Below are positions 1 through 64,000 of a DNA stretch of 64,000 nt, one piece after another (positions within the stretch are counted from its first letter, which is position 1; each line of letters opens with the position of its first letter). The stretch lies in assembly GCA_028820935.1 (NCBI GenBank), contig JAPPHZ010000032.1, forward strand, positions 1-64,000, written 5' to 3'. The DNA comes from a bacterium. Its GTDB lineage: Bacteria > Actinomycetota > Acidimicrobiia > Spongiisociales > Spongiisociaceae. Under the pieces are notes generated by a model. That model saw nothing but the letters and a program-made list of their open reading frames with translations. It was not told the DNA's origin and ran no database searches. The translations under genes and the position numbers were made by a program.

Positions 1-240
1 GACTCCACGAAACTGGGTATCCATCAGAGCCTCCGAAAAACCCGGAACGGTTCACTCGCACGGTTCGCCGACCTATACGACACCGGCCAAATCCCCGAAT
101 ACCACGACGTGGTGGACAAGATCATCGCCTGGGGCCAAGAAATCTTGGCCTACCACCCCAGCCGACGAGCGACCAACGGACCACTCGAGGGCATCAACAA
201 CCTCCTCCAGGTGCTACGACGCGTCGCTCACGGGTTCACC
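1..240 (+). pseudogene. ISL3-family transposase, 3' part, split by IS110
   Basis: The frame is open from the first base and reads as the C-terminal DDE region of an ISL3-type transposase, with the family-typical stretch TNGPLEGINNLLQVLRRVAH followed by GFT. After GFT the frame runs into the IS110 element and stops at 252 (MRV-stop, encoded by the inserted element). The natural end of the protein is found on the far side of the insertion at 1532-1573. The 5' part lies outside the window. The family call rests on the conserved C-terminal motif; the interruption is seen directly. Confidence 0.85.
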
Positions 241-470
241 ATGCGTGTTTAGATGCGGGTGGTAGGTCCCTGGTGGGGATGGCTCCGCTCACCTTGCCCT
301 TGCCGTTTTGGCGGCTGGTGGCTTCTTAGTTGATTGCCTCCCCACCGGGACTTGCGGCTTGGTGTGTGTCGCTTTATAGGAGCCTGGAGAGGCCACCCAT
401 GGTTCTTCCCCAACGCATGGTTGCGCAGCACCGAGCCGACCTACTGGTCGATACCAGCTCTGTAGGAGAG
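241..470 (+). ncRNA. Candidate bridge RNA of the IS110 element
   Basis: IS110 elements of this layout are known to express a bridge RNA from the left end, with one loop pairing to target DNA and one to donor DNA. Here 289-293 (TCACC) equals the left target flank 236-240, and 327-332 (TAGTTG) is complementary to the core plus right target at 1531-1536. 413-419 (ACGCATG) is complementary to the core plus left end of the element at 240-246. The order target-left, target-right, donor-right is as expected. The left donor guide is not clear (only ATAG/GAGC resemblance near 376-384). RNA ends are not visible from sequence. Confidence 0.6.
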
Positions 471-482
471 GATAGAAGGATC

Positions 483-1526
483 ATGGTGGTTGTAGGGATC
501 GACTCGCATAAGGACACTCTGGCGGGTTGCGCCATCGACGAGGTAGGCCGCCCCCTGGATTACCGGAGCTTCGCCAACACGGCGGCCGGTCACGCCCAGG
601 CGCTGGGTTGGGTTTGCCGACTCGGTGCCGGACGGGTAGCTGTGGAGGGTTCCGGTGGCTACGGGCGGCCGCTGGCTCTGGTACTGGTCGGCGCCGACAT
701 CGAGGTTGTGGACGTTCCACCCCAGATGACGGCCCGGGCCCGCAGGGGACAGCGCAGCCGTCACAAGTCCGACCCAGGGGATGCTGTGCTGATAGCGAGG
801 GTCGGAGCGAGAGAGGATGACCTCCCCCGACCGAGACCTAATGGTGTGATCGAAGACCTGCGCAGCCTGGTCCTATACCGCCATGAACAGGTCTTGGCGC
901 TCAACCGCGAAGCCAACCGCCTCCATGCTGACCTGACCCAGATCCGGCCCGGCTACAAACAGAAGATCCGAGGTCGTCTGACGCGGCCCAGCGCTCTCAG
1001 CCGGGTCGTGCGCCTGGTTTCGGCCGACCGCAGCGTACGGGCTGACATAGCACGGCGGCGGGTACGCACCACCCAGAGGCTGCTAAAACACATCGCCGAA
1101 CTCGATGACCAGATTGGCCAGCTGCTCCACGCGGCGGGAGGCGCCGTCCTCACCGACATCTACGGGATAGGAACACAGAGCGCTGCTGAAATACTGGCCC
1201 AGGTCGGTGACCCCACACGATATCCGACCAAGGCCCGATTCGCCATGGCGAACGGCACCGCCCCCCTCCAAGCCTCGTCCGGGCGGGTAGTCCGCCACCG
1301 GCTCAACCGGGGAGGAAACCGCCGGCTGAACCGGACCATCCACATCGCGGCCATAACCCAGATACGGCGACCAGGAACCGAAGGCCGCCTCTACTACGAA
1401 CGGCTCCAGGCCCGAGGCAAAACCAAAACAGAAGCCATCCGCATCCTCAAACGCCGCATCTCCGACCGGATATGGACCCACCTCCAACACTTATCCACAC
1501 CTCCCACAGCCCCCAACTTGACATAG
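483..1526 (+). CDS. IS110-family DEDD transposase/recombinase
   Basis: The 347-residue protein catalyses RNA-guided excision and insertion of its element. The N-terminal RuvC-like domain shows the acidic residues in GIDSHKD (residues 4-10), VEGSGGYG and KSDPGDA. The C-terminal Tnp domain holds the NGTAPLQASSGRVVRHRLN block, with the serine expected to attack DNA, and the trailing NRRLNRTIHIAA. The start is the ATG at 483, because GIDSHKD normally sits at the very N-terminus; an earlier ATG at 330 would translate the putative bridge RNA. No frameshift or stop is present, so the gene looks functional. Confidence 0.9.
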   Translation: MVVVGIDSHKDTLAGCAIDEVGRPLDYRSFANTAAGHAQALGWVCRLGAGRVAVEGSGGYGRPLALVLVGADIEVVDVPPQMTARARRGQRSRHKSDPGDAVLIARVGAREDDLPRPRPNGVIEDLRSLVLYRHEQVLALNREANRLHADLTQIRPGYKQKIRGRLTRPSALSRVVRLVSADRSVRADIARRRVRTTQRLLKHIAELDDQIGQLLHAAGGAVLTDIYGIGTQSAAEILAQVGDPTRYPTKARFAMANGTAPLQASSGRVVRHRLNRGGNRRLNRTIHIAAITQIRRPGTEGRLYYERLQARGKTKTEAIRILKRRISDRIWTHLQHLSTPPTAPNLT

Positions 1527-1531
1527 AGCTC

Positions 1532-1573
1532 AACTACGACAACTACGCCGCCCGCGGACTACTTGTAACATGA
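1532..1573 (+). pseudogene. Displaced 3' end of the interrupted ISL3 transposase
   Basis: These bases encode NYDNYAARGLLVT-stop. Joined to the GFT ending at 240 they give GFTNYDNYAARGLLVT, the usual ISL3 transposase C-terminus. The two halves can be rejoined without loss or gain of reading frame when 241-1531 is removed, so the split is a single insertion. Confidence 0.85.
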
Positions 1574-1606
1574 CCCCGACACCGGCGCCAGAACACCCAA
1601 ACCCAC

Positions 1607-1628
1607 GAAACCGCGCAGCCTCGGTTTC
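1607..1628. repeat. Short inverted repeat downstream of ISL3
   Basis: GAAACCG (1607-1613) and CGGTTTC (1622-1628) form a 7-bp stem with an 8-base loop, 34 bases after the ISL3 stop. It may be a transcription stop of the old ISL3 gene or part of that element's right end. There is no U-run after it. Confidence 0.4.
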
Positions 1629-1744
1629 TTCTCACCCACCAGGTGGGCCGGGGCCGGATACCTCAGGGGAAGCCCAGCGCCGGATAATCGACTAACGGGC
1701 TAGCCCGGGTACCCCGGCCCCGGATGGTAACCTGCCCCTCCCGC

Positions 1745-2001
1745 GTTCCCCACCAGGTTGGTGCCGACCAACTCCGTCTCCAACTCGGCGATCCGCCGAC
1801 GTGCAGCCTCCGCAGTTCCTCCTTCTCCGAAGAACTCAGGCCAGGCTGCAAGGCCTCAGTCAACAGGCGTCCTAACGACACCAGTTATAGATCCGTCTGA
1901 TCTGACACACCTAGATCAGCACACAGAGACGCCACCGACCTTCCAGCAGCCAACAAGTCCAGAATCCTTCGGCGGAACTCGGGCGGGTATCGATGTGGCA
2001 C
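1745..2001 (-). pseudogene. IS3-family OrfA remnant, frameshifted
   Basis: Reading from 2001 leftward gives HRYPPEFRRRILDLLAAGR followed by SVASLCADLGVSDQT, the helix-turn-helix of an IS3 OrfA. One extra base after SDQT breaks the expected IYNWCR. Further on, EKEEL and then, in another frame, EAARRRIAELETEL continue the usual OrfA leucine-zipper region. No OrfB follows. It abuts an IS1595 fragment at 2001/2002 with no spacer, so it looks like the inner end of a deletion or insertion scar. A related fragment lies at 4045-4225. Confidence 0.7.
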
Positions 2002-2552
2002 CAGACCTCCTTCACGGGTCGCCGCATCCGCGAGGCGATCGCCATCAACGCCGCAGGCCTCGTGCTGGACGGCACTGTGGAAGTGGACGAGACCTACATC
2101 GGCGGCAAGGAGCGCAACAAGCACGAGCCCAACAAGCTCAGGGCCGGACATGGCACGGTCGGTAAGGCCGCAGTGGTGGGCGCTCGGTCACGGGACGGTA
2201 AGGTGACCGCCCGAGTGGTGAACGTTACCGACAGGCCCACCCTCCACGGCTTCATCCACAACCACATAACCGCCGGATCGATCGTCTACACGGACGGAGC
2301 GGAAGCGTACCGGGGCCTCGGCCACGAGGCCGTCGAACACTCGGTCGGCGAATACGTGCGCGGCGAGGTTCACACCAACGGAATGGAGAGCTTCTGGTCG
2401 GCCCTGAAGCGCGGCTACTACGGCACTACCACAAGATGAGCTACAAGCACCTTCGCCGCTACGTCACCGAGCTCGCCGCCCGCCACTTCGACCCCCTCGA
2501 CCAGATGACCGCACTCGCCAATGGCATGGAAGGCAAGTGGCTTCGCTACTAA
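2002..2552 (+). pseudogene. IS1595-family transposase, 5'-truncated and frameshifted
   Basis: The frame encodes RRIREAI, then VEVDETYIGGKERNKHEPNK, then VYTDGAEAYRGL and HTNGMESFWSALKRGYYGT, which is the ISXO2-like DDE domain of IS1595 transposases. The zinc-ribbon N-terminus is missing. Near 2427 one T has been lost: the written frame ends at 2439 (GTTTR-stop), while the next frame continues as YHKMSYKHLRRYVTELAARH to a natural stop at 2550-2552. Truncation plus frameshift make it inactive. Confidence 0.8.
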
Positions 2553-2601
2553 GAACTGACCTCTGACCCCCAGGTCTGCGGGCCGAGACCGGCTACTCTG
2601 T

Positions 2602-2638
2602 AGCCCCGCACGCGTCAGAACCCGGCGGGAACGGGGCT
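2602..2638 (+). promoter_or_regulatory. Leader hairpin ahead of a small ORF
   Basis: AGCCCCG (2602-2608) pairs with CGGGGCT (2632-2638). The hairpin lies about 33 bases before the GTG at 2672 and is followed by a pyrimidine-rich stretch. It could be an attenuator or a terminator from upstream transcription. Confidence 0.35.
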
Positions 2639-2671
2639 CTCGTCTAATCCTCTGAGAAGGGAAGTGCACTC

Positions 2672-2869
2672 GTGGCTATCAGACCGCGGCGGCGTGCGCT
2701 CACCACCAACCGGCAATCTATCTACCGGCAACTTCGAGCCGACGTTCTCCTACGGGCCGAAGAGGAACACGGATCCGACGTTTACCTAACCGACGAAGCA
2801 GAACGGACGCTCCGCAGTATCGCCACTCGACTAGAACGGCTACAGCGCGGGCTTACGCTTCGCATCTAG
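2672..2869 (+). CDS. Small basic hypothetical protein
   Basis: I do not recognise this 65-residue protein. It starts with GTG after an AGAAGGGA ribosome site at about 2655, which supports it as a real gene. The product is rich in Arg (RPRRRALTTNR at the N-terminus) and has a predicted C-terminal helix (TLRSIATRLERLQRGLTLRI). There are no cysteines and no membrane segment. It stands alone between IS debris and a toxin-antitoxin pair, so it may be cargo of the same island. 2870-2995 downstream shows nothing recognisable. Confidence 0.5.
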   Translation: MAIRPRRRALTTNRQSIYRQLRADVLLRAEEEHGSDVYLTDEAERTLRSIATRLERLQRGLTLRI

Positions 2870-2995
2870 GTTCTGTGTGGTTGATCGTCGGGCTATCCGT
2901 CGGTGTGCTTGGGCGAACATAGACCGAGCCAGATCCTTCGCCAATCTCGGCGGCGGAGGGGCCTTCTACGCTTGGTTCCTTCGATTGCGGGTCGA

Positions 2996-3232
2996 TTACG
3001 GCCCTCCTTCCCGCGTCAGATCGCCGCGTGGCCTGTAGGGTTTCGTACTTGATCGGTGAGCCAAATAGTATTCTCTATAGGCAGCACGGCAGAGGTCACA
3101 ACGGCACCCGTCCCCGTAGTATGCCGCAGTGGTGCCATGAGCAATAGGTCTACTAGCACCAGCAGCAACGCACGCTTCGCAACGACAACCGGCCCTGAAG
3201 GTTCGGTAATGACCGTGGCCCACCTCACCCAC
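2996..3232 (-). CDS. Small protein with two HG-GCRC-C-A zinc-knuckle-like motifs
   Basis: The 78-residue product contains HGHYRTFRAGCRCEACVAAG and then HGTTAAYYGDGCRCDLCRAA, two copies of a pattern common in actinophage and actinobacterial small proteins (HGT, Y, GCRC, C, A). The paired Cys residues suggest metal binding. The GTG start at 3232 is a guess: the frame stays open further upstream without a clear ribosome site. The gene is convergent or divergent to no obvious partner. A phage or plasmid origin is inferred from the motif's usual company. Confidence 0.45.
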   Translation of the reverse strand: MGEVGHGHYRTFRAGCRCEACVAAGASRPIAHGTTAAYYGDGCRCDLCRAAYREYYLAHRSSTKPYRPRGDLTREGGP

Positions 3233-3308
3233 CCACCGAGCTAATCTACGGCGGCGCTTGTAGAGGGTTTGGGGGTATAGCGCGTCCTGAGGCGTGTAGG
3301 CTACTTGG

Positions 3309-3572
3309 ATGGCGCTTTCGCAGACGACATCCAGGACGACTACTTTGCGGATTTCGACCGAGTTGAGGGACCAGATATCCCGTTTGGCCGAGCATCGGGG
3401 CACGACGATGGTCGATGTCGTGACCGACGCGGTGCAGCGGCTCGGCCGAGACGAATGGTGGCTGTCGGTTCGCGGCGCGCTCGACGGCCTCGCTGAAGCT
3501 GACGCGGTTTCGTACCGGGAAGAGAGCCGCAGGCTGGAGGCGGCGGCCGCGGACGGCCTTGATGGCCGGTGA
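3309..3572 (+). CDS. Ribbon-helix-helix antitoxin (MazE-like)
   Basis: The 87-residue protein begins with TTTLRISTELRDQISRLAEH, a ribbon-helix-helix DNA-binding fold of the type used by type II antitoxins, and ends in an acidic, flexible tail that would wrap the toxin. It overlaps the toxin gene by 11 bases, the usual translational coupling of such pairs. It likely represses its own promoter and neutralises the PemK/MazF-like protein encoded next. Confidence 0.8.
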   Translation: MALSQTTSRTTTLRISTELRDQISRLAEHRGTTMVDVVTDAVQRLGRDEWWLSVRGALDGLAEADAVSYREESRRLEAAAADGLDGR

Positions 3573-4038
3573 GGTTCGCCCGCACCGCGGCGAGGTGTGG
3601 CTCGTCGATTTCGGCGGCGACCCTCGGGGTCCGGAACAGGCATTCCGTCGCCCGGCGCTTGTCGTGTCCGATGACCGCCTCCACCATCCGAACCTAAGGA
3701 TGGTGATAGTGGTTCCCGGAACGTCCACGGTCCGCGGGATCCCGCTGCATGTGGTGGTCTCACCCGACCGCGGCAGCGGTCTGGTCACCGACACGGCGTT
3801 TCAGGTGGAGCAGGTGCGGGCAGTGTCAACCGGCCGGCTCGTAGACCGGCTCGGCCGGATCGACGCGCCGGCTCTCCATGCCCTTGGTGAGGGTGCTGCG
3901 CAGCACCCTCAGCCTCTAACCCCGGCTGTGAACCACCACCGGCCCGAGTATGAGCGATTCTCGATGATCGTCAACAACGGTGCTGACCATGAGTTGGTGT
4001 GTTCGCTTGAGGTCCTGCCAAAGACCGGGGGCTGCTGA
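3562..4038 (+). CDS. PemK/MazF-like endoribonuclease toxin with altered C-terminus
   Basis: The N-terminal 110 residues carry the MazF fold: HRGEVWLVDFGG, then RRPALVVSDD, VIVVPGTST and QVEQVRAVSTGRL, typical of an mRNA interferase. The start is ATG 3562, inside the antitoxin gene. The family normally stops about residue 115-120. Here the frame runs 50 residues further with no family resemblance (QHPQPLTPAVNHHRPEYERF). Removing one G around 3889-3893 would give ALHALGEVLRSTLSL-stop, ending at 3919, as in homologues. So a one-base insertion near the 3' end probably extended the protein; activity is uncertain because the catalytic core is intact. Confidence 0.75.
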   Translation: MAGEVRPHRGEVWLVDFGGDPRGPEQAFRRPALVVSDDRLHHPNLRMVIVVPGTSTVRGIPLHVVVSPDRGSGLVTDTAFQVEQVRAVSTGRLVDRLGRIDAPALHALGEGAAQHPQPLTPAVNHHRPEYERFSMIVNNGADHELVCSLEVLPKTGGC

Positions 4039-4044
4039 TGTGCG

Positions 4045-4225
4045 CATGCCTCATGCCGCATCGAAGTGTCCGCCCGAGTTCAGTCGCGAGGTTTATGGAT
4101 TCGTTGGCTGCTGTCAGGTCGGTGGCGTCTCTGTCCTCTGATCTCGGTGCGTCGACCAGACCATCTATAGGTGCGGCGACGGCTGTCGACCAAGGTGTCG
4201 AGGCGGGTCTCACGTCTTGGTAGAA
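4045..4225 (+). pseudogene. Second IS3 OrfA remnant, heavily frameshifted
   Basis: In different frames this stretch gives PPEFSREV, DSLAAVRSVASLSSDLGAS, DQTIYRC and VDQGVEAGLTS, the consecutive pieces of an IS3 OrfA. The DNA TTGGCTGCTG and GGTCGGTGGCGTCTCTGT are shared with the remnant at 1745-2001 read on the other strand, so both come from one IS type. At least two frameshifts are needed to read it. Confidence 0.6.
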
Positions 4226-4460
4226 GGAGTGGCCGATAGCCGTTGGTCGCCGAATAGTCGAGTCGGGGAACCCAGCTGGCCGTGACCTGACGAGCCAACG
4301 GGCAGCCGGAGACCCCAGACGACGGCGAACCACACTGGTGGATACCCCCAGCGGACCAGCTAGAACACAACTTCGCCCACACAGCAACATCCGAGTACAC
4401 GCAAAGTGATAACCAAAATACATAAGTAGCTATCTACCAGGTATAATACAACAATCTAGG
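4226..4460. other. Gap with no recognisable gene
   Basis: No supported coding frame is seen. It may hold further decayed transposon DNA following the IS3 remnant. The last 40 bases before the tRNA are AT-rich and include TATAAT at 4442. Confidence 0.4.
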
Positions 4461-4549
4461 CGGAGGGAGTGGGATTCGAACCCACGAGACCCGTCGCCGG
4501 GCCCATCGGTTTTCAAGACCGACGCCTTCGTCCGCTCGGCCATCCCTCC
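4461..4549 (-). tRNA. tRNA-Ser (anticodon TGA)
   Basis: The minus strand begins GGAGGGATGGCCGAGCGG and ends in GGGTTCGAATCCC followed by the complementary acceptor strand TCCCTCC and discriminator G. The anticodon arm TCGGT-CTTGAAA-ACCGA gives TGA, decoding UCA. A long variable arm (GGGCCCGGCGACGGGTCT region) fits the serine class. CCA is not encoded. It marks the edge between the IS/toxin region and housekeeping genes. Confidence 0.95.
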
Positions 4550-4660
4550 GTGCCATATCGTAGGTTCCTCGGCCCGCCTTCTGACGCATGGCTCGTTCTG
4601 CGCTGTCGACATCCGAGCGGCGATCACTAACCCCCGGCGGAAGGTAGTGTCGCGGGGCGT

Positions 4661-5071
4661 ATGGACATCGACCAGGCACTTGAATTCGTCGCCGCGAACC
4701 ACCGCGGCATCCTGCTCACCTATCGGTCGGACGGCGGACCGCAGATGTCACCGATCGTGGCCGGAGTCGACTCCGGCGGCCATGTGGCCGTATCGAGCCG
4801 GGAAACCGCCTACAAGGTGAAGAACCTGAGACGGGATCCGAGGGCTTCGGTGTGCATGTTCACCGATGGCTTCTACGGTGAGTGGGTTCAGGTCGACGGG
4901 ATGGCCGAGATCGTCAGCCTGCCCGAGGCGATGGATGCCCTGATCGACTACTACCGGCGGCTCTCGGGCGAGCACCCCGACTGGGACGAATACCGCGCCG
5001 CCATGCGCGAGGAGCGCCGCGTCCTCATCCGGATATCCCCCGAGCGAGCCGGTCCGACCAGGTTCGGCTAG
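4661..5071 (+). CDS. PPOX-class F420/flavin-dependent oxidoreductase
   Basis: The 136-residue protein has the split beta-barrel pattern of Rv1155-like enzymes: GILLTYRSDGGPQMSPIVAG, then VAVSSRETAYKVKNLRRDPR, then ASVCMFTDGFYGEWVQVDG. Such proteins bind F420 or FMN and reduce small substrates; the exact substrate cannot be read from sequence. Length fits the family and the frame is intact. It stands alone downstream of tRNA-Ser on the opposite strand. Confidence 0.85.
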   Translation: MDIDQALEFVAANHRGILLTYRSDGGPQMSPIVAGVDSGGHVAVSSRETAYKVKNLRRDPRASVCMFTDGFYGEWVQVDGMAEIVSLPEAMDALIDYYRRLSGEHPDWDEYRAAMREERRVLIRISPERAGPTRFG

Positions 5072-5151
5072 CCGACCGGGCCTGAATTCCCGCCCGCCCG
5101 GCCCGCGGGGTGTATAGCCTGGCAGTTCAACACTGCGCGCGGAGGTGACGG

Positions 5152-6141
5152 GTGTCGGGCCTCACGGTCGAGCAACTCGAGCAGTTCGACCAAGACGGGT
5201 ACCTCGTGGTCGAGGGCGTCCTCGGCGAGGCGGACTTGGCGGCGATCGAGCAGGAGTACCGGGAGATACTCGACCGGGTGACCGCCGGCCTCGTGTCCCA
5301 GGGACGGATCCCGCCGCCGAGGGGAACGAACTTCTCCGAGCGCTACATCGAGGCGATTCGCCACATCGACGACATGTACACGCTCTACCAGCACCTCGAC
5401 ATCTGCCTACCGATGGTCAAGGATCTCGACCACAGCCACACCATGAACACCGGACCGGCGGTGTTCGGCCTCCTCACCAACCGGCACCTGCTCGACATCG
5501 CGGAGTCGGTCATCGGACCCGAGATCTACTCCAACCCGGTCCAGCACACCCGGATCAAACCGCCCGCCCGCTATTTGCCCGACGCCGTCACCGACTCCAA
5601 CATCGCCGCCACGACGTGGCACCAGGACAACGGGGTGATCAACCCCGAGGCCGACGACACCGACATGCTCACCGTCTGGGTGGCCGTCACCGACGCCACC
5701 GTCGAGAACGGGTGCCTGATCGTGGAGCGCGGCAGCCACCGGGAGGAGCTGACCATGCACTGCCCCGGAACGGCCGCCTCCGCCACCACATACATTCCCG
5801 AGGCGATCATCGACCGGGACCGGGTGGTCCCCCTGGAGGTGGGAGCGGGAGGGGTGGTGCTGCTCCACAAGCTGACCGAGCACGCCTCGCTGGAGAACCA
5901 CAGCGAGGACATTCGCTGGAGCTTCGACCTCCGCTACCAGCCGATCGGCCAACCCACCGGCCGGGCGGTCTTCCCCGGCTTCATCGCCCGTAGCCAAGCT
6001 CACCCCGAACAAGCCCTAACCGACCCCGGCGAGTGGGCGAACCTGTGGTGGCAGGCCCGGGACCGCATCGTCAGCGGGGAGGTCCCGTGGCAGTTCAACA
6101 CCAGGTGGAACGCCAACGCCCGCCTGCCGATCTGCGCCTGA
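5152..6141 (+). CDS. Phytanoyl-CoA dioxygenase (PhyH) family protein
   Basis: The 329-residue protein opens with LTVEQLEQFDQDGYLVVEGV, the standard PhyH N-terminus, and has the iron-binding WHQDN (His-x-Asp) near residue 160 and a distal His in LLHKLTEHAS. These non-haem Fe(II)/2-oxoglutarate enzymes hydroxylate lipids or natural products. The RW..DLRYQP motif near the end is also typical. GTG 5152 is chosen because GGAGGT lies 6 bases upstream. Substrate unknown. Confidence 0.85.
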   Translation: MSGLTVEQLEQFDQDGYLVVEGVLGEADLAAIEQEYREILDRVTAGLVSQGRIPPPRGTNFSERYIEAIRHIDDMYTLYQHLDICLPMVKDLDHSHTMNTGPAVFGLLTNRHLLDIAESVIGPEIYSNPVQHTRIKPPARYLPDAVTDSNIAATTWHQDNGVINPEADDTDMLTVWVAVTDATVENGCLIVERGSHREELTMHCPGTAASATTYIPEAIIDRDRVVPLEVGAGGVVLLHKLTEHASLENHSEDIRWSFDLRYQPIGQPTGRAVFPGFIARSQAHPEQALTDPGEWANLWWQARDRIVSGEVPWQFNTRWNANARLPICA

Positions 6142-6298
6142 GTCGGATATCGCCCTGAGACTCGTTCTCTGGAGTTCCCGATTCCAAGCGCCCTTGGAAC
6201 ACCCGTGAATGCTCGACGCCCCTAGCCCTGAGGGCAAATGGAGCGCCCGCTATGCAGGTCGCTACGTAGCCCCGCCGGCGCCTGTGGCAATGCCTGAT

Positions 6299-6364
6299 CT
6301 ATCGCCAGCGTAGACATTATCTATCGCCAGCGTAGACATTATCTATCGCCAGCGTAGACATTCA
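6299..6364. repeat. Three tandem copies of a 22-bp repeat
   Basis: The unit starts CTATCGCCAGCGTAGACATT and is repeated head to tail at 6299, 6321 and 6343; the last copy differs only in its final two bases. There are no spacers. Each unit contains CTA-CGCCAGCG-TAG, an imperfect palindrome. The array directly precedes a perfect palindrome at 6365-6389, so iterated protein binding sites are possible. Confidence 0.85.
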
Positions 6365-6389
6365 TCTACTCTAAAATCGTTAGAGTAGA
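6365..6389. promoter_or_regulatory. Perfect 10-bp palindrome next to the repeat array
   Basis: TCTACTCTAA (6365-6374) is mirrored by TTAGAGTAGA (6380-6389) around a 5-base centre. The AT-rich symmetric site looks like an operator more than a terminator, since no U-run follows. No gene starts within 100 bases on either strand except the minus-strand tRNA-Ser further right. Function unknown. Confidence 0.5.
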
Positions 6390-6453
6390 GATGAGTAGGC
6401 CCTTGCACGACTTGTGCGAGCCGTCTTGGCTGTTTGGTATCGTGTGCAGCGAA

Positions 6454-6489
6454 AACCCCGGTCTGGTGGCTTCGGCCACCCCCGGGGTT
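6454..6489 (-). terminator. Strong hairpin downstream of tRNA-Ser(CGA)
   Basis: AACCCCGG and CCGGGGTT enclose GGTGGC-TTCG-GCCACC, a stem capped by a stable TTCG loop. It lies 27 bases beyond the 3' end of the minus-strand tRNA and may end its transcript. The U-run is short. Confidence 0.5.
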
Positions 6490-6515
6490 AAGCAATTGGC
6501 GGTGGCGCCGTTAGG

Positions 6516-6605
6516 CGGAGGGGGTGGGATTCGAACCCACGAGGGGGAGTAACCCCCTACGGCATTTCGAGTGCCGCGCACTAGGCCAGACTATGCGACC
6601 CCTCC
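6516..6605 (-). tRNA. tRNA-Ser (anticodon CGA)
   Basis: The minus strand starts GGAGGGGTCGCATAG and ends with GGGTTCGAATCCC and the acceptor partner CCCCTCC plus G. GGCA-CTCGAAA-TGCC gives anticodon CGA (codon UCG). A long variable arm is formed by AGGGGGTTACTCCCCCT. CCA is not encoded. Confidence 0.95.
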
Positions 6606-6644
6606 GGAGGGCCTCGGATTGTACCCGCCGACCGACGTTGCTCC

Positions 6645-7163
6645 CTAGCCCGGCCTGGCCTGATCCGGAGCCGGATGTTCGTCGTCTCCGCCCGCGGCAT
6701 CCGGGGACCGCGACCGTAGCTGTTCGAAGAAGCCGGCCAGGATGGAGGCGCACTCCTCCTCCAGGACGCCTGCCACCAGATCCATCCGGTGGTTCAACCG
6801 CCGGTCCTGGGGGATGTTGTAGAGGCTCCAGGCCGCTCCCGCCTTGAGGTCGGCGGCTCCGTAGACGATCCGCTCCAGCCGGGCCGCGACTGCAGCCCCG
6901 GCACACATGGCGCAGGGCTCGAGCGTGACCACCAGCGTGTGCCCGTCCAGCCGCCACCTCCCGGCTCTGCGGGCCGCGGCCGAAAGCACCAGCACTTCGG
7001 CGTGGGCGGTGGGATCCTGAAGTTCCTCGCGACGGTTGTGGTCCGCTGCCGCCGGCTGCCCATCCGGGTCCACCAGCACCGCACCCACCGGTACGTCACC
7101 GTGGGCAGGGGCCCGAGCGGCCTCGGCCAGAGCCGCCTCCATCCAAGTAATCCAGGAAGACAT
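6645..7163 (-). CDS. tadA: tRNA-specific adenosine deaminase
   Basis: The 172-residue enzyme converts A34 to inosine in tRNA-Arg(ACG). The zinc-binding motifs HAEV (with the proton-shuttling Glu) and PCAMCAGA are present, as is DVPVGAVLV after the first helix. ATG 7163 gives WMEAALAEAARA, aligning with the first helix of known TadA. The C-terminal 20 residues (DAAGGDDEHPAPDQARPG) are an unusual polar tail. It lies between the SRP RNA and tRNA-Ser(CGA) and is read on the same strand as both. Confidence 0.92.
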   Translation of the reverse strand: MSSWITWMEAALAEAARAPAHGDVPVGAVLVDPDGQPAAADHNRREELQDPTAHAEVLVLSAAARRAGRWRLDGHTLVVTLEPCAMCAGAAVAARLERIVYGAADLKAGAAWSLYNIPQDRRLNHRMDLVAGVLEEECASILAGFFEQLRSRSPDAAGGDDEHPAPDQARPG

Positions 7164-7265
7164 ACACCAACCCCGTCGAAGGCACGCGAAGGACAAAGAG
7201 CCGTGCAGCCCGCCGTCGAATGCGGATCCCGAGGCCCCGACCGGTCGCCGGCTCCAGCCCGGCAC

Positions 7266-7352
7266 CCCCACGGCACCCGGAACCACCCGCTTAGGGCTGC
7301 TTCCTCCCGGACCTGACCCGGTTCACGAAGGTTCCGCTGCGTAGGACCCGAC
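7266..7352 (-). ncRNA. ffs: Signal recognition particle RNA (4.5S-type)
   Basis: Read on the minus strand, 7324-7293 contains GGTCAGGTCCGGGAGGAAGC followed by AGCCC, the invariant domain IV hairpin that binds Ffh. Flanking GGAACC and GGTTCC close the long helix, giving a small bacterial form of about 90 bases. Exact ends are estimated from the outer pairing. The position next to tadA and serine tRNAs is common in actinobacteria. Confidence 0.9.
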
Positions 7353-7536
7353 TTTCGACACCACGTGCCGACCGGCAGCCTCGCCATCTCAACACCCTTC
7401 GACGGGCATTCCGCCCCGCGTGTAGAGGGTTTCGGGCTACAGGACACCCCTAGCGTCCCGCGTAGCACGGCGTCCGGCGAGTCTAGCCCTGGCCGTCATG
7501 TCCTCGACACGCCGACCTCTAGAATCAGTCGGCCCG

Positions 7537-7626
7537 GGAGGGATCGCATAGTCTGGCCTAGTGCGCACGCCTGGAAAGCGTGTTGGCGCATACCGCGCCT
7601 CGTGGGTTCGAATCCCACTCCCTCCG
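7537..7626 (+). tRNA. tRNA-Ser (anticodon GGA)
   Basis: It starts GGAGGGATCGCATAG and ends GGGTTCGAATCCC with acceptor partner TCCCTCC and discriminator G. CACGC-CTGGAAA-GCGTG gives anticodon GGA (codons UCC/UCU). The long variable arm is serine type. It is on the opposite strand to the other two serine tRNAs in the window. 7353-7536 upstream shows no gene. Confidence 0.95.
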
Positions 7627-7719
7627 CAACCTTCGGCGCATCATGGTGCGGCTGCAATGACGTCGGAGTCCCCTCTTCTTGATAGGTGCCAAGGCTCTCA
7701 GCCGTCGGCGCGAACGGCT

Positions 7720-7759
7720 GTCAACATATATTGACGACAAGGCGGTATCCGGATAGGAT
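7720..7759 (+). promoter_or_regulatory. Promoter with embedded operator for a toxin-antitoxin-like pair
   Basis: TTGACG (7731-7736) and TAGGAT (7754-7759) are 17 bases apart, a near-ideal sigma-70 promoter. The -10 box ends 7 bases before the GTG at 7767, so the transcript would be leaderless. GTCAA (7720-7724) and TTGAC (7731-7735) form an inverted repeat over the -35 box, a natural place for the encoded HTH protein to repress its own operon. Confidence 0.65.
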
Positions 7760-7766
7760 TGGCACC

Positions 7767-8005
7767 GTGGACATCGAAGCGAGCGCCCGCAAGCACGGTG
7801 TCCCGGATGAGGAAATGTTGCATGCACTACGAACATTCACTGGCGAGCATACGAAACCGACGACCCTGCGGTGACGATGTTCATAGGTCCTTCTACCACG
7901 GCAGAACCGTTGGAGGTCGGCGTCGTCGCGGATGACGCAGGGACAGCGATCATCCACGCCATGAGCGCTCGCAGAAAGTTCTTGAAGGGTTGGTGGATCG
8001 AATGA
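7767..8005 (+). pseudogene. Small toxin-like protein gene broken by a frameshift
   Basis: From GTG 7767 the frame gives VDIEASARKHGVPDEEMLHA then stops at 7872. In another frame the sequence continues YETDDPAVTMFIGPSTTAEP then LEVGVVADDAGTAIIHAMSA and ends with stop 8003-8005. Together this matches a family of about 80-residue proteins (AxxHGxxDEExLHALR ... GPxxxGxxLEV...IIHAM) usually paired with an HTH antitoxin. The break is close to 7830. The last base pairs overlap the next ATG as ATGA. I infer a toxin role from the pairing only. Confidence 0.6.
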
Positions 8006-8265
8006 GCAGGACAAGGGCCGAACAGGCAAAGGCGCTGGAAAAGTGGGCTGATCGTGTTGACGCATCAGAACTCAGGCAGGCCGACACCGAGACGCTGCGG
8101 GAGATCGCCGCGCTTGCCAAGCGTCGCGCCGAGGTGAACGAAGATCTGACCGCAGCAATCCGCTCGGCCAGGCGTGCTCATCGCAGTTGGTCAGAGATCG
8201 GGGCGATGCTCGGTGTTTCCAAGCAAGCCGCTCACCGTAAGTACGCCCCGCGGATCTCGACATAG
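8002..8265 (+). CDS. Small HTH protein, putative antitoxin
   Basis: The 87-residue protein is helical and ends with RSWSEIGAMLGVSKQAAHRK, a clear helix-turn-helix. Its ATG overlaps the stop of the preceding broken toxin-like gene (ATGA), so the two form an operon under the promoter at 7731-7759. It may bind the inverted repeat in that promoter. An independent regulator cannot be excluded. Confidence 0.7.
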   Translation: MSRTRAEQAKALEKWADRVDASELRQADTETLREIAALAKRRAEVNEDLTAAIRSARRAHRSWSEIGAMLGVSKQAAHRKYAPRIST

Positions 8266-8337
8266 CGCCCGGAGTTAACGGCAACTGGCGATAGGCGGGC
8301 CGGTCGTGCCCGCAAGCGCATTGTGCGTGAGGCGGGG

Positions 8338-9015
8338 CTACTTGGTGAGGATTACGCCGTAGACGTTGCCGAGGGGGCCCATCCGCCACATCCGGTCGAC
8401 CTGGAGCGGCGTGTCGGCGAAGAGTTGCTCGGGCGGGGGGAGCTTGTCCAGCGAGTGGTGGAGGTACCGGTACTCGTCGACGGCATCGATCAGGGCACCG
8501 GCCAGCGGGACCACGATGGCCGTGCCGGCCCGATGAATTGACGCGGCCATCTTTCCCTTGGGCCGGGTGAGGCCCACCACCCCGGCCGATCCGCCCGGAC
8601 GGAGCACTCGGGCGATCTCGCCCAGGGTGGTCTCCACCGAGTCCAGGTTCCGGAAGACGAACGCCGAGAACACCGCATCGAAGGAGCCGTCCCGGAACGG
8701 CAGGCTTTCCCCCTTGCCCATCACCCGTGCCGCGGTGGGGTTGAGGTCCAGCATCTGCGATACCGGATCGAGCGCCACCACCTGCCGGCTGCCGAACAGG
8801 CGCACGGCCGCCCCGGTGCCGGCGCCGAGATCCAGCAGCCTTCCCCGGGGCAGGCGCTCGATCACCGACCGGCGCCAGGCCTGGTCCCGCCCTACGGCCA
8901 GCAGCCGGTTGATCAGGTCGTAGCGGCGGGCGATCCTGGCGAAGATCGCATCCGTCGGCCGCTCCACCGGCGCGCCCGGAGGCTCAGCCGATGCGGTCGA
9001 ATCCGGCGTATGCAC
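8338..9015 (-). CDS. UbiE/MenG-like class I SAM methyltransferase
   Basis: The 225-residue protein has motif I LLDLGAGTGAAVRLFG, the acidic VVALDPVSQML loop, the FDAVFSAFVFRNL block and the EIARVLRPGG motif of UbiE/COQ5 enzymes that C-methylate quinone precursors. RYDLINRLLAVGRDQAWRR near the N-terminus is also family-typical. The gene overlaps the serS stop by 32 bases on the same strand. Because it sits with serS and not with menaquinone genes, demethylmenaquinone is only a likely substrate. Confidence 0.75.
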   Translation of the reverse strand: MHTPDSTASAEPPGAPVERPTDAIFARIARRYDLINRLLAVGRDQAWRRSVIERLPRGRLLDLGAGTGAAVRLFGSRQVVALDPVSQMLDLNPTAARVMGKGESLPFRDGSFDAVFSAFVFRNLDSVETTLGEIARVLRPGGSAGVVGLTRPKGKMAASIHRAGTAIVVPLAGALIDAVDEYRYLHHSLDKLPPPEQLFADTPLQVDRMWRMGPLGNVYGVILTK

Positions 9016-10261
9016 GTAGGGAGTCCGGCACCGTCACAGAGCCGTCCGCCTGCTGGTGGTTCTCCATCAGGGCGATCAGCAGCCGGCCCACGGCCACCGC
9101 CGTCCCGTTCAGCGTATGCACCAACCGGTTACCGCGATCGGTCCGGTACCGGATCCGCATCCTCCGGCTCTGGAAGTCGGTCGTGTTGGAGCAGGACGTG
9201 ATCTCGCGGTAGCGCCCCTGGGAGGGGATCCAGGCCTCGATGTCGTACTTCTTGGCGGCCGATGAACCAAGGTCTCCAGCCGCCACGTTCACCACCCGGT
9301 AGGGGATCTCGAGGCTCTGGACGATCTCCTCCTCGATGCCCAGCAACATCTCGTGCTCGTCCCAGGAGCGCTCCGGATGGCAGAACGAGAACATCTCCAC
9401 CTTGTCGAACTGGTGTACCCGGAAGATGCCCGCCGTGTCCTTGCCGTGCGCCCCCGCCTCCCGGCGGAAGCAGCTGGAGAAGCCGGCGTAACGGAGCGGC
9501 AGGGTGTCCTCGTCGAGCACCTCGCCGGCGTGATAGGCGGCCAGGGACACCTCGGAGGTACCGACCAGGTAGAGGTTGTCGGAGCGCAGTCCGTCGCCGG
9601 CATCCACACCCACTTCGTAGACCTGCTGGTCGTCATCCGGGAAGAACCCGGTACCGAAAAGCGCCTCCTCGCGGACCAGCACCGGCGGGACCACCGGGGT
9701 GAATCCCTTGCCGCCCAGCAACTCGAGCGCCATCCGCACCAGCGCGAACTCGAGTATCACCGCCGGCCCGGTCAGGTACCCGAAGCGGCTGCCGGACACC
9801 TTGGCGGCCCGCTCGATGTCGATCATCCCCAACGCTGCGCCAAGCTCCCGGTGGTCCCTGACAGGGAAGTCGAAGTTCGGAGCCGTCCCCCACCGCTTGA
9901 TCTCGACCGCGTCCTCCTCGACCAACCCGTCCGCGGCCGACGGATGGGCGGGGTTGGGAACCCTGATCCAGAGCGCCCTGAATTGCTCGTCCAGGTCATC
10001 GGCCTCGGCCAGGGTGGCGCGGTACTTCGCCGCCAACTCACCGGCCTTGGCGATGGCCTCTTGCCTGGCCTCGCCCTCCAGTCGGGGGATGCCGCGGCTG
10101 AGGCGCTTCTGCTCGGCCCGCATCGACTCGGCCTTCGCTCGGGTCATCCGCCGGTCCTGGTCGATCTGCGCCATCAGGTCGACATCCAGATCCAGGCCGC
10201 GGCGGGCGAGAGATGCCTTGAGGGCGTCCGGCTGCTCGCGCAGCAGCGTTATGTCGATCAT
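8984..10261 (-). CDS. serS: Seryl-tRNA synthetase
   Basis: The 425-residue class II synthetase charges tRNA-Ser. MIDITLLREQPDALKASLAR begins the N-terminal helical hairpin that holds the long variable arm. Catalytic motif 2 is FSSCFRREAGAHGKDTAGIF and motif 3 ends in HTLNGTAVAVGRLLIALMEN; TSEVSL binds the amino acid. ATG 10261 is chosen because it starts the conserved N-terminus. Three serine tRNAs lie within 6 kb. Confidence 0.97.
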   Translation of the reverse strand: MIDITLLREQPDALKASLARRGLDLDVDLMAQIDQDRRMTRAKAESMRAEQKRLSRGIPRLEGEARQEAIAKAGELAAKYRATLAEADDLDEQFRALWIRVPNPAHPSAADGLVEEDAVEIKRWGTAPNFDFPVRDHRELGAALGMIDIERAAKVSGSRFGYLTGPAVILEFALVRMALELLGGKGFTPVVPPVLVREEALFGTGFFPDDDQQVYEVGVDAGDGLRSDNLYLVGTSEVSLAAYHAGEVLDEDTLPLRYAGFSSCFRREAGAHGKDTAGIFRVHQFDKVEMFSFCHPERSWDEHEMLLGIEEEIVQSLEIPYRVVNVAAGDLGSSAAKKYDIEAWIPSQGRYREITSCSNTTDFQSRRMRIRYRTDRGNRLVHTLNGTAVAVGRLLIALMENHQQADGSVTVPDSLRAYAGFDRIG

Positions 10262-10281
10262 CCCGTGATGATATCCCGAAC

Positions 10282-10336
10282 CTAGTTGGTAGTTGCTAGT
10301 TGCTAGTTGGTAGTTAGTAGTTTTAAATATATGTTG
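10282..10336. repeat. TAGTTG-type intergenic repeat, copy 1
   Basis: Five partly overlapping TAGTTG(C/G) units are followed by TATGTTGGACTATA at about 10330. The same two-part arrangement is at 39811-39845, with shorter relatives at 19563, 21334 and 36313. It lies just upstream of serS. 10337-10412 holds nothing else I recognise. Confidence 0.75.
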
Positions 10337-10412
10337 GACTATATGACCGCTGACCATTGACTACCGCCTGCCGACTGAGACCGGGGACGCGGCCCCGGCC
10401 CGAACCGGTCGA

Positions 10413-11435
10413 CTATCCGAGCGGATTGATCCGGATGCGCGACTCCCACACGTTGTCCGCGGGGTTGAGATCGTCCTCGACCACAGTCAGTTTGAAGGTC
10501 AGCAGGTACTCGGCGCCCGGCTCCACCAACTCGGTCCCGAACAGCACCGACCCGACCTCTCCGGGCGCCAGGTCCAGCGCGTGGCTGTCGACGGTGGTCA
10601 GCGACTCCCCGGCCTCCGAGCGAATACTGGCGTTGACGATCAGCCCCTTCTGGTCCACGTTGCCCCTGTTGCCGATCACCGTGCTGAACTGCAGGCGTTC
10701 GGTGGCCGGGAACAGGATCTCCCCGTCCTCCCCCAATCCGCCGGCCGGTAGCGGCTCGAACACCACCTGGAGGATGGTCACGTCCCGGCGCACCCCCATG
10801 TCGGTGCTGCTCCGGATCGTCCGCGCCAGCCTCTCCCCGTTCAGCAGCGGCCTCTGATCGACGATGAAGGAGACGGCCGGGATCTCGTTGACCACGCCCA
10901 GCTCGTCCAGCATGCCGGCCGCCCGAGCCAGGAACCGGGCGTACACGAGATCTCCTACCCGGATCCGGCCTATGGCGCCGCCCAGCTGGTCCACCGGCAC
11001 CGAACCGGTGGGGTCATCGGTGACCGCGGTGACGGCCACCCGGAACTCGACCAGGCCCGCCGCCCACGAGGCGAACGCCAGGTCGAGCATCTCCCGGGCC
11101 GCGAAGACCGACTCGGGCGCCTCCACCGTCTGGAACCTCTCCGCCTGGTTCGCCATCTCCCCGGAGAGCCGGTCCATCAGCACGTCGAAGTCGTCCCGGT
11201 TGATGGTCCGCAGCTCGGTGCTCACCAGGCGCCGGAAGCCAGCCGCTATCTGCTCCACCTCCTGGGTGGCGATCCGGGCACTGTCGAAGAAGGCGGTCTC
11301 TTGGCGGACTACCACGCCCCGGCTATTGACCAGGACCGCTCCCCCGATGAGGATCAGGAGTATCAGCGCCATCCACCACCAGATCCTGCGGCGCCGCCGG
11401 CCGAAGCGGTCCGGCAGCCGATACGGGCTGGTCAC
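10413..11435 (-). CDS. Membrane-anchored protein of unknown function
   Basis: I do not recognise this 340-residue protein. After a basic start (GRRRRRIWWW) one membrane segment follows (residues about 20-37), with the rest outside. The first half is helical (residues 45-180); the second half looks like a beta-sandwich of CARDB or adhesin type, with TERLQFSTVIGNRGNVDQKG, LDLAPGEVGSVLFG and GAEYLLTFKLTVVED. It is 21 bases downstream of the molybdopterin oxidoreductase gene, probably the same transcript. Confidence 0.75.
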   Translation of the reverse strand: MTSPYRLPDRFGRRRRRIWWWMALILLILIGGAVLVNSRGVVVRQETAFFDSARIATQEVEQIAAGFRRLVSTELRTINRDDFDVLMDRLSGEMANQAERFQTVEAPESVFAAREMLDLAFASWAAGLVEFRVAVTAVTDDPTGSVPVDQLGGAIGRIRVGDLVYARFLARAAGMLDELGVVNEIPAVSFIVDQRPLLNGERLARTIRSSTDMGVRRDVTILQVVFEPLPAGGLGEDGEILFPATERLQFSTVIGNRGNVDQKGLIVNASIRSEAGESLTTVDSHALDLAPGEVGSVLFGTELVEPGAEYLLTFKLTVVEDDLNPADNVWESRIRINPLG

Positions 11436-11456
11436 GATCCCGGCTTCGTCATCGGG

Positions 11457-12470
11457 TCAGGTGAGCGGGAACGGAGGTTGGAACCAGGCCGGAACATCGG
11501 AAACCGTCACCGAGTCCACCCATTTGACCCACCAGAAGCCGCGCCGGTCCGGGGCCACGATCCGGGCCGGGTAGCCGTGGCCCGCGCTCAGGGGTTGGCC
11601 GCCCACCTCGAACGCCAGCCAGATGCTGTCCGCGTCCCTGGCCGGAAAGCGGCGCTCGTATCCGGTGACCGAACGCACGCGGATGCTCACCCCGTCCACC
11701 TCTCCGAGAAGCCGATCCAGCCGGACGCCCGTCCACTGCTGGGTCGAATGCCATCCGCCGGTGCAGTCGAGGGTAGCTTCCACCGTCTCCATCGGTAGGG
11801 AACTCAGGTCGTCCGGTCCCAACACCCGGCCGCCCACGTCGGCCTGCAGCCGGTCGAGCCGCTGCACCTTGTCGGTGAACCACTGCGTCACGGGCATCCG
11901 GGCCGGGTTCCCGCTACCCCGCTCGTGCGACCCGGTGAACCTCCTCTCGGAACCCGGCAGGTCGAGAACGCCCAGGGTGCTCTCCCATCCGGCCAGCGCT
12001 ATCCCGGCACCTGCGGCCAGGCCGCCGGTTCTCAGCAGGTTCCGCCGGCTCAGGTCCGTGGTGCGCGGCCGGACGGGATGCCGGACGTAGTGCCAACCCA
12101 CCAGCAGCACCGAGAGAACGGCCGCTCCTATGTGGAGCTGCATGGTGGCGAGCGGGCCGATCCGCGAGGTCGTGCCCATCACCTGGAGCAGGCCGGAACC
12201 GATGGTGATCACCACCGTCACCACCAGGGCCACCGACCAGATCGCTCCCTTGCGACGCCTCCGGAACCCGGATCGAGCGATCCCCGACTTCCATGGCACC
12301 AGCAGCAGGAAGGACAACCCGAGCACGCCGTGGGCAATCGTCGCGACCCGGGACCACTCCGTGCCGAATCCCTGCGCAAAGAGCCCCGAGGCGATCGCTC
12401 CTATCAGGAGAGTGGCCAGGGCCAGATTGGTATAGCGCTTCAGCGTCGCCTCCGAGCCGGATCCGTGCAC
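11457..12470 (-). CDS. Membrane-anchored sulfite-oxidase-like molybdopterin oxidoreductase
   Basis: The 337-residue protein has four N-terminal membrane helices (residues about 12-135) with His residues (AHGVLG, QLHIGAAVLS, GWHYVRH) that could hold haem as in YedZ/cytochrome b561-like subunits. An SRRNLLRTGG segment then leads into a C-terminal sulfite-oxidase-type Mo domain, with the Mo-ligand Cys in LDCTGGWHSTQQWTGVRL and the late HGYPARIVAPDRRGFWWVKW. It resembles MsrPQ-type systems in one chain. Electron partner and substrate are unknown. Confidence 0.85.
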   Translation of the reverse strand: MHGSGSEATLKRYTNLALATLLIGAIASGLFAQGFGTEWSRVATIAHGVLGLSFLLLVPWKSGIARSGFRRRRKGAIWSVALVVTVVITIGSGLLQVMGTTSRIGPLATMQLHIGAAVLSVLLVGWHYVRHPVRPRTTDLSRRNLLRTGGLAAGAGIALAGWESTLGVLDLPGSERRFTGSHERGSGNPARMPVTQWFTDKVQRLDRLQADVGGRVLGPDDLSSLPMETVEATLDCTGGWHSTQQWTGVRLDRLLGEVDGVSIRVRSVTGYERRFPARDADSIWLAFEVGGQPLSAGHGYPARIVAPDRRGFWWVKWVDSVTVSDVPAWFQPPFPLT

Positions 12471-12575
12471 AGCCTATGAAGGTGCCCGCGGCAACGGGGT
12501 CCATCCGATGCCGGTCGCTCCCCGGCGTCTCCGGCGAGTTACGTACATCTGCCGGGGTAAACTGTCCGGCACGCC

Positions 12576-12660
12576 GGGCGAGTGGCGGAATTGGTAGACG
12601 CGCTGGGTTCAGGACCCAGTGGGCATTGCGCTCGTGGAGGTTCGAGTCCTCTCTCGCCCA
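12576..12660 (+). tRNA. tRNA-Leu (anticodon CAG)
   Basis: GGGCGAG and CTCGCCC form the acceptor stem with discriminator A. The D arm GGCGGAATTGGTAGACGC is leucine-typical. CTGGG-TTCAGGA-CCCAG gives anticodon CAG. A long variable arm (GGGCATTGCGCTCG) and TTCGAGT T-loop follow. CCA is not encoded. Confidence 0.95.
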
Positions 12661-12783
12661 CCGGTGGAGCGGCTCCATGGACTCCCTCCCGTCGGTCCGA
12701 ATCCCCGACACTCTCTCCGCCCTTCATAGAGGCGCCGAAGCGCTGGCGGCCCGGTAGCAGGCTCGCACTAATCTCAAACGTCC

Positions 12784-13242
12784 ATGAGTCATCGTCCGCC
12801 CAGGACCACCCCTATCAAGAACGTCACCGTCGACGCGGCCGATCCCAACCGGCTGGCCGAGTTCTGGGCCTTTGCGCTGGGATACGTTCTCCAGCCCCCG
12901 CCAGAAGGCTTCGAGACTTGGGAGGCCTTCGCCGACGCCATGAACCTGTCCACCGAAGACCGGGAGCGATACTCAGCGGTCATCGACCCTCACGGGATCG
13001 GATCCCGCATCCTGTTCCAGAAGGTGCCGGAGGGAAAGGCCGGCAAGAACCGCTGGCACCTGGACATCGACGTTGTGGACCCATCCCTTCCCGAGGGCCG
13101 GCACGACGACGACCGGGAAGCCAAGATCGCGGCCCTGGTGGAGAGAGGCGCCACCGAGATAGAGCGTTTCGACGAGCCGGTGGGGAGGTGGGTGTTGATG
13201 ACCGACCCCGAGGACAACGAGTTCTGCGTCCTGGGCCCCTGA
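12784..13242 (+). CDS. VOC/glyoxalase-like domain protein
   Basis: The 152-residue protein has the beta-alpha-beta pattern of VOC domains: KNVTVDAADPNRLAEFWAFA at the N-terminus, RWHLDIDV in the middle and WVLMTDPEDNEFCVLGP at the end. Members bind divalent metal and include glyoxalases, dioxygenases and resistance proteins. It is a stand-alone gene downstream of tRNA-Leu; the function cannot be narrowed. Confidence 0.8.
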   Translation: MSHRPPRTTPIKNVTVDAADPNRLAEFWAFALGYVLQPPPEGFETWEAFADAMNLSTEDRERYSAVIDPHGIGSRILFQKVPEGKAGKNRWHLDIDVVDPSLPEGRHDDDREAKIAALVERGATEIERFDEPVGRWVLMTDPEDNEFCVLGP

Positions 13243-13382
13243 GCAGACTTAGGCAAACCTAGGGGTTCTTCACCAGCCACAGGGCAACCGTGTCACCGGT
13301 GCTCCAGCCCATGTCTTGGTCGCCCCAGTGCCAGGATCCTCCGTTCGCTCAGGCCCACCGGCTATGCACCGGGAAGCCGAGG

Positions 13383-14804
13383 TTAGGAGCGTTCCGAGGC
13401 GGCCTCGGGCCGTTCTCCCGGGTCGGGTAGTCCCTGTTCGATGGCCCACCGTCTCACGTCACCGAAGGCCTCGGCCCGGTCGTAGGGACCGTGGTCGATC
13501 CGCTTCTCGAGCAGGACCTTCAGCACCGCTCCAACTGTCGGGCCGGGGCCGATGCCCAGGTACTCCATGACGTCGAATCCATCGAGGGGTGGCCGGAGGG
13601 CGTCCAGTTCCTCCTTGGCGCGAAGGGCCTCGATCCGCTCCTCCAGCTCGTCGATTTGCCGCTGGATCCGGCGGGCCCGGCGGTCGCTACGGGTGGTGAC
13701 ATCGCACCGTGCCAGCTGGTTGAGCCGGGGCAGCAGCTCGCCCGCGTCCCGCACGTAGCGGCGCACCGCCGAATCGGTCCAACCCATCTTGAAGGTATGG
13801 GCCCGCATGTGGAGGAACACGAGCTCGGCCACGTCGTTGACGATCTCGTTCGGGTAGCGCAGCTTCCGCAGGCGGCGGCGGGTCATCCGGGCGCCCACCA
13901 CCTCGTGGTGGTGGAAGGTCACCCTGGGACCCTCGAAGCGGCGGGTGGAGGGCTTCCCTACGTCGTGGAACAGGGCGGCCAGCCGGAGGATGAGGTCGGG
14001 TTCCGTCTTGGCCATCACCGCCAGGGAATGGGCCAGCACGTCCTTGTGGCGGTGGTCCGGGTCCTCGGTCATCGCCAGCGCCGGAACCTCGGGAACGAAC
14101 TCGGCCGCCAGCCCGGACTCGACCATCACCGACACGGCGGGCGCCGCGCCGTCGGCCACCACCAGCTTGGAGAACTCGTCCCGGATCCGCTCCGCACTGA
14201 TCGTCTGGAGGCGCTCCCGGAGGCGCTCCACCGCCTCGAGCTCCGGCCGGTCGGGATAGAAGCCCAACTGCGCCATGAACCGGAACAGCCGGACCATCCG
14301 GAGCGGATCGTCCGAGAACGAGACGTCGGGACCGCTCGGCGTGCGCAATGTCCGGGTGGCCAGGTCGGCCACACCGTTGAACGGGTCCACGAGGGACGGG
14401 GTGTCGAGTCCGAGCTGCAGGGCGATGGCGTTGACCGTGAAATCCCTCCGCCCCAGGTCGCCCTCGATCGAGTCGCCGAAGATGACCTCCGGATGGCGGC
14501 TTTCAGGCCGGTAGGTCTCGGCGCGGAAGGTAGTTATCTCGCACCGCACCCCGCTGCGGATCAGGCCGATCGTCCCGAACCGCTCGCCCACGGTGAACAG
14601 CTGATCCGCCCAGTTCCTGAGGAGCGGCTTCATCTGGTGGGGCCGGGCGCTGGTGGCGAAGTCGAGATCGGTCGACTTCCGGCCCAGCAGGGCATCGCGC
14701 ACCGAGCCGCCCACGAGGTGGATCTCGTGGCCGGCGGCGGTGAAGAGATCGGCCAGCTCGCGGCTGATGCCGCTGTTAAGCCAGTTCAGGCGCTCGGGAA
14801 CCAT
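13383..14804 (-). CDS. pcnA: CCA tRNA nucleotidyltransferase
   Basis: The 473-residue enzyme adds the 3' CCA end, needed here because the tRNA genes in this window do not encode CCA. LVGGSVRDALLGRKSTDLDF is the nucleotidyltransferase signature with DxD, RRDFTVNAIAL follows, and an HD domain (LAALFHDVGKPSTR, and FHHHEVVGARM) sits in the second half as in actinobacterial PcnA. The pcnA position left of the origin is conserved in mycobacteria. The gene is 8 bases downstream of the next gene's stop codon, sharing its strand. Confidence 0.95.
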   Translation of the reverse strand: MVPERLNWLNSGISRELADLFTAAGHEIHLVGGSVRDALLGRKSTDLDFATSARPHQMKPLLRNWADQLFTVGERFGTIGLIRSGVRCEITTFRAETYRPESRHPEVIFGDSIEGDLGRRDFTVNAIALQLGLDTPSLVDPFNGVADLATRTLRTPSGPDVSFSDDPLRMVRLFRFMAQLGFYPDRPELEAVERLRERLQTISAERIRDEFSKLVVADGAAPAVSVMVESGLAAEFVPEVPALAMTEDPDHRHKDVLAHSLAVMAKTEPDLILRLAALFHDVGKPSTRRFEGPRVTFHHHEVVGARMTRRRLRKLRYPNEIVNDVAELVFLHMRAHTFKMGWTDSAVRRYVRDAGELLPRLNQLARCDVTTRSDRRARRIQRQIDELEERIEALRAKEELDALRPPLDGFDVMEYLGIGPGPTVGAVLKVLLEKRIDHGPYDRAEAFGDVRRWAIEQGLPDPGERPEAASERS

Positions 14805-14811
14805 GGTCGGA

Positions 14812-15828
14812 TCAGCCGAGGTCCCACACCTTGGCAGCCTCCGCCCTCACCGCATCCAGGGTTGCGAAGGCGAGCTCGGAGGAGCGGAAGCGGTGCTCCT
14901 CGTCGGGGACGACCATGCCGGCCGCGCCCGCCAGGGTGGCGCTGACCGAGGCCGTGATGGCGTCCAGGTCGTACCCGCCCTCCAGGAAGCAGATGGTGCG
15001 GCCCGGAGGGGTCAGCGCGGCGAGGGAGCGGGACATGAAGGCATAGTCGGACGGGAGGAGCCGCAGGCTCGCCAGGGGATCGGCCGCGTGGGCGTCGTAG
15101 CCGGTGCTCACCAGCAGCCAGTCGGGGCCGAACTGCGAGATCACCGGCAGGATCAACTCCTCGAAGGCCCGGCGGTAGAGGTCGCCGGCGGTTCCGGGCG
15201 GCAGGGGCAGGTCCAGGATGGTGGCGGCGCCCCGGTGGGCGGTCATGTCGACGATGCCCCCGGTACCCGGATAGAACGGATACTGGTGCGTCGAGATGTA
15301 CAGGACGTTCTCTTCGTGCTCGAACATCTCCTCGGTGCCGTTGCCGTGATGGACGTCCCAGTCCATGATCGCCACCCTGCAGCCCCGCTCCACCAGCATG
15401 GCGGCCGTGACCGCCGCGCTGTTGAACAGGCAGAACCCCATCGCCGTGGCCGAGCGGGCGTGGTGGCCCGGCGGCCGCACCGCCAGAAAGGCCAGGTCAG
15501 CCTCCTCCTCTTCCAGTCGCCGGACCGCCAAGGGGCCCGCTCCGGCAGCCCGGACGGCGGCTTCCCACGAGGCCGGAACCGCCGCCGTATCCGAATCGAA
15601 CCGACCGCCTCCCGAGGCACAGACCTGTTCGATGTAGTCGACATAGCCGGGGGCATGCACCAGCTCCAGCAACCTCCGGTCGATCTCGGGGGCCAACTCC
15701 TCGACCAGCTCGACCGGCGCAGCCCGCACCCCGCGCAGGGCCGCGCCCAGGCGGGCCGGCCGCTCGGGATGGCCCCGCCCGGCATCGTGCTCCTCGAAAA
15801 CCGGGTGGGAAACAGCCAGCACTCTCAT
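14812..15828 (-). CDS. Histone-deacetylase-family amidohydrolase
   Basis: The 338-residue protein carries all class II/acetylpolyamine amidohydrolase motifs: HPERPARL, RPPGHHA (catalytic His pair), MDWDVHHGNGTEEMF (Asp and His zinc ligands), GYDAHAADPLASL (third zinc Asp) and EGGYDL. It removes acyl groups from small amines or lysine. ATG 15828 starts the conserved MRVLAVSHPVFEEHD; earlier in-frame starts would add unrelated residues. It is probably co-transcribed with pcnA. Confidence 0.9.
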   Translation of the reverse strand: MRVLAVSHPVFEEHDAGRGHPERPARLGAALRGVRAAPVELVEELAPEIDRRLLELVHAPGYVDYIEQVCASGGGRFDSDTAAVPASWEAAVRAAGAGPLAVRRLEEEEADLAFLAVRPPGHHARSATAMGFCLFNSAAVTAAMLVERGCRVAIMDWDVHHGNGTEEMFEHEENVLYISTHQYPFYPGTGGIVDMTAHRGAATILDLPLPPGTAGDLYRRAFEELILPVISQFGPDWLLVSTGYDAHAADPLASLRLLPSDYAFMSRSLAALTPPGRTICFLEGGYDLDAITASVSATLAGAAGMVVPDEEHRFRSSELAFATLDAVRAEAAKVWDLG

Positions 15829-15904
15829 AGTCAGCCAGGCTACCCCGGTACCGGGCGCCGTCGGCCCCAAGACCCGCGAGGTCGCCGCCCGCGACAATCT
15901 CAGG

Positions 15905-16305
15905 ACAGGGCACCGTGGGTGACGCCCTGAACCTCAGGAACAGAACACCAAACATGACGCCCTCCGCCTCAAGAACCCCCACCACCACAAACCTCAGGAA
16001 CAGAACACCATATATGACGCCCTGAACCTGAGGAACAGGGCACCATATCTGACGCCCTCTGCCCAAAGTACGCCCAGGCACCGGAAATCGCGAGAATCCG
16101 GTGCCCCGCACCGGGCCCCTCCCCCGCCACCACCCATCCTGTTGGAGCGTGGTCGGCCATGCCCGGCTGGATGCCGGGTGTCGGCTGTTCGCTCCATAAG
16201 CCTTGATGTTCCCTCGGACCGGCCGGGCCGATCGGACCAGTGCCATCGGCCGGTATAGGTGCTTGGCGATAGGCAACGTATATCGGATCTGTGACGTTTT
16301 CAACC
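15905..16305 (-). repeat. ~400 bp non-coding repeat, copy A (reverse orientation)
   Basis: The reverse complement of this stretch matches 37350-37785 over most of its length, including GTTGAAA-CGTCAC, GGAACAT-CA-GGCTT-ATGGAGCGA, CCCGGCATCC, GGCCGACCACGCTCC and GGGCCCGGTGCGGG. The 3' end contains several copies of a module with TTCCTGAGGTTCAGG and GGGCGTCAT (15905-16055). No reading frame is shared by the two copies, so it is probably not protein-coding. Confidence 0.8.
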
Positions 16306-16555
16306 CTTCTTTGGAAGAACGCGAAAAGTTCTTTCCACGTCCCGGTGCAGCGCCGGGCCGGCGGCCGGTCCTGGCGGACGGCCATCCCCGTCCTTTCGTG
16401 AACGGTCCGGTTGGTAGATTCGGGGCTGATCGCCCGCAGGCTGGAGGCGGCAGGATGAAAGGCTCACCCTTCCCGGGAAGCGGCAACGGGCGCTTCGCCT
16501 CGCCGAACCGATGCCCTACCGTCCTCCGTCCCGTTTACGGCCCTGATCGCTAGCC
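16306..16555. other. Gap upstream of the pseudokinase gene
   Basis: No gene is supported here. GGAAGAAC (16313-16320) and GTTCTTTCC (16329-16337) form an imperfect inverted repeat that could be an operator. The remainder is likely promoter and leader for the pseudokinase-sigma operon. Confidence 0.4.
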
Positions 16556-17887
16556 ATGTCTCCGCCGATACCGCGCCGCTACCGGCTGGAGGTGCGCCTC
16601 GGGCGCGACGAGGACGTCGAGGAGTGGTTCGCCACCGATCTCGAGTTGGACCGCCCGGTACTGATTCGAGTGATCGGTCCCGAGGCGACCAGGGCGAGAG
16701 GCCGGTCGTTCCTGGCCGCCGTCCAGCGTGCCTCCCGCGCCAGCCATACGCATGTGGCCGCGGTGTTCGCGGCCGACAAGGTGCCTGGGTCCACCTATGC
16801 GGTCACCGAGTGGGTGGGCGGCACCACGCTGGCCGACCGGGCGGGCGCCGGCGACGGGCCGCCCCTCGCCGAGCTGCTCACCAACGCCTGCGGTCTAGCC
16901 GAAGGCCTCTCCGTGCTCCATGGCGCAGGCGTGACCCACGGAGCCATCGACGCCGGGGCGATCCTGTATTCACGAGGGCAGCCGGCCAAGCTGGGCGGCT
17001 TCGGTCGGCTACCGCGAGGCACCTCCCCCGAGGACGATGTCCGGGCGCTGGCCGGCACGCTGGAAACAGCCCTCACCGGCCAGCCCCCGGGGGCCATGGC
17101 GCCCTCGGAGCTCATCCACTCGCTGTCACCGAGCATCGACGACATCCTCCGCTCCGCCCGCGCCGACGAGATCGATGCCCGGCAACTGGCCGACCGGCTG
17201 CGGGCGGTCCCCTACTCCCCTCCCGTCTCGGCCTCCTTCCGGTGGTCCTGGCGCCGCCTGCTTCCGGCTGCCCTGCTCGCACTCGCCGCCGCGGTGCTGG
17301 TATGGGCCGGTAGCGCGGTGGACACCAGCCCGACGCCCCCCTTGCAGGTGGCCGCGCTCCCATTGCCCACCCTGGCTGTCCCGCCGGATGAGGAGAGCCC
17401 GCCCGCGCCGGCCTCGTCCCCCGGGGAGGAGGCGCCCGAGCAGGTGGTGCCCGCGAACGAGCCGGTGGTCCTGCTGCAGGTGCTCGACTTCGATCCGCTG
17501 GGGGACGGCGAGGAGCATCCCGGCCGGCTGACCTTGCTGACCGACGGGGATCCCAACACCGAGTGGCGCACCGAACGCTATTTCGACCCCTTACCTCTGC
17601 TGAAGGAGGGGGTGGGCGTAGCCTTCGAGGTGAGCGGTTCGCCGGCACTCCTCGAACTGACGGGGCTGTCCGAGGGCACCGCCTTCCGTCTCATGTGGGC
17701 CGAGTCCCTCCTCGGCGTAGACGACCCGGGCTGGGAGGTCATCGCCGAGCAACAGGCCGGCGCCGCCACCGTCCGGCTACCGCTGCCCGAACTTCGCAGC
17801 GGGGTCTGGCTGCTCTGGCTGACCGACCTGCCTCCCGAGGGAGACGGATACCGCACCCGGCTGGCCGAAGTGAGTTTTCACAGTTGA
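16556..17887 (+). CDS. Transmembrane pseudokinase, MviN/Rv3910 C-terminal type
   Basis: The 443-residue protein has a kinase-like N-terminal half without catalytic residues: PVLIRVI replaces the VAIK lysine, VTHGAIDAGAIL (126-137) replaces the HRD loop, and LGGFGR (146-151) replaces DFG. One membrane helix (about 235-253) is followed by a Pro-rich linker and an extracellular beta domain with LTDGDPNTEWRTERYF, as in discoidin-like folds. In Mycobacterium the same locus holds MviN (lipid II flippase) fused to such a pseudokinase plus outer domain; here the flippase part is absent. It probably regulates envelope synthesis. Its stop overlaps the sigma gene start. Confidence 0.8.
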   Translation: MSPPIPRRYRLEVRLGRDEDVEEWFATDLELDRPVLIRVIGPEATRARGRSFLAAVQRASRASHTHVAAVFAADKVPGSTYAVTEWVGGTTLADRAGAGDGPPLAELLTNACGLAEGLSVLHGAGVTHGAIDAGAILYSRGQPAKLGGFGRLPRGTSPEDDVRALAGTLETALTGQPPGAMAPSELIHSLSPSIDDILRSARADEIDARQLADRLRAVPYSPPVSASFRWSWRRLLPAALLALAAAVLVWAGSAVDTSPTPPLQVAALPLPTLAVPPDEESPPAPASSPGEEAPEQVVPANEPVVLLQVLDFDPLGDGEEHPGRLTLLTDGDPNTEWRTERYFDPLPLLKEGVGVAFEVSGSPALLELTGLSEGTAFRLMWAESLLGVDDPGWEVIAEQQAGAATVRLPLPELRSGVWLLWLTDLPPEGDGYRTRLAEVSFHS

Positions 17888-18474
17888 GCAGGCGCCACGA
17901 CTCCGCTACCGCCGACGACTCCGTCCTGATCCGGCGGTATCTGGCCGGAGACGGCCGGGCGTTCGATCAGCTCATGGCCGCTCACGAGGGCCGGGTGTTC
18001 GCCATCAGCCTCCGTATCCTGCGGGATCGGGAGGAGGCTCTGGATGCAACTCAGGAGACCTTCATCACGGTGCTCCGCAAGGCCGGCTCCTTCGAGGGAC
18101 GATCGGCCTTCTCGACCTGGCTGTACCGGGTGGCGGTGAACACCTGCTACACCATGCTCCGCAAGAAGGGCCGGCGACCCACCGCGCCGCTGCCCGACGC
18201 CCATGACCCTCCCGACCTGTCGGCAACCGACCGCTTCCGCTCCGCCGAGCTCCGGCCGATGCTCGAGGACGCCCTGGCTACCCTGCCCGAAGAGTTCGGA
18301 CCGGCGGTGCTGCTCAGCGATCTGGAAGGCCTACCCCTGCAGAGCGTGGCCGAGATCCTCGAGATCCCGCTAGGTACCGTGAAGTCCCGCGTTTTCCGGG
18401 GCCGGAAGCTGCTGGCCGAACATCTCGGGAACCTTATGGCCGCCTCCGGGTATCCCAAAGAGGACGAGCAATGA
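17884..18474 (+). CDS. ECF RNA polymerase sigma factor, SigM-like
   Basis: The 196-residue protein has sigma region 2 (AFDQLMAAHEGRVFAISLRI, RDREEALDATQETFITVLRK, STWLYRVAVNTCY) and region 4 (LPEEFGPAVLLSDLEGLPLQ, IPLGTVKSRVFRGRKLL). It directs transcription in response to envelope stress when freed from its anti-sigma factor. The TTG start overlaps the preceding stop (TTGA) and its stop overlaps the next ATG (ATGA), so three genes are translationally linked. Position equals that of sigM in Mycobacterium. Confidence 0.9.
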   Translation: MSRRHDSATADDSVLIRRYLAGDGRAFDQLMAAHEGRVFAISLRILRDREEALDATQETFITVLRKAGSFEGRSAFSTWLYRVAVNTCYTMLRKKGRRPTAPLPDAHDPPDLSATDRFRSAELRPMLEDALATLPEEFGPAVLLSDLEGLPLQSVAEILEIPLGTVKSRVFRGRKLLAEHLGNLMAASGYPKEDEQ

Positions 18475-19565
18475 GTGACGAGCGCATCCCCATCGACCAG
18501 CTGCTCGATCTGGTGGAAGGCAGGCTTCCCGAGGACGAGGCTGCCCGGCTCGAAGCCACCCTCGACGAGGCTGACCGCCGGGAACTGGCCGTCCAGGCCG
18601 CCGTCCGGACGGTGCTGGGAGAACTCCCGGGCCCGGAGCTCTCCGACGATGAGCGCCGGCGGCTACGGGCAGCCGTGCGAGCTGAACTCCGCGTCGAGGA
18701 GGCCCGGCCGGAGCCGTCCACGGGCCGGCAGGGGCGGCGGTCCTGGCTGGCTCGCGTCATCCCGTCCGCTGCCGCGGCCGCCACGGTGGTGGCCGTGATC
18801 GCGGTCGCCATCAACCTGGTCGGTGGCACCGATTCCTTCCAGGAGGCCTCCCTGACGGAGGCCGCCCCGTCCGCTACCGGCGAGGATGCCCCGTCCGCTA
18901 CGGCCGCCCCAGCCACCACGGCCGCCGCGGCTCCGGCGGTGGCTGCGGAGGCTGCGGAGGACTCTGCAGATCCGGTCGCCATGGTCGAGCAGACGATGGT
19001 GGAGCGGGCTGTCGAAGCGGAGATGGCCGAGGCCGCCGCCGACGAAGCCGCCGAAGCCGAGCCGATGATGGAGGAGGCCATGGCCGAGGCTCCGGCAGCG
19101 GAGATGGATGCCGAGGCCCTCGCCGAAGCCGACGAGGCCGCCCTGGTGGCCGTCGAAGCCGCCGCCGCCGAGGCCGCCGAAGCCGCCGCCGAGGCGTCGG
19201 AGGCCGCACGCCTCGGGCCCGGCTACGTGGCGTTCGAGGTTGCGACCGACCGGCCCGAGGAGGCCCGCGCCATGCTGGAGATGGTGGAGGAGCTGATCGC
19301 GGTCAGCGAAGCGGCGCCCGTGCCCGTCGCGGAACTTGCCGACCGGGCCGGAGAGGAGGATCTGGTCTGCTGGCAGGGAGCGGCGGATCTGGCGGGGGCC
19401 GGCGGGGTGATCCTCTGGATGGCCCCCGGGCTCGTGGACGGCGTGGCGGGCGAGGCCTACCTGGTCGTACCTGGCCCGGAGGACCGGCCGGGGACCGGAG
19501 TGCTCGCGCTCTTCGTCTACCCGGACTGCCGCGCCGTGGCGCTCCGGGCGGTTTCTGGTCGATAG
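18471..19565 (+). CDS. Membrane-spanning anti-sigma factor with Ala/Glu-rich outer segment
   Basis: The 364-residue protein has a short cytoplasmic N-terminal domain (IDQLLDLVEGRLPEDEAARL) as expected for an anti-sigma factor, one membrane helix (about residues 97-118, PSAAAAATVVAVIAVAINLV) and a long outer region. Residues about 150-245 are almost only Ala, Glu, Asp, Met and Val in 3-4 residue rhythm, a likely helical stalk. The C-terminal 100 residues form a small globular domain with two Cys (VCWQGA, YPDCRA) that may form a disulphide. It is the RsmA counterpart by position. Confidence 0.8.
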   Translation: MSDERIPIDQLLDLVEGRLPEDEAARLEATLDEADRRELAVQAAVRTVLGELPGPELSDDERRRLRAAVRAELRVEEARPEPSTGRQGRRSWLARVIPSAAAAATVVAVIAVAINLVGGTDSFQEASLTEAAPSATGEDAPSATAAPATTAAAAPAVAAEAAEDSADPVAMVEQTMVERAVEAEMAEAAADEAAEAEPMMEEAMAEAPAAEMDAEALAEADEAALVAVEAAAAEAAEAAAEASEAARLGPGYVAFEVATDRPEEARAMLEMVEELIAVSEAAPVPVAELADRAGEEDLVCWQGAADLAGAGGVILWMAPGLVDGVAGEAYLVVPGPEDRPGTGVLALFVYPDCRAVALRAVSGR

Positions 19566-19598
19566 TTGTTAGTTGCCAGTTTCTAGTTGATAGTTGTC
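19563..19598. repeat. TAGTTG-type intergenic repeat, copy 2
   Basis: TAGTTGTTAGTTGCCAG, then TTCTAGTTGATAGTTGTC start at the stop codon of the anti-sigma gene. The units are diverged but have the same period as the copies at 10282, 21334 and 39811. Confidence 0.6.
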
Positions 19599-19684
19599 GG
19601 TGTCAGTGTAGGTATCTGGTCCACCGGCCTTGGCTTGGAATTGCCCGTCTAGCCCTGGCTACTCGTGGGGCTAACCTGCCCCGT

Positions 19685-19990
19685 GTGAAGGAGAGCTACG
19701 CCGCTCGCTTTGCCGACCTGCTGGAAGGGATCGCCGCCAGAGTCCGTTCGCTGACAGTGGACCGGCTCGACCGCGGGATCACCCTGACCGCCTTCGGCAT
19801 GGCCGCCGCGGTGCTCGTCGTGGCAGCGCTCGTTCTGCTCGGCGTCGCCCTCTTCCGCCTGCTGGCGATCGCCACCGGCGCCACCGGCGCCTATGCCGCC
19901 TTCGGGGGATTATTTCTGGTCGCCGGATGGTTGTCATGGCGGAAGGGAAGGCAAGTACCCGAGGAACCGCCACCTGGAGAGAGTGAATGA
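19685..19990 (+). CDS. Small two-helix membrane protein
   Basis: The 101-residue product starts with GTG 19685 and has two membrane helices (about 36-58 and 64-82: [20 protein letters not shown] and [16 protein letters not shown]). The N-terminal 30 residues are helical and charged. It resembles holin-like or DUF1469-like small membrane proteins. Its stop overlaps the trxB ATG (ATGA), so it is in the trxB operon. Function unknown. Confidence 0.75.
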
Positions 19991-20907
19991 CCCAGAACCT
20001 GGTCATCATCGGATCGGGCCCCGCCGGCCTCACCGCAGCCCTCTACGCGGCGCGGGCGGACCTATCCCCGCTGGTCTTCGAAGGGAGCGCGGCGGGTGGG
20101 CAGCTGATGATCACCACCGACGTGGAGAACTACCCGGGATTCCCCGACGGAATCATGGGTCCCGAGCTCATGGAACGCTTCCGCAAGCAGGCCGCGCGCT
20201 TCGGCGCCACCCTGATCACCTCCGACGTCACATCGGTCGACTTCTCCCGGCAGCCGTTCGAGGTCGGGGTGGGATCGGACCGTCACCCGGCCCGGGCGGT
20301 GATCATCGCCACGGGCGCCACCGCCCGCTTTCTCGGGGTGCCCGGCGAGGAGGCGCTGATCGGCCGTGGCGTATCCGCCTGCGCCACCTGTGACGGCTTC
20401 TTCTTCCGGGACAAGGACCTGGTGGTGGTGGGCGGCGGTGACTCTGCGATGGAGGAAGCCCTCTTCCTGACCAAGTTCGCCTCGAGCGTGACCATCGTGC
20501 ATCGCCGGGACCGGTTCCGGGCCTCCCGGATCATGGCCGGCCGTGCACTGGCCAACGAGAAGATCGACGTCCTGTGGAACACCACCGTGGAGGAGGTCCT
20601 GGGCGAGTCGACGGTGACCGGCGTGACGCTGCGGGACGTCATCAGCGGGGAGACCCGTAAGCACCCCATCGAGGGGGTGTTCATCGCCATCGGCCACGTT
20701 CCCAACACCGAGCTGTTCCGCGGCCAGATCGACCTGGACGACCAGGGCTACATCCTGCTGCCGGGTCGCAGCACCATGACGAACGTGGAGGGTGTGTTCG
20801 CCTCCGGCGACGTGGTGGATAAGGTGTACCGCCAAGCCGTGACCGCCGCCGGGACAGGCTGTGCTGCGGCGATCGACGCGGAGCGCTGGCTCGAGGCCGG
20901 GGAATGA
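19987..20907 (+). CDS. trxB: Thioredoxin reductase
   Basis: The 306-residue FAD enzyme passes electrons from NADPH to thioredoxin. [20 protein letters not shown] is the FAD-binding motif, CATCDG the redox disulphide (about residue 133), [16 protein letters not shown] the NADPH-binding motif and [10 protein letters not shown] the second FAD contact. Length and motif order are normal. trxA follows after 105 bases. Confidence 0.96.
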
Positions 20908-21012
20908 GCCCACAGCAGCCAGGACCGTAACTGTGTTTAATGCTAGTAACGTCTGTAGCGCGGTAATCTACAGTAAGTTCAGGCGCCATATATCCGAAGG
21001 AGGATCCAGGAC

Positions 21013-21336
21013 ATGGCTGATGTCGTAACACTTACCGACGCCGAGTTCGCGCAGGCCGTCGCCGGCGACAAGCCGGTGCTGGTCGACTTCTGGGCGGAGT
21101 GGTGCGGTCCGTGCCGCCTGGTAGCACCCCTGCTGGCGGAGATCGCCGCCGACTACGGCGACCGCATCACCATCGCCAAGCTCAATATCGACGAGAACCA
21201 GCAGACCCCGTTCCAGTACCAGGTGATGAGCATTCCCACCATGGTGGTGTTCCAGAACGGCGTGGAGAAGAAGCGCATCGTGGGCGCCCGGCCCAAGGCT
21301 GCCATCCTCTCCGAACTCGGGGAGTGGGTTAATTAG
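21013..21336 (+). CDS. trxA: Thioredoxin
   Basis: The 107-residue protein has WAEWCGPCRLVAPLL with the redox CGPC pair, the cis-proline region MSIPTMVVFQNG and the usual length. A strong AAGGAGG site lies at 20997-21003. It is the partner of the adjacent trxB. In mycobacteria cwlM follows here; in this window parB follows directly on the other strand. Confidence 0.96.
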   Translation: MADVVTLTDAEFAQAVAGDKPVLVDFWAEWCGPCRLVAPLLAEIAADYGDRITIAKLNIDENQQTPFQYQVMSIPTMVVFQNGVEKKRIVGARPKAAILSELGEWVN

Positions 21337-21356
21337 TTGCTAGTTGCTAGTTGCTT
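21334..21356. repeat. TAGTTG-type intergenic repeat, copy 3
   Basis: Three TAGTTGC units begin exactly at the trxA stop codon and are followed by TTATAC. They fill the convergent gap between trxA and parB. Confidence 0.65.
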
Positions 21357-21391
21357 ATACTGATCGTTACCACTAGCGGCCGGCCGCTTGG

Positions 21392-22255
21392 TCAGGCGGG
21401 GAAGAACCGCCGGTAGATCTCCTCCAGTTGATCCAGGCCGCTGAATCTGAGAACCACCTGGCCGTCGACCGCGCCGCCCTTGCGTTCCTTGTAGCGGATG
21501 TCGACCGAGGTCCCCAGCTGTTCCGCCAAGCGGTTCTCCAGCTCGATGATCACCGCCGGACGGGGTTCGGCCGGGCGGCGCCGCTTCGGTTCCCGGGCCA
21601 TTCCCTTGCCGAGCCGTACCGCCTCCTCGAGTTGGCGGACCGACCATCCGTCGGCGACCGCTCGATCGGCCAGGTGTCGGGCCAGGGCCTGATCCTCGAG
21701 TCCCAGCAGGGCCCGGGCGTGTCCCGCCGACAGATCACGGGAGGCGACCAGGGCCTGGATCGCAGGGGTGAGCTTGAGGAGGCGGAGGGCGTTGGTGACG
21801 GCGGCCCGGCTCCGGCCCACCCTCTCCCCGATTTCCGCATGGGTCATGCCGAACTCGTCCTCGAGTTGATGGAAGGCGGCCGCTTCCTCCAGCGGGTTGA
21901 GGTCCTCTCGCAGCAGGTTCTCGACCAGGGCCTCCGTGACGGTCCCCACCGCATCCGTGTCCCGGATCAGGGCGGGTAGCTCGGCGAGGCCGGCCTCCCG
22001 AGCGGCGCGCCAGCGGCGCTCGCCCGCGATCAGCACGTAGCCGGGACCCTCGGGCCGGACCACCACCGGCTGGAGAACCCCCACTTGGCGGATCGAATCG
22101 GCCAGCGTCTCCAGCGCGTCCGCATCGAAACCCCGCCGTGGCTGGTTCGGGTTGGCGCGGATCCGGCTGATGGCGATCTTTCGCAGGTTGCTCCGGCTGG
22201 GTGGCGGAATGAGAGCTTCCAGGCCTTTACCGAGGCCTGATCGGCGGGTGGTCAT
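21392..22255 (-). CDS. parB: Chromosome-partitioning protein ParB
   Basis: The 287-residue CTP-dependent clamp binds parS and recruits SMC and ParA. The N-terminal SGLGKGLEALIP contacts ParA; GERRWRAAREAGL and ENLLREDLNPLEEAAAF are the CTP- and parS-binding boxes; GMTHAEIGERVGRSRAAVTN is the HTH; the C-terminal 45 residues dimerise. Its ATG overlaps the parA stop (ATGA). A parS site is 850 bases upstream at 23111. Confidence 0.96.
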   Translation of the reverse strand: MTTRRSGLGKGLEALIPPPSRSNLRKIAISRIRANPNQPRRGFDADALETLADSIRQVGVLQPVVVRPEGPGYVLIAGERRWRAAREAGLAELPALIRDTDAVGTVTEALVENLLREDLNPLEEAAAFHQLEDEFGMTHAEIGERVGRSRAAVTNALRLLKLTPAIQALVASRDLSAGHARALLGLEDQALARHLADRAVADGWSVRQLEEAVRLGKGMAREPKRRRPAEPRPAVIIELENRLAEQLGTSVDIRYKERKGGAVDGQVVLRFSGLDQLEEIYRRFFPA

Positions 22256-23073
22256 CGTGCTGGCTCCTGTTGTCGGTGTCTCTGGAGGTACTCCCTGGCG
22301 ACATAGCGATAGGCAACCGCCCCCGGGCTCATCCGGTCGTAGAGCTCGATCGGCTCGCCGTACGAAGGTGCTTCCGACAACCGGATCGATCGCGGGATCA
22401 CCGTACGAAAGACCCGCTCGCCGAAGTAGTCACGGATCTGGATAGCAACATCGGTGGAGAGTTTGGTACGAGCATCGAACATGGTCAACAACACACTACC
22501 TATGTGTAACGCTGGATTGAGGCTGTCCCGTACCAGATCGATGCTGTCCATGAGCTGGCCGAGGCCCTCCAACGCGTAGAACTCACACTGGACGGGAATG
22601 AGCAACTCGTGGGCCGCAGCCAATGCATTGATGGTCAACAGGCCCAGGCTCGGCGCGCAGTCGACCAGGATCGTGTCGTAATCACCTGCCACGGGGGCGA
22701 TAGCGGCCGCGAGGCGGTTCTCCCGACTCATCATGGACACCAATTCCAGCTCGGCGCCCGCCAGGTCGATGCTTGACGGCGCCAGCGCCAGGTTGTCCAC
22801 CGTGGTCGGCGCCACCACCTCGTCCAGCGCGCTATGCCCTATGAGGACGCTGTACATCGACCGCCCGCCATCGGCTATGCGGACGCCCAGCCCGGTGCTG
22901 GCGTTGCCCTGAGGATCCAGGTCCAGGAGAAGGACGCGGTGTCCTTCCAACGCCAGGGAGGCGCCCAGGTTGATGGCGGTGGTCGTCTTCCCGACACCGC
23001 CCTTCTGGTTGGCGATCGCCACGACGAGGCCCCGGCGGGCAGGTTCGGGTGGAGTCGCGGACCCTTTGAGCAC
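22252..23073 (-). CDS. parA: Chromosome-partitioning ATPase ParA
   Basis: The 273-residue Walker-type ATPase moves ParB-parS complexes. The deviant P-loop ANQKGGVGKTTTAINLGA, LLLDLDPQGNASTGLG and ILVDCAPSLGLLTINAL are present. It starts with GTG 23073 about 38 bases from the parS site. Mycobacterium has rsmG (gidB) just upstream; here the gap to jag is only 105 bases and contains parS. Confidence 0.96.
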   Translation of the reverse strand: MLKGSATPPEPARRGLVVAIANQKGGVGKTTTAINLGASLALEGHRVLLLDLDPQGNASTGLGVRIADGGRSMYSVLIGHSALDEVVAPTTVDNLALAPSSIDLAGAELELVSMMSRENRLAAAIAPVAGDYDTILVDCAPSLGLLTINALAAAHELLIPVQCEFYALEGLGQLMDSIDLVRDSLNPALHIGSVLLTMFDARTKLSTDVAIQIRDYFGERVFRTVIPRSIRLSEAPSYGEPIELYDRMSPGAVAYRYVAREYLQRHRQQEPAR

Positions 23074-23110
23074 GCCCTTATCTTAGAAGGCGCCTCCGCC
23101 ACCCCTCATG

Positions 23111-23124
23111 GTTTCACGTGAAAC
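23111..23124. promoter_or_regulatory. parS centromere site
   Basis: GTTTCACGTGAAAC is a perfect 14-bp match to the core of the bacterial parS consensus. It lies between jag and parA, 3.3 kb from the dnaA start. It is the only perfect copy I noticed in the window. Confidence 0.92.
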
Positions 23125-23178
23125 ATGAAGGTGGCGGGTTGAGGGTTTCTTCTGCCTCCCGGACCCCGTGCCGAACGA

Positions 23179-24060
23179 TCAGTCGAGCGAAATGACCACC
23201 GAACGGCGCGGTTCCGTGCCCTCCGAGTAGGAACGGACACCATCGATCCCCGACACCGCGTCGTGCACCACCTTGCGGTCAACTGCGTTCATGGGTTCGA
23301 GCATGATCTCTCCCCCCTCGTCCAGCACCTGTTCGGCCAGCTGGCCCGCATAGATGCCGAGAGCCTGCCGACGCTTTTCCCCGTATCCGGCGATGTCGAG
23401 CCGTAGCCGGCAACCACGGGCGGTCTTGCGCTGCACGATCGTCCTCGTCAGTTCATGGACGGCGTGCATGATGGAAGCCTTCGGTCCGATGAGCGCCTGG
23501 GTCTGTTCGCCCGTTATGTCGGCACGCACCAGCTTCCCGTCGAATCCGGTCTCGACCTCCCCTTCCAGCCCGAACTCCTTCAGAAGGCCGTCCAAGAACT
23601 CCCGAACCACCTCGGCCTGCTCGGTGCCCAAGGTCTCGCCATCCTTACCATCACCCGCCACGGCTTTGACCTCTCCTTCTGCCCTTCGGCCTTTACGCGC
23701 CTGCTGTTTCCTACCGCGACCCGCCTTGGAGTCGCCCGGCTTGCCGCCTGGCTGCCGGCTCTTCGCTTTGGCGGCTCCCCTGGTCTTGCCACGATCCTTC
23801 GGCCGGGCGCCACCATCAGAACCCGGCTTACGTGGTGCCTTCCTCTTCCTCTGCCGGCTACGGCCTGACCGTCCCCGCCGTCCCTTGCTCTTCGGCTTGA
23901 CCCGTACGATGGCATCCTGCCGCCCGATACCGAGGAATCCCGGCTTCGGTTCCTGCAGCACGTTGACCTCGGCCCGGTCGGCTTCGATCCCGAGCTCCTC
24001 GAGAGCGGCCTGGACAGCCAGTTCAACGGATGCGCCTTTGACCTCGACCCACTCGACCAT
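23179..24060 (-). CDS. jag: KhpB/Jag RNA-binding protein
   Basis: The 293-residue protein has an N-terminal Jag domain (VEVKGASVELAVQAALEELG, KPGFLGIGRQDAIV), a long Lys/Arg/Gly-rich linker (about residues 60-150), a KH domain (LIGPKASIMHAVHELTRTIV) and a C-terminal R3H domain (EPMNAVDRKVVHDAVSGIDG). It binds RNA and acts in cell elongation control. ATG 24060 lies 4 bases after the yidC stop. The linker is longer and more basic than in many relatives. Confidence 0.93.
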   Translation of the reverse strand: MVEWVEVKGASVELAVQAALEELGIEADRAEVNVLQEPKPGFLGIGRQDAIVRVKPKSKGRRGRSGRSRQRKRKAPRKPGSDGGARPKDRGKTRGAAKAKSRQPGGKPGDSKAGRGRKQQARKGRRAEGEVKAVAGDGKDGETLGTEQAEVVREFLDGLLKEFGLEGEVETGFDGKLVRADITGEQTQALIGPKASIMHAVHELTRTIVQRKTARGCRLRLDIAGYGEKRRQALGIYAGQLAEQVLDEGGEIMLEPMNAVDRKVVHDAVSGIDGVRSYSEGTEPRRSVVISLD

Positions 24061-24064
24061 CGAT

Positions 24065-24919
24065 CTACCTTCTCCTCCGTCTGCGTTGTTTCTTAGCCGA
24101 GCCCTGCGGGCGGGGCGGCTTCTTACCGTCATCCGGTTCACCGTTATCGGGCTCCTTGGTAGCCGGCTTCCCCCCGTCGGGAGGAGGGCCGGGACGTCCG
24201 TCGATCTTGAAGATCAGCAGCTGCTGACCGGTCCGGAAGACGTTGCTGGTGGCGAAATAGAGGTTAAGTCCTGACGGCCAGATATACGAAATGACTCCGA
24301 ACATCAACGGTAGTATCTTCGTCATACGCTGAACAGCTTCGGCCTGCGGATTGCTGGCACCAGACTGTTTCGGCGGGCTTAACAGCTTCTGTTGCATGTA
24401 GCCCGTAAGTATCACGAACCCGACCAGCAGCAGGTAGGGGATCGTCGCCACGGCGAACAGCCCTTCCGTGCCCACCACCTCGGACGGGGCCAGGTCGAGA
24501 TCCATGGTCAGGAAACGCAGCGTGCCCTCAGATGCCGCCACCAGCAGGCTCGAGTCCGCCGGCAGGCTGTTGGCCGGATTCCGCAGCACCTGGAACAGCG
24601 CGAACCAGACCGGCATCTGCACCAGCAAGGGAAGAACGCAACCGAACGGGCTTACACCTCGCTCCCGGTAGAGCTCCATGACCTTCTGGTTCATGGTCTC
24701 CTGGTCGCCCTTGAACTCGCGGCGGATCCGCTCCATCTCCGGTTGGATCTCCTGCATCGCCCGGGTCGACCGGACCTGCTTGAGGGTGAGCGGGAACACC
24801 AACAGGTTGACAACGATGGTAAGGCATATGATGGCGAATCCATAGTTGGGAACAAGGTCGAAGAAGAAGGAAAGGATATTGCCGAGAATGGCCTGCAGGC
24901 CGTTCCAAATCTCGCTCAC
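24065..24919 (-). CDS. yidC: YidC/OxaA membrane protein insertase
   Basis: The 284-residue protein inserts membrane proteins with or after Sec. It is the short actinobacterial form, with the first helix DLVPNYGFAIICLTIVVNLL carrying LTLKQVRSTRAMQEIQPEME after it, the hydrophilic hairpin PFGCVLPLLVQMPVWFALFQ and three further helices. The conserved Arg is in the KQVRST segment. The tail is basic (AKKQRRRRRR). GTG 24919 overlaps the yidD stop. Confidence 0.94.
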   Translation of the reverse strand: MSEIWNGLQAILGNILSFFFDLVPNYGFAIICLTIVVNLLVFPLTLKQVRSTRAMQEIQPEMERIRREFKGDQETMNQKVMELYRERGVSPFGCVLPLLVQMPVWFALFQVLRNPANSLPADSSLLVAASEGTLRFLTMDLDLAPSEVVGTEGLFAVATIPYLLLVGFVILTGYMQQKLLSPPKQSGASNPQAEAVQRMTKILPLMFGVISYIWPSGLNLYFATSNVFRTGQQLLIFKIDGRPGPPPDGGKPATKEPDNGEPDDGKKPPRPQGSAKKQRRRRRR

Positions 24920-25185
24920 GGGCTGACCGCCCTTCTGTCAGGAACCGGGTCGTACCCTCCGGGCGACCACGGGTGGCATCGGCCGAGGCGCTTGAGCCCC
25001 ATCCAGGCACCCCGCCGGAACCCGTGCTCGCCCAACGCCTCGTAGGTGTAGCGGGAGCAGGAGGGGAGGAACCGGCATGAACTCGGGATCATCGGCCCGA
25101 TGGTGTGTTGCCACACGCGGATGAGGCCCTGACCGGCCATGGCCGGCAGCCTGAGCGCCGCGCCCGCCGGCCTCGACAGCCTCAC
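24916..25185 (-). CDS. yidD: Membrane protein insertion efficiency factor YidD
   Basis: The core LIRVWQHTIGPMIPSSCRFL, PSCSRYTYEALGEHG and WMGLKRLGRCHPWSPGGYDP is the complete YidD family signature with its Cys residues. The GTG at 25185 is chosen because it overlaps the rnpA stop (GTGA); the ATG at 25140 would give a shorter protein that begins just before the core. The product is a peripheral membrane helper for YidC. Confidence 0.9.
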   Translation of the reverse strand: MRLSRPAGAALRLPAMAGQGLIRVWQHTIGPMIPSSCRFLPSCSRYTYEALGEHGFRRGAWMGLKRLGRCHPWSPGGYDPVPDRRAVSP

Positions 25186-25580
25186 CTTGCCCTCGCTCGG
25201 GGGAGGGTCGACGAGACTGCGTCTCGAATCCACTTGCGTAGCTCTTGGAAGGGGGCCGTGGCCACTGCGGGCGTGGCGATGAGCACGTAGTCGGTCGCCT
25301 CCGCGAGCGTTACCTCGCGCAACGCCGCCCGAAGGCGTCGCTTCGCCCGGTTGCGCACTACCGCGCCGCCCACCCGGCGGCCCACCACCAGACCGATCCT
25401 CGGCAGACCGCCGTCACGCCGCCGGGCAACCACGGTGATGCCACCCCGCCTGACGCGACGGCCATGCCGCAGCACCGCGTTGAACTCCACGGTGCCGCTC
25501 AGGCGCCGGATCCCGCCCCTGGATTCCGGAGAGGACGATCCGGCGGATGCGGCGGAAGCCGTACTCGGCGCGGTCGTCAT
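25182..25580 (-). CDS. rnpA: Ribonuclease P protein component
   Basis: The 132-residue basic protein helps RNase P RNA cut tRNA 5' leaders. FNAVLRHGRRVRRGGITVVA and the RNR box VVGRRVGGAVVRNRAKRRLR are diagnostic. From ATG 25580 the first 24 residues (TTAPSTASAASAGSSSPESR) are Ser/Ala-rich and not conserved, so the true start may be further in. It lies between rpmH and yidD as in nearly all bacteria. Confidence 0.9.
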   Translation of the reverse strand: MTTAPSTASAASAGSSSPESRGGIRRLSGTVEFNAVLRHGRRVRRGGITVVARRRDGGLPRIGLVVGRRVGGAVVRNRAKRRLRAALREVTLAEATDYVLIATPAVATAPFQELRKWIRDAVSSTLPRARAR

Positions 25581-25711
25581 CGTGCGTCTTCTCCTCTGCC
25601 TACAGGCCTTCGCGGTCGGTGTGCCACCCTTGCGGGCTGTACCCAAGGAATGCGTTGGACAGGGCGGCTCCCCCGGCTACCCACTCGTGTCGCGGCGGAT
25701 CGTCTACCTGC

Positions 25712-25846
25712 TCAGGCCGAAAGCCGTTGGCGGCCCTTCTGGCGCCGTCTGTTCAGAATGGCGCGGCCCTGGCGCGTTCGGATGCGATGCCGGAACCCGT
25801 GCTTGCGCTTTCTGCGGCGATTGTTGGGTTGGTACGTGCGCTTCAT
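25712..25846 (-). CDS. rpmH: 50S ribosomal protein L34
   Basis: The 44-residue protein begins [20 protein letters not shown] and continues [20 protein letters not shown], the invariant L34 sequence. ATG 25846 gives the standard length. It is the first gene of the minus-strand rpmH-rnpA-yidD-yidC-jag cluster. 25581-25711 separates it from rnpA. Confidence 0.97.
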
Positions 25847-26417
25847 TCGGGGTCCCTTGTCGGACAACCCGGGTACGGTGCCCGGTGCGGGGGATACGGC
25901 GTGCCCGGCCACGGCCGCGGCCTGCCGACACTTCCTTGAGGTCCCGCAAGATTACGGACATCCGGCCTGTTTTGCAAAGATCGCCCGGTTGCGAAGCGGA
26001 ACCGGGCGCGGCAGGCGCCTTGCGCGTGGTCCATCCTGCCCACAAGAGAACGCGAAACTTTTTGCACAGAACGCCAAAATCTCTCCCGGTGGACCTCCTC
26101 ACGCCTGTCAGCACTTCCCCTTACCGCCTGAAATGGTGTTATGGCGCGCGCCACCCTGTCTCCCCGCCTTCCGTGGTTGGATTTCCGCCCGTGCACCGGC
26201 GTTGGCACAGACGTAGGATGACCACCGGTCGGGCTCACTCGGTCCCACATCCCCAGGGGGCTTCCGCGTGCAGCGACTGGAGTCCGGCCGCCAGAGCAAG
26301 TGGAGTACTGCCGGGCGCGGGATGGAGTGGCGTGGCCAGCCCGTGCTTTGTTATCCACAACTGTGGACAGTGCTGTGGGTAACTGCACCCGCAGAGCCCG
26401 CCGGGAGGAGGAAATAC
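25847..26417. other. Probable origin of replication region upstream of dnaA
   Basis: This 571-base divergent gap between rpmH and dnaA contains no gene. It holds the best cluster of DnaA boxes in the window (26351-26382) and promoters for both sides. AT-richer patches lie at about 26055-26085. Genes to the left are largely minus strand and genes to the right plus strand, as expected for an origin. Confidence 0.7.
26351..26382. promoter_or_regulatory. DnaA box cluster
   Basis: TTATCCACA (26351-26359) is a perfect DnaA box. TGTGGACAG (26362-26370) and TGTGGGTAA (26374-26382) are inverted boxes with two and one mismatch. All three lie 35-67 bases before the dnaA start, so they could serve initiation and autoregulation of dnaA. 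Confidence 0.85.
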
Positions 26418-27794
26418 TTGTCTAAGCCCGAACTCGCGCAGCATGATCCCGACTTCTCCTCCGCGTTGCGGACCCGGGTTGGGCCGGAGGGCTGGAAGAA
26501 GTGGTTCTCCTCCGTACGCCACGAAGTCGTCGAGGAGACCCTCTACCTGGTGGCGCCGTCCGACTTCCACATCCGGTGGCTCCGCAACAATTACCAGACC
26601 ACGATCGACGAGGTAGCGGCATCCACGTACGGCCCGCAGACCGCGATCGAATACCTCGTCTCCGATCGGCCGGACCTCGGCGTAGAGCCGAACCCGGCGC
26701 CTGATCCGGCCGGCGAGCCGGTAGCCGAGGAAGCCCCGCTAACCCGCCCCGACCGGGCGCCGGTCCACGCTCCCAAGTTCCTCAGCAAATACGTCTTCGA
26801 CACATTCGTCGCAGGCCAGTCCAACCAACTCGCCCTGGCGGCGGCCAAGCGGGTCTCCGAAGGCCCTGGCCAGAACTACAACCCGCTGTTCATCTACGGC
26901 GGGGCAGGCCTCGGCAAGACCCACCTCCTCCACGCCATCGGTCACTACATCCGGGCCAGCCGGCCCTCCGCGACCGTCCGCTACATGACCTCCGAGAACT
27001 TCTTCAACGAGTTCGTGGACGGCATCCGGACCAAGCGCATGGATTCCTTCAAGCATCGTTACCGGACCGTCGACGTGCTCCTACTCGACGACATCCAGTT
27101 CTTCGAGGGCAAGGAACAGGTCCTCGAGGAGGTGTTCCACACCTTCAACACCCTCCACGAGCTCGACCACCAGATGGTCCTGTCCTGCGACCGCCCTCCC
27201 AAGGACCTGGGTATCGAGGACCGGCTCCGCTCCCGCTTCCAGTGGGGCCTCCTCACCGATATCGGACCACCCGACCTCGAGACGCGCCTGGCCATCCTGC
27301 GCCGCAATGCCCGGGAGTACGCGTCCGCGACCGTGCCGGACGAGGTTCTCGACTTCATCGCCCGCCACGTCACCGACAACATCCGGGAGCTCGAGGGCGC
27401 CCTTACCCGGGTTACCGCCTCCGCCGCTCTCACCGAGCAGCAGATCTCGGTCGACCTGGCCCGCTCGGAACTGCGCGGTCTGATACCCGACCCGGCAACC
27501 ACCCCGCCGACCGGCACCGAGATCCTCGAAGTCACGGCCGCCACATACGGCCACGCCCTCGCCGACCTCCAGGGGCCCAGCCGCGTCCAACCCCTCGCCA
27601 CCCATCGCCAGGTGGCCATGTACCTCTGCCGGGAACTCACCGACCTGTCGCTTCCCAAGATCGGCAAGGTCCTCGGCGGCCGCGACCACACCACCGTCAT
27701 GCACGGCATCAACAAGATCAAGAAGACACTCACCAAGGATCCGGAGCTGGCGCGCCAGGTCTCGCACCTGTCCGGAATCCTGTGGAAAAGATGA
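26418..27794 (+). CDS. dnaA: Chromosomal replication initiator DnaA
   Basis: The 458-residue protein opens the origin. Domain I is LRTRVGPEGWKKWFSSVRHE; the AAA+ domain has the Walker A GGAGLGKTHLLHAIGHYI, Walker B VLLLDDIQFF and sensor regions; the C-terminal HTH includes LSLPKIGKVLGG and GRDHTTVMHGINKI, the DnaA-box-binding signature. TTG 26418 is chosen because GGAGGAGG lies 8 bases upstream and the translation starts right at domain I. Confidence 0.97.
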   Translation: MSKPELAQHDPDFSSALRTRVGPEGWKKWFSSVRHEVVEETLYLVAPSDFHIRWLRNNYQTTIDEVAASTYGPQTAIEYLVSDRPDLGVEPNPAPDPAGEPVAEEAPLTRPDRAPVHAPKFLSKYVFDTFVAGQSNQLALAAAKRVSEGPGQNYNPLFIYGGAGLGKTHLLHAIGHYIRASRPSATVRYMTSENFFNEFVDGIRTKRMDSFKHRYRTVDVLLLDDIQFFEGKEQVLEEVFHTFNTLHELDHQMVLSCDRPPKDLGIEDRLRSRFQWGLLTDIGPPDLETRLAILRRNAREYASATVPDEVLDFIARHVTDNIRELEGALTRVTASAALTEQQISVDLARSELRGLIPDPATTPPTGTEILEVTAATYGHALADLQGPSRVQPLATHRQVAMYLCRELTDLSLPKIGKVLGGRDHTTVMHGINKIKKTLTKDPELARQVSHLSGILWKR

Positions 27795-28090
27795 GGGTCT
27801 TCCCCAGCCGTTCGCTCCTGCCGATCCGGCCTGGGTATAACGTCGCGGACAATCCCCCGATCACCTGACCGGCCCGGCCCGATCATGAGCAGTCACCCAT
27901 CAACGACGCCAGCGCTACGAGGTCGACCGGCTGACCTGGGGTATCAGCCGCCGCGGTCGGTCCGACGCGTGACTTCCCCGGCCGACGCAGCCAGGCCCGG
28001 ACGGACATCTATCCACATTCCACAGGGCCTACTACCACGACTGGTAGAGAATTCAAGAAACTAGTAGTCGAGAGCGGGAAGGATCTAGCA
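27795..28090. other. dnaA-dnaN intergenic region
   Basis: No gene is seen in this 296-base gap. CTATCCACA (28009-28017) is a DnaA box with one mismatch. In many actinobacteria the origin lies in this gap, so both sides of dnaA are candidates here; box density favours the upstream side. Confidence 0.6.
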
Positions 28091-29176
28091 GTGCATATCC
28101 GAGCTGATCGGGATGATCTGGCCGAGGCATTCGGTCGCGCGAACCGTGGCGCTGGAGTCAGGACGGCCCTGCCGGCCCTCCAGAGCGTTCGTTGCCAAGC
28201 CGAAGCCGGACAACTGGAAATCACCGGGAGCGATACGGAGGTCACGATCCGGACCTCCGTGAAGGTGGAGGTCATGGAGGCGGGCGCCGTTCTCGTCCCG
28301 GGCCGCACGATGACCGACGCCATCCGGAGAATGCCGGAGGGAGCGGTTTCCATCCGGTCCGAGGAGGGGGCGGTGGAGCTGTCCGGCAACGGGCCGACCT
28401 TCACAATCCGGGTGCTATCGCTGGAGGACTACCCGAAGCTGCCCGAGCCCGACCTGACCGGAGCTATCGAGATGGACGGGAACCAACTGGTGGAGGCGCT
28501 CTCTCAGGTGCTGGTGGCCGCCTCGAACGATGCGTCGCGGCCGATCCTGACCGGTCTCCTGATGGAGAACTACGAGGAGGGCCTGCGGCTGGTGGCGACC
28601 GACAGCTACCGCCTGGCGATCCGGAACCTTCCGGGGCTCGAGGTGCGGGAGGGGGCGCTGATACCCGCACGAGGCCTGAAGGAGTTGGCCCGCACCGTGG
28701 CCGCCGAGCAGGTCAAGGTCGCGGTCCGCGAGCGGGAGGCCGTGTTCGCCTCGGAACGGGGTTCGTTGAGCATCCGCCTGATCGAAGGCACTTTCCCGAA
28801 CTACCGGCAGCTGCTCCCGGACGACTACCCGGCCGCGGTGGAGTTCGACAAGGATCGGCTGCTGGAGGCGGTGGGACGCGCCGCCGTGGTCGCGGATGAG
28901 CATGTGCCGGTGCGGTTGAAGATCACCCCTGACGCGGTCGAGATGTCCGTGAGCCGTAGCGACCTGGGTGGAGAGGTCGAGATGCTCGAAGCCACCGTGA
29001 GTGGCGAGTTGGACGAGCTGACTATCGCCTTCAATGCGCGGTATCTCCAGGACGGCATCACGGCGGTGCCGGGCCCTCGGATCCGTATGGAGGTGAAGGA
29101 CAGCAACCGTCCCAGCATCATCCGGGCGGACGGGAGCCAGAGCTTCCGCTACCTGTTGATGCCCGTGCGCGTCTGA
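28091..29176 (+). CDS. dnaN: DNA polymerase III beta sliding clamp
   Basis: The 361-residue protein forms the clamp ring that holds polymerase on DNA. It starts with GTG (MHIRADRDDLAEAFGRANRG) and shows three clamp domains, including VLVPGRTMTDAIRRMPEGAV, RLVATDSYRLAIRNL and the C-terminal SFRYLLMPVRV. Length is standard. Confidence 0.97.
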   Translation: MHIRADRDDLAEAFGRANRGAGVRTALPALQSVRCQAEAGQLEITGSDTEVTIRTSVKVEVMEAGAVLVPGRTMTDAIRRMPEGAVSIRSEEGAVELSGNGPTFTIRVLSLEDYPKLPEPDLTGAIEMDGNQLVEALSQVLVAASNDASRPILTGLLMENYEEGLRLVATDSYRLAIRNLPGLEVREGALIPARGLKELARTVAAEQVKVAVREREAVFASERGSLSIRLIEGTFPNYRQLLPDDYPAAVEFDKDRLLEAVGRAAVVADEHVPVRLKITPDAVEMSVSRSDLGGEVEMLEATVSGELDELTIAFNARYLQDGITAVPGPRIRMEVKDSNRPSIIRADGSQSFRYLLMPVRV

Positions 29177-29192
29177 CGGCGCCGTGGCTCGA

Positions 29193-29293
29193 GGAGGGTA
29201 CTGAAAAGTGTCCCGGTAGCCCGATGGCCGGAGATGAAACCCCAGGTAGAGGTATCGTGGACCAACCAATCCCCGTCTTTTTCAGCACCCTCC
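29193..29293. repeat. 101-bp inverted-repeat element between dnaN and recF
   Basis: GGAGGGTACTGAAAAG (29193-29208) is the near-perfect inverse of CTTTTTCAGCACCCTCC (29277-29293). The long stem encloses about 68 bases. It ends directly before the recF ribosome site AGGAGG. It could be a miniature transposable element, since the termini resemble transposon ends, or a large attenuator hairpin. Confidence 0.6.
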
Positions 29294-29309
29294 CAGGAGG
29301 CGCCAGGGG

Positions 29310-30404
29310 GTGAGGCTTGCCTGGCTGGAGGTGTCCGACTTCCGTAGCTACCGGCGGATCCGATGGGCGCCGGATCCGAGGATCAACGTGGTGGTGGGCC
29401 GGAACGCGTCCGGCAAGACCAACCTCCTGGAAGCAGTGGGTTACCTGGCGTCCCTGCGGTCGTTCCGGGGGATTCCGGACGCCGCTCTGGTGCGAATGGG
29501 CGCGGAACGGTCGGTCCTCCGGGGAGAGGTGGTCACCCCGGATCGGACCACGCGGATCGAGGTGGAGCTGCCGAAGGCGGGGCGTCGCCGGGCCCAGGTC
29601 AACGGGACCCGGTTGGCGCGCCTGGCGGATCTGGTGGGGGAGGTACGCACGATCACGTTCCTGCCGGACGACCTGGACCTGATCAAGCGGGGGCCCTCCC
29701 GCCGGCGAGGGCTGCTCGACTCGGTGGCGGTCCAACTGTGGCCAGGCGCCTACCGAGACCAGCAGGAATACGAGCGAGCGCTCCGGCAGCGGAACATGCT
29801 CCTCAAGCAGATGGGTCGCCGGACCGATCCGATCACGCTGGAGGTCTGGGACGAGCGGCTGGGCCGGGCGGGCGCGCGGGTCATGGCTCGCCGGCGGGCC
29901 GTGGTGGAAGCCATCGAGGAGCGGGCCGGCGTCGCCTACCGGGCACTGGCGGGCGATGCCACCGGGGTGCGGATCGACTACCGGTCGAAGTGGGGAGCCG
30001 CGACCGCCTCGGATCGGTCCGGCTGGGAGGAGGCTCTCAGGAAGGCCCTCGGGGAGGCGCGGCCCGCCGATCTCGAGCGCCGGGTCTCGACGGTGGGGCT
30101 CCATCGGGACGATGTGCGGCTGCTCCTCGACGATCGGGACTCGCGGATCCAGGCCAGCCAGGGCGAGCAGCGCACCCTCACCCTTGCCCTTCGCCTGGCG
30201 TCCCACCGGGCGGTGGAGCAGTCGGTGGGCCAGCCCCCGTTGCTCCTGCTGGACGACATCTTCTCGGAGCTCGACGAGGAACGCTCGGCGGCGCTGGCCC
30301 GGTCCCTACCGGCCGCCCAGACGTTCATCTCGACGGCTCGGGACGAGGAGGTCCCGCTTCCTGCCGGCCGTCGGTGGCGCCTACGCGACGGAATCCTGGG
30401 ATGA
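29310..30404 (+). CDS. recF: DNA replication and repair protein RecF
   Basis: The 364-residue SMC-like ATPase loads RecA at gaps. LEVSDFRSYRRIRWAPDPRI starts the protein, Walker A is GRNASGKTNLLEAVGYL, the signature is QGEQRTLTLALRL and Walker B is LLLLDDIFSELDEERSAAL. GTG 29310 has AGGAGG 10 bases upstream. Its stop overlaps the next ATG. Confidence 0.96.
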   Translation: MRLAWLEVSDFRSYRRIRWAPDPRINVVVGRNASGKTNLLEAVGYLASLRSFRGIPDAALVRMGAERSVLRGEVVTPDRTTRIEVELPKAGRRRAQVNGTRLARLADLVGEVRTITFLPDDLDLIKRGPSRRRGLLDSVAVQLWPGAYRDQQEYERALRQRNMLLKQMGRRTDPITLEVWDERLGRAGARVMARRRAVVEAIEERAGVAYRALAGDATGVRIDYRSKWGAATASDRSGWEEALRKALGEARPADLERRVSTVGLHRDDVRLLLDDRDSRIQASQGEQRTLTLALRLASHRAVEQSVGQPPLLLLDDIFSELDEERSAALARSLPAAQTFISTARDEEVPLPAGRRWRLRDGILG

Positions 30405-30844
30405 CGGAACGCTGGTCGCCGGACCAGGTGGAGGAGGCGCTGGAAGCCTTCGACGGAACCGAGTCCCGGGCCCTGCGCGTCCTCTGGGAGATACAGGAAC
30501 TCGAGCGGGGCCGTCGGAGGCGGAAGGAGCGCCTGGACGAGGACATGGTGTCCTTCGGAGACATGATCCAGTCCATCCTGGCCGGCCTCGGAGTGGCCGA
30601 CCTGGATCGGATCCGGGAGCTCGACGAGCGTTGGGAGGAGGTGGCGGGCCCGCAATGGGGTTCCAATTCCGTCCCGGTCGTGGTACGTAACGGGGAACTG
30701 TTGGTAGAAGCCTCGGATCCGCGCCTGGTCCGCATGCTCCGGCACGACGCCGAGCGGCTCGTGGTCCGTATCGCGGAGCGCTTCGGTAGGTCATTCGTGA
30801 CCTCGGTCCGGGTGGTCGGGCCACCGTGGCGCAGGGGGTGGTGA
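30401..30844 (+). CDS. DUF721-family protein
   Basis: The 147-residue protein has the DUF721 C-terminal domain (RWEEVAGPQWGSNSVPVVVR, LLVEASDPRLVRMLRHDAER), found between recF and gyrB in most actinobacteria and related to DciA, the helicase loader partner. ATG 30401 overlaps the recF stop. The N-terminal 55 residues are charged and helical. A role in replication initiation is inferred from family and position. Confidence 0.85.
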   Translation: MTERWSPDQVEEALEAFDGTESRALRVLWEIQELERGRRRRKERLDEDMVSFGDMIQSILAGLGVADLDRIRELDERWEEVAGPQWGSNSVPVVVRNGELLVEASDPRLVRMLRHDAERLVVRIAERFGRSFVTSVRVVGPPWRRGW

Positions 30845-31011
30845 GGAGTGAGAGCGCGAATGGTAGTTGCTTTGTCTAAACCCGCAGGTCAGGACCTATT
30901 TCTGAGGGGCGTGAATGTTGGCTTTGCGGCCAGGGTCGGGTACAATCCGGTCACGGTGGAAGAGACCCACCGGCCGGCTTGCGCGGCCCTCCGCCCGACC
31001 AAGGACTGCAT

Positions 31012-32919
31012 GTGACCCTGGACCGACCCTCGAGCTATGGCGCGAGCGATATCAAGGTACTGCCCGGTCTCGAGGCGGTACGCCGCCGGCCCGGCATGTA
31101 CATCGGCACGACCGGCCCCCGGGGCCTTCACCACCTGGTCTGGGAGGTGGTGGACAACTCGGTCGACGAGGCCATGGCTGGCTGGGCCGACAACATCGAC
31201 GTGGTGCTGGAGGCGGACGGAAGCTGCCGGGTGTCGGATGACGGTCGCGGGATTCCGGTGTTGCGGCATGCCCAGACCCGGAAGTCCGCCCTCACCACGG
31301 TCCTCACCACCCTCCACGCCGGAGGCAAGTTCGAGGAGGGCGCCTACACAGTGTCGGGTGGCCTCCACGGGGTGGGCATATCGGTGGTGAACGCGCTCGC
31401 CGCCCGGTTCGTGGCCGAAGTGGAGCGGGACGGGTTCCGGTGGTCGCAGTCATTCGAGCGCGGCAAGCCGAGTGGGCCGCTGGTGAAGGAGCGCCCGTCC
31501 CGCGAGACCGGTACCACCATCACGTTCTGGCCCGACCCCGAGGTGTTCACCGACACGGTGGACTTCAAGTACGCCACGGTGGCGCAACGGCTCCGGGAAC
31601 TGGCCTTCCTCAACAAGGGGCTCCGCGTGCGCCTGACGGACAAACGGAACGGCAGCCGCGCGGAGACCTTCCGCTACAAGGGCGGCCTGCGGGACTTCAT
31701 CCTCCACCTCAACAGCCGCCGCGAGGCCCTGCACGGGCGGATCCTCTACCTGGAGGACGAGGCGCCGGAGGCGGAGCTGCAGGTCGCTCTCCAGTGGACC
31801 AACTCGTTCAACGAGAACCTGATCAGCTTTGCCAACAACATCAACACGCACGAGGGCGGCACCCATGAGGAGGGCTTCCGCACCGCCCTCACGAAAGCCG
31901 TCAACGAGTTCGCCCGCTCCAAGAACCTCCTCAAGGACAAGGATCCCAACCTGACCGGCGAGGACGTGCGGGAAGGCCTGACCGCGGTGGTGTCCGTGAA
32001 GGTGCGCAACCCGCAGTTCGAGGGGCAGACCAAGACCAAGCTCGGCAACACCGAGATCCGTAGCTACGTGCAGAAGTCCCTCAACCGGATGCTGCCGGAG
32101 TGGTTGGAGCGCTACTCGCCGGACGCCCGGCGGATCGTGGACAAGGCTCGCCAGGCGCAGCACGCCCGCGAGGCGGCTCGCAAGGCCCGTGACGTGATAC
32201 GGCGCAAGTCGTTGCTCGCCTCCTCCCGGCTGCCCGGCAAGCTGGTGGACTGTTCATCCGGCAATCCCGAGATCGCCGAGTTGTTCATCGTGGAGGGGGA
32301 TTCGGCGGCCGGACCGGCGAAGAACGGGCGGGACTCCATGTTCCAGGCGGTGCTTCCCATCCGGGGCAAGATCCTGAACGTGGAGAAGGCCCGGCTGGCA
32401 AAGGCCCTCCACAACAAGGAGATACAGGCCCTGATCACCGCGATCGGCACCGGCATCGGGGAGGACTTCGAGATCGGCAAGGCGCGGTACCACAAGGTCA
32501 TCCTTCTCACGGACGCCGACGTGGACGGCGCCCACATCCGGACCCTGCTGCTGACCTTCTTCTTCCGCCACATGCGGCCCCTGATCGAAGCCGGCTACGT
32601 GTACGTCGCCGTGCCGCCCCTCTACCGGGTCAAGGTCGGGCGGCGGGTCAGCTACCTGGCCGACGATGCCGAGCTGGCGGCCTTCAAGGAGTCGCATCCG
32701 AAGGCCCGGCCCACCCGGTTCAAGGGCCTAGGCGAGATGAACGACTCCGAGCTGGGAGACACCGCTCTCCATCCCGACACCCGGACCCTCGTCCAGGTGG
32801 ACATGGCGGACGCGACAGAGGCCGACCACGTCTTCTCGACCCTGATGGGCGGTGACGTGGCCGCTCGCAAGGAGTTCATCCAGCAGAACGCCGGCGATGT
32901 CCGGTTCCTGGACATCTGA
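31012..32919 (+). CDS. gyrB: DNA gyrase subunit B
   Basis: The 635-residue ATPase subunit supercoils DNA with GyrA. The GHKL site is VVDNSVDEAMAGWADNI, DDGRGIPV and GGLHGVGISVVNAL; the TOPRIM domain is LFIVEGDSAAGPAKNGRDSM and DADVDGAHIRTLLLTFFFR; the end is FIQQNAGDVRFLDI. The usual EGDSAGG reads EGDSAAG here. GTG 31012 starts VTLDRPSSYGASDIKVLPGL; a TTG at 30979 would add 11 residues. Confidence 0.95.
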   Translation: MTLDRPSSYGASDIKVLPGLEAVRRRPGMYIGTTGPRGLHHLVWEVVDNSVDEAMAGWADNIDVVLEADGSCRVSDDGRGIPVLRHAQTRKSALTTVLTTLHAGGKFEEGAYTVSGGLHGVGISVVNALAARFVAEVERDGFRWSQSFERGKPSGPLVKERPSRETGTTITFWPDPEVFTDTVDFKYATVAQRLRELAFLNKGLRVRLTDKRNGSRAETFRYKGGLRDFILHLNSRREALHGRILYLEDEAPEAELQVALQWTNSFNENLISFANNINTHEGGTHEEGFRTALTKAVNEFARSKNLLKDKDPNLTGEDVREGLTAVVSVKVRNPQFEGQTKTKLGNTEIRSYVQKSLNRMLPEWLERYSPDARRIVDKARQAQHAREAARKARDVIRRKSLLASSRLPGKLVDCSSGNPEIAELFIVEGDSAAGPAKNGRDSMFQAVLPIRGKILNVEKARLAKALHNKEIQALITAIGTGIGEDFEIGKARYHKVILLTDADVDGAHIRTLLLTFFFRHMRPLIEAGYVYVAVPPLYRVKVGRRVSYLADDAELAAFKESHPKARPTRFKGLGEMNDSELGDTALHPDTRTLVQVDMADATEADHVFSTLMGGDVAARKEFIQQNAGDVRFLDI

Positions 32920-32935
32920 GCGGGAGGAACGCAGC

Positions 32936-35392
32936 GTGCCGGAGCTCGAGAGGGGAGGCGCCGCCGCCCGCCTGGCGGTCGACATAAACGACGAGATGTC
33001 CAAGTCCTTCGTGGACTACGCCATGTCCGTGATCGTGTCGCGGGCGCTGCCGGACGTGCGGGACGGGCTCAAGCCGGTGCAGAGGCGGATCATCTACGCC
33101 ATGGACGACATGGGGGTGGGGCCGCGGAGTTCCCATCGCAAGTCGGCCACGGTGGTGGGTGAGGTGATCGGTAAGTACCACCCGCACTCCAACGACGCCA
33201 TCTATGACGCCCTCGTCAGGATGGGCCAGTCCTTCTCCCTCCGGTACCCGCTCATCCACCCGCAGGGCAACTTCGGCACGACCGACGATCCGCCGGCGGC
33301 GATGCGCTACACGGAATGCAGGCTGGCTCAGCTGGCAGGGGTGCTGCTCGACGGCATCGACGAGGACACGGTGGACTTCGCCGACAACTTCGACGGTTCC
33401 GAGCAGGAGCCGGTCGTGCTGCCCGCCCGCTTCCCCAACCTGCTGGTCAACGGCTCGCAGGGCATCGCGGTGGGCATGGCCACCAACATCCCGCCCCACA
33501 ACCTGGGGGAGGTCATCGACGCCTGCCTGTTCGGACTTGACAACCCGGACGCCGGTCCCGAGGAGTACCTGTCGATCGTCAAGGGTCCCGACTTCCCCAC
33601 CGGCGGCTACGTGATCGGGACCAAGGGAGTGAAGGACGCGCTGGTGTCGGGGCGGGGCTCGGTCCGGATGCGGGCGGTGACCGATGTCGAGCCGATCCGC
33701 AAGAACCGCACCGCCATCGTGGTCACCGAGCTGCCCTACCAGGTGAGCCAGGATCGGGTCATGGCGCGGATCGCCACCCTCGTCCAGCAGAAGACGCTGG
33801 AGGGTATCTCCGACCTGCGCAACGAGTCCTCCGCCCGCGTGGGCGTGCGGCTGGTCATCGAGCTCAAGAAGGACGTCAACCCCAAGGTGGTGCTGAACAA
33901 CCTGTTCAAGCACACCAACCTCGAGGAGAACTTCGGCGTCAACGCGGTGGCCCTGGTGGACGGGGTGCCGCGCACCCTCAACATCGCCGAGTTGGTCCAG
34001 TACTTCCTCGACCACCAGATGGAGGTCATCGAGCGACGCACCCGCTTCCGCCTGAAGCGGGCGCAGGCCCGCGCCCACATCCTCGAGGGGCTGATCGTGG
34101 CGGTGGACAACATCGACGAAGTGATCGCGGTGATCCGGGGGAGTGAGGACGTCGCCTCGGCCCGGGCCGCTCTCATGGACCGGTTCCCGCTGTCGGAGAT
34201 ACAGGCCCGAGCCATCCTCGACATGGCCTTGCGCCGCCTCACCTCGCTGGAGACCGCCAAGCTACGCGACGAACTCGCCGGGCTGGTGAAGTTGATCGCC
34301 GAGTTGAGCACCATCCTGGCCGATCCGGTCCGGCGCCGGGCGATCATCGCCGGCGAGCTCCAGGCCACCCGCGAGGCCCACGGAGGCGCTCGCCGCACCC
34401 AGGTCATGCCGGCCGAGTCCGAGCTGTCCCTGGAGGATCTCATCGCCGACGAGGAGATCATCGTCACGGTGTCGGCCAAGGGGTACGTCAAGTCGGTGGC
34501 GGCCAACGCCTACCGGGCCCAGGGCCGGGGCGGTAAGGGGGTGAAGGCGGCGGCGCTGCGCGGCGACGACTACCTGACCCACGTGATCCATACCACCGCT
34601 CACTCCTACCTCCTCTTCTTCACCAACCGGGGACGCGTTTACCGGGTCAGGGCGCACGAGATCCCCCGCAAGGCCCGTACCGCCCGGGGGGTCCTCGCCC
34701 ACAGCGTGCTACCGCTGGATCCCCAGGAGCGCATTGAGGCGATCGTGGACACCCGCGACTACGAGTCATACCGCTACATGGTGATGGTGACCAGGAAGGG
34801 GAAGGTCAAGCGCACCGCCTTCCGGGAGTACGACAGCCGCTACGCCCGGCTGGTGGCGATCCGGCTGGCCGAAGACGACGAGGTGGTGACCGTTCACTCC
34901 ACCGACGGCAAGAGCGACCTGCTCCTCTTCACCCGCCGGGGGATGGGGATTCGCTTCTCGGAGAACGACGTCCGCGCCCGGGGCAGGGCCACACAGGGCG
35001 TTATCGGGATCCGCCTCAATCCGGGGGACGAGGTGGTGGGAGCGGCCGCCACGCTGGAAGGCGACGACATCCTGCTGCTGACCTCCGGAGGTTTCGGGAA
35101 GCGCGTGCGGTCGGCGCTGTTCAAGCGCCAGGCCAGGGCCGGCAAGGGCGTCAAGGCCATGAAGCTCACGAAGGTACGAGGGGAGATGGTGGGCGCCCGG
35201 GCGGTTACTCCAGGGAGCCAGGTGATGATCGTCTCCACCGGCGGCGTCGCCATACGCACCGCCACCGACTCGATCAGCCGCCAGAGCCGTATCGCCAGCG
35301 GCGTGAAGGTGATGAACCTGCCTGACGGCGCCAGTGTCGCCAGCTTCGCTCCCGTTCCCATGGACACAGGCATCGCTACCGGGGCGAAGTGA
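32936..35392 (+). CDS. gyrA: DNA gyrase subunit A
   Basis: The 818-residue subunit cuts and rejoins [23 protein letters not shown] starts the domain and the catalytic Tyr is in [10 protein letters not shown]. The C-terminal beta-pinwheel has a GyrA-box-like QGRGGKG, supporting gyrase over topoisomerase IV. The quinolone region reads [17 protein letters not shown] where [17 protein letters not shown] is usual, and [20 protein letters not shown] is two residues shorter than common GyrA. GTG 32936 follows a GGGAGGAA site 17 bases after gyrB. Confidence 0.95.
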
Positions 35393-35844
35393 CGGAGGCG
35401 CGGTTGGGGGCCTGGTCCGCCCCGCCCACCACGCAACGCCGGGTTCGCCGGATTCTCCGCAAGTTCGATCCGTGGACGGTCATGAAGGTGTCCGCGGTCC
35501 TGTCCGCGCTGGCCGCGCTCGGGCTGGTGCTGCTGTCGGTGATGGTCTGGGCGGTGATCTCCCGGCTCGGCCTGGTGTCCGCATTCGACGAGGCCGCCGC
35601 CCGGGTGGCGCTGATCGAGCCCGGCGAGTCGCTCTTCAAGACGGGCGGCGAGTACCTGCGCGGCATGATCCTGCTGGCGGCCAGCTGGATGGCCGGGACC
35701 ACCGCCACGCTGACCGTGGGGGCGGTGCTGTACAACCTGCTGGCGGACCTGGTCGGCGGGATCGAGTTCACGGTGCTGGAGGAGGTGCCGGTGGATACCG
35801 CCCGGCACGACCCCGGGGGACGATCACTCGTCGGGGGGATGTGA
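35389..35844 (+). CDS. DUF3566 membrane protein, first of a tandem pair
   Basis: The 151-residue protein has the DUF3566 pattern: RKFDPWTVMKVSAVLSALAA, two membrane helices and YNLLADLVGGIEFTVLEE. GTG overlaps the gyrA stop (GTGA). One such gene normally follows gyrA in actinobacteria; its role is linked to cell-wall growth in some species but is not settled. Confidence 0.85.
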   Translation: MTEARLGAWSAPPTTQRRVRRILRKFDPWTVMKVSAVLSALAALGLVLLSVMVWAVISRLGLVSAFDEAAARVALIEPGESLFKTGGEYLRGMILLAASWMAGTTATLTVGAVLYNLLADLVGGIEFTVLEEVPVDTARHDPGGRSLVGGM

Positions 35845-36323
35845 TGGCGACCGTACGGCGGGTGAGGCGCGTGATCCGCAAGTTCGATCCGTGGACGGTG
35901 TTCAAGGTGTCGCTCCTCCTGCACGTGGTGTTCGCAGCCGCCACGTTGATCGGCCTGCTCCTCATGTGGTCCCTGGTGGAGAGGGCGGGCATCCCCGCCT
36001 CGCTCGACCGGTTCCTGATCACTATCAGCCTGGTTGACGAGGGCTCGGTCTTCTTCGACAACGGGAGCCGGTTCATCCGGGTGGCGATCTTCTTCTCGGT
36101 GGTGTTCGGGGCGGCGATGACCCTGCTGACCACGCTGGCGGCGGTGTTCTACAACCTGACGTCCGACGTGGTGGGCGGCGTGGAGGTGGTCATGCTGGAG
36201 GAGACATTGCAGGTGCCGGCGGCCCCGGTGCCCAGCCCCCCGGATCCGGACCCGGAGACCCCACCCGAGGGCTCCGCCGAGATGCCCACCCTGGCCGGCG
36301 ACCGCTGGTGGAGTAGTTTCTAG
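35844..36323 (+). CDS. DUF3566 membrane protein, second of a tandem pair
   Basis: The 159-residue protein repeats the architecture: VIRKFDPWTVFKVSLLLHVV, two membrane helices and YNLTSDVVGGVEVVMLEE, followed by a Pro-rich tail. The ATG overlaps the previous stop by one base. The DNA around KFDPWTV is nearly identical in both copies (35458 and 35877), consistent with a local gene duplication followed by divergence of the loops. Confidence 0.85.
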   Translation: MATVRRVRRVIRKFDPWTVFKVSLLLHVVFAAATLIGLLLMWSLVERAGIPASLDRFLITISLVDEGSVFFDNGSRFIRVAIFFSVVFGAAMTLLTTLAAVFYNLTSDVVGGVEVVMLEETLQVPAAPVPSPPDPDPETPPEGSAEMPTLAGDRWWSSF

Positions 36324-36345
36324 CTGTACGTCTCTAGTTTCCGTC
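36313..36345. repeat. Degenerate TAGTTT-type intergenic repeat
   Basis: TAGTTTCTAGCTGTACG, then TCTCTAGTTTCC resemble the TAGTTG repeat at other gene ends but are more diverged. They begin inside the last codons of the DUF3566 gene. Confidence 0.35.
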
Positions 36346-36369
36346 AACCACCAACCAGGGACTGATCAC

Positions 36370-37116
36370 CTAGGCGGCGGCGAACCGGGCCACCTGCATG
36401 CCGGCGTCCTGGGCCAGGCGTACGAAGACCCCTTCCGGATCACCGGGACCGCCGGCGCCGCGCGGGTAGGCGCCGCGCGCGGCGGCCAGGATGGCCGCGC
36501 CGAAGCACACCGCGTCGAGGAATCTCGCCTCGTCCGAGACGCCGTGGACCACGGATGCGCTCCCCTCGGCGTCACGGAACTCGAGATCGACCCGGACCGC
36601 CTTCCACGCCGAGTCTGTGGGGGCCGGGCAGCATGCCACATCCGGCCAGGGAAGGGGGTTCTCCCCCCAGCCGGCCCACAGCGACCCGACCGGCTCGGGG
36701 AATGTGACCGCCCGGCCGGCCCGGAGCGGCCGGCCCGCCACGGTCCACGCCAGGCGGGCGTTGACCGGCTCGGCCGACCGGGGAAGCATCGACAGGGCCA
36801 GCGCGGCGGCCAGGCCCGCCCCGCTCCCGGCTCCGCTGACGATCGTGGCGCCGGGGGCTACGGCGAAGCGGGCCGGCAGGTCGGCGGAAACCACCACGGG
36901 CAGGCCCAGATCGCACGCCTCCTCGACGAGCGGGAGGCAGGCGGCGGTCACGGCGTCGACAGCGAGCACGTCCCAGCCGGCCACCGAGCCCGGTGGTGCT
37001 GCGGAATCCGGGCCGGTCTGCAACCGGCCGATCTCCACACCCGGGTCGGCCTGGAGCACCCGGATCACACGGTTGCTCCGATCGCCGCCCGTGTGGAGAG
37101 CGATTCGATGGGTCAC
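36370..37116 (-). CDS. Hypothetical Rossmann-like protein
   Basis: I do not recognise this 248-residue protein firmly. It has a nucleotide-binding-like start (RIALHTGGDRSNRVIRVLQA), a DAVTAACLPLVEEACDLGLP segment and PVVVSADLPARFAVAPGATI, which recall NAD-binding saccharopine-dehydrogenase-like enzymes. GTG 37116 is chosen because it overlaps the stop of the small upstream gene (GTGA). The middle part contains VACCPAPTDSAW, and there is no membrane helix. Confidence 0.65.
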   Translation of the reverse strand: MTHRIALHTGGDRSNRVIRVLQADPGVEIGRLQTGPDSAAPPGSVAGWDVLAVDAVTAACLPLVEEACDLGLPVVVSADLPARFAVAPGATIVSGAGSGAGLAAALALSMLPRSAEPVNARLAWTVAGRPLRAGRAVTFPEPVGSLWAGWGENPLPWPDVACCPAPTDSAWKAVRVDLEFRDAEGSASVVHGVSDEARFLDAVCFGAAILAAARGAYPRGAGGPGDPEGVFVRLAQDAGMQVARFAAA

Positions 37117-37250
37117 CGATGGCCCACGGGATGCCAGGTGCCGGGTGTGGCGGGGGGCTCCGTGTAGGCCGAGGCCCGCAACCTCCACGAGGTCACCGCG
37201 GCAGCGGCCGTCGCCAGCAGGGCCAGTGCCAGGAGCGTTCGGAACTTCAT
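37113..37250 (-). CDS. Very small membrane-anchored protein (DLW-39-like)
   Basis: The 45-residue product MKFRTLLALALLATAAAAVT is one helix followed by SWRLRASAYTEPPATPGTW. Actinobacteria often carry a DLW-39 family micro-protein just after the DUF3566 gene with this layout; the DLW triplet itself is absent. Its stop overlaps the GTG of the next gene. Confidence 0.55.
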   Translation of the reverse strand: MKFRTLLALALLATAAAAVTSWRLRASAYTEPPATPGTWHPVGHR

Positions 37251-37349
37251 GCCGGAGAGTCTACGAGTTTGCCGTTGCCTAGTTGGCGGCGCGGCAGCGC
37301 GGCCCTCTCCACCGGAGAGCGGCGGTCGGCTCACGAGATCGGCCAAGGG

Positions 37350-37785
37350 GGTTGAAAGCGTCACACCCTCACGATACGTTGCTGGTTGCCAAGCACCACT
37401 ACCGGCCGAAGGCTCTTGCCGATCGGTTCGGCCGGCCTGGAGGGAACATACAGGGCTTCATGGAGCGAGCCGCCGAAACCCGGCATCCGGTCGGGCACGG
37501 CCGACCACGCTCCGAGCCACGGTGGCGGCGGCGGGGGAGGGCCCGGTGCGGGACGCGTTTGGGCGATTTTCGCGTTCTTGTCGGGCCGAGGAAACCAGGT
37601 CCATCATCCTGAGCGGCGACACCTCCACCCGCAACCCCTAACCCCCCGCCATGCCCCCATCCGCGGTTCCTCAGGATCAGGGCGTCATGGGTGGTGCGGT
37701 GTTCCTCAGGTTCGGGGGCTGCAATGTTCTTGAGGCGTGGGGCGTCATGGGTGGTGCGGTGTTCCTGAGGATCGAGGCGTGCCAC
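37350..37785 (+). repeat. ~400 bp non-coding repeat, copy B (forward orientation)
   Basis: It matches the reverse complement of 15905-16305. Shared blocks include GTTGCCAAGCACC-style sequence, TACCGGCCGA, GAGGGAACATAC, TGGAGCGAGC, CCCGGCATCC, CCGACCACGCTCC and GGGCCCGGTGCGGG. Its right end again has repeated TTCCTCAGG modules with GGGCGTCATGGGTGGTGCGG (37670-37780). It ends 12 bases before the AlkD-like gene. 37251-37349 holds nothing recognised. Confidence 0.8.
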
Positions 37786-37796
37786 AATCGCGCCGC

Positions 37797-38486
37797 ATGG
37801 ATGAATCACTGAGGGCCGATCTAGTGGCCCGCCTTGCCGCCGCCGGCGATCCCGACCGGGCGGAGGGCCAGCAGCGATACATGAAGTCAGAACTCCCCTT
37901 TCACGGGGTCCGGGTGCCCGAGGTGCGGCGCCTGGCCGGGGCGGTCGTCAGGGACCATCCGCTGACCGATCCCGATGCCTGGGAGGAGACCGTTGTCGGG
38001 ATATGGCGGGCGGCCACACACCGGGAGCAGCGCTACGGGGCCATCGAGTTGGCCTACGCCCGGCCCTACCGAGGGTGGCTGCGGCCCGATCGGCTGGCGA
38101 TGGTGGACGAGATGATCGTTACCGGCGCCTGGTGGGACTACGTGGATCAACTGGCGAGCAAGCACATGGGCCACCTGCTCGGTACGTACCCGGCGGACAT
38201 CCGTCCGGTACTGCTCTCGTGGGCGGAGGACGACGACATATGGCGGCGCCGGACCGCGATACTGGCCCAACTCCGGTTCAAGGACCGTACCGATCCCGAC
38301 CTCCTCTTCACCGTGATCGAACCTTCCATCGCCCGCAAGGAGTTCTTCCTGCGCAAGGCGATCGGATGGGCGCTGCGGGCGTACTCCAAGACCTGCCCCG
38401 ACGCGGTGACCCGCTACGTGGAGGCCAACCGCCGCCGTCTCTCCCCCCTCAGCAGGCGCGAGGCCATGAAGGCGCTGGATTCCTAG
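37797..38486 (+). CDS. AlkD-like DNA alkylation repair protein
   Basis: The 229-residue protein is built of helical ALK repeats: KSELPFHGVRVPEVRRLAGA, QRYGAIELAYARPYRGWLRP, WWDYVDQLASKHMGHLL, DDDIWRRRTAILAQLRFKD and KEFFLRKAIGWALRAYSKTC. The Trp, Asp and Arg positions (WDYVD, RRRTAI, KAIGWALR) match the alkylpurine glycosylase AlkD, which removes 3- and 7-alkylpurines. ATG 37797 starts the first helix. Confidence 0.88.
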   Translation: MDESLRADLVARLAAAGDPDRAEGQQRYMKSELPFHGVRVPEVRRLAGAVVRDHPLTDPDAWEETVVGIWRAATHREQRYGAIELAYARPYRGWLRPDRLAMVDEMIVTGAWWDYVDQLASKHMGHLLGTYPADIRPVLLSWAEDDDIWRRRTAILAQLRFKDRTDPDLLFTVIEPSIARKEFFLRKAIGWALRAYSKTCPDAVTRYVEANRRRLSPLSRREAMKALDS

Positions 38487-38620
38487 TGGCCTGCGGCCAC
38501 CGATCCGGCGGTAATCGGGGGTGGCGCATCCACCCACCACACGAGATCTCTTAATACCAACACTTGCAAGATGGACTCATAGCAACTTCAATTGAGAAGA
38601 AGGCAACGTGAGGACTCCCG

Positions 38621-39810
38621 GTGCACGAGCCAGCTGAAGAGGCATCGCAGGACCGCCACGACCACCATGACCACGGTCACGGCCATGGTCACGATCACGC
38701 GCCGGCTCCAGGACACCACGACGACCATGATCACGGTCACGACCATGACCACAGTCACGGCCATGGTCACGATCACGCGCCGGCTCAAGGAGTGCTCTCC
38801 AAGCTGAAACACCTTGTCGTGCCTCACTCCCACGACCACAGCGAGACGATCCAGTCGGCCGACGAGTCGAGCGAAGAGGGGATACGGGCCGCATGGATCG
38901 GGCTGGCCGGCATGATGGCGACCGCGGTGGCACAGGTAGTCATCGTTGCTCTGTCGGGTTCGATCGCGTTGCTGGCTGACACCATCCACAACCTTGGCCA
39001 TGCCGCTACCACGATCCCGTTGATCGTGGCGTTTCGCATGGGCCGCTGGCGAGCTACCAAGCGATACACCTACGGCTTCCGGCGAGCCGAGGACCTTGTC
39101 GGGCTGTTCATCGGGTTGATCATCCTGGCAAGCGTGGCGATCATCATTTGGGAGTCCGTCGACGCCTTGATCAACCCGCGAGTGGTGACCAATCTCTGGT
39201 GGGTGTTCGCGGCGGGGATCGTGGGTTTTCTCGGAAACGAGATCGTGGCTGTCTATCGGATCCGCGCCGGTCGGCGGATTGGCTCTGCGGCACTCATTGC
39301 TGAAGGCCAGCATGCACGAGCGGATGGACTGACATCGATCGCGGTTGCGATCGGCATGGTCGGAGTCTGGCTCGGCTACCCCCGAGCCGACCCGATCGTG
39401 GGATTCCTGATCGCGATCGTGATTCTTGGAATCCTCGTATCGTCAATGCGTACCGTTGTGAGGCGGCTGATGGACGGTGTCGACGAGGGGCTGATTGACC
39501 ACCTCACCGCGACAGTCAAAGAGACACCCGGTGTGGTGGCAGTCGACACGGTGCGCGCCAGGTGGTCGGGCCATCGGATGTCGGGGGAGGTCGCAATCCA
39601 GATCGACCCGGCGCAGACTGTGCTCCGAGGCCACCGAATCGCCGAAGAGGTAGAACACGCCGTACTTCATGCCGTGCCCAACACGGATAGCGTTGTCGTC
39701 CATTTGCATCCTGCGGTCCCGGCAGATGAGGCGTCGAGTCTGCATGAGCTCTCGGGCCACCACGCCAGTCGCGAGGCCAGGGAGGCGTACAGAGCCCGCC
39801 AGGCCTCTCA

Positions 39811-39814
<4 letters not shown>
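38621..39814 (+). CDS. Cation diffusion facilitator with His-rich N-terminus
   Basis: The 397-residue transporter exports Zn/Co/Cd-type ions in exchange for protons. The first 75 residues contain about 30 His in HDHGHGHGHDHAPAPGHHD-like runs. Six membrane helices follow, with metal-site residues in LADTIHNLGHAA (D, H) and ARADGLTSI (D), then a cytoplasmic ferredoxin-like domain. The His-rich part contains a DNA direct repeat (about 38668-38707 and 38748-38787), so it may change length. GTG 38621 follows a weak site. Confidence 0.9.
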
Positions 39815-40802
<988 letters not shown>

Positions 40803-40915
40803 GGGTGTCCTGATCGCTGTAGACGAGCGCTTCGGGGCCATCCTACGTCGGGCCGGGCTCTCCGACCGCTGCGAGTGGGCCGGTTACGAGAACCCGTCCC
40901 CGAGGGGCGGGAGAG

Positions 40916-42994
40916 ATGACTACGGCAACCGCCGTGGAACGCCACGGGCCGTCGCGGGACGCCACCGCCACCGGTGCGAACCTGCTCGACATCGAGAACC
41001 TGGCGGTCCGCTTCGAACTGCCCACCGAGACGATCCGTGCGGTCAGCGGCGTGAGCCTCAAGGTCGCTCCCAGCGAGACCTTCGCGCTGGTCGGGGAGTC
41101 CGGTTCCGGCAAGAGCGTTTCCATGCTGTCCGTCATGGGCCTGCTGCCCTCGCCGCCCGCGCTGGTGTCGGGGTCCATCCGGCTGGAGGGTCGCGAGATC
41201 GTCGGTATGCCGGCCAGGGAGTTGAAGCGCATCCGCGGCCGGGACGTGGCGATGGTCTTCCAGGAGCCGATGTCCTCGCTGAATCCTGTCCATCGGGTTG
41301 GCCGCCAGATCGGCGAGAGCCTCCGCATACATCGGGGCTTCACGAAGGCCGAGGCCCGGCGACGGGCTATCGAGCTTCTCGACCGGGTCGGCATACCGTC
41401 CGCCGCATCGCGGGTGGACGACTACCCGCACGAGTTCTCGGGAGGCATGCGCCAGCGCGCCATGATCGCCATGGCCCTGGCGTGCGAGCCCAAGCTGCTC
41501 ATCGCCGACGAACCGACCACCGCTCTCGACGTGACCGTCCAGGCCCAGATCGTCGACCTGGTGCGCGAGGTCCAGGACGAGTACCGGCTGGCGGTCGTGT
41601 GGATCACCCATGACCTGGGCGTCGTGGCCGAGATAGCCGATCGGGTGGCGGTCATGTACGCAGGTCGCATAGCCGAGACCGGTCCCGCCCACGAGATCTA
41701 CCGTTCGACCCGGCATCCCTACACGTCCGGATTGCTGCGCTCGATCCCGCGGCTGGACCGGCCCGTGACCACCCGCCTCGCCGAGATTCCGGGTTCGCCC
41801 CTGCGCGTGGCCGAGGAGTTGAGAGGCTGCCCATTCGACGCGAGGTGTCCCCTCGCTGGGGAGGGGTGCAGCGAGGCGCTTCCCGAATTGGAGGAAGTGG
41901 GCCCCGGCCGGCACGGCTCGGCTTGCATACACCATCACCAGATGGGTGATCCTTCCGACCTGTGGTCGGAGGGATCCGTACCCGGGGAGCAGGCGGTTCC
42001 AGGGCAGGGTGGGGACGTGGTCGCCTCCGTCCGGCGTCTTCGAGTGCACTTTCCGGTGGTCCGCGGACTCGGCCGATCCCGTTCCGGAGTGATACGGGCG
42101 GTGGATGGAGTGGACCTGGACGTGCGCCGCGGCCGGACCCTGGGCGTGGTCGGTGAGAGCGGCTGCGGCAAGACCACGCTGGGCCGGGCCCTCGTAGCCC
42201 TTGTCCGACCCACCGCGGGGACGATCGAGATCGACGGGAAGCCGATAGACCCCCGGAGCGGCAGGCACCGGAGAACCGTGCAGATGATCTTCCAGGATCC
42301 CTTCTCGGCGATGAACCCGGGTATGCGGGTGGGGGATGTGATTGCGGAGCCGCTGCGCATCCATAGGCTCGGGACACCGGAGGAGATCCGGGAACGAGTG
42401 TCCGAACTGCTCACCCAGGTAGGGCTTCCCACCGACGCCGGCCGGAGACACCCGCACGAGTTCAGCGGCGGGCAGAGGCAGCGGATCGCCGTCGCCCGCG
42501 CCCTGGCGGCCGATCCCGAGGTGATCGTCTGCGACGAGCCGGTCTCGTCCCTGGACGTCTCGGTCCAGGCCCAGGTCGTGAACCTGCTGGCCGACATACA
42601 GGCGGCTACAGGCATGGCGCTCGTCTTCATCGCCCATGACCTGGCGGTGGTGCGCCACGTTTCCCACGAGGTGGCCGTGATGTACCTCGGCGAGATCGTG
42701 GAGCGAGCCCCGCGCGACCAGCTCTACCGGGAGCCGCTCCACCCCTACACGAAGGCGCTCCTGGCCGCGGTGCCGGCGCCGGAGCCGGGCGTCTCCCACC
42801 CCGGCACACGCACCCGGCTCGTGGGGGACCTACCGAGCCCGGCCGACCCCCCGGCCGGCTGTCGCTTCCACACCCGGTGCCCGGTGGCGGTGGAAGGCCT
42901 GTGCTCGACGATCAAACCGGCTCTCACCGAGTCCGCCCCCGGTCGGTGGGTGTCCTGCCACTTGGTGAATCCACCCAGGCAGCAGCGGTCTTAG
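40916..42994 (+). CDS. Fused DppD-DppF type peptide ABC transporter ATPase
   Basis: The 692-residue protein holds two complete ATPase domains. The first has GESGSGKSVSMLSVMG, EFSGGMRQRAMIAMALACEP and ADEPTTALD; the second has GESGCGKTTLGRALVALV, EFSGGQRQRIAVARALAADP and CDEPVSSLD. Each ends in the Cys-bearing oligopeptide domain (CPFDARCPLAGEGC and CRFHTRCPVAVEGLC). It powers import of peptides or nickel-like ligands together with the SBP and two permeases downstream. Usually these are two genes; here a linker of about 25 residues joins them. Confidence 0.93.
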   Translation: MTTATAVERHGPSRDATATGANLLDIENLAVRFELPTETIRAVSGVSLKVAPSETFALVGESGSGKSVSMLSVMGLLPSPPALVSGSIRLEGREIVGMPARELKRIRGRDVAMVFQEPMSSLNPVHRVGRQIGESLRIHRGFTKAEARRRAIELLDRVGIPSAASRVDDYPHEFSGGMRQRAMIAMALACEPKLLIADEPTTALDVTVQAQIVDLVREVQDEYRLAVVWITHDLGVVAEIADRVAVMYAGRIAETGPAHEIYRSTRHPYTSGLLRSIPRLDRPVTTRLAEIPGSPLRVAEELRGCPFDARCPLAGEGCSEALPELEEVGPGRHGSACIHHHQMGDPSDLWSEGSVPGEQAVPGQGGDVVASVRRLRVHFPVVRGLGRSRSGVIRAVDGVDLDVRRGRTLGVVGESGCGKTTLGRALVALVRPTAGTIEIDGKPIDPRSGRHRRTVQMIFQDPFSAMNPGMRVGDVIAEPLRIHRLGTPEEIRERVSELLTQVGLPTDAGRRHPHEFSGGQRQRIAVARALAADPEVIVCDEPVSSLDVSVQAQVVNLLADIQAATGMALVFIAHDLAVVRHVSHEVAVMYLGEIVERAPRDQLYREPLHPYTKALLAAVPAPEPGVSHPGTRTRLVGDLPSPADPPAGCRFHTRCPVAVEGLCSTIKPALTESAPGRWVSCHLVNPPRQQRS

Positions 42995-43145
42995 GCGCCA
43001 AGAGGGTTCCTGGCGTCAGGCGCGGACAAGGTGCTCTCCAGCCGACCCTACGGCCAACCGTTTGGGGTACGCTTGGCAGGCTGATGGAAGCCGGGCCGAT
43101 GACCAGTTGTTCGTCCGGCGCGCTTCCCGCGTGGGGGAGAAAGGG

Positions 43146-45149
43146 ATGACAACAATGCGAAGGTTTGCATCATCGAAGGCGCTGATTCTCGTCCTCGTGC
43201 TCGGTCTGATGGCAGCGGCGTGTGGCGGCGAGGACACGTCCGCGGACGAAGTGAGCGCCGCGCAGGCACAGGCGGCGGCCGCCCAGTCCGAAGCCGCGGC
43301 CGCCCAGTCCGATGCGGAGTCGGCTCAGGCGGAGGCGGAGTCGGCTCAGGCGGAGGCCGAAGCGGCGGCAGCGGCGCTGGCCCAGGCCCAGGCCGATCTG
43401 GAAGCAGCCGAGGCTGCGGCCTCAGAAGCCATGGAGGGGGACGAGGCCTCCCAGTCGGCGTTGGCCGACGCGCAGGCAGCCCTCGAGGAAGCCGAGGAAA
43501 GGGCTGCGGCGACGGCTGAAGCCTCCGAGGCGGCGGTGGCCGCCGCGGAGTCCGCCCTTGCTGAGGCCGAGCAGATGCTCGACGAGGCGATGATGGAGCA
43601 AGAGGCCGCCGCAGGACCGGTAACGGTACGGGCGGCTATCACCGGCGACGAGGCGACCCTCAACCCGTACACGTACATCAGCGGCTTCCCCGGATGGAAC
43701 CTGCTGATGCTCCAGTACGACTCGCTCATGCAGCTCGACGCCGACGGCATACCCCAGCCGTGGCTGGCGGACACCGTTTCCGTCAACGCGGACCTGACCG
43801 AGTACTCCTTCACGATGGTCGAGGGCGTCACCTGGCACGATGGGCAGCCCTTGACGGCGCACGACGTGGACTTCAGCGTCGACTACTACATCAACAACGT
43901 GGAGGCCAGCCGGTTCGCCCGGGACCTCAGGGGGGTCGAGGACCTCGTGGTGACGGGCGACTACAGCGCGACCTTCGTGCTCGGCAGCCCGAAGGCCGGC
44001 TTCGAGCTGGCCGCCCTCGCTGACATTCCGATCATCCCGCGCCATGTGTGGGAAGGAGTCGAAGTGCCGTCCGAGCACGACTTCGGCGCTACCAACATCG
44101 GGACCGGTCCGTACAAGCTGGTCGAGTACGTCGAGGGCCAGAGCTACCGCTTCGAGGCCAACCCCGACTACTTCCGTGGCGCACCGGCGGTGGAGGAGCT
44201 GGTGGTGATCGTCTACGCCGACGACGCCGGCGCCCAGGCCGCCATCCGCACCGGTGAGGTCGATGTGATCTTCGAGCGCATACCTCCGGAGCAAATCCCT
44301 CTGCTGGACGCCCAAGATCCGCTGGACATCGCCCTCGGACCCGAGTTCACCACCCAGATGATCAACTACGACGCCTCGAAGCGCCCCTTCGACGACGTGG
44401 CTGTCCGCCAGGCCATCAACCTGGCAATGGACCGCCAGGACATCGTCGACACGGTCTTCCTCGGCGCGGCGACGGTGGGGAGCCCGGGCTGGATACATCC
44501 CGAGCATCGGTCCTTCAACCCGTCGATGATCCCGGTGCACGACGTGGCCGCGGCCAACGCTCTGCTCGACGAGGCCGGCTATCTCGACAGCGACGGCGAC
44601 GGCGTGCGGGAGTTCGACGGGCAGCCCATGTCGTTCGAGATCATCACCAACGCCCCTGACTCGCTCCGGCTGCGGATAGCCGAGTTGACCGTGGAGATGC
44701 TGGCCGAGATCGGCATCGAGACCTCTGTGGCGGCAGTCGAAACCGGGACATGGGAGCAAGCCGTGTGGCCGGAGTTCAACGTCAACAACGGGCGCAACTA
44801 CGACATCGCCATGTGGGGCTGGTCGGCGCCCGTGCAGGCGGATCCACTGCGCCTCCCGCAGCTGGTCGCCAGCATTCCGATGGGCGGGTTCCTGAACCTG
44901 ACCGGTTACGCCAGCGCCGAGATGGATGCGCTCTCGGCGGCGCTACCCGTCGAGTCCACCGAGGCGGGGCGCATCGCCATCCTGCTTCGCATGCAGGAGA
45001 TAATCGCCGAGGAGTTGCCGTTCGTGTTGCTGCTGTATCCCGACGGGGCATACGTGTACGACTCGAGCGTCTACTCGGACTGGGAGTTCATCGCCGGACA
45101 GGGCATCGTCAGCAAGCTGTCTCTGCTGCCGCCATCTGCGCGCCCGTAG
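43146..45149 (+). CDS. Peptide ABC transporter lipoprotein with coiled-coil spacer
   Basis: The 667-residue substrate-binding protein has a lipobox (VLGLMAAACGG) and then about 110 residues of Ala/Glu/Gln/Ser in heptad-like rhythm (AAAAQSEAAAAQSDAESAQA), a long coiled coil or helix. From about residue 160 the SBP_bac_5 fold begins: VRAAITGDEATLNPYTY, WLADTVSVNADLTEYSFTMV, GTGPYKLVEYVEGQSYRFEA and NYDASKRPFDDVAVRQAINL. The spacer probably lifts the binding domain from the membrane. ATG 43146 follows AGAAAGGG. Confidence 0.92.
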   Translation: MTTMRRFASSKALILVLVLGLMAAACGGEDTSADEVSAAQAQAAAAQSEAAAAQSDAESAQAEAESAQAEAEAAAAALAQAQADLEAAEAAASEAMEGDEASQSALADAQAALEEAEERAAATAEASEAAVAAAESALAEAEQMLDEAMMEQEAAAGPVTVRAAITGDEATLNPYTYISGFPGWNLLMLQYDSLMQLDADGIPQPWLADTVSVNADLTEYSFTMVEGVTWHDGQPLTAHDVDFSVDYYINNVEASRFARDLRGVEDLVVTGDYSATFVLGSPKAGFELAALADIPIIPRHVWEGVEVPSEHDFGATNIGTGPYKLVEYVEGQSYRFEANPDYFRGAPAVEELVVIVYADDAGAQAAIRTGEVDVIFERIPPEQIPLLDAQDPLDIALGPEFTTQMINYDASKRPFDDVAVRQAINLAMDRQDIVDTVFLGAATVGSPGWIHPEHRSFNPSMIPVHDVAAANALLDEAGYLDSDGDGVREFDGQPMSFEIITNAPDSLRLRIAELTVEMLAEIGIETSVAAVETGTWEQAVWPEFNVNNGRNYDIAMWGWSAPVQADPLRLPQLVASIPMGGFLNLTGYASAEMDALSAALPVESTEAGRIAILLRMQEIIAEELPFVLLLYPDGAYVYDSSVYSDWEFIAGQGIVSKLSLLPPSARP

Positions 45150-45186
45150 CCACGCGCATCAGCGTGCGTGGGGGTGAGTTGACGGG

Positions 45187-46161
45187 TTGAGACGGCGTCT
45201 CGACGTCCGTCGGCTCACCCAGTACGGGGTGGTCGTGGTGGTGGCGGTCACCCTCAACTTCCTGCTGCCCAGGCTCATGCCGGGCAACCCGCTGGTCCTG
45301 ATCGCCGGGGTGGATGTCGGCCTGCTGAGCCCTGATGAGCGGGCAGAGATCGTGGCGAGGGTGGGCCTGGACGCACCCTTGTGGAAGCAGTACCTCCGCT
45401 ACTGGGGAGACATACTCACCGGGGACTTCGGGTACTCGTTCCGGTCGAGCCGGCCCATCGTCGACATGATCCTGGACCGGCTTCCGTGGACCTTGCTGAT
45501 CACGGGGTTGTCGCTGATCGTGTCGGCGGTGGCGGGAGTGATCCTCGGGGCGATCTCGGCGTGGAGGAGGGGGACCAAGGCCGACCTGGGCATGCTCTCG
45601 GGGATGATCTCGATCGAGTCGCTGCCTTCCTTCTGGCTCGGCATGCTGCTCATCTCGATCTTCGCCGTCCAGTGGGGCGTGCTGCCGTCGTCCCATGCGG
45701 TGACCCCCGCTTCCGGTCTGGTCGGGTGGGCCCACACGTGGGACATCATCAGCCACGCCATCCTGCCGGTGGTCACCCTCTCCATCCTGGCGACGCCCGG
45801 TGTGTACATGACGATGCGCTATTCGATGCTGGAAACGCTGGGGGAGGACTACATCCGCACCGCACGGGCCAAGGGCGCCGGCGAGCGGCGGGTGCTGTTC
45901 GGGCACGTGGCCCGCAACACGATCGCACCGGTGGTGACCGTTCTCGCCCTCCGTCTCGGGTTCGCCTTCGGAGGCACCGTGATAGTCGAGACGGTGTTCA
46001 CCTACCCAGGACTGGGACGTCTGGTGTTCGAAGCGGTCTCAGGGCGTGACTATCCGGTGATGCAGGCGGCCTTCCTGGTGTTCACGGCGGCGGTGCTGGC
46101 GTGCAACCTTCTGGCCGACCTGCTGTATCCGCTGATCGATCCGAGGACCAGGACCCCATGA
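45187..46161 (+). CDS. Peptide ABC transporter permease, DppB type
   Basis: The 324-residue protein has six membrane helices and the permease loop EDYIRTARAKGAGERRVLFG that docks on the ATPase. The start is TTG 45187. N-terminal VVVAVTLNFLLPRLMPGNPL is DppB-like, and the AxxRG region GLDAPLWKQYLRYWGDILTG is typical of the family. It overlaps the next permease by ATGA. Confidence 0.92.
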   Translation: MRRRLDVRRLTQYGVVVVVAVTLNFLLPRLMPGNPLVLIAGVDVGLLSPDERAEIVARVGLDAPLWKQYLRYWGDILTGDFGYSFRSSRPIVDMILDRLPWTLLITGLSLIVSAVAGVILGAISAWRRGTKADLGMLSGMISIESLPSFWLGMLLISIFAVQWGVLPSSHAVTPASGLVGWAHTWDIISHAILPVVTLSILATPGVYMTMRYSMLETLGEDYIRTARAKGAGERRVLFGHVARNTIAPVVTVLALRLGFAFGGTVIVETVFTYPGLGRLVFEAVSGRDYPVMQAAFLVFTAAVLACNLLADLLYPLIDPRTRTP

Positions 46162-47024
46162 CGGGCGCCGGCAGCCGAGAGCGGGCGGCGCGGCGCACCG
46201 CCCGGCGGCGTTCCCGCATCCCCACCCTGTTCGGGCTGACCGGTGGACTGATCGTGGGGGTCCTCGTGTGCGGAGCGGTGTTCGCCCCCTGGCTAGCGCC
46301 CTACGACCCGACCGAGCGAGTGGCCAGACCCTTCCTGTTCCCCAGCTCGGAGCACCTGCTCGGCACGAACGACATCGGCCAGGACCTGCTCTCGGAGATG
46401 ATCTTCGGGGCACGCGTGTCGTTGACGATTGGGATAGTCGCGGCCGCCGTGGCCCTCCTGATCGGAACCACGGTCGGGGTGGTGGCGGGCTACTACCCGA
46501 AACGTCTGGGCTCGGCCATGATGCGAGGCGTCGACGTGATCCTGATCCTGCCGTTCCTGCCCCTGCTGATCGTGCTGGCCGCCTATCTCGGACGGAGCCT
46601 TCTCAACACCATCGTGGTGATCGGGGTGCTCATCTGGGCGGAGCCGGCCCGGATCATCCGCTCGCAGGTCCTGTCGCTCAGATCGCGGGAGTACGTGCTG
46701 GCGGCCCGGTCGATGGGGGCGCCCGACCGCTGGACGATCCTGCGGCACATCGTTCCCCGGACGGGGCTACTCGCCACGGGATCGTTCGTGCGGGCGGTTT
46801 CGAGCGCGATCCTCCTGGAGGCCGCCCTCAGCTTCCTCGGCCTCGGGGATCCCATCCAGAAGAGCTGGGGTTCCACCCTGTTCTGGGCCCAGGCCAGAGG
46901 CGCCTTCCTGACCCCTGCCTGGAAATGGTGGGTGCTACCGCCCGGACTCCTGATCATGCTGGCCTCGCTCGGCTTCGCCCTGATCGCCTTCTCCCTAGAG
47001 GAACGGATCAACCCGCGGCTGTAG
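46158..47024 (+). CDS. Peptide ABC transporter permease, DppC type
   Basis: The 288-residue protein has LGTNDIGQDLLSEMIFGARV, the family marker after the first helix, and the ATPase-contact loop REYVLAARSMGAPDRWTILR, with five to six membrane helices. The ATG overlaps the preceding stop. Gene order ATPase fusion, binding protein, DppB, DppC forms one transcription unit. Confidence 0.92.
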   Translation: MTGAGSRERAARRTARRRSRIPTLFGLTGGLIVGVLVCGAVFAPWLAPYDPTERVARPFLFPSSEHLLGTNDIGQDLLSEMIFGARVSLTIGIVAAAVALLIGTTVGVVAGYYPKRLGSAMMRGVDVILILPFLPLLIVLAAYLGRSLLNTIVVIGVLIWAEPARIIRSQVLSLRSREYVLAARSMGAPDRWTILRHIVPRTGLLATGSFVRAVSSAILLEAALSFLGLGDPIQKSWGSTLFWAQARGAFLTPAWKWWVLPPGLLIMLASLGFALIAFSLEERINPRL

Positions 47025-47145
47025 CGGCCGGTAGTTGGTGGATCGGTGGCCATCGGCTCCCTGGCTACCATCAACGCCCGGTATTCAAGGTGTTCGGGTG
47101 CCCGCAGCACCCATCTGACAGCTATCCGAAGCAAGGGGGTTCGAG

Positions 47146-49659
47146 ATGGAACGAGTCCTGGCCGGCAGGCCTGGAGCGCACCGGTTGGGGCGGGCCTTCA
47201 TCGCCCTCACCCTGGTGGCGAGCGTCCTCGCCCTGCCGGGGTCGGGAGCCGTGCTGGGGCAGGAGTCGGCGGACTGCGAGGTCACAGACCTCGGGACGTT
47301 GGGCGACAACAGGTTGGAGGCGGCCGGGCACTGGACGACCGAGGACTGCGATTCACGGTTCCGCGCCGGCAGCGACGCCCGCACCTACAGGTTCGAGGTC
47401 ACTACGGCAGGACGGGTCAGGATCGAGCTGACATCCGCCGGGGCGGACCCCTACCTCTACCTGCTCGCCGAGGACGGTACCCGCATCGTCGGCAACGACG
47501 ACGGCGGTGCCGGGCTGGACAGCCGCGTCGAGAGAGACCTGCTGCCCGGCGTGTACATGATCGAGGCCACGACGGTAGGGGGCCGGAGCCGGGGACCGGC
47601 GGACTTCGCCATCTCGGTCAGTTACGTATCCGGTTGCGAGCCGGTGCACCTCGGGACGCTGGGAGCGGGCGCCGACCTGACCGCATCCGGATCCTGGACT
47701 CTCGACACCTGCGGGTCCCGTTTCGTTGTCGAGCATCCGGCTCACGGCTACACGTTCAACCTCGAGCAGGCCGGTCGCGTTCGTATCGACCTGGCGTCGG
47801 AGGATGGCGATCCTGTCCTGTCCCTGGCGTCGCTGGCGGGCGGCATAATCGGAGCCAACGACGATGGCGGGGAGAGTCGCAACGCCCGCATCGTCCGATA
47901 CTTGCAGGCCGGCGTCTACTTCATCGAGGCGACCACCTACCTGGAGCGCGACTACCAACCCCTGCGATCCGATTTCGACCTCACGGTCCACCTAGTGGAC
48001 GAGCAGGCGGAGCAGGAACGAGCCCGGTTGAAGATCGAGGAGGTGCGGGTCCCGGCGGAGGTGGTGGCGGGCGATCCGTTCCTCGTCGAGTACCGGGCCG
48101 GGAACCTCGGCGGCGACCTCGCCCCCGGCGGCTACGCCGTGCTGTACGTGGTAGGCCCCCGCGTGTTCAAGCGCCACAGATCTGTTGCGGGGCATTGGCA
48201 AGCCGGAGTCTCGTATCACTCCGGGTCGGATGCGGCTAGCCCGGGCAGCACTTCGATTAGCGAGGTTGCTCCGTTCGAGGTCAGTTTCTTCCGGTCCGGC
48301 CCCACCTGGGTGTTCGTGGGGGTCGTCACCTACGACCGCGCGGGCAACGAGATCGGGTTCCACGGTCAGTGGCAGAACCTGTTCGTTCTGAGCGGTCCCA
48401 CGTTCGAAGCCGTAGACGTGCGTGTAGACGGCGCCAGGTACACGGTGGCCGCGGAAGCCGACAGCGACGGGGAGGTTACGACCGAGGTGAAGTCCGCCAC
48501 GGACCCGGCCGCAGAGGTTGATGCGGAGGTTCGGCTCAGGGCGATCTATGCGGCCGGGGTGCGAACCCAGTTGCTGGATGGCCTATTCGAGCGGCCGGAG
48601 ATAGCGGCGCTGCCGGAGGAGGCACACCCGACCGCGGTCACGGTGGCGAACCTGTCGACCAACACGCTCCGTGAGGCGTTCGCGCAGCGATACGCCTCCG
48701 TAGTCGGGGCATCGGGGATGATCGACTCGCTGGAAGCCGGAGAAGCGCTCAACCCGATCACGATCGAGGAGTCGGTGCTGCAGGTAGCCGATGCGGCCTC
48801 TTCCGAGTTCGCGTGGATGGCGTCCTCGTGGCGCTCGCTCCTCAGGCGGATCGAGAACGGAGCGGCGCTGTCGTTCGAGGATGCGCTGGAGGCTCACTCC
48901 CAGGTCGCCTATGCCGAAAGCGTCGTGGCGGCGGCGGTGACGGCGGGAGGGATCGTCACCGCGGCCCGGACCGCCGAAGAGGGATGGAAGGATCCCGGCG
49001 TCCGGGAGATGATGGCGGAGGCGCGCTGCCACCCGGGCTCGAAGGCCCTGCGCGACGCGCTCGAAGCGGCTGACATCGCCGACCTCGAAGGGCTAGTAGC
49101 TCTCGACGCCGAGATGCGGGCCCTCCGGCCCATCCATGGACTGTCGGTCGACAGCGCGCTGTGCGGGGTGACGACGGCCGGTACAGCGAACCAACGGTTC
49201 CTGCGACGCCTGTCGATCTCTCACAGCCCCGAGCTTCGAACGATGCTCGGCCTTCACACGCCTTCCGCTCCGGCGTCGAGTCCGGCTCCCCATCGGCTGC
49301 GTATCATCGCCCGGCTGGGCGAGGACGGCAGCTTGGAGCACGGCGTCGAGCTTGCCGGCGGTCGCCAAGTCCTGCCGCCCGAGCGCTTCCTGCGCGAAGA
49401 CGTACCGACCGGCCGATGGCAGGTCAGCGGTGACGTGGAGGTGCGGGGGGACTCGATCGGGAGGATCCGGGCCCGGCGCGTTGCCGGCGGCCGGACCGAG
49501 CTGGGATTCATCGGCACCGATGGGGAGACCATCATCCCCGACATTCGCTACCTGCCGACCGACCTGCCGGTGGGTGTCTGGTTCCGCAGCAGCGAGATCA
49601 AGGTACCCGTAGCGACGTCGATGGATCCGGCCCCCTCTACCGAGGAGTCGAAGGAGTAG
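47146..49659 (+). CDS. Large secreted protein with two PPC-like repeats
   Basis: The 837-residue protein has a signal peptide (LGRAFIALTLVASVLALPGS, cut near AVLGQ). Two similar beta-domains follow: CEVTDLGTLG...YRFEVTTAGRVRIELTS...NDDGGAG and CEPVHLGTLG...YTFNLEQAGRVRIDLAS...NDDGGES, each with a Cys pair, of the pre-peptidase C-terminal type. A CARDB-like region (VRVPAEVVAGDPFLVEYRAG) comes next, then a helical part and a C-terminal beta segment. No catalytic motif was found; a surface binding role is likely. Confidence 0.8.
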   Translation: MERVLAGRPGAHRLGRAFIALTLVASVLALPGSGAVLGQESADCEVTDLGTLGDNRLEAAGHWTTEDCDSRFRAGSDARTYRFEVTTAGRVRIELTSAGADPYLYLLAEDGTRIVGNDDGGAGLDSRVERDLLPGVYMIEATTVGGRSRGPADFAISVSYVSGCEPVHLGTLGAGADLTASGSWTLDTCGSRFVVEHPAHGYTFNLEQAGRVRIDLASEDGDPVLSLASLAGGIIGANDDGGESRNARIVRYLQAGVYFIEATTYLERDYQPLRSDFDLTVHLVDEQAEQERARLKIEEVRVPAEVVAGDPFLVEYRAGNLGGDLAPGGYAVLYVVGPRVFKRHRSVAGHWQAGVSYHSGSDAASPGSTSISEVAPFEVSFFRSGPTWVFVGVVTYDRAGNEIGFHGQWQNLFVLSGPTFEAVDVRVDGARYTVAAEADSDGEVTTEVKSATDPAAEVDAEVRLRAIYAAGVRTQLLDGLFERPEIAALPEEAHPTAVTVANLSTNTLREAFAQRYASVVGASGMIDSLEAGEALNPITIEESVLQVADAASSEFAWMASSWRSLLRRIENGAALSFEDALEAHSQVAYAESVVAAAVTAGGIVTAARTAEEGWKDPGVREMMAEARCHPGSKALRDALEAADIADLEGLVALDAEMRALRPIHGLSVDSALCGVTTAGTANQRFLRRLSISHSPELRTMLGLHTPSAPASSPAPHRLRIIARLGEDGSLEHGVELAGGRQVLPPERFLREDVPTGRWQVSGDVEVRGDSIGRIRARRVAGGRTELGFIGTDGETIIPDIRYLPTDLPVGVWFRSSEIKVPVATSMDPAPSTEESKE

Positions 49660-49698
49660 GCGGTTCGCCGGTCGGTGGCCACGAGCTCCTGGCCACTG

Positions 49699-50265
49699 CT
49701 AGAAGTCGATGCCGCGTATGGCGCGGATTCCCTGGTCGTAGGCATGCTTGACCAGGGTCATCTCGGTGACGGTGTCGGCGATCTCGATCAGGCCGGCGGG
49801 AGCGTCGCGGCCCGTTACGACCACGTTGACGTCGGCGGGTCGGTTGGCGATCGTGGAGACCACCTCCTTTTCGTCGATCCAGCCCCAGTTGATGGGGTAG
49901 GTGATCTCGTCCAGGACCACGAGGCGGTGCTTGCCCTCCTCGATCCGCATTCTCGCCAGGCGCCAGACATCACGGTTCAGTTCGGCGGAGCGGTCTAGGT
50001 CCTCGCTGTCCCAGGAGAAGCCGTCGCCGCCCACGTCCCAGTCGACTCCGAGCCGATGGCCCATCTTCTCCTCGCCCACCTTCCACTTGCCGGACTTGAT
50101 GAACTGCACCACGGCCACCTGCCAGTTGCGGGCCACCGATCGCATCACCATGCCCATGGCGGCCGTGCTCTTGCCCTTGCCGTCGCCGGTGTTGACGATG
50201 ACCACCGATGGTGCTCGTCTGGTTTCTGGCCGGCGGGGATCTTCTGTTCGGGGAGCTTCGCTCAT
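49699..50265 (-). CDS. cobO: Cob(I)yrinic acid a,c-diamide adenosyltransferase
   Basis: The 188-residue enzyme transfers adenosyl from ATP to cobalt. VIVNTGDGKGKSTAAMGMVM is the P-loop, VVQFIKSGKWKVGEEKM and VVLDEITYPINWGWI are CobA/CobO family marks, and VVVTGRDAP is near the end. Its ATG overlaps the stop of the ATPase gene (ATGA). It is the last gene of the B12 uptake operon and would activate imported corrinoid. Confidence 0.95.
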   Translation of the reverse strand: MSEAPRTEDPRRPETRRAPSVVIVNTGDGKGKSTAAMGMVMRSVARNWQVAVVQFIKSGKWKVGEEKMGHRLGVDWDVGGDGFSWDSEDLDRSAELNRDVWRLARMRIEEGKHRLVVLDEITYPINWGWIDEKEVVSTIANRPADVNVVVTGRDAPAGLIEIADTVTEMTLVKHAYDQGIRAIRGIDF

Positions 50266-51041
50266 CTGGCACCGTTCCTGATCGGGAGGACGGCAACGCC
50301 ACTGTTGACGCTGACCACCTCGACGTTGGCTTGGTAGAACTCTCTTATGTACTCGGCGGTGAGGACCTGGGCTGCAGGACCGTCAGCGACCACCCGGCCG
50401 CCGGCCATGAGCAGGAGGCGGTCGGCGAACTGCCCGGCGAGGGTCAGGTCGTGCATGGCGGTGATGATCGTCATGGGGCGCTCCTCGCGCAGGTAGCCGA
50501 TCAACTCCAGGGCGTTCTGTCCCTGCCCGATGTCGAGAGCGCCGGTGGGTTCATCCAGCAGCAGGATGTCGGCCTGCTGGGCGATCGCCCTCGCCAGAAC
50601 CACCCGGCGGCGCTCCCCTCCGCTGAGCGCGGACATGCTGCGGTTGGCGAACGGCTCGAGGTCGAGCAGGGCCAGGGCCGAAGCGGCCACCGTCAGGTCG
50701 CCGCGGCCCTCGGTACCGAGGTAGGGGAGGTGGGGCGTCCTGCCCAGCAGGACGTATTCGGTCACCGTCATGCCCGGAGGGATCACCGGCTCCTGGGGAA
50801 CGAACGCCACGCAGCGGGCCCGGTCGCGGTGGCGGAGCGACCCGGCGTCTACTCCCCGCAGCAGGATGGATCCCGTGTGCTCCACGAGCCCGGCGATCGC
50901 CTTGAGCAATGTCGACTTGCCGGCGCCGTTCGGCCCCAGCAGCCCCAGCCACTCGCCTGCGTTCACGTCAAGGCTCAGCTCCCTGAGCACGGGCGCGCCG
51001 GGCCGGTAGGAGACCGATAGGCGGTCGATGACCACGCTCAT
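50262..51041 (-). CDS. btuD: Cobalamin ABC importer ATPase
   Basis: The 259-residue ATPase has Walker A GPNGAGKSTLLKAIAGL, signature ALSGGERRRVVLARAIA and Walker B ILLLDEPTGALD, as in FecE/BtuD-type importers. The riboswitch upstream and cobO downstream indicate corrinoid as cargo. The ATG overlaps the permease stop (ATGA). Confidence 0.88.
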   Translation of the reverse strand: MSVVIDRLSVSYRPGAPVLRELSLDVNAGEWLGLLGPNGAGKSTLLKAIAGLVEHTGSILLRGVDAGSLRHRDRARCVAFVPQEPVIPPGMTVTEYVLLGRTPHLPYLGTEGRGDLTVAASALALLDLEPFANRSMSALSGGERRRVVLARAIAQQADILLLDEPTGALDIGQGQNALELIGYLREERPMTIITAMHDLTLAGQFADRLLLMAGGRVVADGPAAQVLTAEYIREFYQANVEVVSVNSGVAVLPIRNGAR

Positions 51042-52081
51042 GCCACGTACCGCCGGCTGGTGCGTAGCACGACCATGAAGAACGGAGCTCCGACGAAGGC
51101 GGTAATGACCCCGATCGGGAGCTCCGCCGGGCTGGCCACGGTACGGGCGGCCAGGTCGGCAAGGATTAAGAACGCCGCCCCGGCCACGGCCGATATGGGT
51201 ATCAGGGATCGGTAACTGACGCCTACGAGCAGCCTGATGGTATGGGGGATCACGATGCCTACGAACCCGATCAGCCCGCTCACCGCCACGGCCGCGGCCG
51301 TGGCCAGCGTGGCGAGAACCACTACCGTGGTCCTCACCCGTAGGGCTGAGATGCCCAGGCTGTCCACCTCCTCGTCCCCCACGCTCATGACGTCCAGCAA
51401 CCGCCTGTGCAACACCAGCCCGGCGCCGCAGACGACCGCATACGGGACCAGAACCAGCACCTCACGCCATCCGGTAGTCGCCAGCAGGCCGAGGATCCAT
51501 GAGTAGACCTGGCGGATTGTGTCGGCGTTGCGCTGCAGGATGTAGGTCTGGACGGCTGTGAAGAAGGCGGCCACCGCCACTCCGGCCAGGATGAGCGAGA
51601 CCGCGCTCCGCCCTCCCATCGAACGGCCCACCGCATAGGTCAGGGCAACGGCGACCGAGGCGCCGACGAAGGCGGCGAGCGGGAGCAGTGAAGAGCCGGC
51701 CCCCGGAACCAGGGCGATCACCACCGTAGCCCCGAGACCGCCGCCGGCGGCTACCCCGAGGAGGTAGGGATCGGCCAGAGGATTCCGGAAGACGCCCTGG
51801 TAGGAAGCTCCGGCCAGGGATAGAAGGCCTCCCACGAGGCCCCCGAGAGCCACCCTGGGAAGGCGGATCTCCCAGATGATGGCCTGCTGGATCGACGAGA
51901 GCGTCGAGGGCCTCCCGGCCAGGCCGGCGCCGAGCAGCTCGTTGATCACCTGCCCCGGGCCTATTCCGGCGGGTCCGACCGTGATCCCGGCCAGCACCGC
52001 GCCCAGGAGCACCGCCAGCATCGTGGCCAGCCACCCCCACCGGAGGCGGACAGGCTCGAGACCGGTAGCCGGTTCGCCCAT
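51038..52081 (-). CDS. btuC: Cobalamin ABC importer permease
   Basis: The 347-residue protein is a FecCD-family permease with about ten membrane helices. GGLLSLAGASYQGVFRNPLA and LPRVALGGLVGG are family marks; GLIGFVGIVIPHTIRLLVG is the region that contacts the ATPase. It stands 7 bases downstream of the binding-protein gene. Confidence 0.9.
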   Translation of the reverse strand: MGEPATGLEPVRLRWGWLATMLAVLLGAVLAGITVGPAGIGPGQVINELLGAGLAGRPSTLSSIQQAIIWEIRLPRVALGGLVGGLLSLAGASYQGVFRNPLADPYLLGVAAGGGLGATVVIALVPGAGSSLLPLAAFVGASVAVALTYAVGRSMGGRSAVSLILAGVAVAAFFTAVQTYILQRNADTIRQVYSWILGLLATTGWREVLVLVPYAVVCGAGLVLHRRLLDVMSVGDEEVDSLGISALRVRTTVVVLATLATAAAVAVSGLIGFVGIVIPHTIRLLVGVSYRSLIPISAVAGAAFLILADLAARTVASPAELPIGVITAFVGAPFFMVVLRTSRRYVA

Positions 52082-52087
52082 CGATGC

Positions 52088-53182
52088 TCAACCCGCCTCG
52101 GACAGGGTTTGGAGGGTCTGTCCGATGAGCCTGACGAACTCGATCAACCTCGGTCCCCAACGGCTGGAGATGTCGTCGTCGACCTCGAACAGGTACCCGT
52201 TGCGGACTGCCTGCAGCTCGTCCCAGCCGGGCCGTTCGGAGATGGAGTCGGCGCTGGTCCCGCACCAGATCGCGCAGCCGTAGAAGATGATGTCGGGATC
52301 CGCCTCGAGGATGTACTCGGCGGACAGCTGCGGGTAGCCGTACCCGTCGGGATCGGCCGCATCCGCGATGTTCTCCAGCCCGAACAGGCCGTAGACGGTG
52401 CCGATGAAGGTACTGGAGGTGGCGGAGAAGAAGGTGTCCGAGATCTCGTGGTAGAAGGTGAGGCCGAGGCCGGGGTCGGCGTACCGGTCGACGAGACCGG
52501 CGATCTCGTCCTGTATGGAGGCCACGAGTTGCTCGGCCGCGCCGGAGTGTCCCGTGGCCGCCCCCGTCTGGCGCATCTGGCGGTAGGCGTCGTCCAGGCT
52601 TAGCGCAGCTTCGTGGATGAGTACCGGGATGCCCAGCGCCTCGAGGCCGGACGCTATCTCCTCGGGGTTCCCGGACATCACCACCAGGTCCGGTCCGTAG
52701 GCGGCGATCGCTTCGAGGTTGGGACGGAAACCGCTGAGTTCGGTGACCGGCGCCTCGGGCGGGTAGTTCGAGAACTCGTCCACCGCGATCACCTGGTCTC
52801 CGGCCCCGACCGCGAACAGCATCTCGGTCGCCGTGGGCGACAGCGAGACGATGGCTGCCGGCCGCTCCGGAATGACAACTCCTGCGACGGTGACCGGGAA
52901 GGCGGGCGCCTCGGTGGTCGATGTGGTCGGAGCCACGGTGGTCGTCGTGGTGGGTGCTTCCGTGGTGGTCGGGGCGGCTGTCGTTGTTGGTTCCGCAGCC
53001 GTCGTCGTGGGAGAAGCGGTCGTCGTTGTGGCAGCCGTGGTCGTCGTTGCCTGGGTCGTCGGACTCGTAGGAGCCGCCGTCGTCTCAGGCTGGGTGGTGG
53101 TGTCCTGGGTCTCACCGCCGCATGCGCCTGCGACCAGGAGCAGAGCGGCAAGGAGCAGTTGAAGTAGGTGTTTTCCTCGCAA
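52088..53182 (-). CDS. btuF: Cobalamin-binding lipoprotein with Thr-rich linker
   Basis: The 364-residue protein has a lipobox (LLLVAGACGG, Cys 21), a Thr/Pro/Ala linker of about 70 residues (TTTTAATTTTASPTTTAA) and a BtuF-like two-lobed domain: PAAIVSLSPTATEMLFAVGA, LEAIAAYGPDLVVMSGNPEE and EADPDIIFYGCAIWCGTSAD. The TTG start at 53182 is 8 bases after GGAGG. An ATG eight bases earlier is out of frame by one; eight instead of seven T would bring it in frame as MFFLRGKHLL. Function is supported by the riboswitch upstream. Confidence 0.9.
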   Translation of the reverse strand: MRGKHLLQLLLAALLLVAGACGGETQDTTTQPETTAAPTSPTTQATTTTAATTTTASPTTTAAEPTTTAAPTTTEAPTTTTTVAPTTSTTEAPAFPVTVAGVVIPERPAAIVSLSPTATEMLFAVGAGDQVIAVDEFSNYPPEAPVTELSGFRPNLEAIAAYGPDLVVMSGNPEEIASGLEALGIPVLIHEAALSLDDAYRQMRQTGAATGHSGAAEQLVASIQDEIAGLVDRYADPGLGLTFYHEISDTFFSATSSTFIGTVYGLFGLENIADAADPDGYGYPQLSAEYILEADPDIIFYGCAIWCGTSADSISERPGWDELQAVRNGYLFEVDDDISSRWGPRLIEFVRLIGQTLQTLSEAG

Positions 53183-53212
53183 AAAAACATCCTCCTTGAA
53201 TCAGGGAGGATG
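53181..53212 (-). terminator. Terminator/SD-sequestering hairpin at the btuF start
   Basis: On the minus strand CATCCTCC (53212-53205) pairs perfectly with GGAGGATG (53195-53188) around a 9-base loop and is followed at once by seven T (53187-53181). The right arm contains the btuF ribosome site. The same structure could thus stop transcription and hide the ribosome site, as the expression platform of the riboswitch. Confidence 0.75.
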
Positions 53213-53282
53213 AAGAGAGATCGTCGGGTTCCTGGGCGGGAACCTGCACGACCAACCCTTCCTCCGAGAGCTGATACGCGAC

Positions 53283-53410
53283 CATGGGTCAGGCGTCCTG
53301 GCTCGTCCTCACCCGGAGGGGGAGGCTTGACAGTTGCGGGACAGCGCCGGACTCACACCGGACTTCGCTGGTCCCCATGGCACCCGGTTGTCTCTCCGGG
53401 CCGAGACGTA
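53283..53410 (-). promoter_or_regulatory. Cobalamin riboswitch
   Basis: The minus strand reads GTCCGGCGCTGTCCCGCAAC (around 53357-53336), the conserved core of B12 aptamers, and later GAGCCAGGACGCCTGACC (about 53305-53288), the B12 box. An upstream GACAACCGGGTGCC stem fits the 5' domain. The aptamer ends about 75 bases before the btuF hairpin. It should turn the btuFCD-cobO operon off when adenosyl- or methylcobalamin is plentiful. The gap 53213-53282 is the linker between them. Confidence 0.9.
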
Positions 53411-53457
53411 CTATAGCGGTCGGCGGTCCGAGGTGATTCCCTGAAGAGGTTGTGCCC

Positions 53458-54558
53458 ATGAACGACGCTATAGCCCTATCGGAGATCCTCGAGCGGATCG
53501 GCCCTGCCGATGCCAAGGCGATGCGAAGCGCCGAGGCGAGGCAGATGAACCTGACCAAGCCCCCCGGCAGCCTCGGCCGGCTGGAGCACGTCTCGGTACA
53601 GCTGGCCGGGATCTTCGCCGCGGAACGGCCGGCGATCCGGGGCAAGGCGGTGATAGTTGCGGCCGGCGACCACGGCGTGGTCGCCCAAGGAGTCACGGGT
53701 TACCCGCAGGCGGTGACCGTCCAGATGGTTCGGAACTTCCTGGCGGGCGGTGCGGCAATCAGCGTCATGGCGCGCTTGGGGGGCGTGCGCCAGGTAGTCG
53801 TGGATGCGGGGATCGCGGCGGCCCGGCTCCCCGACCAGCCCGGACTCCGGAACCTGCGGATCGGGCGTGGAACGGCCGACATGAGCCGGGGGCCGGCCAT
53901 GTCCAGAGAGCAAGCGGTCCGCTGCCTCGAGGCCGGCGCGGCCCTGGCCAGGGAGGTTGCGGTGTCGGGCGCGGACCTGATAGCGGCCGGGGACATGGGC
54001 ATCGGCAATACCACCGCTTCCAGCGCCATCACTGCCGCATTGACCGGTAGGCCCGCCTCCGAGACAACGGGGGTAGGCACCGGTCGCAGCCCCGAGGAGC
54101 TACGCCATAAGGCGTCCGTGGTCGCGCGGGCGTTGGAGGTCAACGCCCCGGACCCGGGCGACCCGGTCGGCGTGCTTGCCAAGGTGGGCGGGTTCGAGAT
54201 CGGCGTGCTCGCCGGAGTGGTGCTGGGGGCGGCCTCCGAGCGGCGGGCGGTCGTGCTCGACGGGTTCATCTCGGGAGCGGCCGCTCTCATCGCCTACGGC
54301 CTGAGCCCGGCGGTCCGTGACTACCTGATCGCCTCCCACCGCTCCGCCGAGAAGGGCCACGGCGCCGTGCTGGCCCACATGCGACTCGATCCCCTCCTGG
54401 ACCTGGGGATGCGACTTGGGGAGGGAACCGGCGCGGTCCTGGCCATGGGCATCATCGAAGCCGCCGCGGCCTGCCTAGGCGGGATGGCCACCTTCGGGGA
54501 GGCGGGCGTCTCGGACCGCACCGCCGATAATCCGGTGTTGGAAGAGGCAGGGGGATGA
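53458..54558 (+). CDS. cobT: Nicotinate-nucleotide--dimethylbenzimidazole phosphoribosyltransferase
   Basis: The 366-residue enzyme makes alpha-ribazole phosphate, the lower ligand precursor. MNLTKPPGSLGRLEHVSVQL, VIVAAGDHGVVAQGV, AAGDMGIGNTTASSAITAAL and SAEKGHGAVLAHMRLDPLLD are the family blocks; the catalytic Glu is in the RLGEGTGAVLAM region. ATG 53458 is preferred over GTG 53452. It leads a plus-strand operon that diverges from btuF. Confidence 0.95.
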   Translation: MNDAIALSEILERIGPADAKAMRSAEARQMNLTKPPGSLGRLEHVSVQLAGIFAAERPAIRGKAVIVAAGDHGVVAQGVTGYPQAVTVQMVRNFLAGGAAISVMARLGGVRQVVVDAGIAAARLPDQPGLRNLRIGRGTADMSRGPAMSREQAVRCLEAGAALAREVAVSGADLIAAGDMGIGNTTASSAITAALTGRPASETTGVGTGRSPEELRHKASVVARALEVNAPDPGDPVGVLAKVGGFEIGVLAGVVLGAASERRAVVLDGFISGAAALIAYGLSPAVRDYLIASHRSAEKGHGAVLAHMRLDPLLDLGMRLGEGTGAVLAMGIIEAAAACLGGMATFGEAGVSDRTADNPVLEEAGG

Positions 54559-55478
54559 AGGGACTACGTGCCGCCATCGGCTTCCTGACCATCCTCCCCG
54601 CCGGGGCGCGGACTTCCACGGCCGGGCTGTCGAAGGCGCCGGCCTGGTTCCCGGTCGTGGGCCTCCTGCTGGGGGTGTCCGTCGCGGTGGTGGACGTGTT
54701 GTTCCGCCTGGCATATGTGATCCCCTGGTCCCCGACGGGTGTCCCCGAACTCGAGTCCATCCTGACCGGGCTCCGGGGTGCCCCGTTTTTCCTGGAGTTC
54801 GAGGCGGGCGGAGCGACGCCGGGTGTCCACGGGCTGGTGGGGTTCCAGGAGATTCCGGTCCTACTGGAGGGGGTGGTGCTCGTAGCCGTCCTGGCGCTAC
54901 TGACGCGCTGTCTCCACCTGGACGGCTTGATGGACACCTGCGATGCCCTGGCGGGTGGGCACGACCGGGAGCGGCGGCTGGAGATTCTGAGGGATCCCCA
55001 CGTTGGCGCCTTCGGGGTCGTCGCTGTCGTCCTCCTCCTGTTCGCCAAAGTCTCCGCGCTGGCCGCGCTACCCGGCGAGAGCCGGCTCTGGACGATCGTG
55101 CTGGTTCCCTGCCTGTCCCGTTGGGCCATCCTGGTCGTGATGGACCGGTTCCCCTACGTGCGGCAAGAGGGCCTCGGTGCGCCGTTCCTCCGCGGCGGCA
55201 GCCGGCGGAGCCTGGTGGTCGGTTCGGCCGTAGCCCTGTTGGCAACCGTGATCCTGACGGGTCCGGTTGGTTTACTGCTGGGGCTGGCGGCGGGCCTCGT
55301 CGCCTGGGCGGTCGGAGCGTGGGCGAAGCGACGCATCGGCGGCGTCACGGGTGACATCTACGGCGCAGCATGCGAAACGAGCGAAGCCGTGGTGCTCGCG
55401 CTGGCGGTGGTTCTCACCCAGCGAGATTCGGGGGCGCTCGTTTCACCGTTTCTCGCTCTCCTTGGCATGACTGTCTGA
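54555..55478 (+). CDS. cobS: Adenosylcobinamide-GDP ribazoletransferase
   Basis: The 307-residue membrane enzyme joins adenosylcobinamide-GDP and alpha-ribazole. RAAIGFLTILPAG begins it and HLDGLMDTCDALAGGHDRER, then RLEILRDPHVGAFGVVAVVL, is the metal-binding active region. It is about 55 residues longer than common CobS, due to an extra segment at about residues 52-100 (SPTGVPELESILTGLRGAPF and following). The ATG overlaps the cobT stop. Confidence 0.93.
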   Translation: MKGLRAAIGFLTILPAGARTSTAGLSKAPAWFPVVGLLLGVSVAVVDVLFRLAYVIPWSPTGVPELESILTGLRGAPFFLEFEAGGATPGVHGLVGFQEIPVLLEGVVLVAVLALLTRCLHLDGLMDTCDALAGGHDRERRLEILRDPHVGAFGVVAVVLLLFAKVSALAALPGESRLWTIVLVPCLSRWAILVVMDRFPYVRQEGLGAPFLRGGSRRSLVVGSAVALLATVILTGPVGLLLGLAAGLVAWAVGAWAKRRIGGVTGDIYGAACETSEAVVLALAVVLTQRDSGALVSPFLALLGMTV

Positions 55479-55489
55479 GGCCGGGCCGG

Positions 55490-56446
55490 ATGTGGTGGGG
55501 CGATTGGCGTATTGAAGCGGTGACCCTGGTCGTCGCGATCCTGGTGGACCTGGTAGCCCGGGAGGCGCCGTCCGCCATCCACCCGGTGGTCTGGATGGGC
55601 AAGCTGATCGCGTGGCTCGAACGACTCTCGCCCGGTCCCGATCGCATGTGGCCCTCGCTGGTCGCCGGCGTCGGGATGGCCGTCCTCGTGCCCGCCGTTG
55701 CCGGCGGCGTTGCCTGGCTCGCCACCTCTGCCCTACGCCAGTTCGGACCGATCGCCTATGTGTTGGTGGGGTCCGTCCTGCTCAGCACCACGTTCGCGGT
55801 CAGGGAACTGGGGCGTGCGGCCAACAGGACCCGCTCGGCCATGGAGTCGGGGGATGGGGAGGGTGCCCGGCGGAGCCTGCGCAGCCTGGTCAGCCGCGAT
55901 ACGCGGGCGCTGGCGCCCCCTCTGGTGGCGATGGCGGCCATCGAGTCCGTGGCGGAGAACACCACGGACAGCTTCGTCGGGCCGTGGCTGGCCTTCGCCC
56001 TGTTCGGCCTTCCGGGCGCCTTCGCCTACCGGGCGATCAACACCCTGGACAGCATGATCGGCTACCGGGGCAGGTACGAGTACCTTGGCAAGGCCGCTGC
56101 CAGGCTCGACGATCTGGTCAACCTGATCCCGGCCCGGCTGAGCGCTCTGTTGATGCTGGTGGCGGGCAGATTGCTCTGCGGGCTTCCGGCCGCCCGTGGC
56201 CGGCAGGTCGCCGTCCGGGACCGTAGGTCGACGGCGAGCCCGAACGCGGGCTGGACGATCGGCGCGGCGGCCGGGCTGCTGGGGGTGGTGCTCGAGAAAC
56301 CCGGTCACTACCGGATCGGGGATGGGCTGAGGGGTCCCGGTCACTCCGACATCGGCGCCGCTGTACGGCTCGGGTACGCGGTGTCGGCGGCGGCGTTGCC
56401 GGTGATGGTTGGCGTGCTCGCCCTCCGCGGATGGGTGTGGGGATAG
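55490..56446 (+). CDS. cbiB: Adenosylcobinamide-phosphate synthase
   Basis: The 318-residue membrane protein attaches the aminopropanol phosphate arm to adenosylcobyric acid. SAIHPVVWMGKLIAWLE, ESVAENTTDSFVGPWLAFAL, INTLDSMIGYRGRYEYLGKA and ARLDDLVNLIPARLSALL are diagnostic for CbiB/CobD. ATG 55490 lies 12 bases after the cobS stop. Confidence 0.95.
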   Translation: MWWGDWRIEAVTLVVAILVDLVAREAPSAIHPVVWMGKLIAWLERLSPGPDRMWPSLVAGVGMAVLVPAVAGGVAWLATSALRQFGPIAYVLVGSVLLSTTFAVRELGRAANRTRSAMESGDGEGARRSLRSLVSRDTRALAPPLVAMAAIESVAENTTDSFVGPWLAFALFGLPGAFAYRAINTLDSMIGYRGRYEYLGKAAARLDDLVNLIPARLSALLMLVAGRLLCGLPAARGRQVAVRDRRSTASPNAGWTIGAAAGLLGVVLEKPGHYRIGDGLRGPGHSDIGAAVRLGYAVSAAALPVMVGVLALRGWVWG

Positions 56447-56449
56447 CGG

Positions 56450-57535
56450 GTGCCGGACTCCCGCCCGGTCCATGGCGGTCTGGACATCGCCGAACTGGAG
56501 GCTCTCGGTCTGCGCCCCGACGAGGTGGTGGACTTCAGCGCCAGCATCAACCCCCTTGGCATCTCCCGGCGGGTGACCGAGGCTATCCGGAGGGTCGACC
56601 TGTCCGCCTACCCGGATCCCGAGTGCACCGAACTGCGTGACGCTCTGAGCGCGCATCTCGGAGTTCCACCGGACCGCATCCTGGTGGGAAACGGATCGAC
56701 GGAACTGATCCACCTCGTCACGAGCGCCCGGCTCCGCCGGGGTGGCCCCGCCGCCGTCTTCGCCCCGACCTTCGGCGAGTACGAGGCGGCCTGCCGCCTC
56801 CACCTGGTCGAGCCCCTTCCCATCCGGGCCGCCCCCGGAAGGGAGTTCCGCTGGGACATAGCGGAAGTCACGCATCTCCTTGCTGAGCTGCAGCCCAAGC
56901 TGGTCTTCATCTGCAACCCCAACAACCCGACCGGAACGTATCTGGAACGGAACGAGGTCGAGGCCTGTGCCCGGGCGGTGGGTGACAGTGGGCTGCTGGT
57001 GCTGGACGAGGCCTACGCGTCCTTCGTGGACGAGCGCTGGGATACGGCGCCCCTGCTGGAGACCGGCAACGTGGCGTTGGTTCGCTCCATGACCAAGCAG
57101 CACGGGCTCCCCGGCCTGCGGCTGGGGTACATGGTGGCGCCGGCCCGGATGGTGCGGGAAGTGAGGCGTTTCCAGTACACGTGGAGCGTGAACGCGGTCG
57201 CCCAGGCGGCGGGCGTTGCCGCCCTGGACGACCCGGACCACGTGGAGAAGGGCCGATCGGTCGTAAGGGCCGCCCGCGAGTACCTGGTGCGAGAGGTTCG
57301 TGGCCTCGGCCTGGCGTGTACGCCCCCGAGTGCCAACTTCCTGCTGGTCGAGGTCGGAAACGCCACGGCCCTCCGCCTTGAGCTACTGAGACGCCACCGC
57401 GTCTGCGTCCGCGACTGCACGTCGTTCGGTATGCCCGGCCACATCCGGATAGGCGTGAGAGGGATACAGGACAGCCACCGCCTGATCGATGCCTTGACCG
57501 ACGTCCTCGGTCGATCGTTGACCTCTGTCCACTGA
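56450..57535 (+). CDS. cobC: L-threonine-O-3-phosphate decarboxylase-like PLP enzyme
   Basis: The 361-residue aminotransferase-fold protein has HGGLDIAELEALGL, DFSASINPLGI, CNPNNPTGTYL, LDEAYASFVD and the PLP lysine in RSMTKQHGLPGLRLGY. These are marks of the Salmonella CobD / Pseudomonas CobC family, which makes the aminopropanol phosphate used by CbiB. GTG 56450 lies three bases after the cbiB stop. A histidinol-phosphate aminotransferase is the alternative by fold but not by context. Confidence 0.9.
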   Translation: MPDSRPVHGGLDIAELEALGLRPDEVVDFSASINPLGISRRVTEAIRRVDLSAYPDPECTELRDALSAHLGVPPDRILVGNGSTELIHLVTSARLRRGGPAAVFAPTFGEYEAACRLHLVEPLPIRAAPGREFRWDIAEVTHLLAELQPKLVFICNPNNPTGTYLERNEVEACARAVGDSGLLVLDEAYASFVDERWDTAPLLETGNVALVRSMTKQHGLPGLRLGYMVAPARMVREVRRFQYTWSVNAVAQAAGVAALDDPDHVEKGRSVVRAAREYLVREVRGLGLACTPPSANFLLVEVGNATALRLELLRRHRVCVRDCTSFGMPGHIRIGVRGIQDSHRLIDALTDVLGRSLTSVH

Positions 57536-57560
57536 CCGCCGACAGATAACCTGTCCGTCC

Positions 57561-59042
57561 ATGCGCGCCATCATGATCCAGGGGACCGCCTCGAGCGCCG
57601 GCAAGTCCCTGATCGTGGCAGGGCTCTGCCGTCTTGCCGTCCGGCGGGGCATGACCGTGTCCCCCTTCAAGCCCCAGAACATGTCCAACAACGCTGCGGC
57701 GTGTCCGGGCGGTGGCGAGATCGGCCGCGCCCAGGCCCTACAGGCCCGCGCCGCGGGGGTCCCGGCGCGCCCGGATCTGAACCCGGTCCTGATCAAGCCG
57801 CAGTCCGACCGTACGGCCCAGTTGATCGTCCGCGGGGAGCCATACGGTCTCCTCGAACCGGGTGACTACATCGGTGACCGCGGCGGGTTGCTCGACGTGG
57901 TCATCGACAGCTTCAACGGGCTGGTCGCCACCCACGACCTCGTGATCGTGGAGGGTGCAGGGAGCCCGGCCGAGACCAACCTCCGCAACCATGACATCGC
58001 CAACATGGGCTTCGCCCGCCGGGCCGGCGTGCCGGTCTGCATCGTCGGCGACATCGACCGGGGCGGGGTGATCGCCTCGCTCGTGGGCACCCACGCGGTG
58101 CTTGACCCGGCCGATGCGGCGATGGTGGCCGGGTTCGTGGTCAACAAGTTCCGGGGAGCCCGTCGCATTTTCGCACCCGGCGTGGAACTGATCGAGAGGC
58201 GCACCGGCTGGAAGTGCTTCGGCGTGGTCCCCTGGATAGCCGCGGCGGCCCGCCTGCCCTCGGAGGACGCGGTGGCCCTGCCCGAATCGGTTGCCTCGGC
58301 GACCCGGTCCTCGGGCGATCCGGACCCCCTCCGGGTGGCGGTTCCCCTGCTCGGCCGCATCGCCAACCACGACGACCTCGATCCCCTCCTCTCGGAGCCC
58401 GGCGTGGAGTGCCTGCTCATCCGGCCGGGCCGACCGATCCCGAGGGATGTCGACCTCATCCTGCTACCGGGCACCAAGTCGACGATCGGCGATCTGGACT
58501 TCTGCAGGGAGCAGGGGTGGGACCACGACATCATCGCCCATGCCCGCGGGGGCGGACGGGTATTCGGCATCTGCGGCGGGATGCAGATGCTGGGGCGGGC
58601 GGTCCACGACCCGAACGGTGTGGACGGACCCGCCCGCAGCGTGGCGGGTTTCGGACTGCTCGAAATCGAGACCACCATGGCGGACACCAAGATCGTCCGG
58701 GAGGCTGCGGGCCGGTGCGCTCTGTCCGGTGCGTCCGTCCACGGCTACGAGATCCACAACGGGCGGGTCACCGGTCCCGATCTGGACCGGCCGATGCTGC
58801 ACATTACCCACGGCCCCGACGGCGCGCAGAGCCCGAACGGACGGGTCGGAGGGGTCCATCTCCACGGGCTGTTCAACAGCGACGGATACCGGCGGGCCTG
58901 GCTGGCTCGCCTCGGCGCATCCGCCGACCCCGACCTCGAGTTTGCGACGGTGGTGGAGGAAGCCCTCGACGAGGTGGCTTCGGCCCTGGAGGACGCAATC
59001 GACGTTGACGCGCTGTTCGGCGCGTCCCTGGTCCCGCGTTAG
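57561..59042 (+). CDS. cobQ: Cobyric acid synthase
   Basis: The 493-residue enzyme amidates the corrin side chains using glutamine. QGTASSAGKSLIVAGLCRLA is the P-loop, SPFKPQNMSNNAA and GRAQALQARAAG follow, DIDRGGVIASLVGTHAVL lies mid-chain, and the class I amidotransferase domain has GICGGMQMLGRAV (nucleophile Cys) and the His in VHGYEIHNGR. Length is standard. It is the last gene of the cobT run. Confidence 0.96.
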   Translation: MRAIMIQGTASSAGKSLIVAGLCRLAVRRGMTVSPFKPQNMSNNAAACPGGGEIGRAQALQARAAGVPARPDLNPVLIKPQSDRTAQLIVRGEPYGLLEPGDYIGDRGGLLDVVIDSFNGLVATHDLVIVEGAGSPAETNLRNHDIANMGFARRAGVPVCIVGDIDRGGVIASLVGTHAVLDPADAAMVAGFVVNKFRGARRIFAPGVELIERRTGWKCFGVVPWIAAAARLPSEDAVALPESVASATRSSGDPDPLRVAVPLLGRIANHDDLDPLLSEPGVECLLIRPGRPIPRDVDLILLPGTKSTIGDLDFCREQGWDHDIIAHARGGGRVFGICGGMQMLGRAVHDPNGVDGPARSVAGFGLLEIETTMADTKIVREAAGRCALSGASVHGYEIHNGRVTGPDLDRPMLHITHGPDGAQSPNGRVGGVHLHGLFNSDGYRRAWLARLGASADPDLEFATVVEEALDEVASALEDAIDVDALFGASLVPR

Positions 59043-59086
59043 GCGGCGCCGGTCATTCTGGTCGTTCTGGGGAGAGGGCCGGCGAC

Positions 59087-60145
59087 CTAGCCCGTAGAAA
59101 AGTCTGCTGTCTGGACGCGGTGTAGGAAGGTGGCCAATTGCCCGCGGGTGGTGTCGCGGCCGGGACAGAACATCCTGCCGTCGGCGTCGCATCCCTGCGT
59201 GATGCCGGACGCCGCGAGCTTGGCCACGTCAGCCGCGTACCAGGCGTCGTCCGCCACATCGGTGAAGCCGGGGGCGGGCCCGTCGGGCAGGCGGTAGGCG
59301 CGGGACAGGAACGCTGCTGCCTGCGCCCGGGACACGGTGCGGTCCGGGCAGAACCCGCTCCCGTCGCCGCATCCGGCGGTCACGCCCAGCTCCGCCAGCC
59401 GCTCGATGAACCGAGCGTGGAAAACGGGCGGGTCCACGTCGTCGAACCGCGACTGTGTGACCGGCTCGGGATCCTCTCCGTCGAGAACGCGGACCATCCA
59501 CACCGCCAAGGTCTTGCGGGCTACCGGCGCCGAGGGGCACAACCCCTCCTCGCACAGCGTGCCGCTCAGGACCGCCCCCGCGTGAAGGTTGGCGACCGGT
59601 GTCGCGTAATAGGCATCGACCGGCACGTCGCAGAACCTCGCGTCCTGCGGATCGCCCGCTCCGCCGAAACCGCCCCGCAGACACTCCTGGGGCACGGGGC
59701 GCACCACGACCTCGCCGGCGCCACCGACAGGCCTCGATACCCGATCGGAGTCCTGGACCACCCCGCGGAGGGCATACTTTCCCGCGGTGTACGGCGCCCG
59801 CACCGTGTACCAGAAGGTGACCGACTCGGCCAGGTCGAGGTTCAGCAACAGGAACCTGATCGTTCGGTTCGCGACCGTGACCGCCGGCTCCGGCAGGTTC
59901 GAATCCACCAGGGTCCAGCCCTCGGGCAATACCTCGCTGACCCTTCCGTAGCGCCCGAACCCCCGCACCTCGACAGTCACTACCACCTCGCCGCCGGGAT
60001 CCACCGACGCCACATCCAGGATCCGCACCGCGGTGTGTGCGTCCGCAGCCGCCGGCGCCGGTACCAGAGCCAGGGCGACGACCGCCAGGGCCAGCGCTGC
60101 CGGCCCTCTCCTAGCGATGGGCCTTCGCCATGTCCCCCCGGTCAC
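59087..60145 (-). CDS. Secreted protein with S-layer homology domains
   Basis: The 352-residue protein has a signal peptide (AALALAVVALALVPAPAAAD), an outer beta-domain (EVVVTVEVRGFGRYGRVSEV, as in DUF11/CARDB-like folds) and three SLH-type repeats in the second half (PVDAYYATPVANLHAGAVLS, FHARFIERLAELGVTAGCGD, DDAWYAADVAKLAASGITQG) with CDADGRMFCPGRDTTRGQLA motifs. SLH repeats usually hold proteins to the cell wall. Genes on both sides are cobalamin genes, but a functional link is not evident. Confidence 0.85.
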   Translation of the reverse strand: MTGGTWRRPIARRGPAALALAVVALALVPAPAAADAHTAVRILDVASVDPGGEVVVTVEVRGFGRYGRVSEVLPEGWTLVDSNLPEPAVTVANRTIRFLLLNLDLAESVTFWYTVRAPYTAGKYALRGVVQDSDRVSRPVGGAGEVVVRPVPQECLRGGFGGAGDPQDARFCDVPVDAYYATPVANLHAGAVLSGTLCEEGLCPSAPVARKTLAVWMVRVLDGEDPEPVTQSRFDDVDPPVFHARFIERLAELGVTAGCGDGSGFCPDRTVSRAQAAAFLSRAYRLPDGPAPGFTDVADDAWYAADVAKLAASGITQGCDADGRMFCPGRDTTRGQLATFLHRVQTADFSTG

Positions 60146-60195
60146 GCGACGCCCGCTGACTCCTCGCCGGCCGGGTGCTCAACCCTCACAGACCA

Positions 60196-60795
60196 TCACC
60201 CGGGGGGAGCGAGATCCGGGTTCGCCTCCCTCCAATGGGCCGGACGGCAGGCCCATTCTTGTGGCCATCCGCCCTGGGGACCCAGCGTCGGGTCGTTCAG
60301 ATAATGCGGGTTGTTTCGCCACGCCGTCTTCCCGGAGCCATCCCTGTGGCGGCCTTCATGACGGGAGACGCAATAGTCACCGCTGGGCCAGTGGTACTCA
60401 TCCGTCCAGTCACGATAAGTGGGTATCTGGACCAGGGCCCACGTGTTCGTCGCTGTATCGCAGAAGTACATCAGACGCGAGAAGATCATTTCAGGCGTGA
60501 GGGGCGGCTGGCGCCTCCCACCGCACGTCTCGAGTATGCCCCTCTGGTCGTACCGGCCCGGGCGAGTGTCATCGCCAAATGGTGACGGTGGCCCACCCCT
60601 CGGCTTATCGAGTTCCTCTTCGATTCTCCTGATCAGTTCGGCCGAACTTATCCTTCTGTTGAAGTAGCCGGCTAATGCGTCGTAGACAGCTTCCTCGTCA
60701 TAGGCAGGCTCCTCCCCCTGGGCATGCGCGACGGTGGCCGGGGCGAGAGGCAGGAGCAGGACGAGCACAACATGGAACCCGATAATGCGTCTCAT
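60196..60795 (-). CDS. Secreted hypothetical protein
   Basis: I do not recognise this 199-residue protein. ATG 60795 has AGGAGGT 8 bases upstream and gives a good signal peptide (IIGFHVVLVLLLPLAPATVA, cut after AHAQ). The mature part has a helical start (AVYDALAGYFNRRISSAELI) and a Trp/His/Cys-rich region with TYRDWTDEYHWPSGDYCVSR and HEGRHRDGSG. Four Cys could form two disulphides. No catalytic motif is evident. Confidence 0.7.
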   Translation of the reverse strand: MRRIIGFHVVLVLLLPLAPATVAHAQGEEPAYDEEAVYDALAGYFNRRISSAELIRRIEEELDKPRGGPPSPFGDDTRPGRYDQRGILETCGGRRQPPLTPEMIFSRLMYFCDTATNTWALVQIPTYRDWTDEYHWPSGDYCVSRHEGRHRDGSGKTAWRNNPHYLNDPTLGPQGGWPQEWACRPAHWREANPDLAPPG

Positions 60796-60997
60796 GACCA
60801 GACCTCCTGTCGCGCCGACGATGGACTGTAGCGTGAAGATCGAGTGCACATCGTGGCCCACAGGCTGTATTTCTCTATACAGACCCGTGTGCAGGACCTC
60901 GCAAGCTCGTATTCGCTCCGGGGGTGCGCCATGGGCAGGTCGCGACGTGCCCATTGGCGGCAAGGGGTTGGCTCAGAGGCAGTCCGGATGACGCACC

Positions 60998-61627
60998 GTG
61001 CATAGATGGTTCCTCGTGCGCCACGGTGAGACGGAGTGGAACCGGGTGGGGCGGGCACAGGGCCAAGCGGATCCACCCCTGAACCAGGCGGGCCGGGAAC
61101 AGGCGGAGGCGGTGGCGGTCCGGTTGGCCCCGGTCACCTTCGAGGCGGCCTACTCGAGCGACCTGCGCCGGGCGGCGGATACGGCCCTGCCCGCCATGCG
61201 CGGCCGGGACACCCCGATCGTCTACCGGCAGGACCTGAGGGAGAAGAGCTTCGGCGAGTGGGAGGGGATGACTTACGAGGAGCTGCGACTCCGGTACCCC
61301 GCCATGCTGGAGGAGTTGTTCGACGAGCGGCCGGCGTTCGCTCCCCCGGGAGGGGAGAGCGACCTGGAGCTGTTCGCCCGGGCATCCGCCGCCGTGGCCC
61401 GGATCGCGGCACGGCACGCCGGAACCGATGGGAACATCCTGGTGGTTTCCCATGGAGGCACCCTGCGCGCCATGATTGTCTCGATGCTCGGGCTGCCGGT
61501 CGAATCGATGTGGAGACTCCGGCTGTCGAACGCCGGGCTGTCCGCAGTCACCGTGTTCGACGAGGGCGGAGCGACCATCGACCTGCTCAACGACACCAGC
61601 CATCTCGGGCCGGGCTTCGATGTCTGA
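60998..61627 (+). CDS. Histidine phosphatase, probable alpha-ribazole phosphatase
   Basis: The 209-residue protein has the phosphatase motifs FLVRHGETEWN (phospho-His), SSDLRRAADTALPAM, FGEWEGMTYEEL and VVSHGGTLRAMIVSM. Family members include phosphoglycerate mutases and CobC alpha-ribazole phosphatases. The overlap with cobU supports the latter: it would dephosphorylate the CobT product. GTG 60998 starts at the first strand. Confidence 0.8.
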   Translation: MHRWFLVRHGETEWNRVGRAQGQADPPLNQAGREQAEAVAVRLAPVTFEAAYSSDLRRAADTALPAMRGRDTPIVYRQDLREKSFGEWEGMTYEELRLRYPAMLEELFDERPAFAPPGGESDLELFARASAAVARIAARHAGTDGNILVVSHGGTLRAMIVSMLGLPVESMWRLRLSNAGLSAVTVFDEGGATIDLLNDTSHLGPGFDV

Positions 61628-62210
61628 CAATTCGAACAGTACGGCCACCCGCCCGCATGAGCTCGTACTCGTCCTCGGCGGGGCTCGCTCCGGAAAGAGC
61701 ACCATGGCGGAACGCATGGCGCGGGACGGGGAGCGGGTGCTTTTCATCGCCACCGCCGAAGCCCTCGACGAGGCGATGCAGCGGCGCATCGCCGCCCACC
61801 GTCGCCACCGGCCGGAGCGCTGGGACACCCTCGAGGAGCCCATCCACGTCACCAGGGCCGTCCAGCCGCTCGTCGATCGCTACGACACCTTCGTCCTCGA
61901 CTGCCTGACCCTGTGGGTGAGCAACCTCCTCCTCCAGGACGAGCACGCCTCCGATACCGAGGGCGCGGTCCTCGAGGCGATGGGGCGCCTGCTCGACCTG
62001 ATAGACGCGGCGGGCGGCAGGTGGATCCTGGTCAGCAACGAGGTCGGCCAGGGCATAGTGCCCGCATCACCGCTCGGAAGGAACTACCGGGATGTGCTGG
62101 GCCGCGTGAACCAGTTGGTCGCGTCAAGGGCGGACAAGGCCTACCTGTTGGTGGCCGGCCTGGGCTTGGAGCTCAAGTCCCTCGCGGATCAGTCACGGGG
62201 CGCAGGCTAG
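61620..62210 (+). CDS. cobU: Adenosylcobinamide kinase/guanylyltransferase
   Basis: The 196-residue enzyme phosphorylates adenosylcobinamide and transfers GMP to it. LVLVLGGARSGKSTMAERMA is the P-loop, AAHRRHRPERWDTLEEP holds the guanylylated His, DCLTLWVSNLLLQDE is the Walker B region and VSNEVGQGIVPASPLGRNYR is the conserved end block. The gene overlaps the phosphatase by 8 bases. It is the salvage entry point for imported cobinamide. Confidence 0.95.
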   Translation: MSDNSNSTATRPHELVLVLGGARSGKSTMAERMARDGERVLFIATAEALDEAMQRRIAAHRRHRPERWDTLEEPIHVTRAVQPLVDRYDTFVLDCLTLWVSNLLLQDEHASDTEGAVLEAMGRLLDLIDAAGGRWILVSNEVGQGIVPASPLGRNYRDVLGRVNQLVASRADKAYLLVAGLGLELKSLADQSRGAG

Positions 62211-62401
62211 CGGCCCTCTTGGTCCTGGCCGTCCACCGCGCCCGAGGGGTTCCATACTCCCTTGAACCCGGCCCCGCTCAGCCGATTCGTAGAGATATCA
62301 CCACAATCGGGTTCTACGAGTGGGTTTCTATTCACTCAGCGAAGTAACCTGGAGCGAACACGCCCGTTGCTCGTAGTGGGCGAGCACAAGGAGAGGCAAC
62401 C

Positions 62402-64000
62402 GTGACCCGGCGACGTGGTGGGGGGCTGCGAACAGCGTCTGCGTTGCTCGCTCTTTGCCTCATTGCTGTCGCGTGCTCCGGAGGAGGATCCGACGACGAG
62501 ACCGGTGCGGGCGCGGCCAGGACGCCAGGCACCGGTACGCCGCTACTAGACATCGGCAGCGACACCACTTGGAGGGACCTTGTCGAGGCCGTTGCGGGGG
62601 AGGACGAGGCCGGGTGCGCCGACAGCGCCTACGAGGACGACGGCCTTGACAGCTTTCTGGACACGCCGGTTCTCGGGCCAGGGGGCTTCGAAGGCTGGCC
62701 GCTTGTCGGCACCGAGTTGCTGGGCATCGGCATCGGCGGAGACCGCTGGCCGCACGAGTCCTGGCGATGCCTGTCGGATCGCAACGCGACTGCGGTGTAT
62801 CTCAGCGCGTTGATCCAGGAGGAGGAGCTCGACGTCGCGGCTATGACCGGCTGGGATCGGGAATGCATCTCGCAGCTCCCGCACGACGCTCTCCTTTCCG
62901 GGACTGCAGCGAGAGTGCTCAAGAGCGAGCACGAGTTCGTGGCGCCCGACGTTTCGGAGTTCTTCGAGGAGTTCGACGAAGTGGTGGTGAGTCGCTTGTT
63001 CTGGTGCGTTTCCGACTTGGCCGGCACGGTGCTGGAGTACCTGGTCGATAGCTCCTACGGCGGGGAGCTCAACGACGCGGATCTCCGATGCATGACGCAC
63101 GCCGCGCTCGATGCCGCACGCGAACCCGATGTCGACCGCGACGAGCTGTATGTCGCGCTCACGTCCGACGACTTCATCCGCGACGGCACAGAATTCGGCG
63201 CCTTGGTCGCCATCCTTTGGGCGGGCGCCGACGCCTGCCTGGGCGAAGACGACGGAGTTGACCTCGCCGATGAGGTCGACGAGGCCGGTCCGGCCGGAGA
63301 GGCCGACCACGAGGATGGAGCTGATCCTGCCGAGGAGGTCGGCGAACTGGCGGGTGTCACGGCCGTTGCCGTGTGGGAAGGAACCGTCGACTCCACCTGG
63401 GCCGACCTGTTCGACCGATTCTCGGACGCGGAATGGTCGTGTTTCCTCGAGGCGTTCGACTACGACGATGAACTCATCACCTGGCTCCTCGAGTTGCCGA
63501 TCGCGTTGATCTTTGAATTGTCGGAGTGGATGGAGGGTGTCTTCGGGTGCCTCGGGCGCGAGTCGGCAGCGTACGCATCCGTCGCCATGCTCGCTGATGA
63601 CCTGACCTTGACGCGGGGTTTGTCGCTTGATCCAGCCGCCGGCGAGTGCTTGCGCGCCGCGTTCGTCGAACTCGACATGGCAACCGTGTGGCGTTTGTAT
63701 GCCAACCCGGAGGACTTGGAATCGGAACTGGCCGAGAGCTTCGACGCCGCGCTGTGGCGGTGCCTGCCGGACCAGGGGTCGGAAGGACTGTCGGGAGATA
63801 CGGCCGACCCGCAGGCCCCCCGGCTCTGGGAGACGGTCGTCAACTCGACCGGATCACCCGTAGCGGTCGCGCCGACCGTCATCGACAACGTGGTGCTGGC
63901 GAGCGACTACTCCGGCGGCGTGTGGGCGCTCGACAGCGCCGGCGGCGAGCCTCTATGGGTGTTCGACCACGGCGGGCATATCAGCGTCCCACCAAGCGGC
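62402..64000 (+). CDS. Large lipoprotein, partial, with PQQ-like beta-propeller start
   Basis: The gene runs off the window after 533 codons. GTG 62402 follows AAGGAGAGG. The N-terminus has a lipobox (CLIAVACSGG). Residues about 50-470 are acidic, with repeated Cys-containing helical segments (DRECISQLPHDALL, DLRCMTHAALDAAR, EWSCFLEAFDYDD, GECLRAAFVELD), which look like one roughly 40-80-residue unit repeated. The last 45 residues (APTVIDNVVLASDYSGGVWA, LDSAGGEPLWVFDHGGHISV) begin a PQQ-type beta-propeller. No function can be assigned. Confidence 0.75.
   Translation, partial: MTRRRGGGLRTASALLALCLIAVACSGGGSDDETGAGAARTPGTGTPLLDIGSDTTWRDLVEAVAGEDEAGCADSAYEDDGLDSFLDTPVLGPGGFEGWPLVGTELLGIGIGGDRWPHESWRCLSDRNATAVYLSALIQEEELDVAAMTGWDRECISQLPHDALLSGTAARVLKSEHEFVAPDVSEFFEEFDEVVVSRLFWCVSDLAGTVLEYLVDSSYGGELNDADLRCMTHAALDAAREPDVDRDELYVALTSDDFIRDGTEFGALVAILWAGADACLGEDDGVDLADEVDEAGPAGEADHEDGADPAEEVGELAGVTAVAVWEGTVDSTWADLFDRFSDAEWSCFLEAFDYDDELITWLLELPIALIFELSEWMEGVFGCLGRESAAYASVAMLADDLTLTRGLSLDPAAGECLRAAFVELDMATVWRLYANPEDLESELAESFDAALWRCLPDQGSEGLSGDTADPQAPRLWETVVNSTGSPVAVAPTVIDNVVLASDYSGGVWALDSAGGEPLWVFDHGGHISVPPSG

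Follow-up and report, generated by a model that had tools for sequence, protein, structure and literature searches.

A probable bridge RNA in the left end of an IS110-group insertion sequence from an Acidimicrobiia lineage

The DNA analysed here, referred to below as the window, is a stretch of 64,000 nucleotides from a bacterium of the family Spongiisociaceae (Actinomycetota; Acidimicrobiia), positions 1 to 64,000 of contig JAPPHZ010000032.1 in GenBank assembly GCA_028820935.1. Near its start, an ISL3-family transposase gene is split within its 3' end by an IS110-group element (Table 1). The left fragment of this gene matches the NCBIfam model transpos_ISL3 (1.4e-10) in addition to the Pfam family, under the family cut-off on a fragment of 80 residues. 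The element is single-copy in its own genome, and a relative's genome from the same family contains copies that match it end to end. The empty site (...GGGTTCACCAACTACGACAACTAC... at the junction) is seen in uninterrupted ISL3 homologues, one of them from the same genome; in L122, 36 of 37 bases around the junction are identical to the joined flanks. No gap opens at the junction when the empty sites are aligned, which leaves a short core and no other target duplication. The empty site holds one CA and the element is flanked by two; thus, the core is CA, and the element proper is what lies between the two copies. An IS1595-family transposase gene, apparently without its N-terminal part, is found close by (1993-2439), and together the IS1595, ISL3 and IS110 genes make this end of the contig a nest of insertion sequences. 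Elsewhere in the window, a Cobalamin riboswitch (Rfam RF00174) lies on the minus strand at 53271-53402.

Table 1. Features of the IS110-group element and its insertion site (window coordinates)
Feature	Position	Strand	Basis
Left part of split ISL3-family transposase gene	1-240	+	Pfam DDE_Tnp_ISL3 6.3e-11; contig start cuts the gene
Core dinucleotide CA, left copy	240-241	+	Same CA at 1531-1532; single in empty sites
IS110-group element without its core	242-1530	+	Copies in a relative's genome match over the full length (1-1289) and stop exactly there
-10-like TTAGAT in left end	249-254	+	Spaced 16 bp from the -35 box once the ends are joined in a circle
Bridge RNA, predicted extent	256-440	+	Covariance model match 257-440 (window sequence in the training set of the model); conserved structure
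Target-binding hairpin	269-349	+	Stem 269-283 with 336-349; apical stem 296-303 with 314-322
Left target guide CCGCTCACCT	285-294	+	TCACC at 289-293 equals 236-240
Right target guide TTCTTAGTTG	323-332	+	Complementary to 1531-1540 at 8 of 10 positions
Donor-binding hairpin	358-435	+	Stem 358-364 with 429-435
Left donor guide ATAGGAGC	376-383	+	Equals relatives' right end ATAGGAGCT; right end of the window copy ATAGAGCT
Right donor guide ACGCATG	413-419	+	Complementary to 240-246
IS110 recombinase, 347 aa	483-1526	+	Pfam PF01548 7e-28, PF02371 2e-18; NCBIfam NF033542 above cut-off
-35 box TTGACA in right end	1518-1523	+	Perfect in 10 of 11 copies
Core dinucleotide CA, right copy	1531-1532	+	As for the left copy
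Last codons of split ISL3 gene (NYDNYAARGLLVT stop)	1532-1573	+	Uninterrupted homologues align across the junction

The recombinase has the DEDD RuvC-like and Transposase_20 domains that the IS110 group requires, and the model whose cut-off it passes, NF033542, is the NCBIfam model for IS110 RNA-guided transposases. It is only distantly similar to the recombinase of IS621 (phmmer 4e-17). When it is aligned to the IS621 structure 8wt6, D7, E55, D97, D100 and S266 fall on the catalytic positions, which in IS621 are D11, E60, D102, D105 and S241 (PMC11208158); the window recombinase thus keeps the IS621 catalytic residues. It also matches ISCro4 (PDB 9t56) at 6e-15, again with the catalytic residues kept. 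Compared by recombinase, ISCro4 resembles the window element in being of the IS110 family, and its structure is solved, although its sequence is distant.

A promoter formed at the joined ends has been reported for IS621 (PMC11208158). Eleven copies have both ends available here, and in every one of them joining the right end to the left brings TTGACA and a -10-like box to 16-17 bp from each other. These split promoters score 9 or 10 of 12 consensus bases, judged by sequence only; such a promoter would form on a circular intermediate and, by analogy with IS621, would be transcribed from there.

The left end of the element, upstream of the recombinase gene, is a leader in which an earlier note on this DNA had proposed a candidate bridge RNA (241-482) with guides for target and donor. 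A bridge RNA is indeed predicted there, but its extent is narrower, with a start at about 256/262 and an end at 440. Two long hairpins make up the predicted fold of the leader (fold z -2.7), and the guide segments lie in or beside their internal loops. In an alignment of 14 left ends (the window copy and 13 relatives), the fold is conserved in 33 stem pairs, with 95.8% of cells being standard pairs and 18 stem pairs changed on both sides. The covariation score is 0.377, versus 0.173 after shuffling, and none of 500 shuffles reaches any of the measures; when the stem partners are slid along as a control, pairing drops to 34-54%. RNAalifold also proposed two small in-loop helices, one in the region of each donor guide (left and right); as they hardly vary, the covariation count does not include them. 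The two-loop structure that had been proposed is thus both predicted and conserved, with compensatory changes in its stems, and the order, target loop and then donor loop, is as the earlier note had it.

Long, stable hairpins directly upstream of a transposase start could also belong to a structured cis-regulator of the transposase (an attenuator or a translational control element), in which case the short matches to the flanks would have arisen by chance. The RNA matches no Rfam family, which speaks against this interpretation, as does the behavior of the loops among relatives described below. A covariance model built from related left ends picked up more of them elsewhere in the order, including those of a sister clade (see below) that immediately precede IS110 genes whose products are just 35-38% identical to the window recombinase. 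At L136, L137, L138, L152 and L155, a whole or partial bridge RNA occurs with no related transposase in the approximately 1.5 kb of flank fetched; these are apparent solo left-end remnants.

The matches between the target loop and the flanks had been described from the window alone: TCACC (289-293) as equal to the left flank, and TAGTTG (327-332) as complementary to CAACTA (1531-1536), with 8 of 10 bases in the extended match. Both are present, and both were correctly assigned, to the left and right target, respectively. The target site of the window copy is GGGTTCAC-CA-ACTACGAC. Its left guide is among the weaker ones, matching at 5 of 8 non-core positions and reading CT versus the core CA (a mismatch at core position 2). 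Single matches this long are common, a point in favor of chance and hence of a cis-regulator: of the roughly 3,400-3,500 CA sites on each strand, 237 and 250 do at least as well as the left match. Left and right guides together match the split site at 11 of 16 non-core positions, a value reached at none of the 6,916 CA dinucleotides that the two strands of the window contain.

What decides the matter is the comparison of each copy's guides with its own flanks and with those of other copies. The register was set by the conserved loop borders, and own and swapped flanks alike had a choice of two registers; under a single fixed register, the genome with six copies (see below) showed no difference between own and swapped flanks, and allowing two corrected this. 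One element per lineage was used in the permutation tests (nine for the left guide, six for the right). Across nine lineages, the left guide matches its own flank at a mean of 5.9 of 8 non-core positions, versus 2.9 for swapped flanks, and no other of the 9! permutations does as well as the true pairing (exact p = 2.8e-6). For the right guide in six lineages, the values are 4.5 of 5 with own flanks and 1.6 with others, the true pairing again being the best of all 6! (p = 1/720, the minimum possible). With twenty elements, the left guide gives p = 1e-6 (the floor of the test), and with the 11 held-out elements found only with the covariance model, 6.1 for own flanks versus 4.1 (p = 3.8e-5); the sequences of L147 and L149 were cut short in these last two comparisons, so that the left-guide test is conservative. 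Individual agreement can be extensive: the left guides of L142 and L139 match at 8 of 8 positions, and about 13 nt of the left guide in L038 and about 10 nt in L025 are identical to the left junction. Several elements score higher with another element's flank (6 rather than 5 for the window copy, 8 rather than 4 for L136); thus, the left-guide signal is statistical and not perfect in each copy. Across relatives, then, the target-loop guides tend to vary together with each copy's own flanks, as far as can be judged from sequence comparison. The earlier note had asked whether, in other copies, changed loops go with correspondingly changed targets, and this is borne out. A cis-regulator does not predict loops that vary with the flanks, and in view of the three left-guide permutation results we consider it very unlikely.

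A further arrangement to be considered is that of IS1111-type elements, whose recombinase belongs to the same superfamily and is likewise a DEDD enzyme guided by RNA from a non-coding end, the seekRNA (PMC11187229). In that group, the guide RNA lies downstream of the gene and the target matches are reversed (PMC11187229). The window element has its long structured non-coding end on the upstream side of the gene, with just a few bases between the stop codon and the right end, leaving no downstream guide RNA of the IS1111 type, and its target matches are ordered left then right, as in IS110. There is next to no likelihood that the element has the IS1111 layout.

The donor loop can be matched to the ends of the element in the same way. 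The reported complementarity of ACGCATG to CATGCGT (240-246) is perfect, and its assignment as the right donor guide is right. In L022 and L026, the right donor guide is ACGCACG, and the right-junction core is CG in both; in L022, the right target guide and the right donor guide are both changed to match this core. For the left donor guide, the earlier note had found no convincing candidate. One exists, matching the right end of the relatives and not exactly that of the window copy, and it was missed because the window copy's right end has lost 1 bp. Among the 10 other relatives tabulated, 9 have the right end ATAGGAGCT, versus ATAG-AGCT in the window copy, whose guide is unchanged. The tenth, L022, has the right end ATAGAAGCT, and its guide agrees with it, guide and right end sharing a change from G to A (ATAGAAGC in each). 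Co-variation of guide and donor is partial, the left donor guide contributing this one event.

The loss of 1 bp from the left-donor match means that the window copy may be weakened or decaying. A stronger version of this idea is that a once-functional bridge RNA guided the insertion and no longer mobilises the element, the copy being decayed and immobile. It is a variant of the bridge RNA reading and compatible with it, and that the window element is single in its genome fits as well as the shortened right end facing an unchanged guide. Against it, the open reading frame is intact with all catalytic residues kept, the missing base could be an assembly error, and the window element might tolerate a donor mismatch. 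We give an immobile copy somewhat less than an even chance.

Taken as a whole, the anatomy, the conserved fold, the co-variation of guides with targets, the precise empty site and the conserved catalytic residues make it very probable that this is an IS110-group insertion sequence whose left-end leader is a bridge RNA, with a cycle like that of IS621; RNA-guided insertion, as the earlier note had read the locus, is supported by the fold and by guides that follow the flanks among relatives. By analogy with IS621, which is our model for transcription, RNP assembly and catalysis, the element would excise as a circle, and its joined right and left ends would make the promoter TTGACA-16-TTAGAT, transcribing the bridge RNA and recombinase. 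The target loop would pair with the bottom strand to the left and the top strand to the right of the site TTCAC-CA-ACTAC. For the donor loop, the partner would be the joined ends of the element itself, and strands would be swapped at the CA core by the DEDD/serine recombinase.

As in IS621 (PMC11208160, PMC11208158), the bridge RNA lies in the left end with the target loop before the donor loop, left guides match the top strand and right guides its complement, the core is two bases long, a split promoter forms at the joined ends, and equivalents of D11/E60/D102/D105/S241 are present. The differences are a distant recombinase, other guides and another target, and a core of CA or CG (CA in the window, CG in L022) whereas that of IS621, CT, is absent. 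IS621 targets REP elements; the target of the window copy is a transposase gene. A bridge RNA has been predicted in 85.7% of IS110s (PMC11208160), so that the concept and its broad occurrence in the group are known; what is new is the lineage, with an RNA missing from Rfam. Guide-target matching can be read here from raw sequence in an Acidimicrobiia lineage far from IS621 and with another core, and about 20 natural guide-target pairs are supplied. With a CA or CG core, more kinds of site would be known to be usable.

Natural re-direction between relatives has been described for IS1111-group seekRNA elements (PMC11187229), and one relative's genome (OY282370.1) offers material on the evolution of guide targeting, with near-identical guides at near-identical sites. 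Its six copies (L005, L006, L007, L010, L013 and L097) each sit in a member of a dispersed repeat about 96 bp long, of which there are some 20 or more other matches. Two guide positions are variable, and in five of the six copies both match the site (10 of 12; permutation p = 0.022); the guide of L006 mismatches its site at both. The core varies too: in L005, L006, L013 and L026, the left-junction core (CG or TG) differs from the right-junction core (CA or CG), and some empty repeats have CG as their core (L162, L163), which suggests insertion at core-mismatched targets. The differing cores were also considered as evidence on the order of strand exchange and set aside; replication of a heteroduplex could yield either outcome, and so we make no claim on that order.

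A sister clade (L139, L140, L142, L147, L148 and L149) has the same RNA architecture, with recombinases 35-38% identical to that of the window, the left end AGTGTCATG, an apparent TC core and, in L142 and L149, the right end TTGACATAGGAG. Tentatively, a bridge-RNA lineage with non-CT cores (CA/CG, apparently TC in the sister clade) and six same-genome copies whose single-base guide variants follow the repeat alleles might be a natural snapshot of stepwise guide re-targeting, an interpretation that we put forward as possible and do not favor. No relative was found in the viral contigs searched, and the plasmid collection, at an E-value limit of 1e-40, yielded only distant Streptomyces elements. 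In class- and phylum-wide protein searches, the close clade is almost wholly confined to this order.

Follow-up and report, generated by a model that had tools for sequence, protein, structure and literature searches.

The window, that is, the whole stretch of 64,000 nucleotides analysed here, carries two copies of a repeat in inverted orientation, and DnaA (26268), DnaN, GyrB and GyrA are encoded between them. The repeat is one of about 65 copies, in one bacterial genome, of a previously undescribed putative small RNA gene. Both window copies have the layout TTGAAA, 17 bases, TACGTT, then about 180 bases ending in a GC-rich hairpin. Including its promoter, the RNA gene extends over about 16094-16303 in copy 1 and about 37352-37578 in copy 2, the functional strand being minus for the former and plus for the latter; as RNA, both copies point away from dnaA. 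The inverted orientation was rightly described in the earlier note. The mirror placement around the origin, also proposed there, agrees with the genes found between the copies, and both would run with replication if the origin lies at dnaA. The features are as follows.

16094..16274, minus: RNA copy 1 (type A); R1 model positions 1-185, 202 bits; covariation
16275..16303, minus: copy 1 promoter, with -35 TTGAAA at 16298-16303, GTCACA at 16290-16295 and -10 TACGTT at 16275-16280; consensus, pattern match at 16274-16295
16316..16327, minus: TTTTCGCGTTCT direct repeat upstream of the copy 1 promoter; pattern
16219..16253, minus: P2 hairpin of copy 1, with the palindromic loop CCGAUCGG at 16228-16235
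16098..16136, minus: conserved G-tract region of copy 1, then the terminator hairpin (16098-16114); sequence, and covariation (helix 6)
15896..16075, no strand: palindromic module array (CCTGAGG..CAGGGCGTCA..) past the 3' end of copy 1; a separate repeat
37381..37561, plus: RNA copy 2 (type A); R1 model, 138 bits; site occupied in congeners
37352..37380, plus: copy 2 promoter, with -35 TTGAAA, GTCACA at 37360-37365 and -10 TACGTT; sequence and pattern
37567..37578, plus: TTTTCGCGTTCT element past the copy 2 terminator; pattern
37620..37773 (ends approximate), no strand: palindromic module array past copy 2; G007 has it at this site, G001, G002 and G005 do not

The similarity over about 400 bases reported in the earlier note is real but does not form one block: it consists of a core of 207 columns at 80% (E=6e-43 within the window) and, separately, about 116 columns of modules at 78%. 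The TTCCTGAGG-GGGCGTCAT modules in which the copies were said to end likewise exist, but they are not part of the RNA copies, being a separate palindromic repeat placed past the RNA 3' end. The lack of a common reading frame, by comparison, extends to the whole of type A. In the 98 of 101 distinct copies where both anchors could be located, the anchor-to-anchor distance modulo 3 is 0, 1 and 2 in 31, 38 and 29 copies, indicating that indels ignore frame. Protein coding was rejected since the frame is not kept between copies; a stop-free frame of at least 50 codons is present in 100 of 101 copies, which at such G+C was taken as no evidence. Elsewhere in the window, a cobalamin riboswitch (Rfam RF00174, 36.1 bits) lies at 53271-53402 on the minus strand.

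Copy number, promoter and distribution

With copy 1 as query, blastn returned 61 matching pieces from its own genome. Covariance model R1, built from type A copies, gave 44 matches there at E<=0.01, of which 32 scored at least 94 bits, and a second model, R3, gave 65. Their union amounts to 68 loci at E<=0.01, a count in which the matches below about 45 bits mostly rest on model score, few having been read individually. Further loci were reached through two patterns taken from the copies, the promoter (30 matches) and TTTTCGCGTTCT (60 matches), the reversed-pattern control giving 0 in both cases; a model match lies within 250 bases of 27 of the promoter sites and 48 of the TTTTCGCGTTCT sites. 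One locus, L209 (G000:C27:4757-4960), has four TTTTCGCGTTCT elements in about 200 bases and no model match nearby. A finding of only two copies lacking conserved structure would have counted against the earlier note; the genome instead holds about 65 to 68 loci, and the fold covaries.

The loci form at least three sub-families. Besides type A, the loci read comprised 14 of type B, nine of type C, of which three have an extra 5' domain, and three odd members. Common to types B and C and the odd members are the P2 hairpin, the G-rich strand, a GAGGGAUCA-like box and the 3' element, and the promoter type is the same in nearly all of them. In type C loci L206, L214 and L223, an extra 5' domain of about 110 bases separates a GATAACCGT-like box from an AAGCACC box. 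Rfam 15 gave 0 matches at E<=1 for 16 loci (types A, B, C, odd, g2 and f3 kinds), and a scan of the window at gathering scores gave none at either copy.

The promoter elements TTGAA, GTCACA and TACGTT follow in this order at fixed spacing. In an ungapped consensus of the upstream region (70 copies fetched, 2 of them mis-anchored, and the 69 complete ones counted), GTCACA is conserved at 90-99% per position and TACGTTG at up to 100%. As regards the binding platform listed in the earlier note, GTCACA could serve as an operator. About half of the copies have TTTTCGCGTTCT ahead of the promoter, and many have it past the terminator. The g30 copies L115-L125 repeatedly show a GTTGTGAAA-like element, a possible activator site, some 30 bases ahead of the -35 box. 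By their sequences, the copies have the makings of a multicopy (sibling) sRNA family, namely, several paralogous loci between genes, each with its own promoter and terminator. Transcription of the predicted genes is very likely, and the sequences give good support to a new putative RNA gene family of extreme copy number.

R1 matched all ten genomes of the genus, with 29 to 50 matches each at E<=0.001, and 13 of 15 in the family. Within the order, 21 of 138 genomes had R3 matches. At least 17 to 24 each (the best 24 being scored) were obtained in the ten genomes of the genus, both g2 genomes and the six of g30, which belongs to another family; G011 had six, and G220 and G267 had one each. Two g4 genomes, 72-78% complete, had 0 R3 matches. 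Multi-copy relatives are present in two sister genera and one genus of another family, and elsewhere the RNA family is nearly absent. A phylum sample of 396 genomes yielded the own genome and two weak singletons only, the latter judged to be chance matches, with no common anatomy when read. Of 47 contig stretches with the exact 3' motif, 43 carry a model match and come from Acidimicrobiia or from MAGs named 'bacterium'; the four without a match are from Bacteroidetes, Bifidobacteriaceae, Streptomyces and Gemmiger. Carriage by phages or viruses was rejected: the pattern scan of viral contigs gave two stretches, with a weak R3 score (35.7 bits) and without promoter, P2 or shared anatomy. The hosts are uncultured Acidimicrobiia and, to judge from isolate names, apparently sponge symbionts; the label RHO, for instance, would fit Rhopaloeides odorabile, which is among the seven sponges of PMC8163846. 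Several MAG contigs start or end in or beside RNA copies (G003 C80 and C1, G004 C181, G001 C77, G008 C44), and the repeat therefore probably breaks short-read assemblies.

The predicted fold and the P2 loop

The predicted fold comprises a closing stem (P1), two hairpins (P2 and P3), the G-rich strand and a terminator hairpin. RNAalifold recovered no more than part of a fold from the type A alignment; a structure was named by hand and tested. On an alignment made without structure (A1, from which L023, L032, L041, L045, L052, L053 and L055 were omitted as near-duplicates, for an extra insertion, or as truncated distant copies), 94.4% of the cells in 38 named pairs are paired, and eight pairs changed on both sides compared with 2.2 in shuffled alignments. 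With 101 distinct type A rows in the R1 structure, 95.2% of the cells are paired and two-sided changes are found in 16 pairs (6.0 in shuffles) and in 74 cells (10.9 in shuffles; 0 of 500). All such shuffle controls overstate significance, because related and homogenised sequences are counted as separate. The changes affect 7 of 7 P2 pairs and 6 of 7 terminator pairs, whereas P1 and P3 vary little. P1 is weak, with one of its nine pairs failing in 17 of 101 rows and a single cell changed on both sides. In the terminator stem, up to 17 of 101 rows fail at one pair, and some copies are without a good U run. In the other types, P2 has two-sided changes in 8 of 9 pairs and 32 cells (13.4 in shuffles) among 26 hand-chosen rows (A2); in all these alignments identical rows were counted once. 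Among 86 distinct rows 85.4% of the P2 cells are paired, with two-sided changes in 9 of 9 pairs and 123 cells (42.0 in shuffles, 0 of 500). The larger alignments (101 and 86 rows) were fitted to models holding the tested pairs; the smaller MAFFT alignments are unfitted and agree with them. The covariation check called for in the earlier note, run on these alignments of copies, thus strongly supports the fold. Among the roles listed there, that of a structured RNA has gained strong support, from covariation, the promoter at fixed spacing, the terminator and the many copies.

The loop of P2 is palindromic. In type A it reads CCGAUCGG in 81 of 101 rows, CCAAUUGG in five and UCGAUCGA in three, with G-U forms in five and non-complementary forms in seven; in the other types it reads GACGUC in 53 of 86 rows, GGCGUC in 17 and GGCGCC in nine. 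The palindrome pairs, which were in neither covariance model, are 97.8% paired in type A, with eight two-sided cells against 0.6 in shuffles, and 98.4% paired in the other types, with ten against 3.3 and 0 occurrences of the non-pairing A..C combination. The loop thus covaries with itself, its letters changing together. Since these letters are too close together for one molecule to satisfy the pairing, the covariation would be explained best by pairing between two molecules. A dimeric protein that binds DNA could also be the reason for keeping such a palindrome, but the presence of G-U forms speaks for a role in RNA rather than DNA. The P2 loop of one copy can therefore apparently pair with its counterpart in another, as a self-complementary apical loop conserved via compensatory change, with a dimer as the predicted product.

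On balance, we lean towards a family of autonomous sRNA genes whose RNAs act in trans as dose-dependent dimers. Each of the approximately 65 loci would be an autonomous small RNA gene of one family, and a shared regulator at the GTCACA element would switch on many of them together. Kissing P2 loops would join the RNAs in trans, within type A by way of the CGAUCG core and among the B/C types by way of the GACGUC core. The dimers would carry the G-rich 3' part, possibly as a G-quadruplex, and at high dose would have an effect in trans; the likeliest modes are that they hold or titrate a protein or that they pair with mRNAs. A broader proposition is tentative, and we would not count it as probable: that the roughly 65 genes are largely interchangeable and use two or more codes for self-recognition (CGAUCG for type A; GACGUC for B/C, varied to GGCGUC and GGCGCC in relatives), so that loci from all over the chromosome give rise to at least two self-assembling RNA populations, which function by dose and assembly rather than by matching a seed to a target.

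Genomic sites and other readings of the repeat

The G-rich 3' part, GGUGGUGG-N-GGGGG-N-GGG, belongs to the best-conserved stretches. Its G columns are conserved at 0.90-1.0 in type A and 0.79-1.0 in the others, the third and fourth interrupters vary and the first T is at 0.96-0.99. P1 can form between GGUG and the CACC close to the 5' end; alternatively, the G tracts could form a quadruplex, competing for the same strand. A folding program that allows quadruplexes placed one in 47 of 48 sequences tried, a figure without a shuffled control. The copies are also homogenised within a genome. When the copies fetched from another genome are ranked by similarity, the positional ortholog comes first in only 5 of 22 comparisons, suggesting conversion between copies. 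Rank was used because the count of comparisons in which the best paralog is closer than the ortholog (19 of 22) is biased, a maximum over 31 being set against one value. Homogenisation is not universal, the ortholog being closer than any paralog for L128/L179, L142/L186 and L144/L189. The conserved G columns with partly variable interrupters, the placed quadruplexes and the gene-conversion-like homogenisation of dispersed copies are consistent with a role in cis, in which transcription of the G-rich DNA would open a quadruplex and start the recombination that homogenises the copies, with gonococcal pilE as precedent (PMC3547852). The pilE G4 sRNA is likewise a short transcript (here a predicted one) with a G-rich element and a tie to gene conversion. 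It is, in the part of that report drawn on here, a single cis-acting locus with its promoter in the G4 sequence, and the transcript downstream can be freely mutated without effect (PMC3547852). In the present family covariation extends over the entire RNA body and the palindrome in the loop is preserved, neither of which a cis role needs, and we consider such a role improbable.

The earlier note also proposed a non-autonomous element. High copy number, patchy occurrence among families, at least one tandem pair (L021) and the position of TTTTCGCGTTCT at either end of copies would suit a selfish mobile RNA element (SINE- or MITE-like) multiplied into intergenic DNA. However, at least 16 of the 32 strong type A copies have both flanks at the same place and in the same orientation in another species (G005 or G008), a lower bound because the site comparison took 18 of 41 G005 copies and 20 of 50 G008 copies (R1 matches). 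The gyrA-side copy (copy 2) is present in all four congeners aligned there (G001, G002, G005 and G007), and matches run through or into the RNA in G006 and G008 too; G003 and G004 break at contig ends, and the G009 alignment stops short. No terminal inverted repeat or target duplication was seen at the RNA copies. Structural constraint is strong. Conservation is 0.90-0.93 inside the RNA versus 0.51-0.66 in flanking intergenic DNA, and purifying selection on the predicted RNA is evident from sequence. With sites conserved between relatives, a mobile element is an unlikely account of the RNA; it may apply to the attached module arrays.

These arrays are a second repeat that favours the 3' side of the predicted RNA genes. 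Their palindromic core unit has 30 matches in the genome at one mismatch or fewer (reversed-pattern control 0). CCTGAGG/CAGGGCGTCA palindromes lie within 350 bases downstream of the RNA in 15 of 32 copies and upstream in 0 of 32, the figure for background stretches being 2 of 263. G000 and G007 have the array at copy 2 and G001, G002 and G005 lack it, the RNA being kept in all four aligned congeners; no target duplication is visible at this polymorphism. Like REP repeats, the arrays are short palindromic extragenic repeats in clusters; unlike REP in the portion of the account cited, and compared by description rather than sequence, they sit after these RNA genes (PMC12306157). The REP325-derived naRNA4 of Escherichia coli was proposed to tether or condense the chromosome (in the same portion of PMC12306157). 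Some 65 dispersed loci with a self-pairing loop, and arrays found solely after the RNA, could be cast in such an architectural role, loop-loop pairing acting together with the arrays beside about half of the loci. We give this a low probability, as the arrays are dispensable at orthologous sites and more than half of the copies have none adjoining.

An array of protein binding sites in DNA, transcribed by accident, would account for the palindromes CCGATCGG and GACGTC and for the GTCACA element. It is quite improbable, given that the G-U intermediates GGCGTC (17 of 86) and TCGATCGG (4 of 101) keep self-complementarity in RNA but not in DNA, and that covariation is seen in the stems of P2 and of the terminator.

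Each of the 32 strong type A copies falls between called ORFs. With the RNA as reference, the neighbouring genes are both co-oriented in 13, convergent in 11, both opposed in six and divergent in two, the last being the two window copies. The neighbours are varied and, as far as recognised by eye, resemble housekeeping genes with no relation to one another. Leading-strand placement was also checked by GC skew (24 of 32 positive), but gene orientation confounds this result, 24 of 32 upstream genes being co-oriented, and it was not relied on. A leader or attenuator acting in cis on the adjoining gene, suggested by the window copies, which both lie upstream of a co-oriented gene and have a terminator, is very improbable and largely refuted by these neighbours, since the divergent arrangement is confined to 2 of 32 copies, an opposing gene lies downstream in 17 of 32, and each copy has its own promoter. 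A riboswitch or attenuator was likewise rejected, as the copies keep no set position ahead of co-oriented genes sharing a function.

Known small RNAs and significance

If real, the family would be, to our knowledge, by far the largest known of dispersed, independently promoted, structured small RNAs in one bacterial genome. The sibling sRNAs that we know of (Qrr, csRNAs, Csr/Rsm RNAs and LhrC) have few copies each, unlike the present family with its approximately 65 homogenised loci in several sub-families. The likeness lies in having several related, partly redundant regulatory copies, as far as the cited parts of the reports go (PMC4211561; PMC4132741). In Bacteroides, the FopS sRNAs are paralogous, independently transcribed RNAs spread over one genome in 12 to 15 copies and conserved among related species (PMC11697453). 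The present family resembles them in its scattered paralogous small RNA genes with their own promoters (read here from the DNA) that are kept in related species. FopS is several times less numerous, and the two are set apart here by description, not by sequence: the sections of that report cited here describe seed pairing near start codons and an RNA-binding protein, and mention no covarying self-complementary loop of the kind found in the present family (PMC11697453).

For hosts that are uncultured Acidimicrobiia, sequence is the main way in. An RNA class with a promoter, a fold and a copy table can be checked against existing metatranscriptomes, and a loop covarying with itself constitutes a testable prediction of RNA self-assembly. 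The combination of conserved sites and homogenised sequence offers a natural experiment on conversion between dispersed copies.
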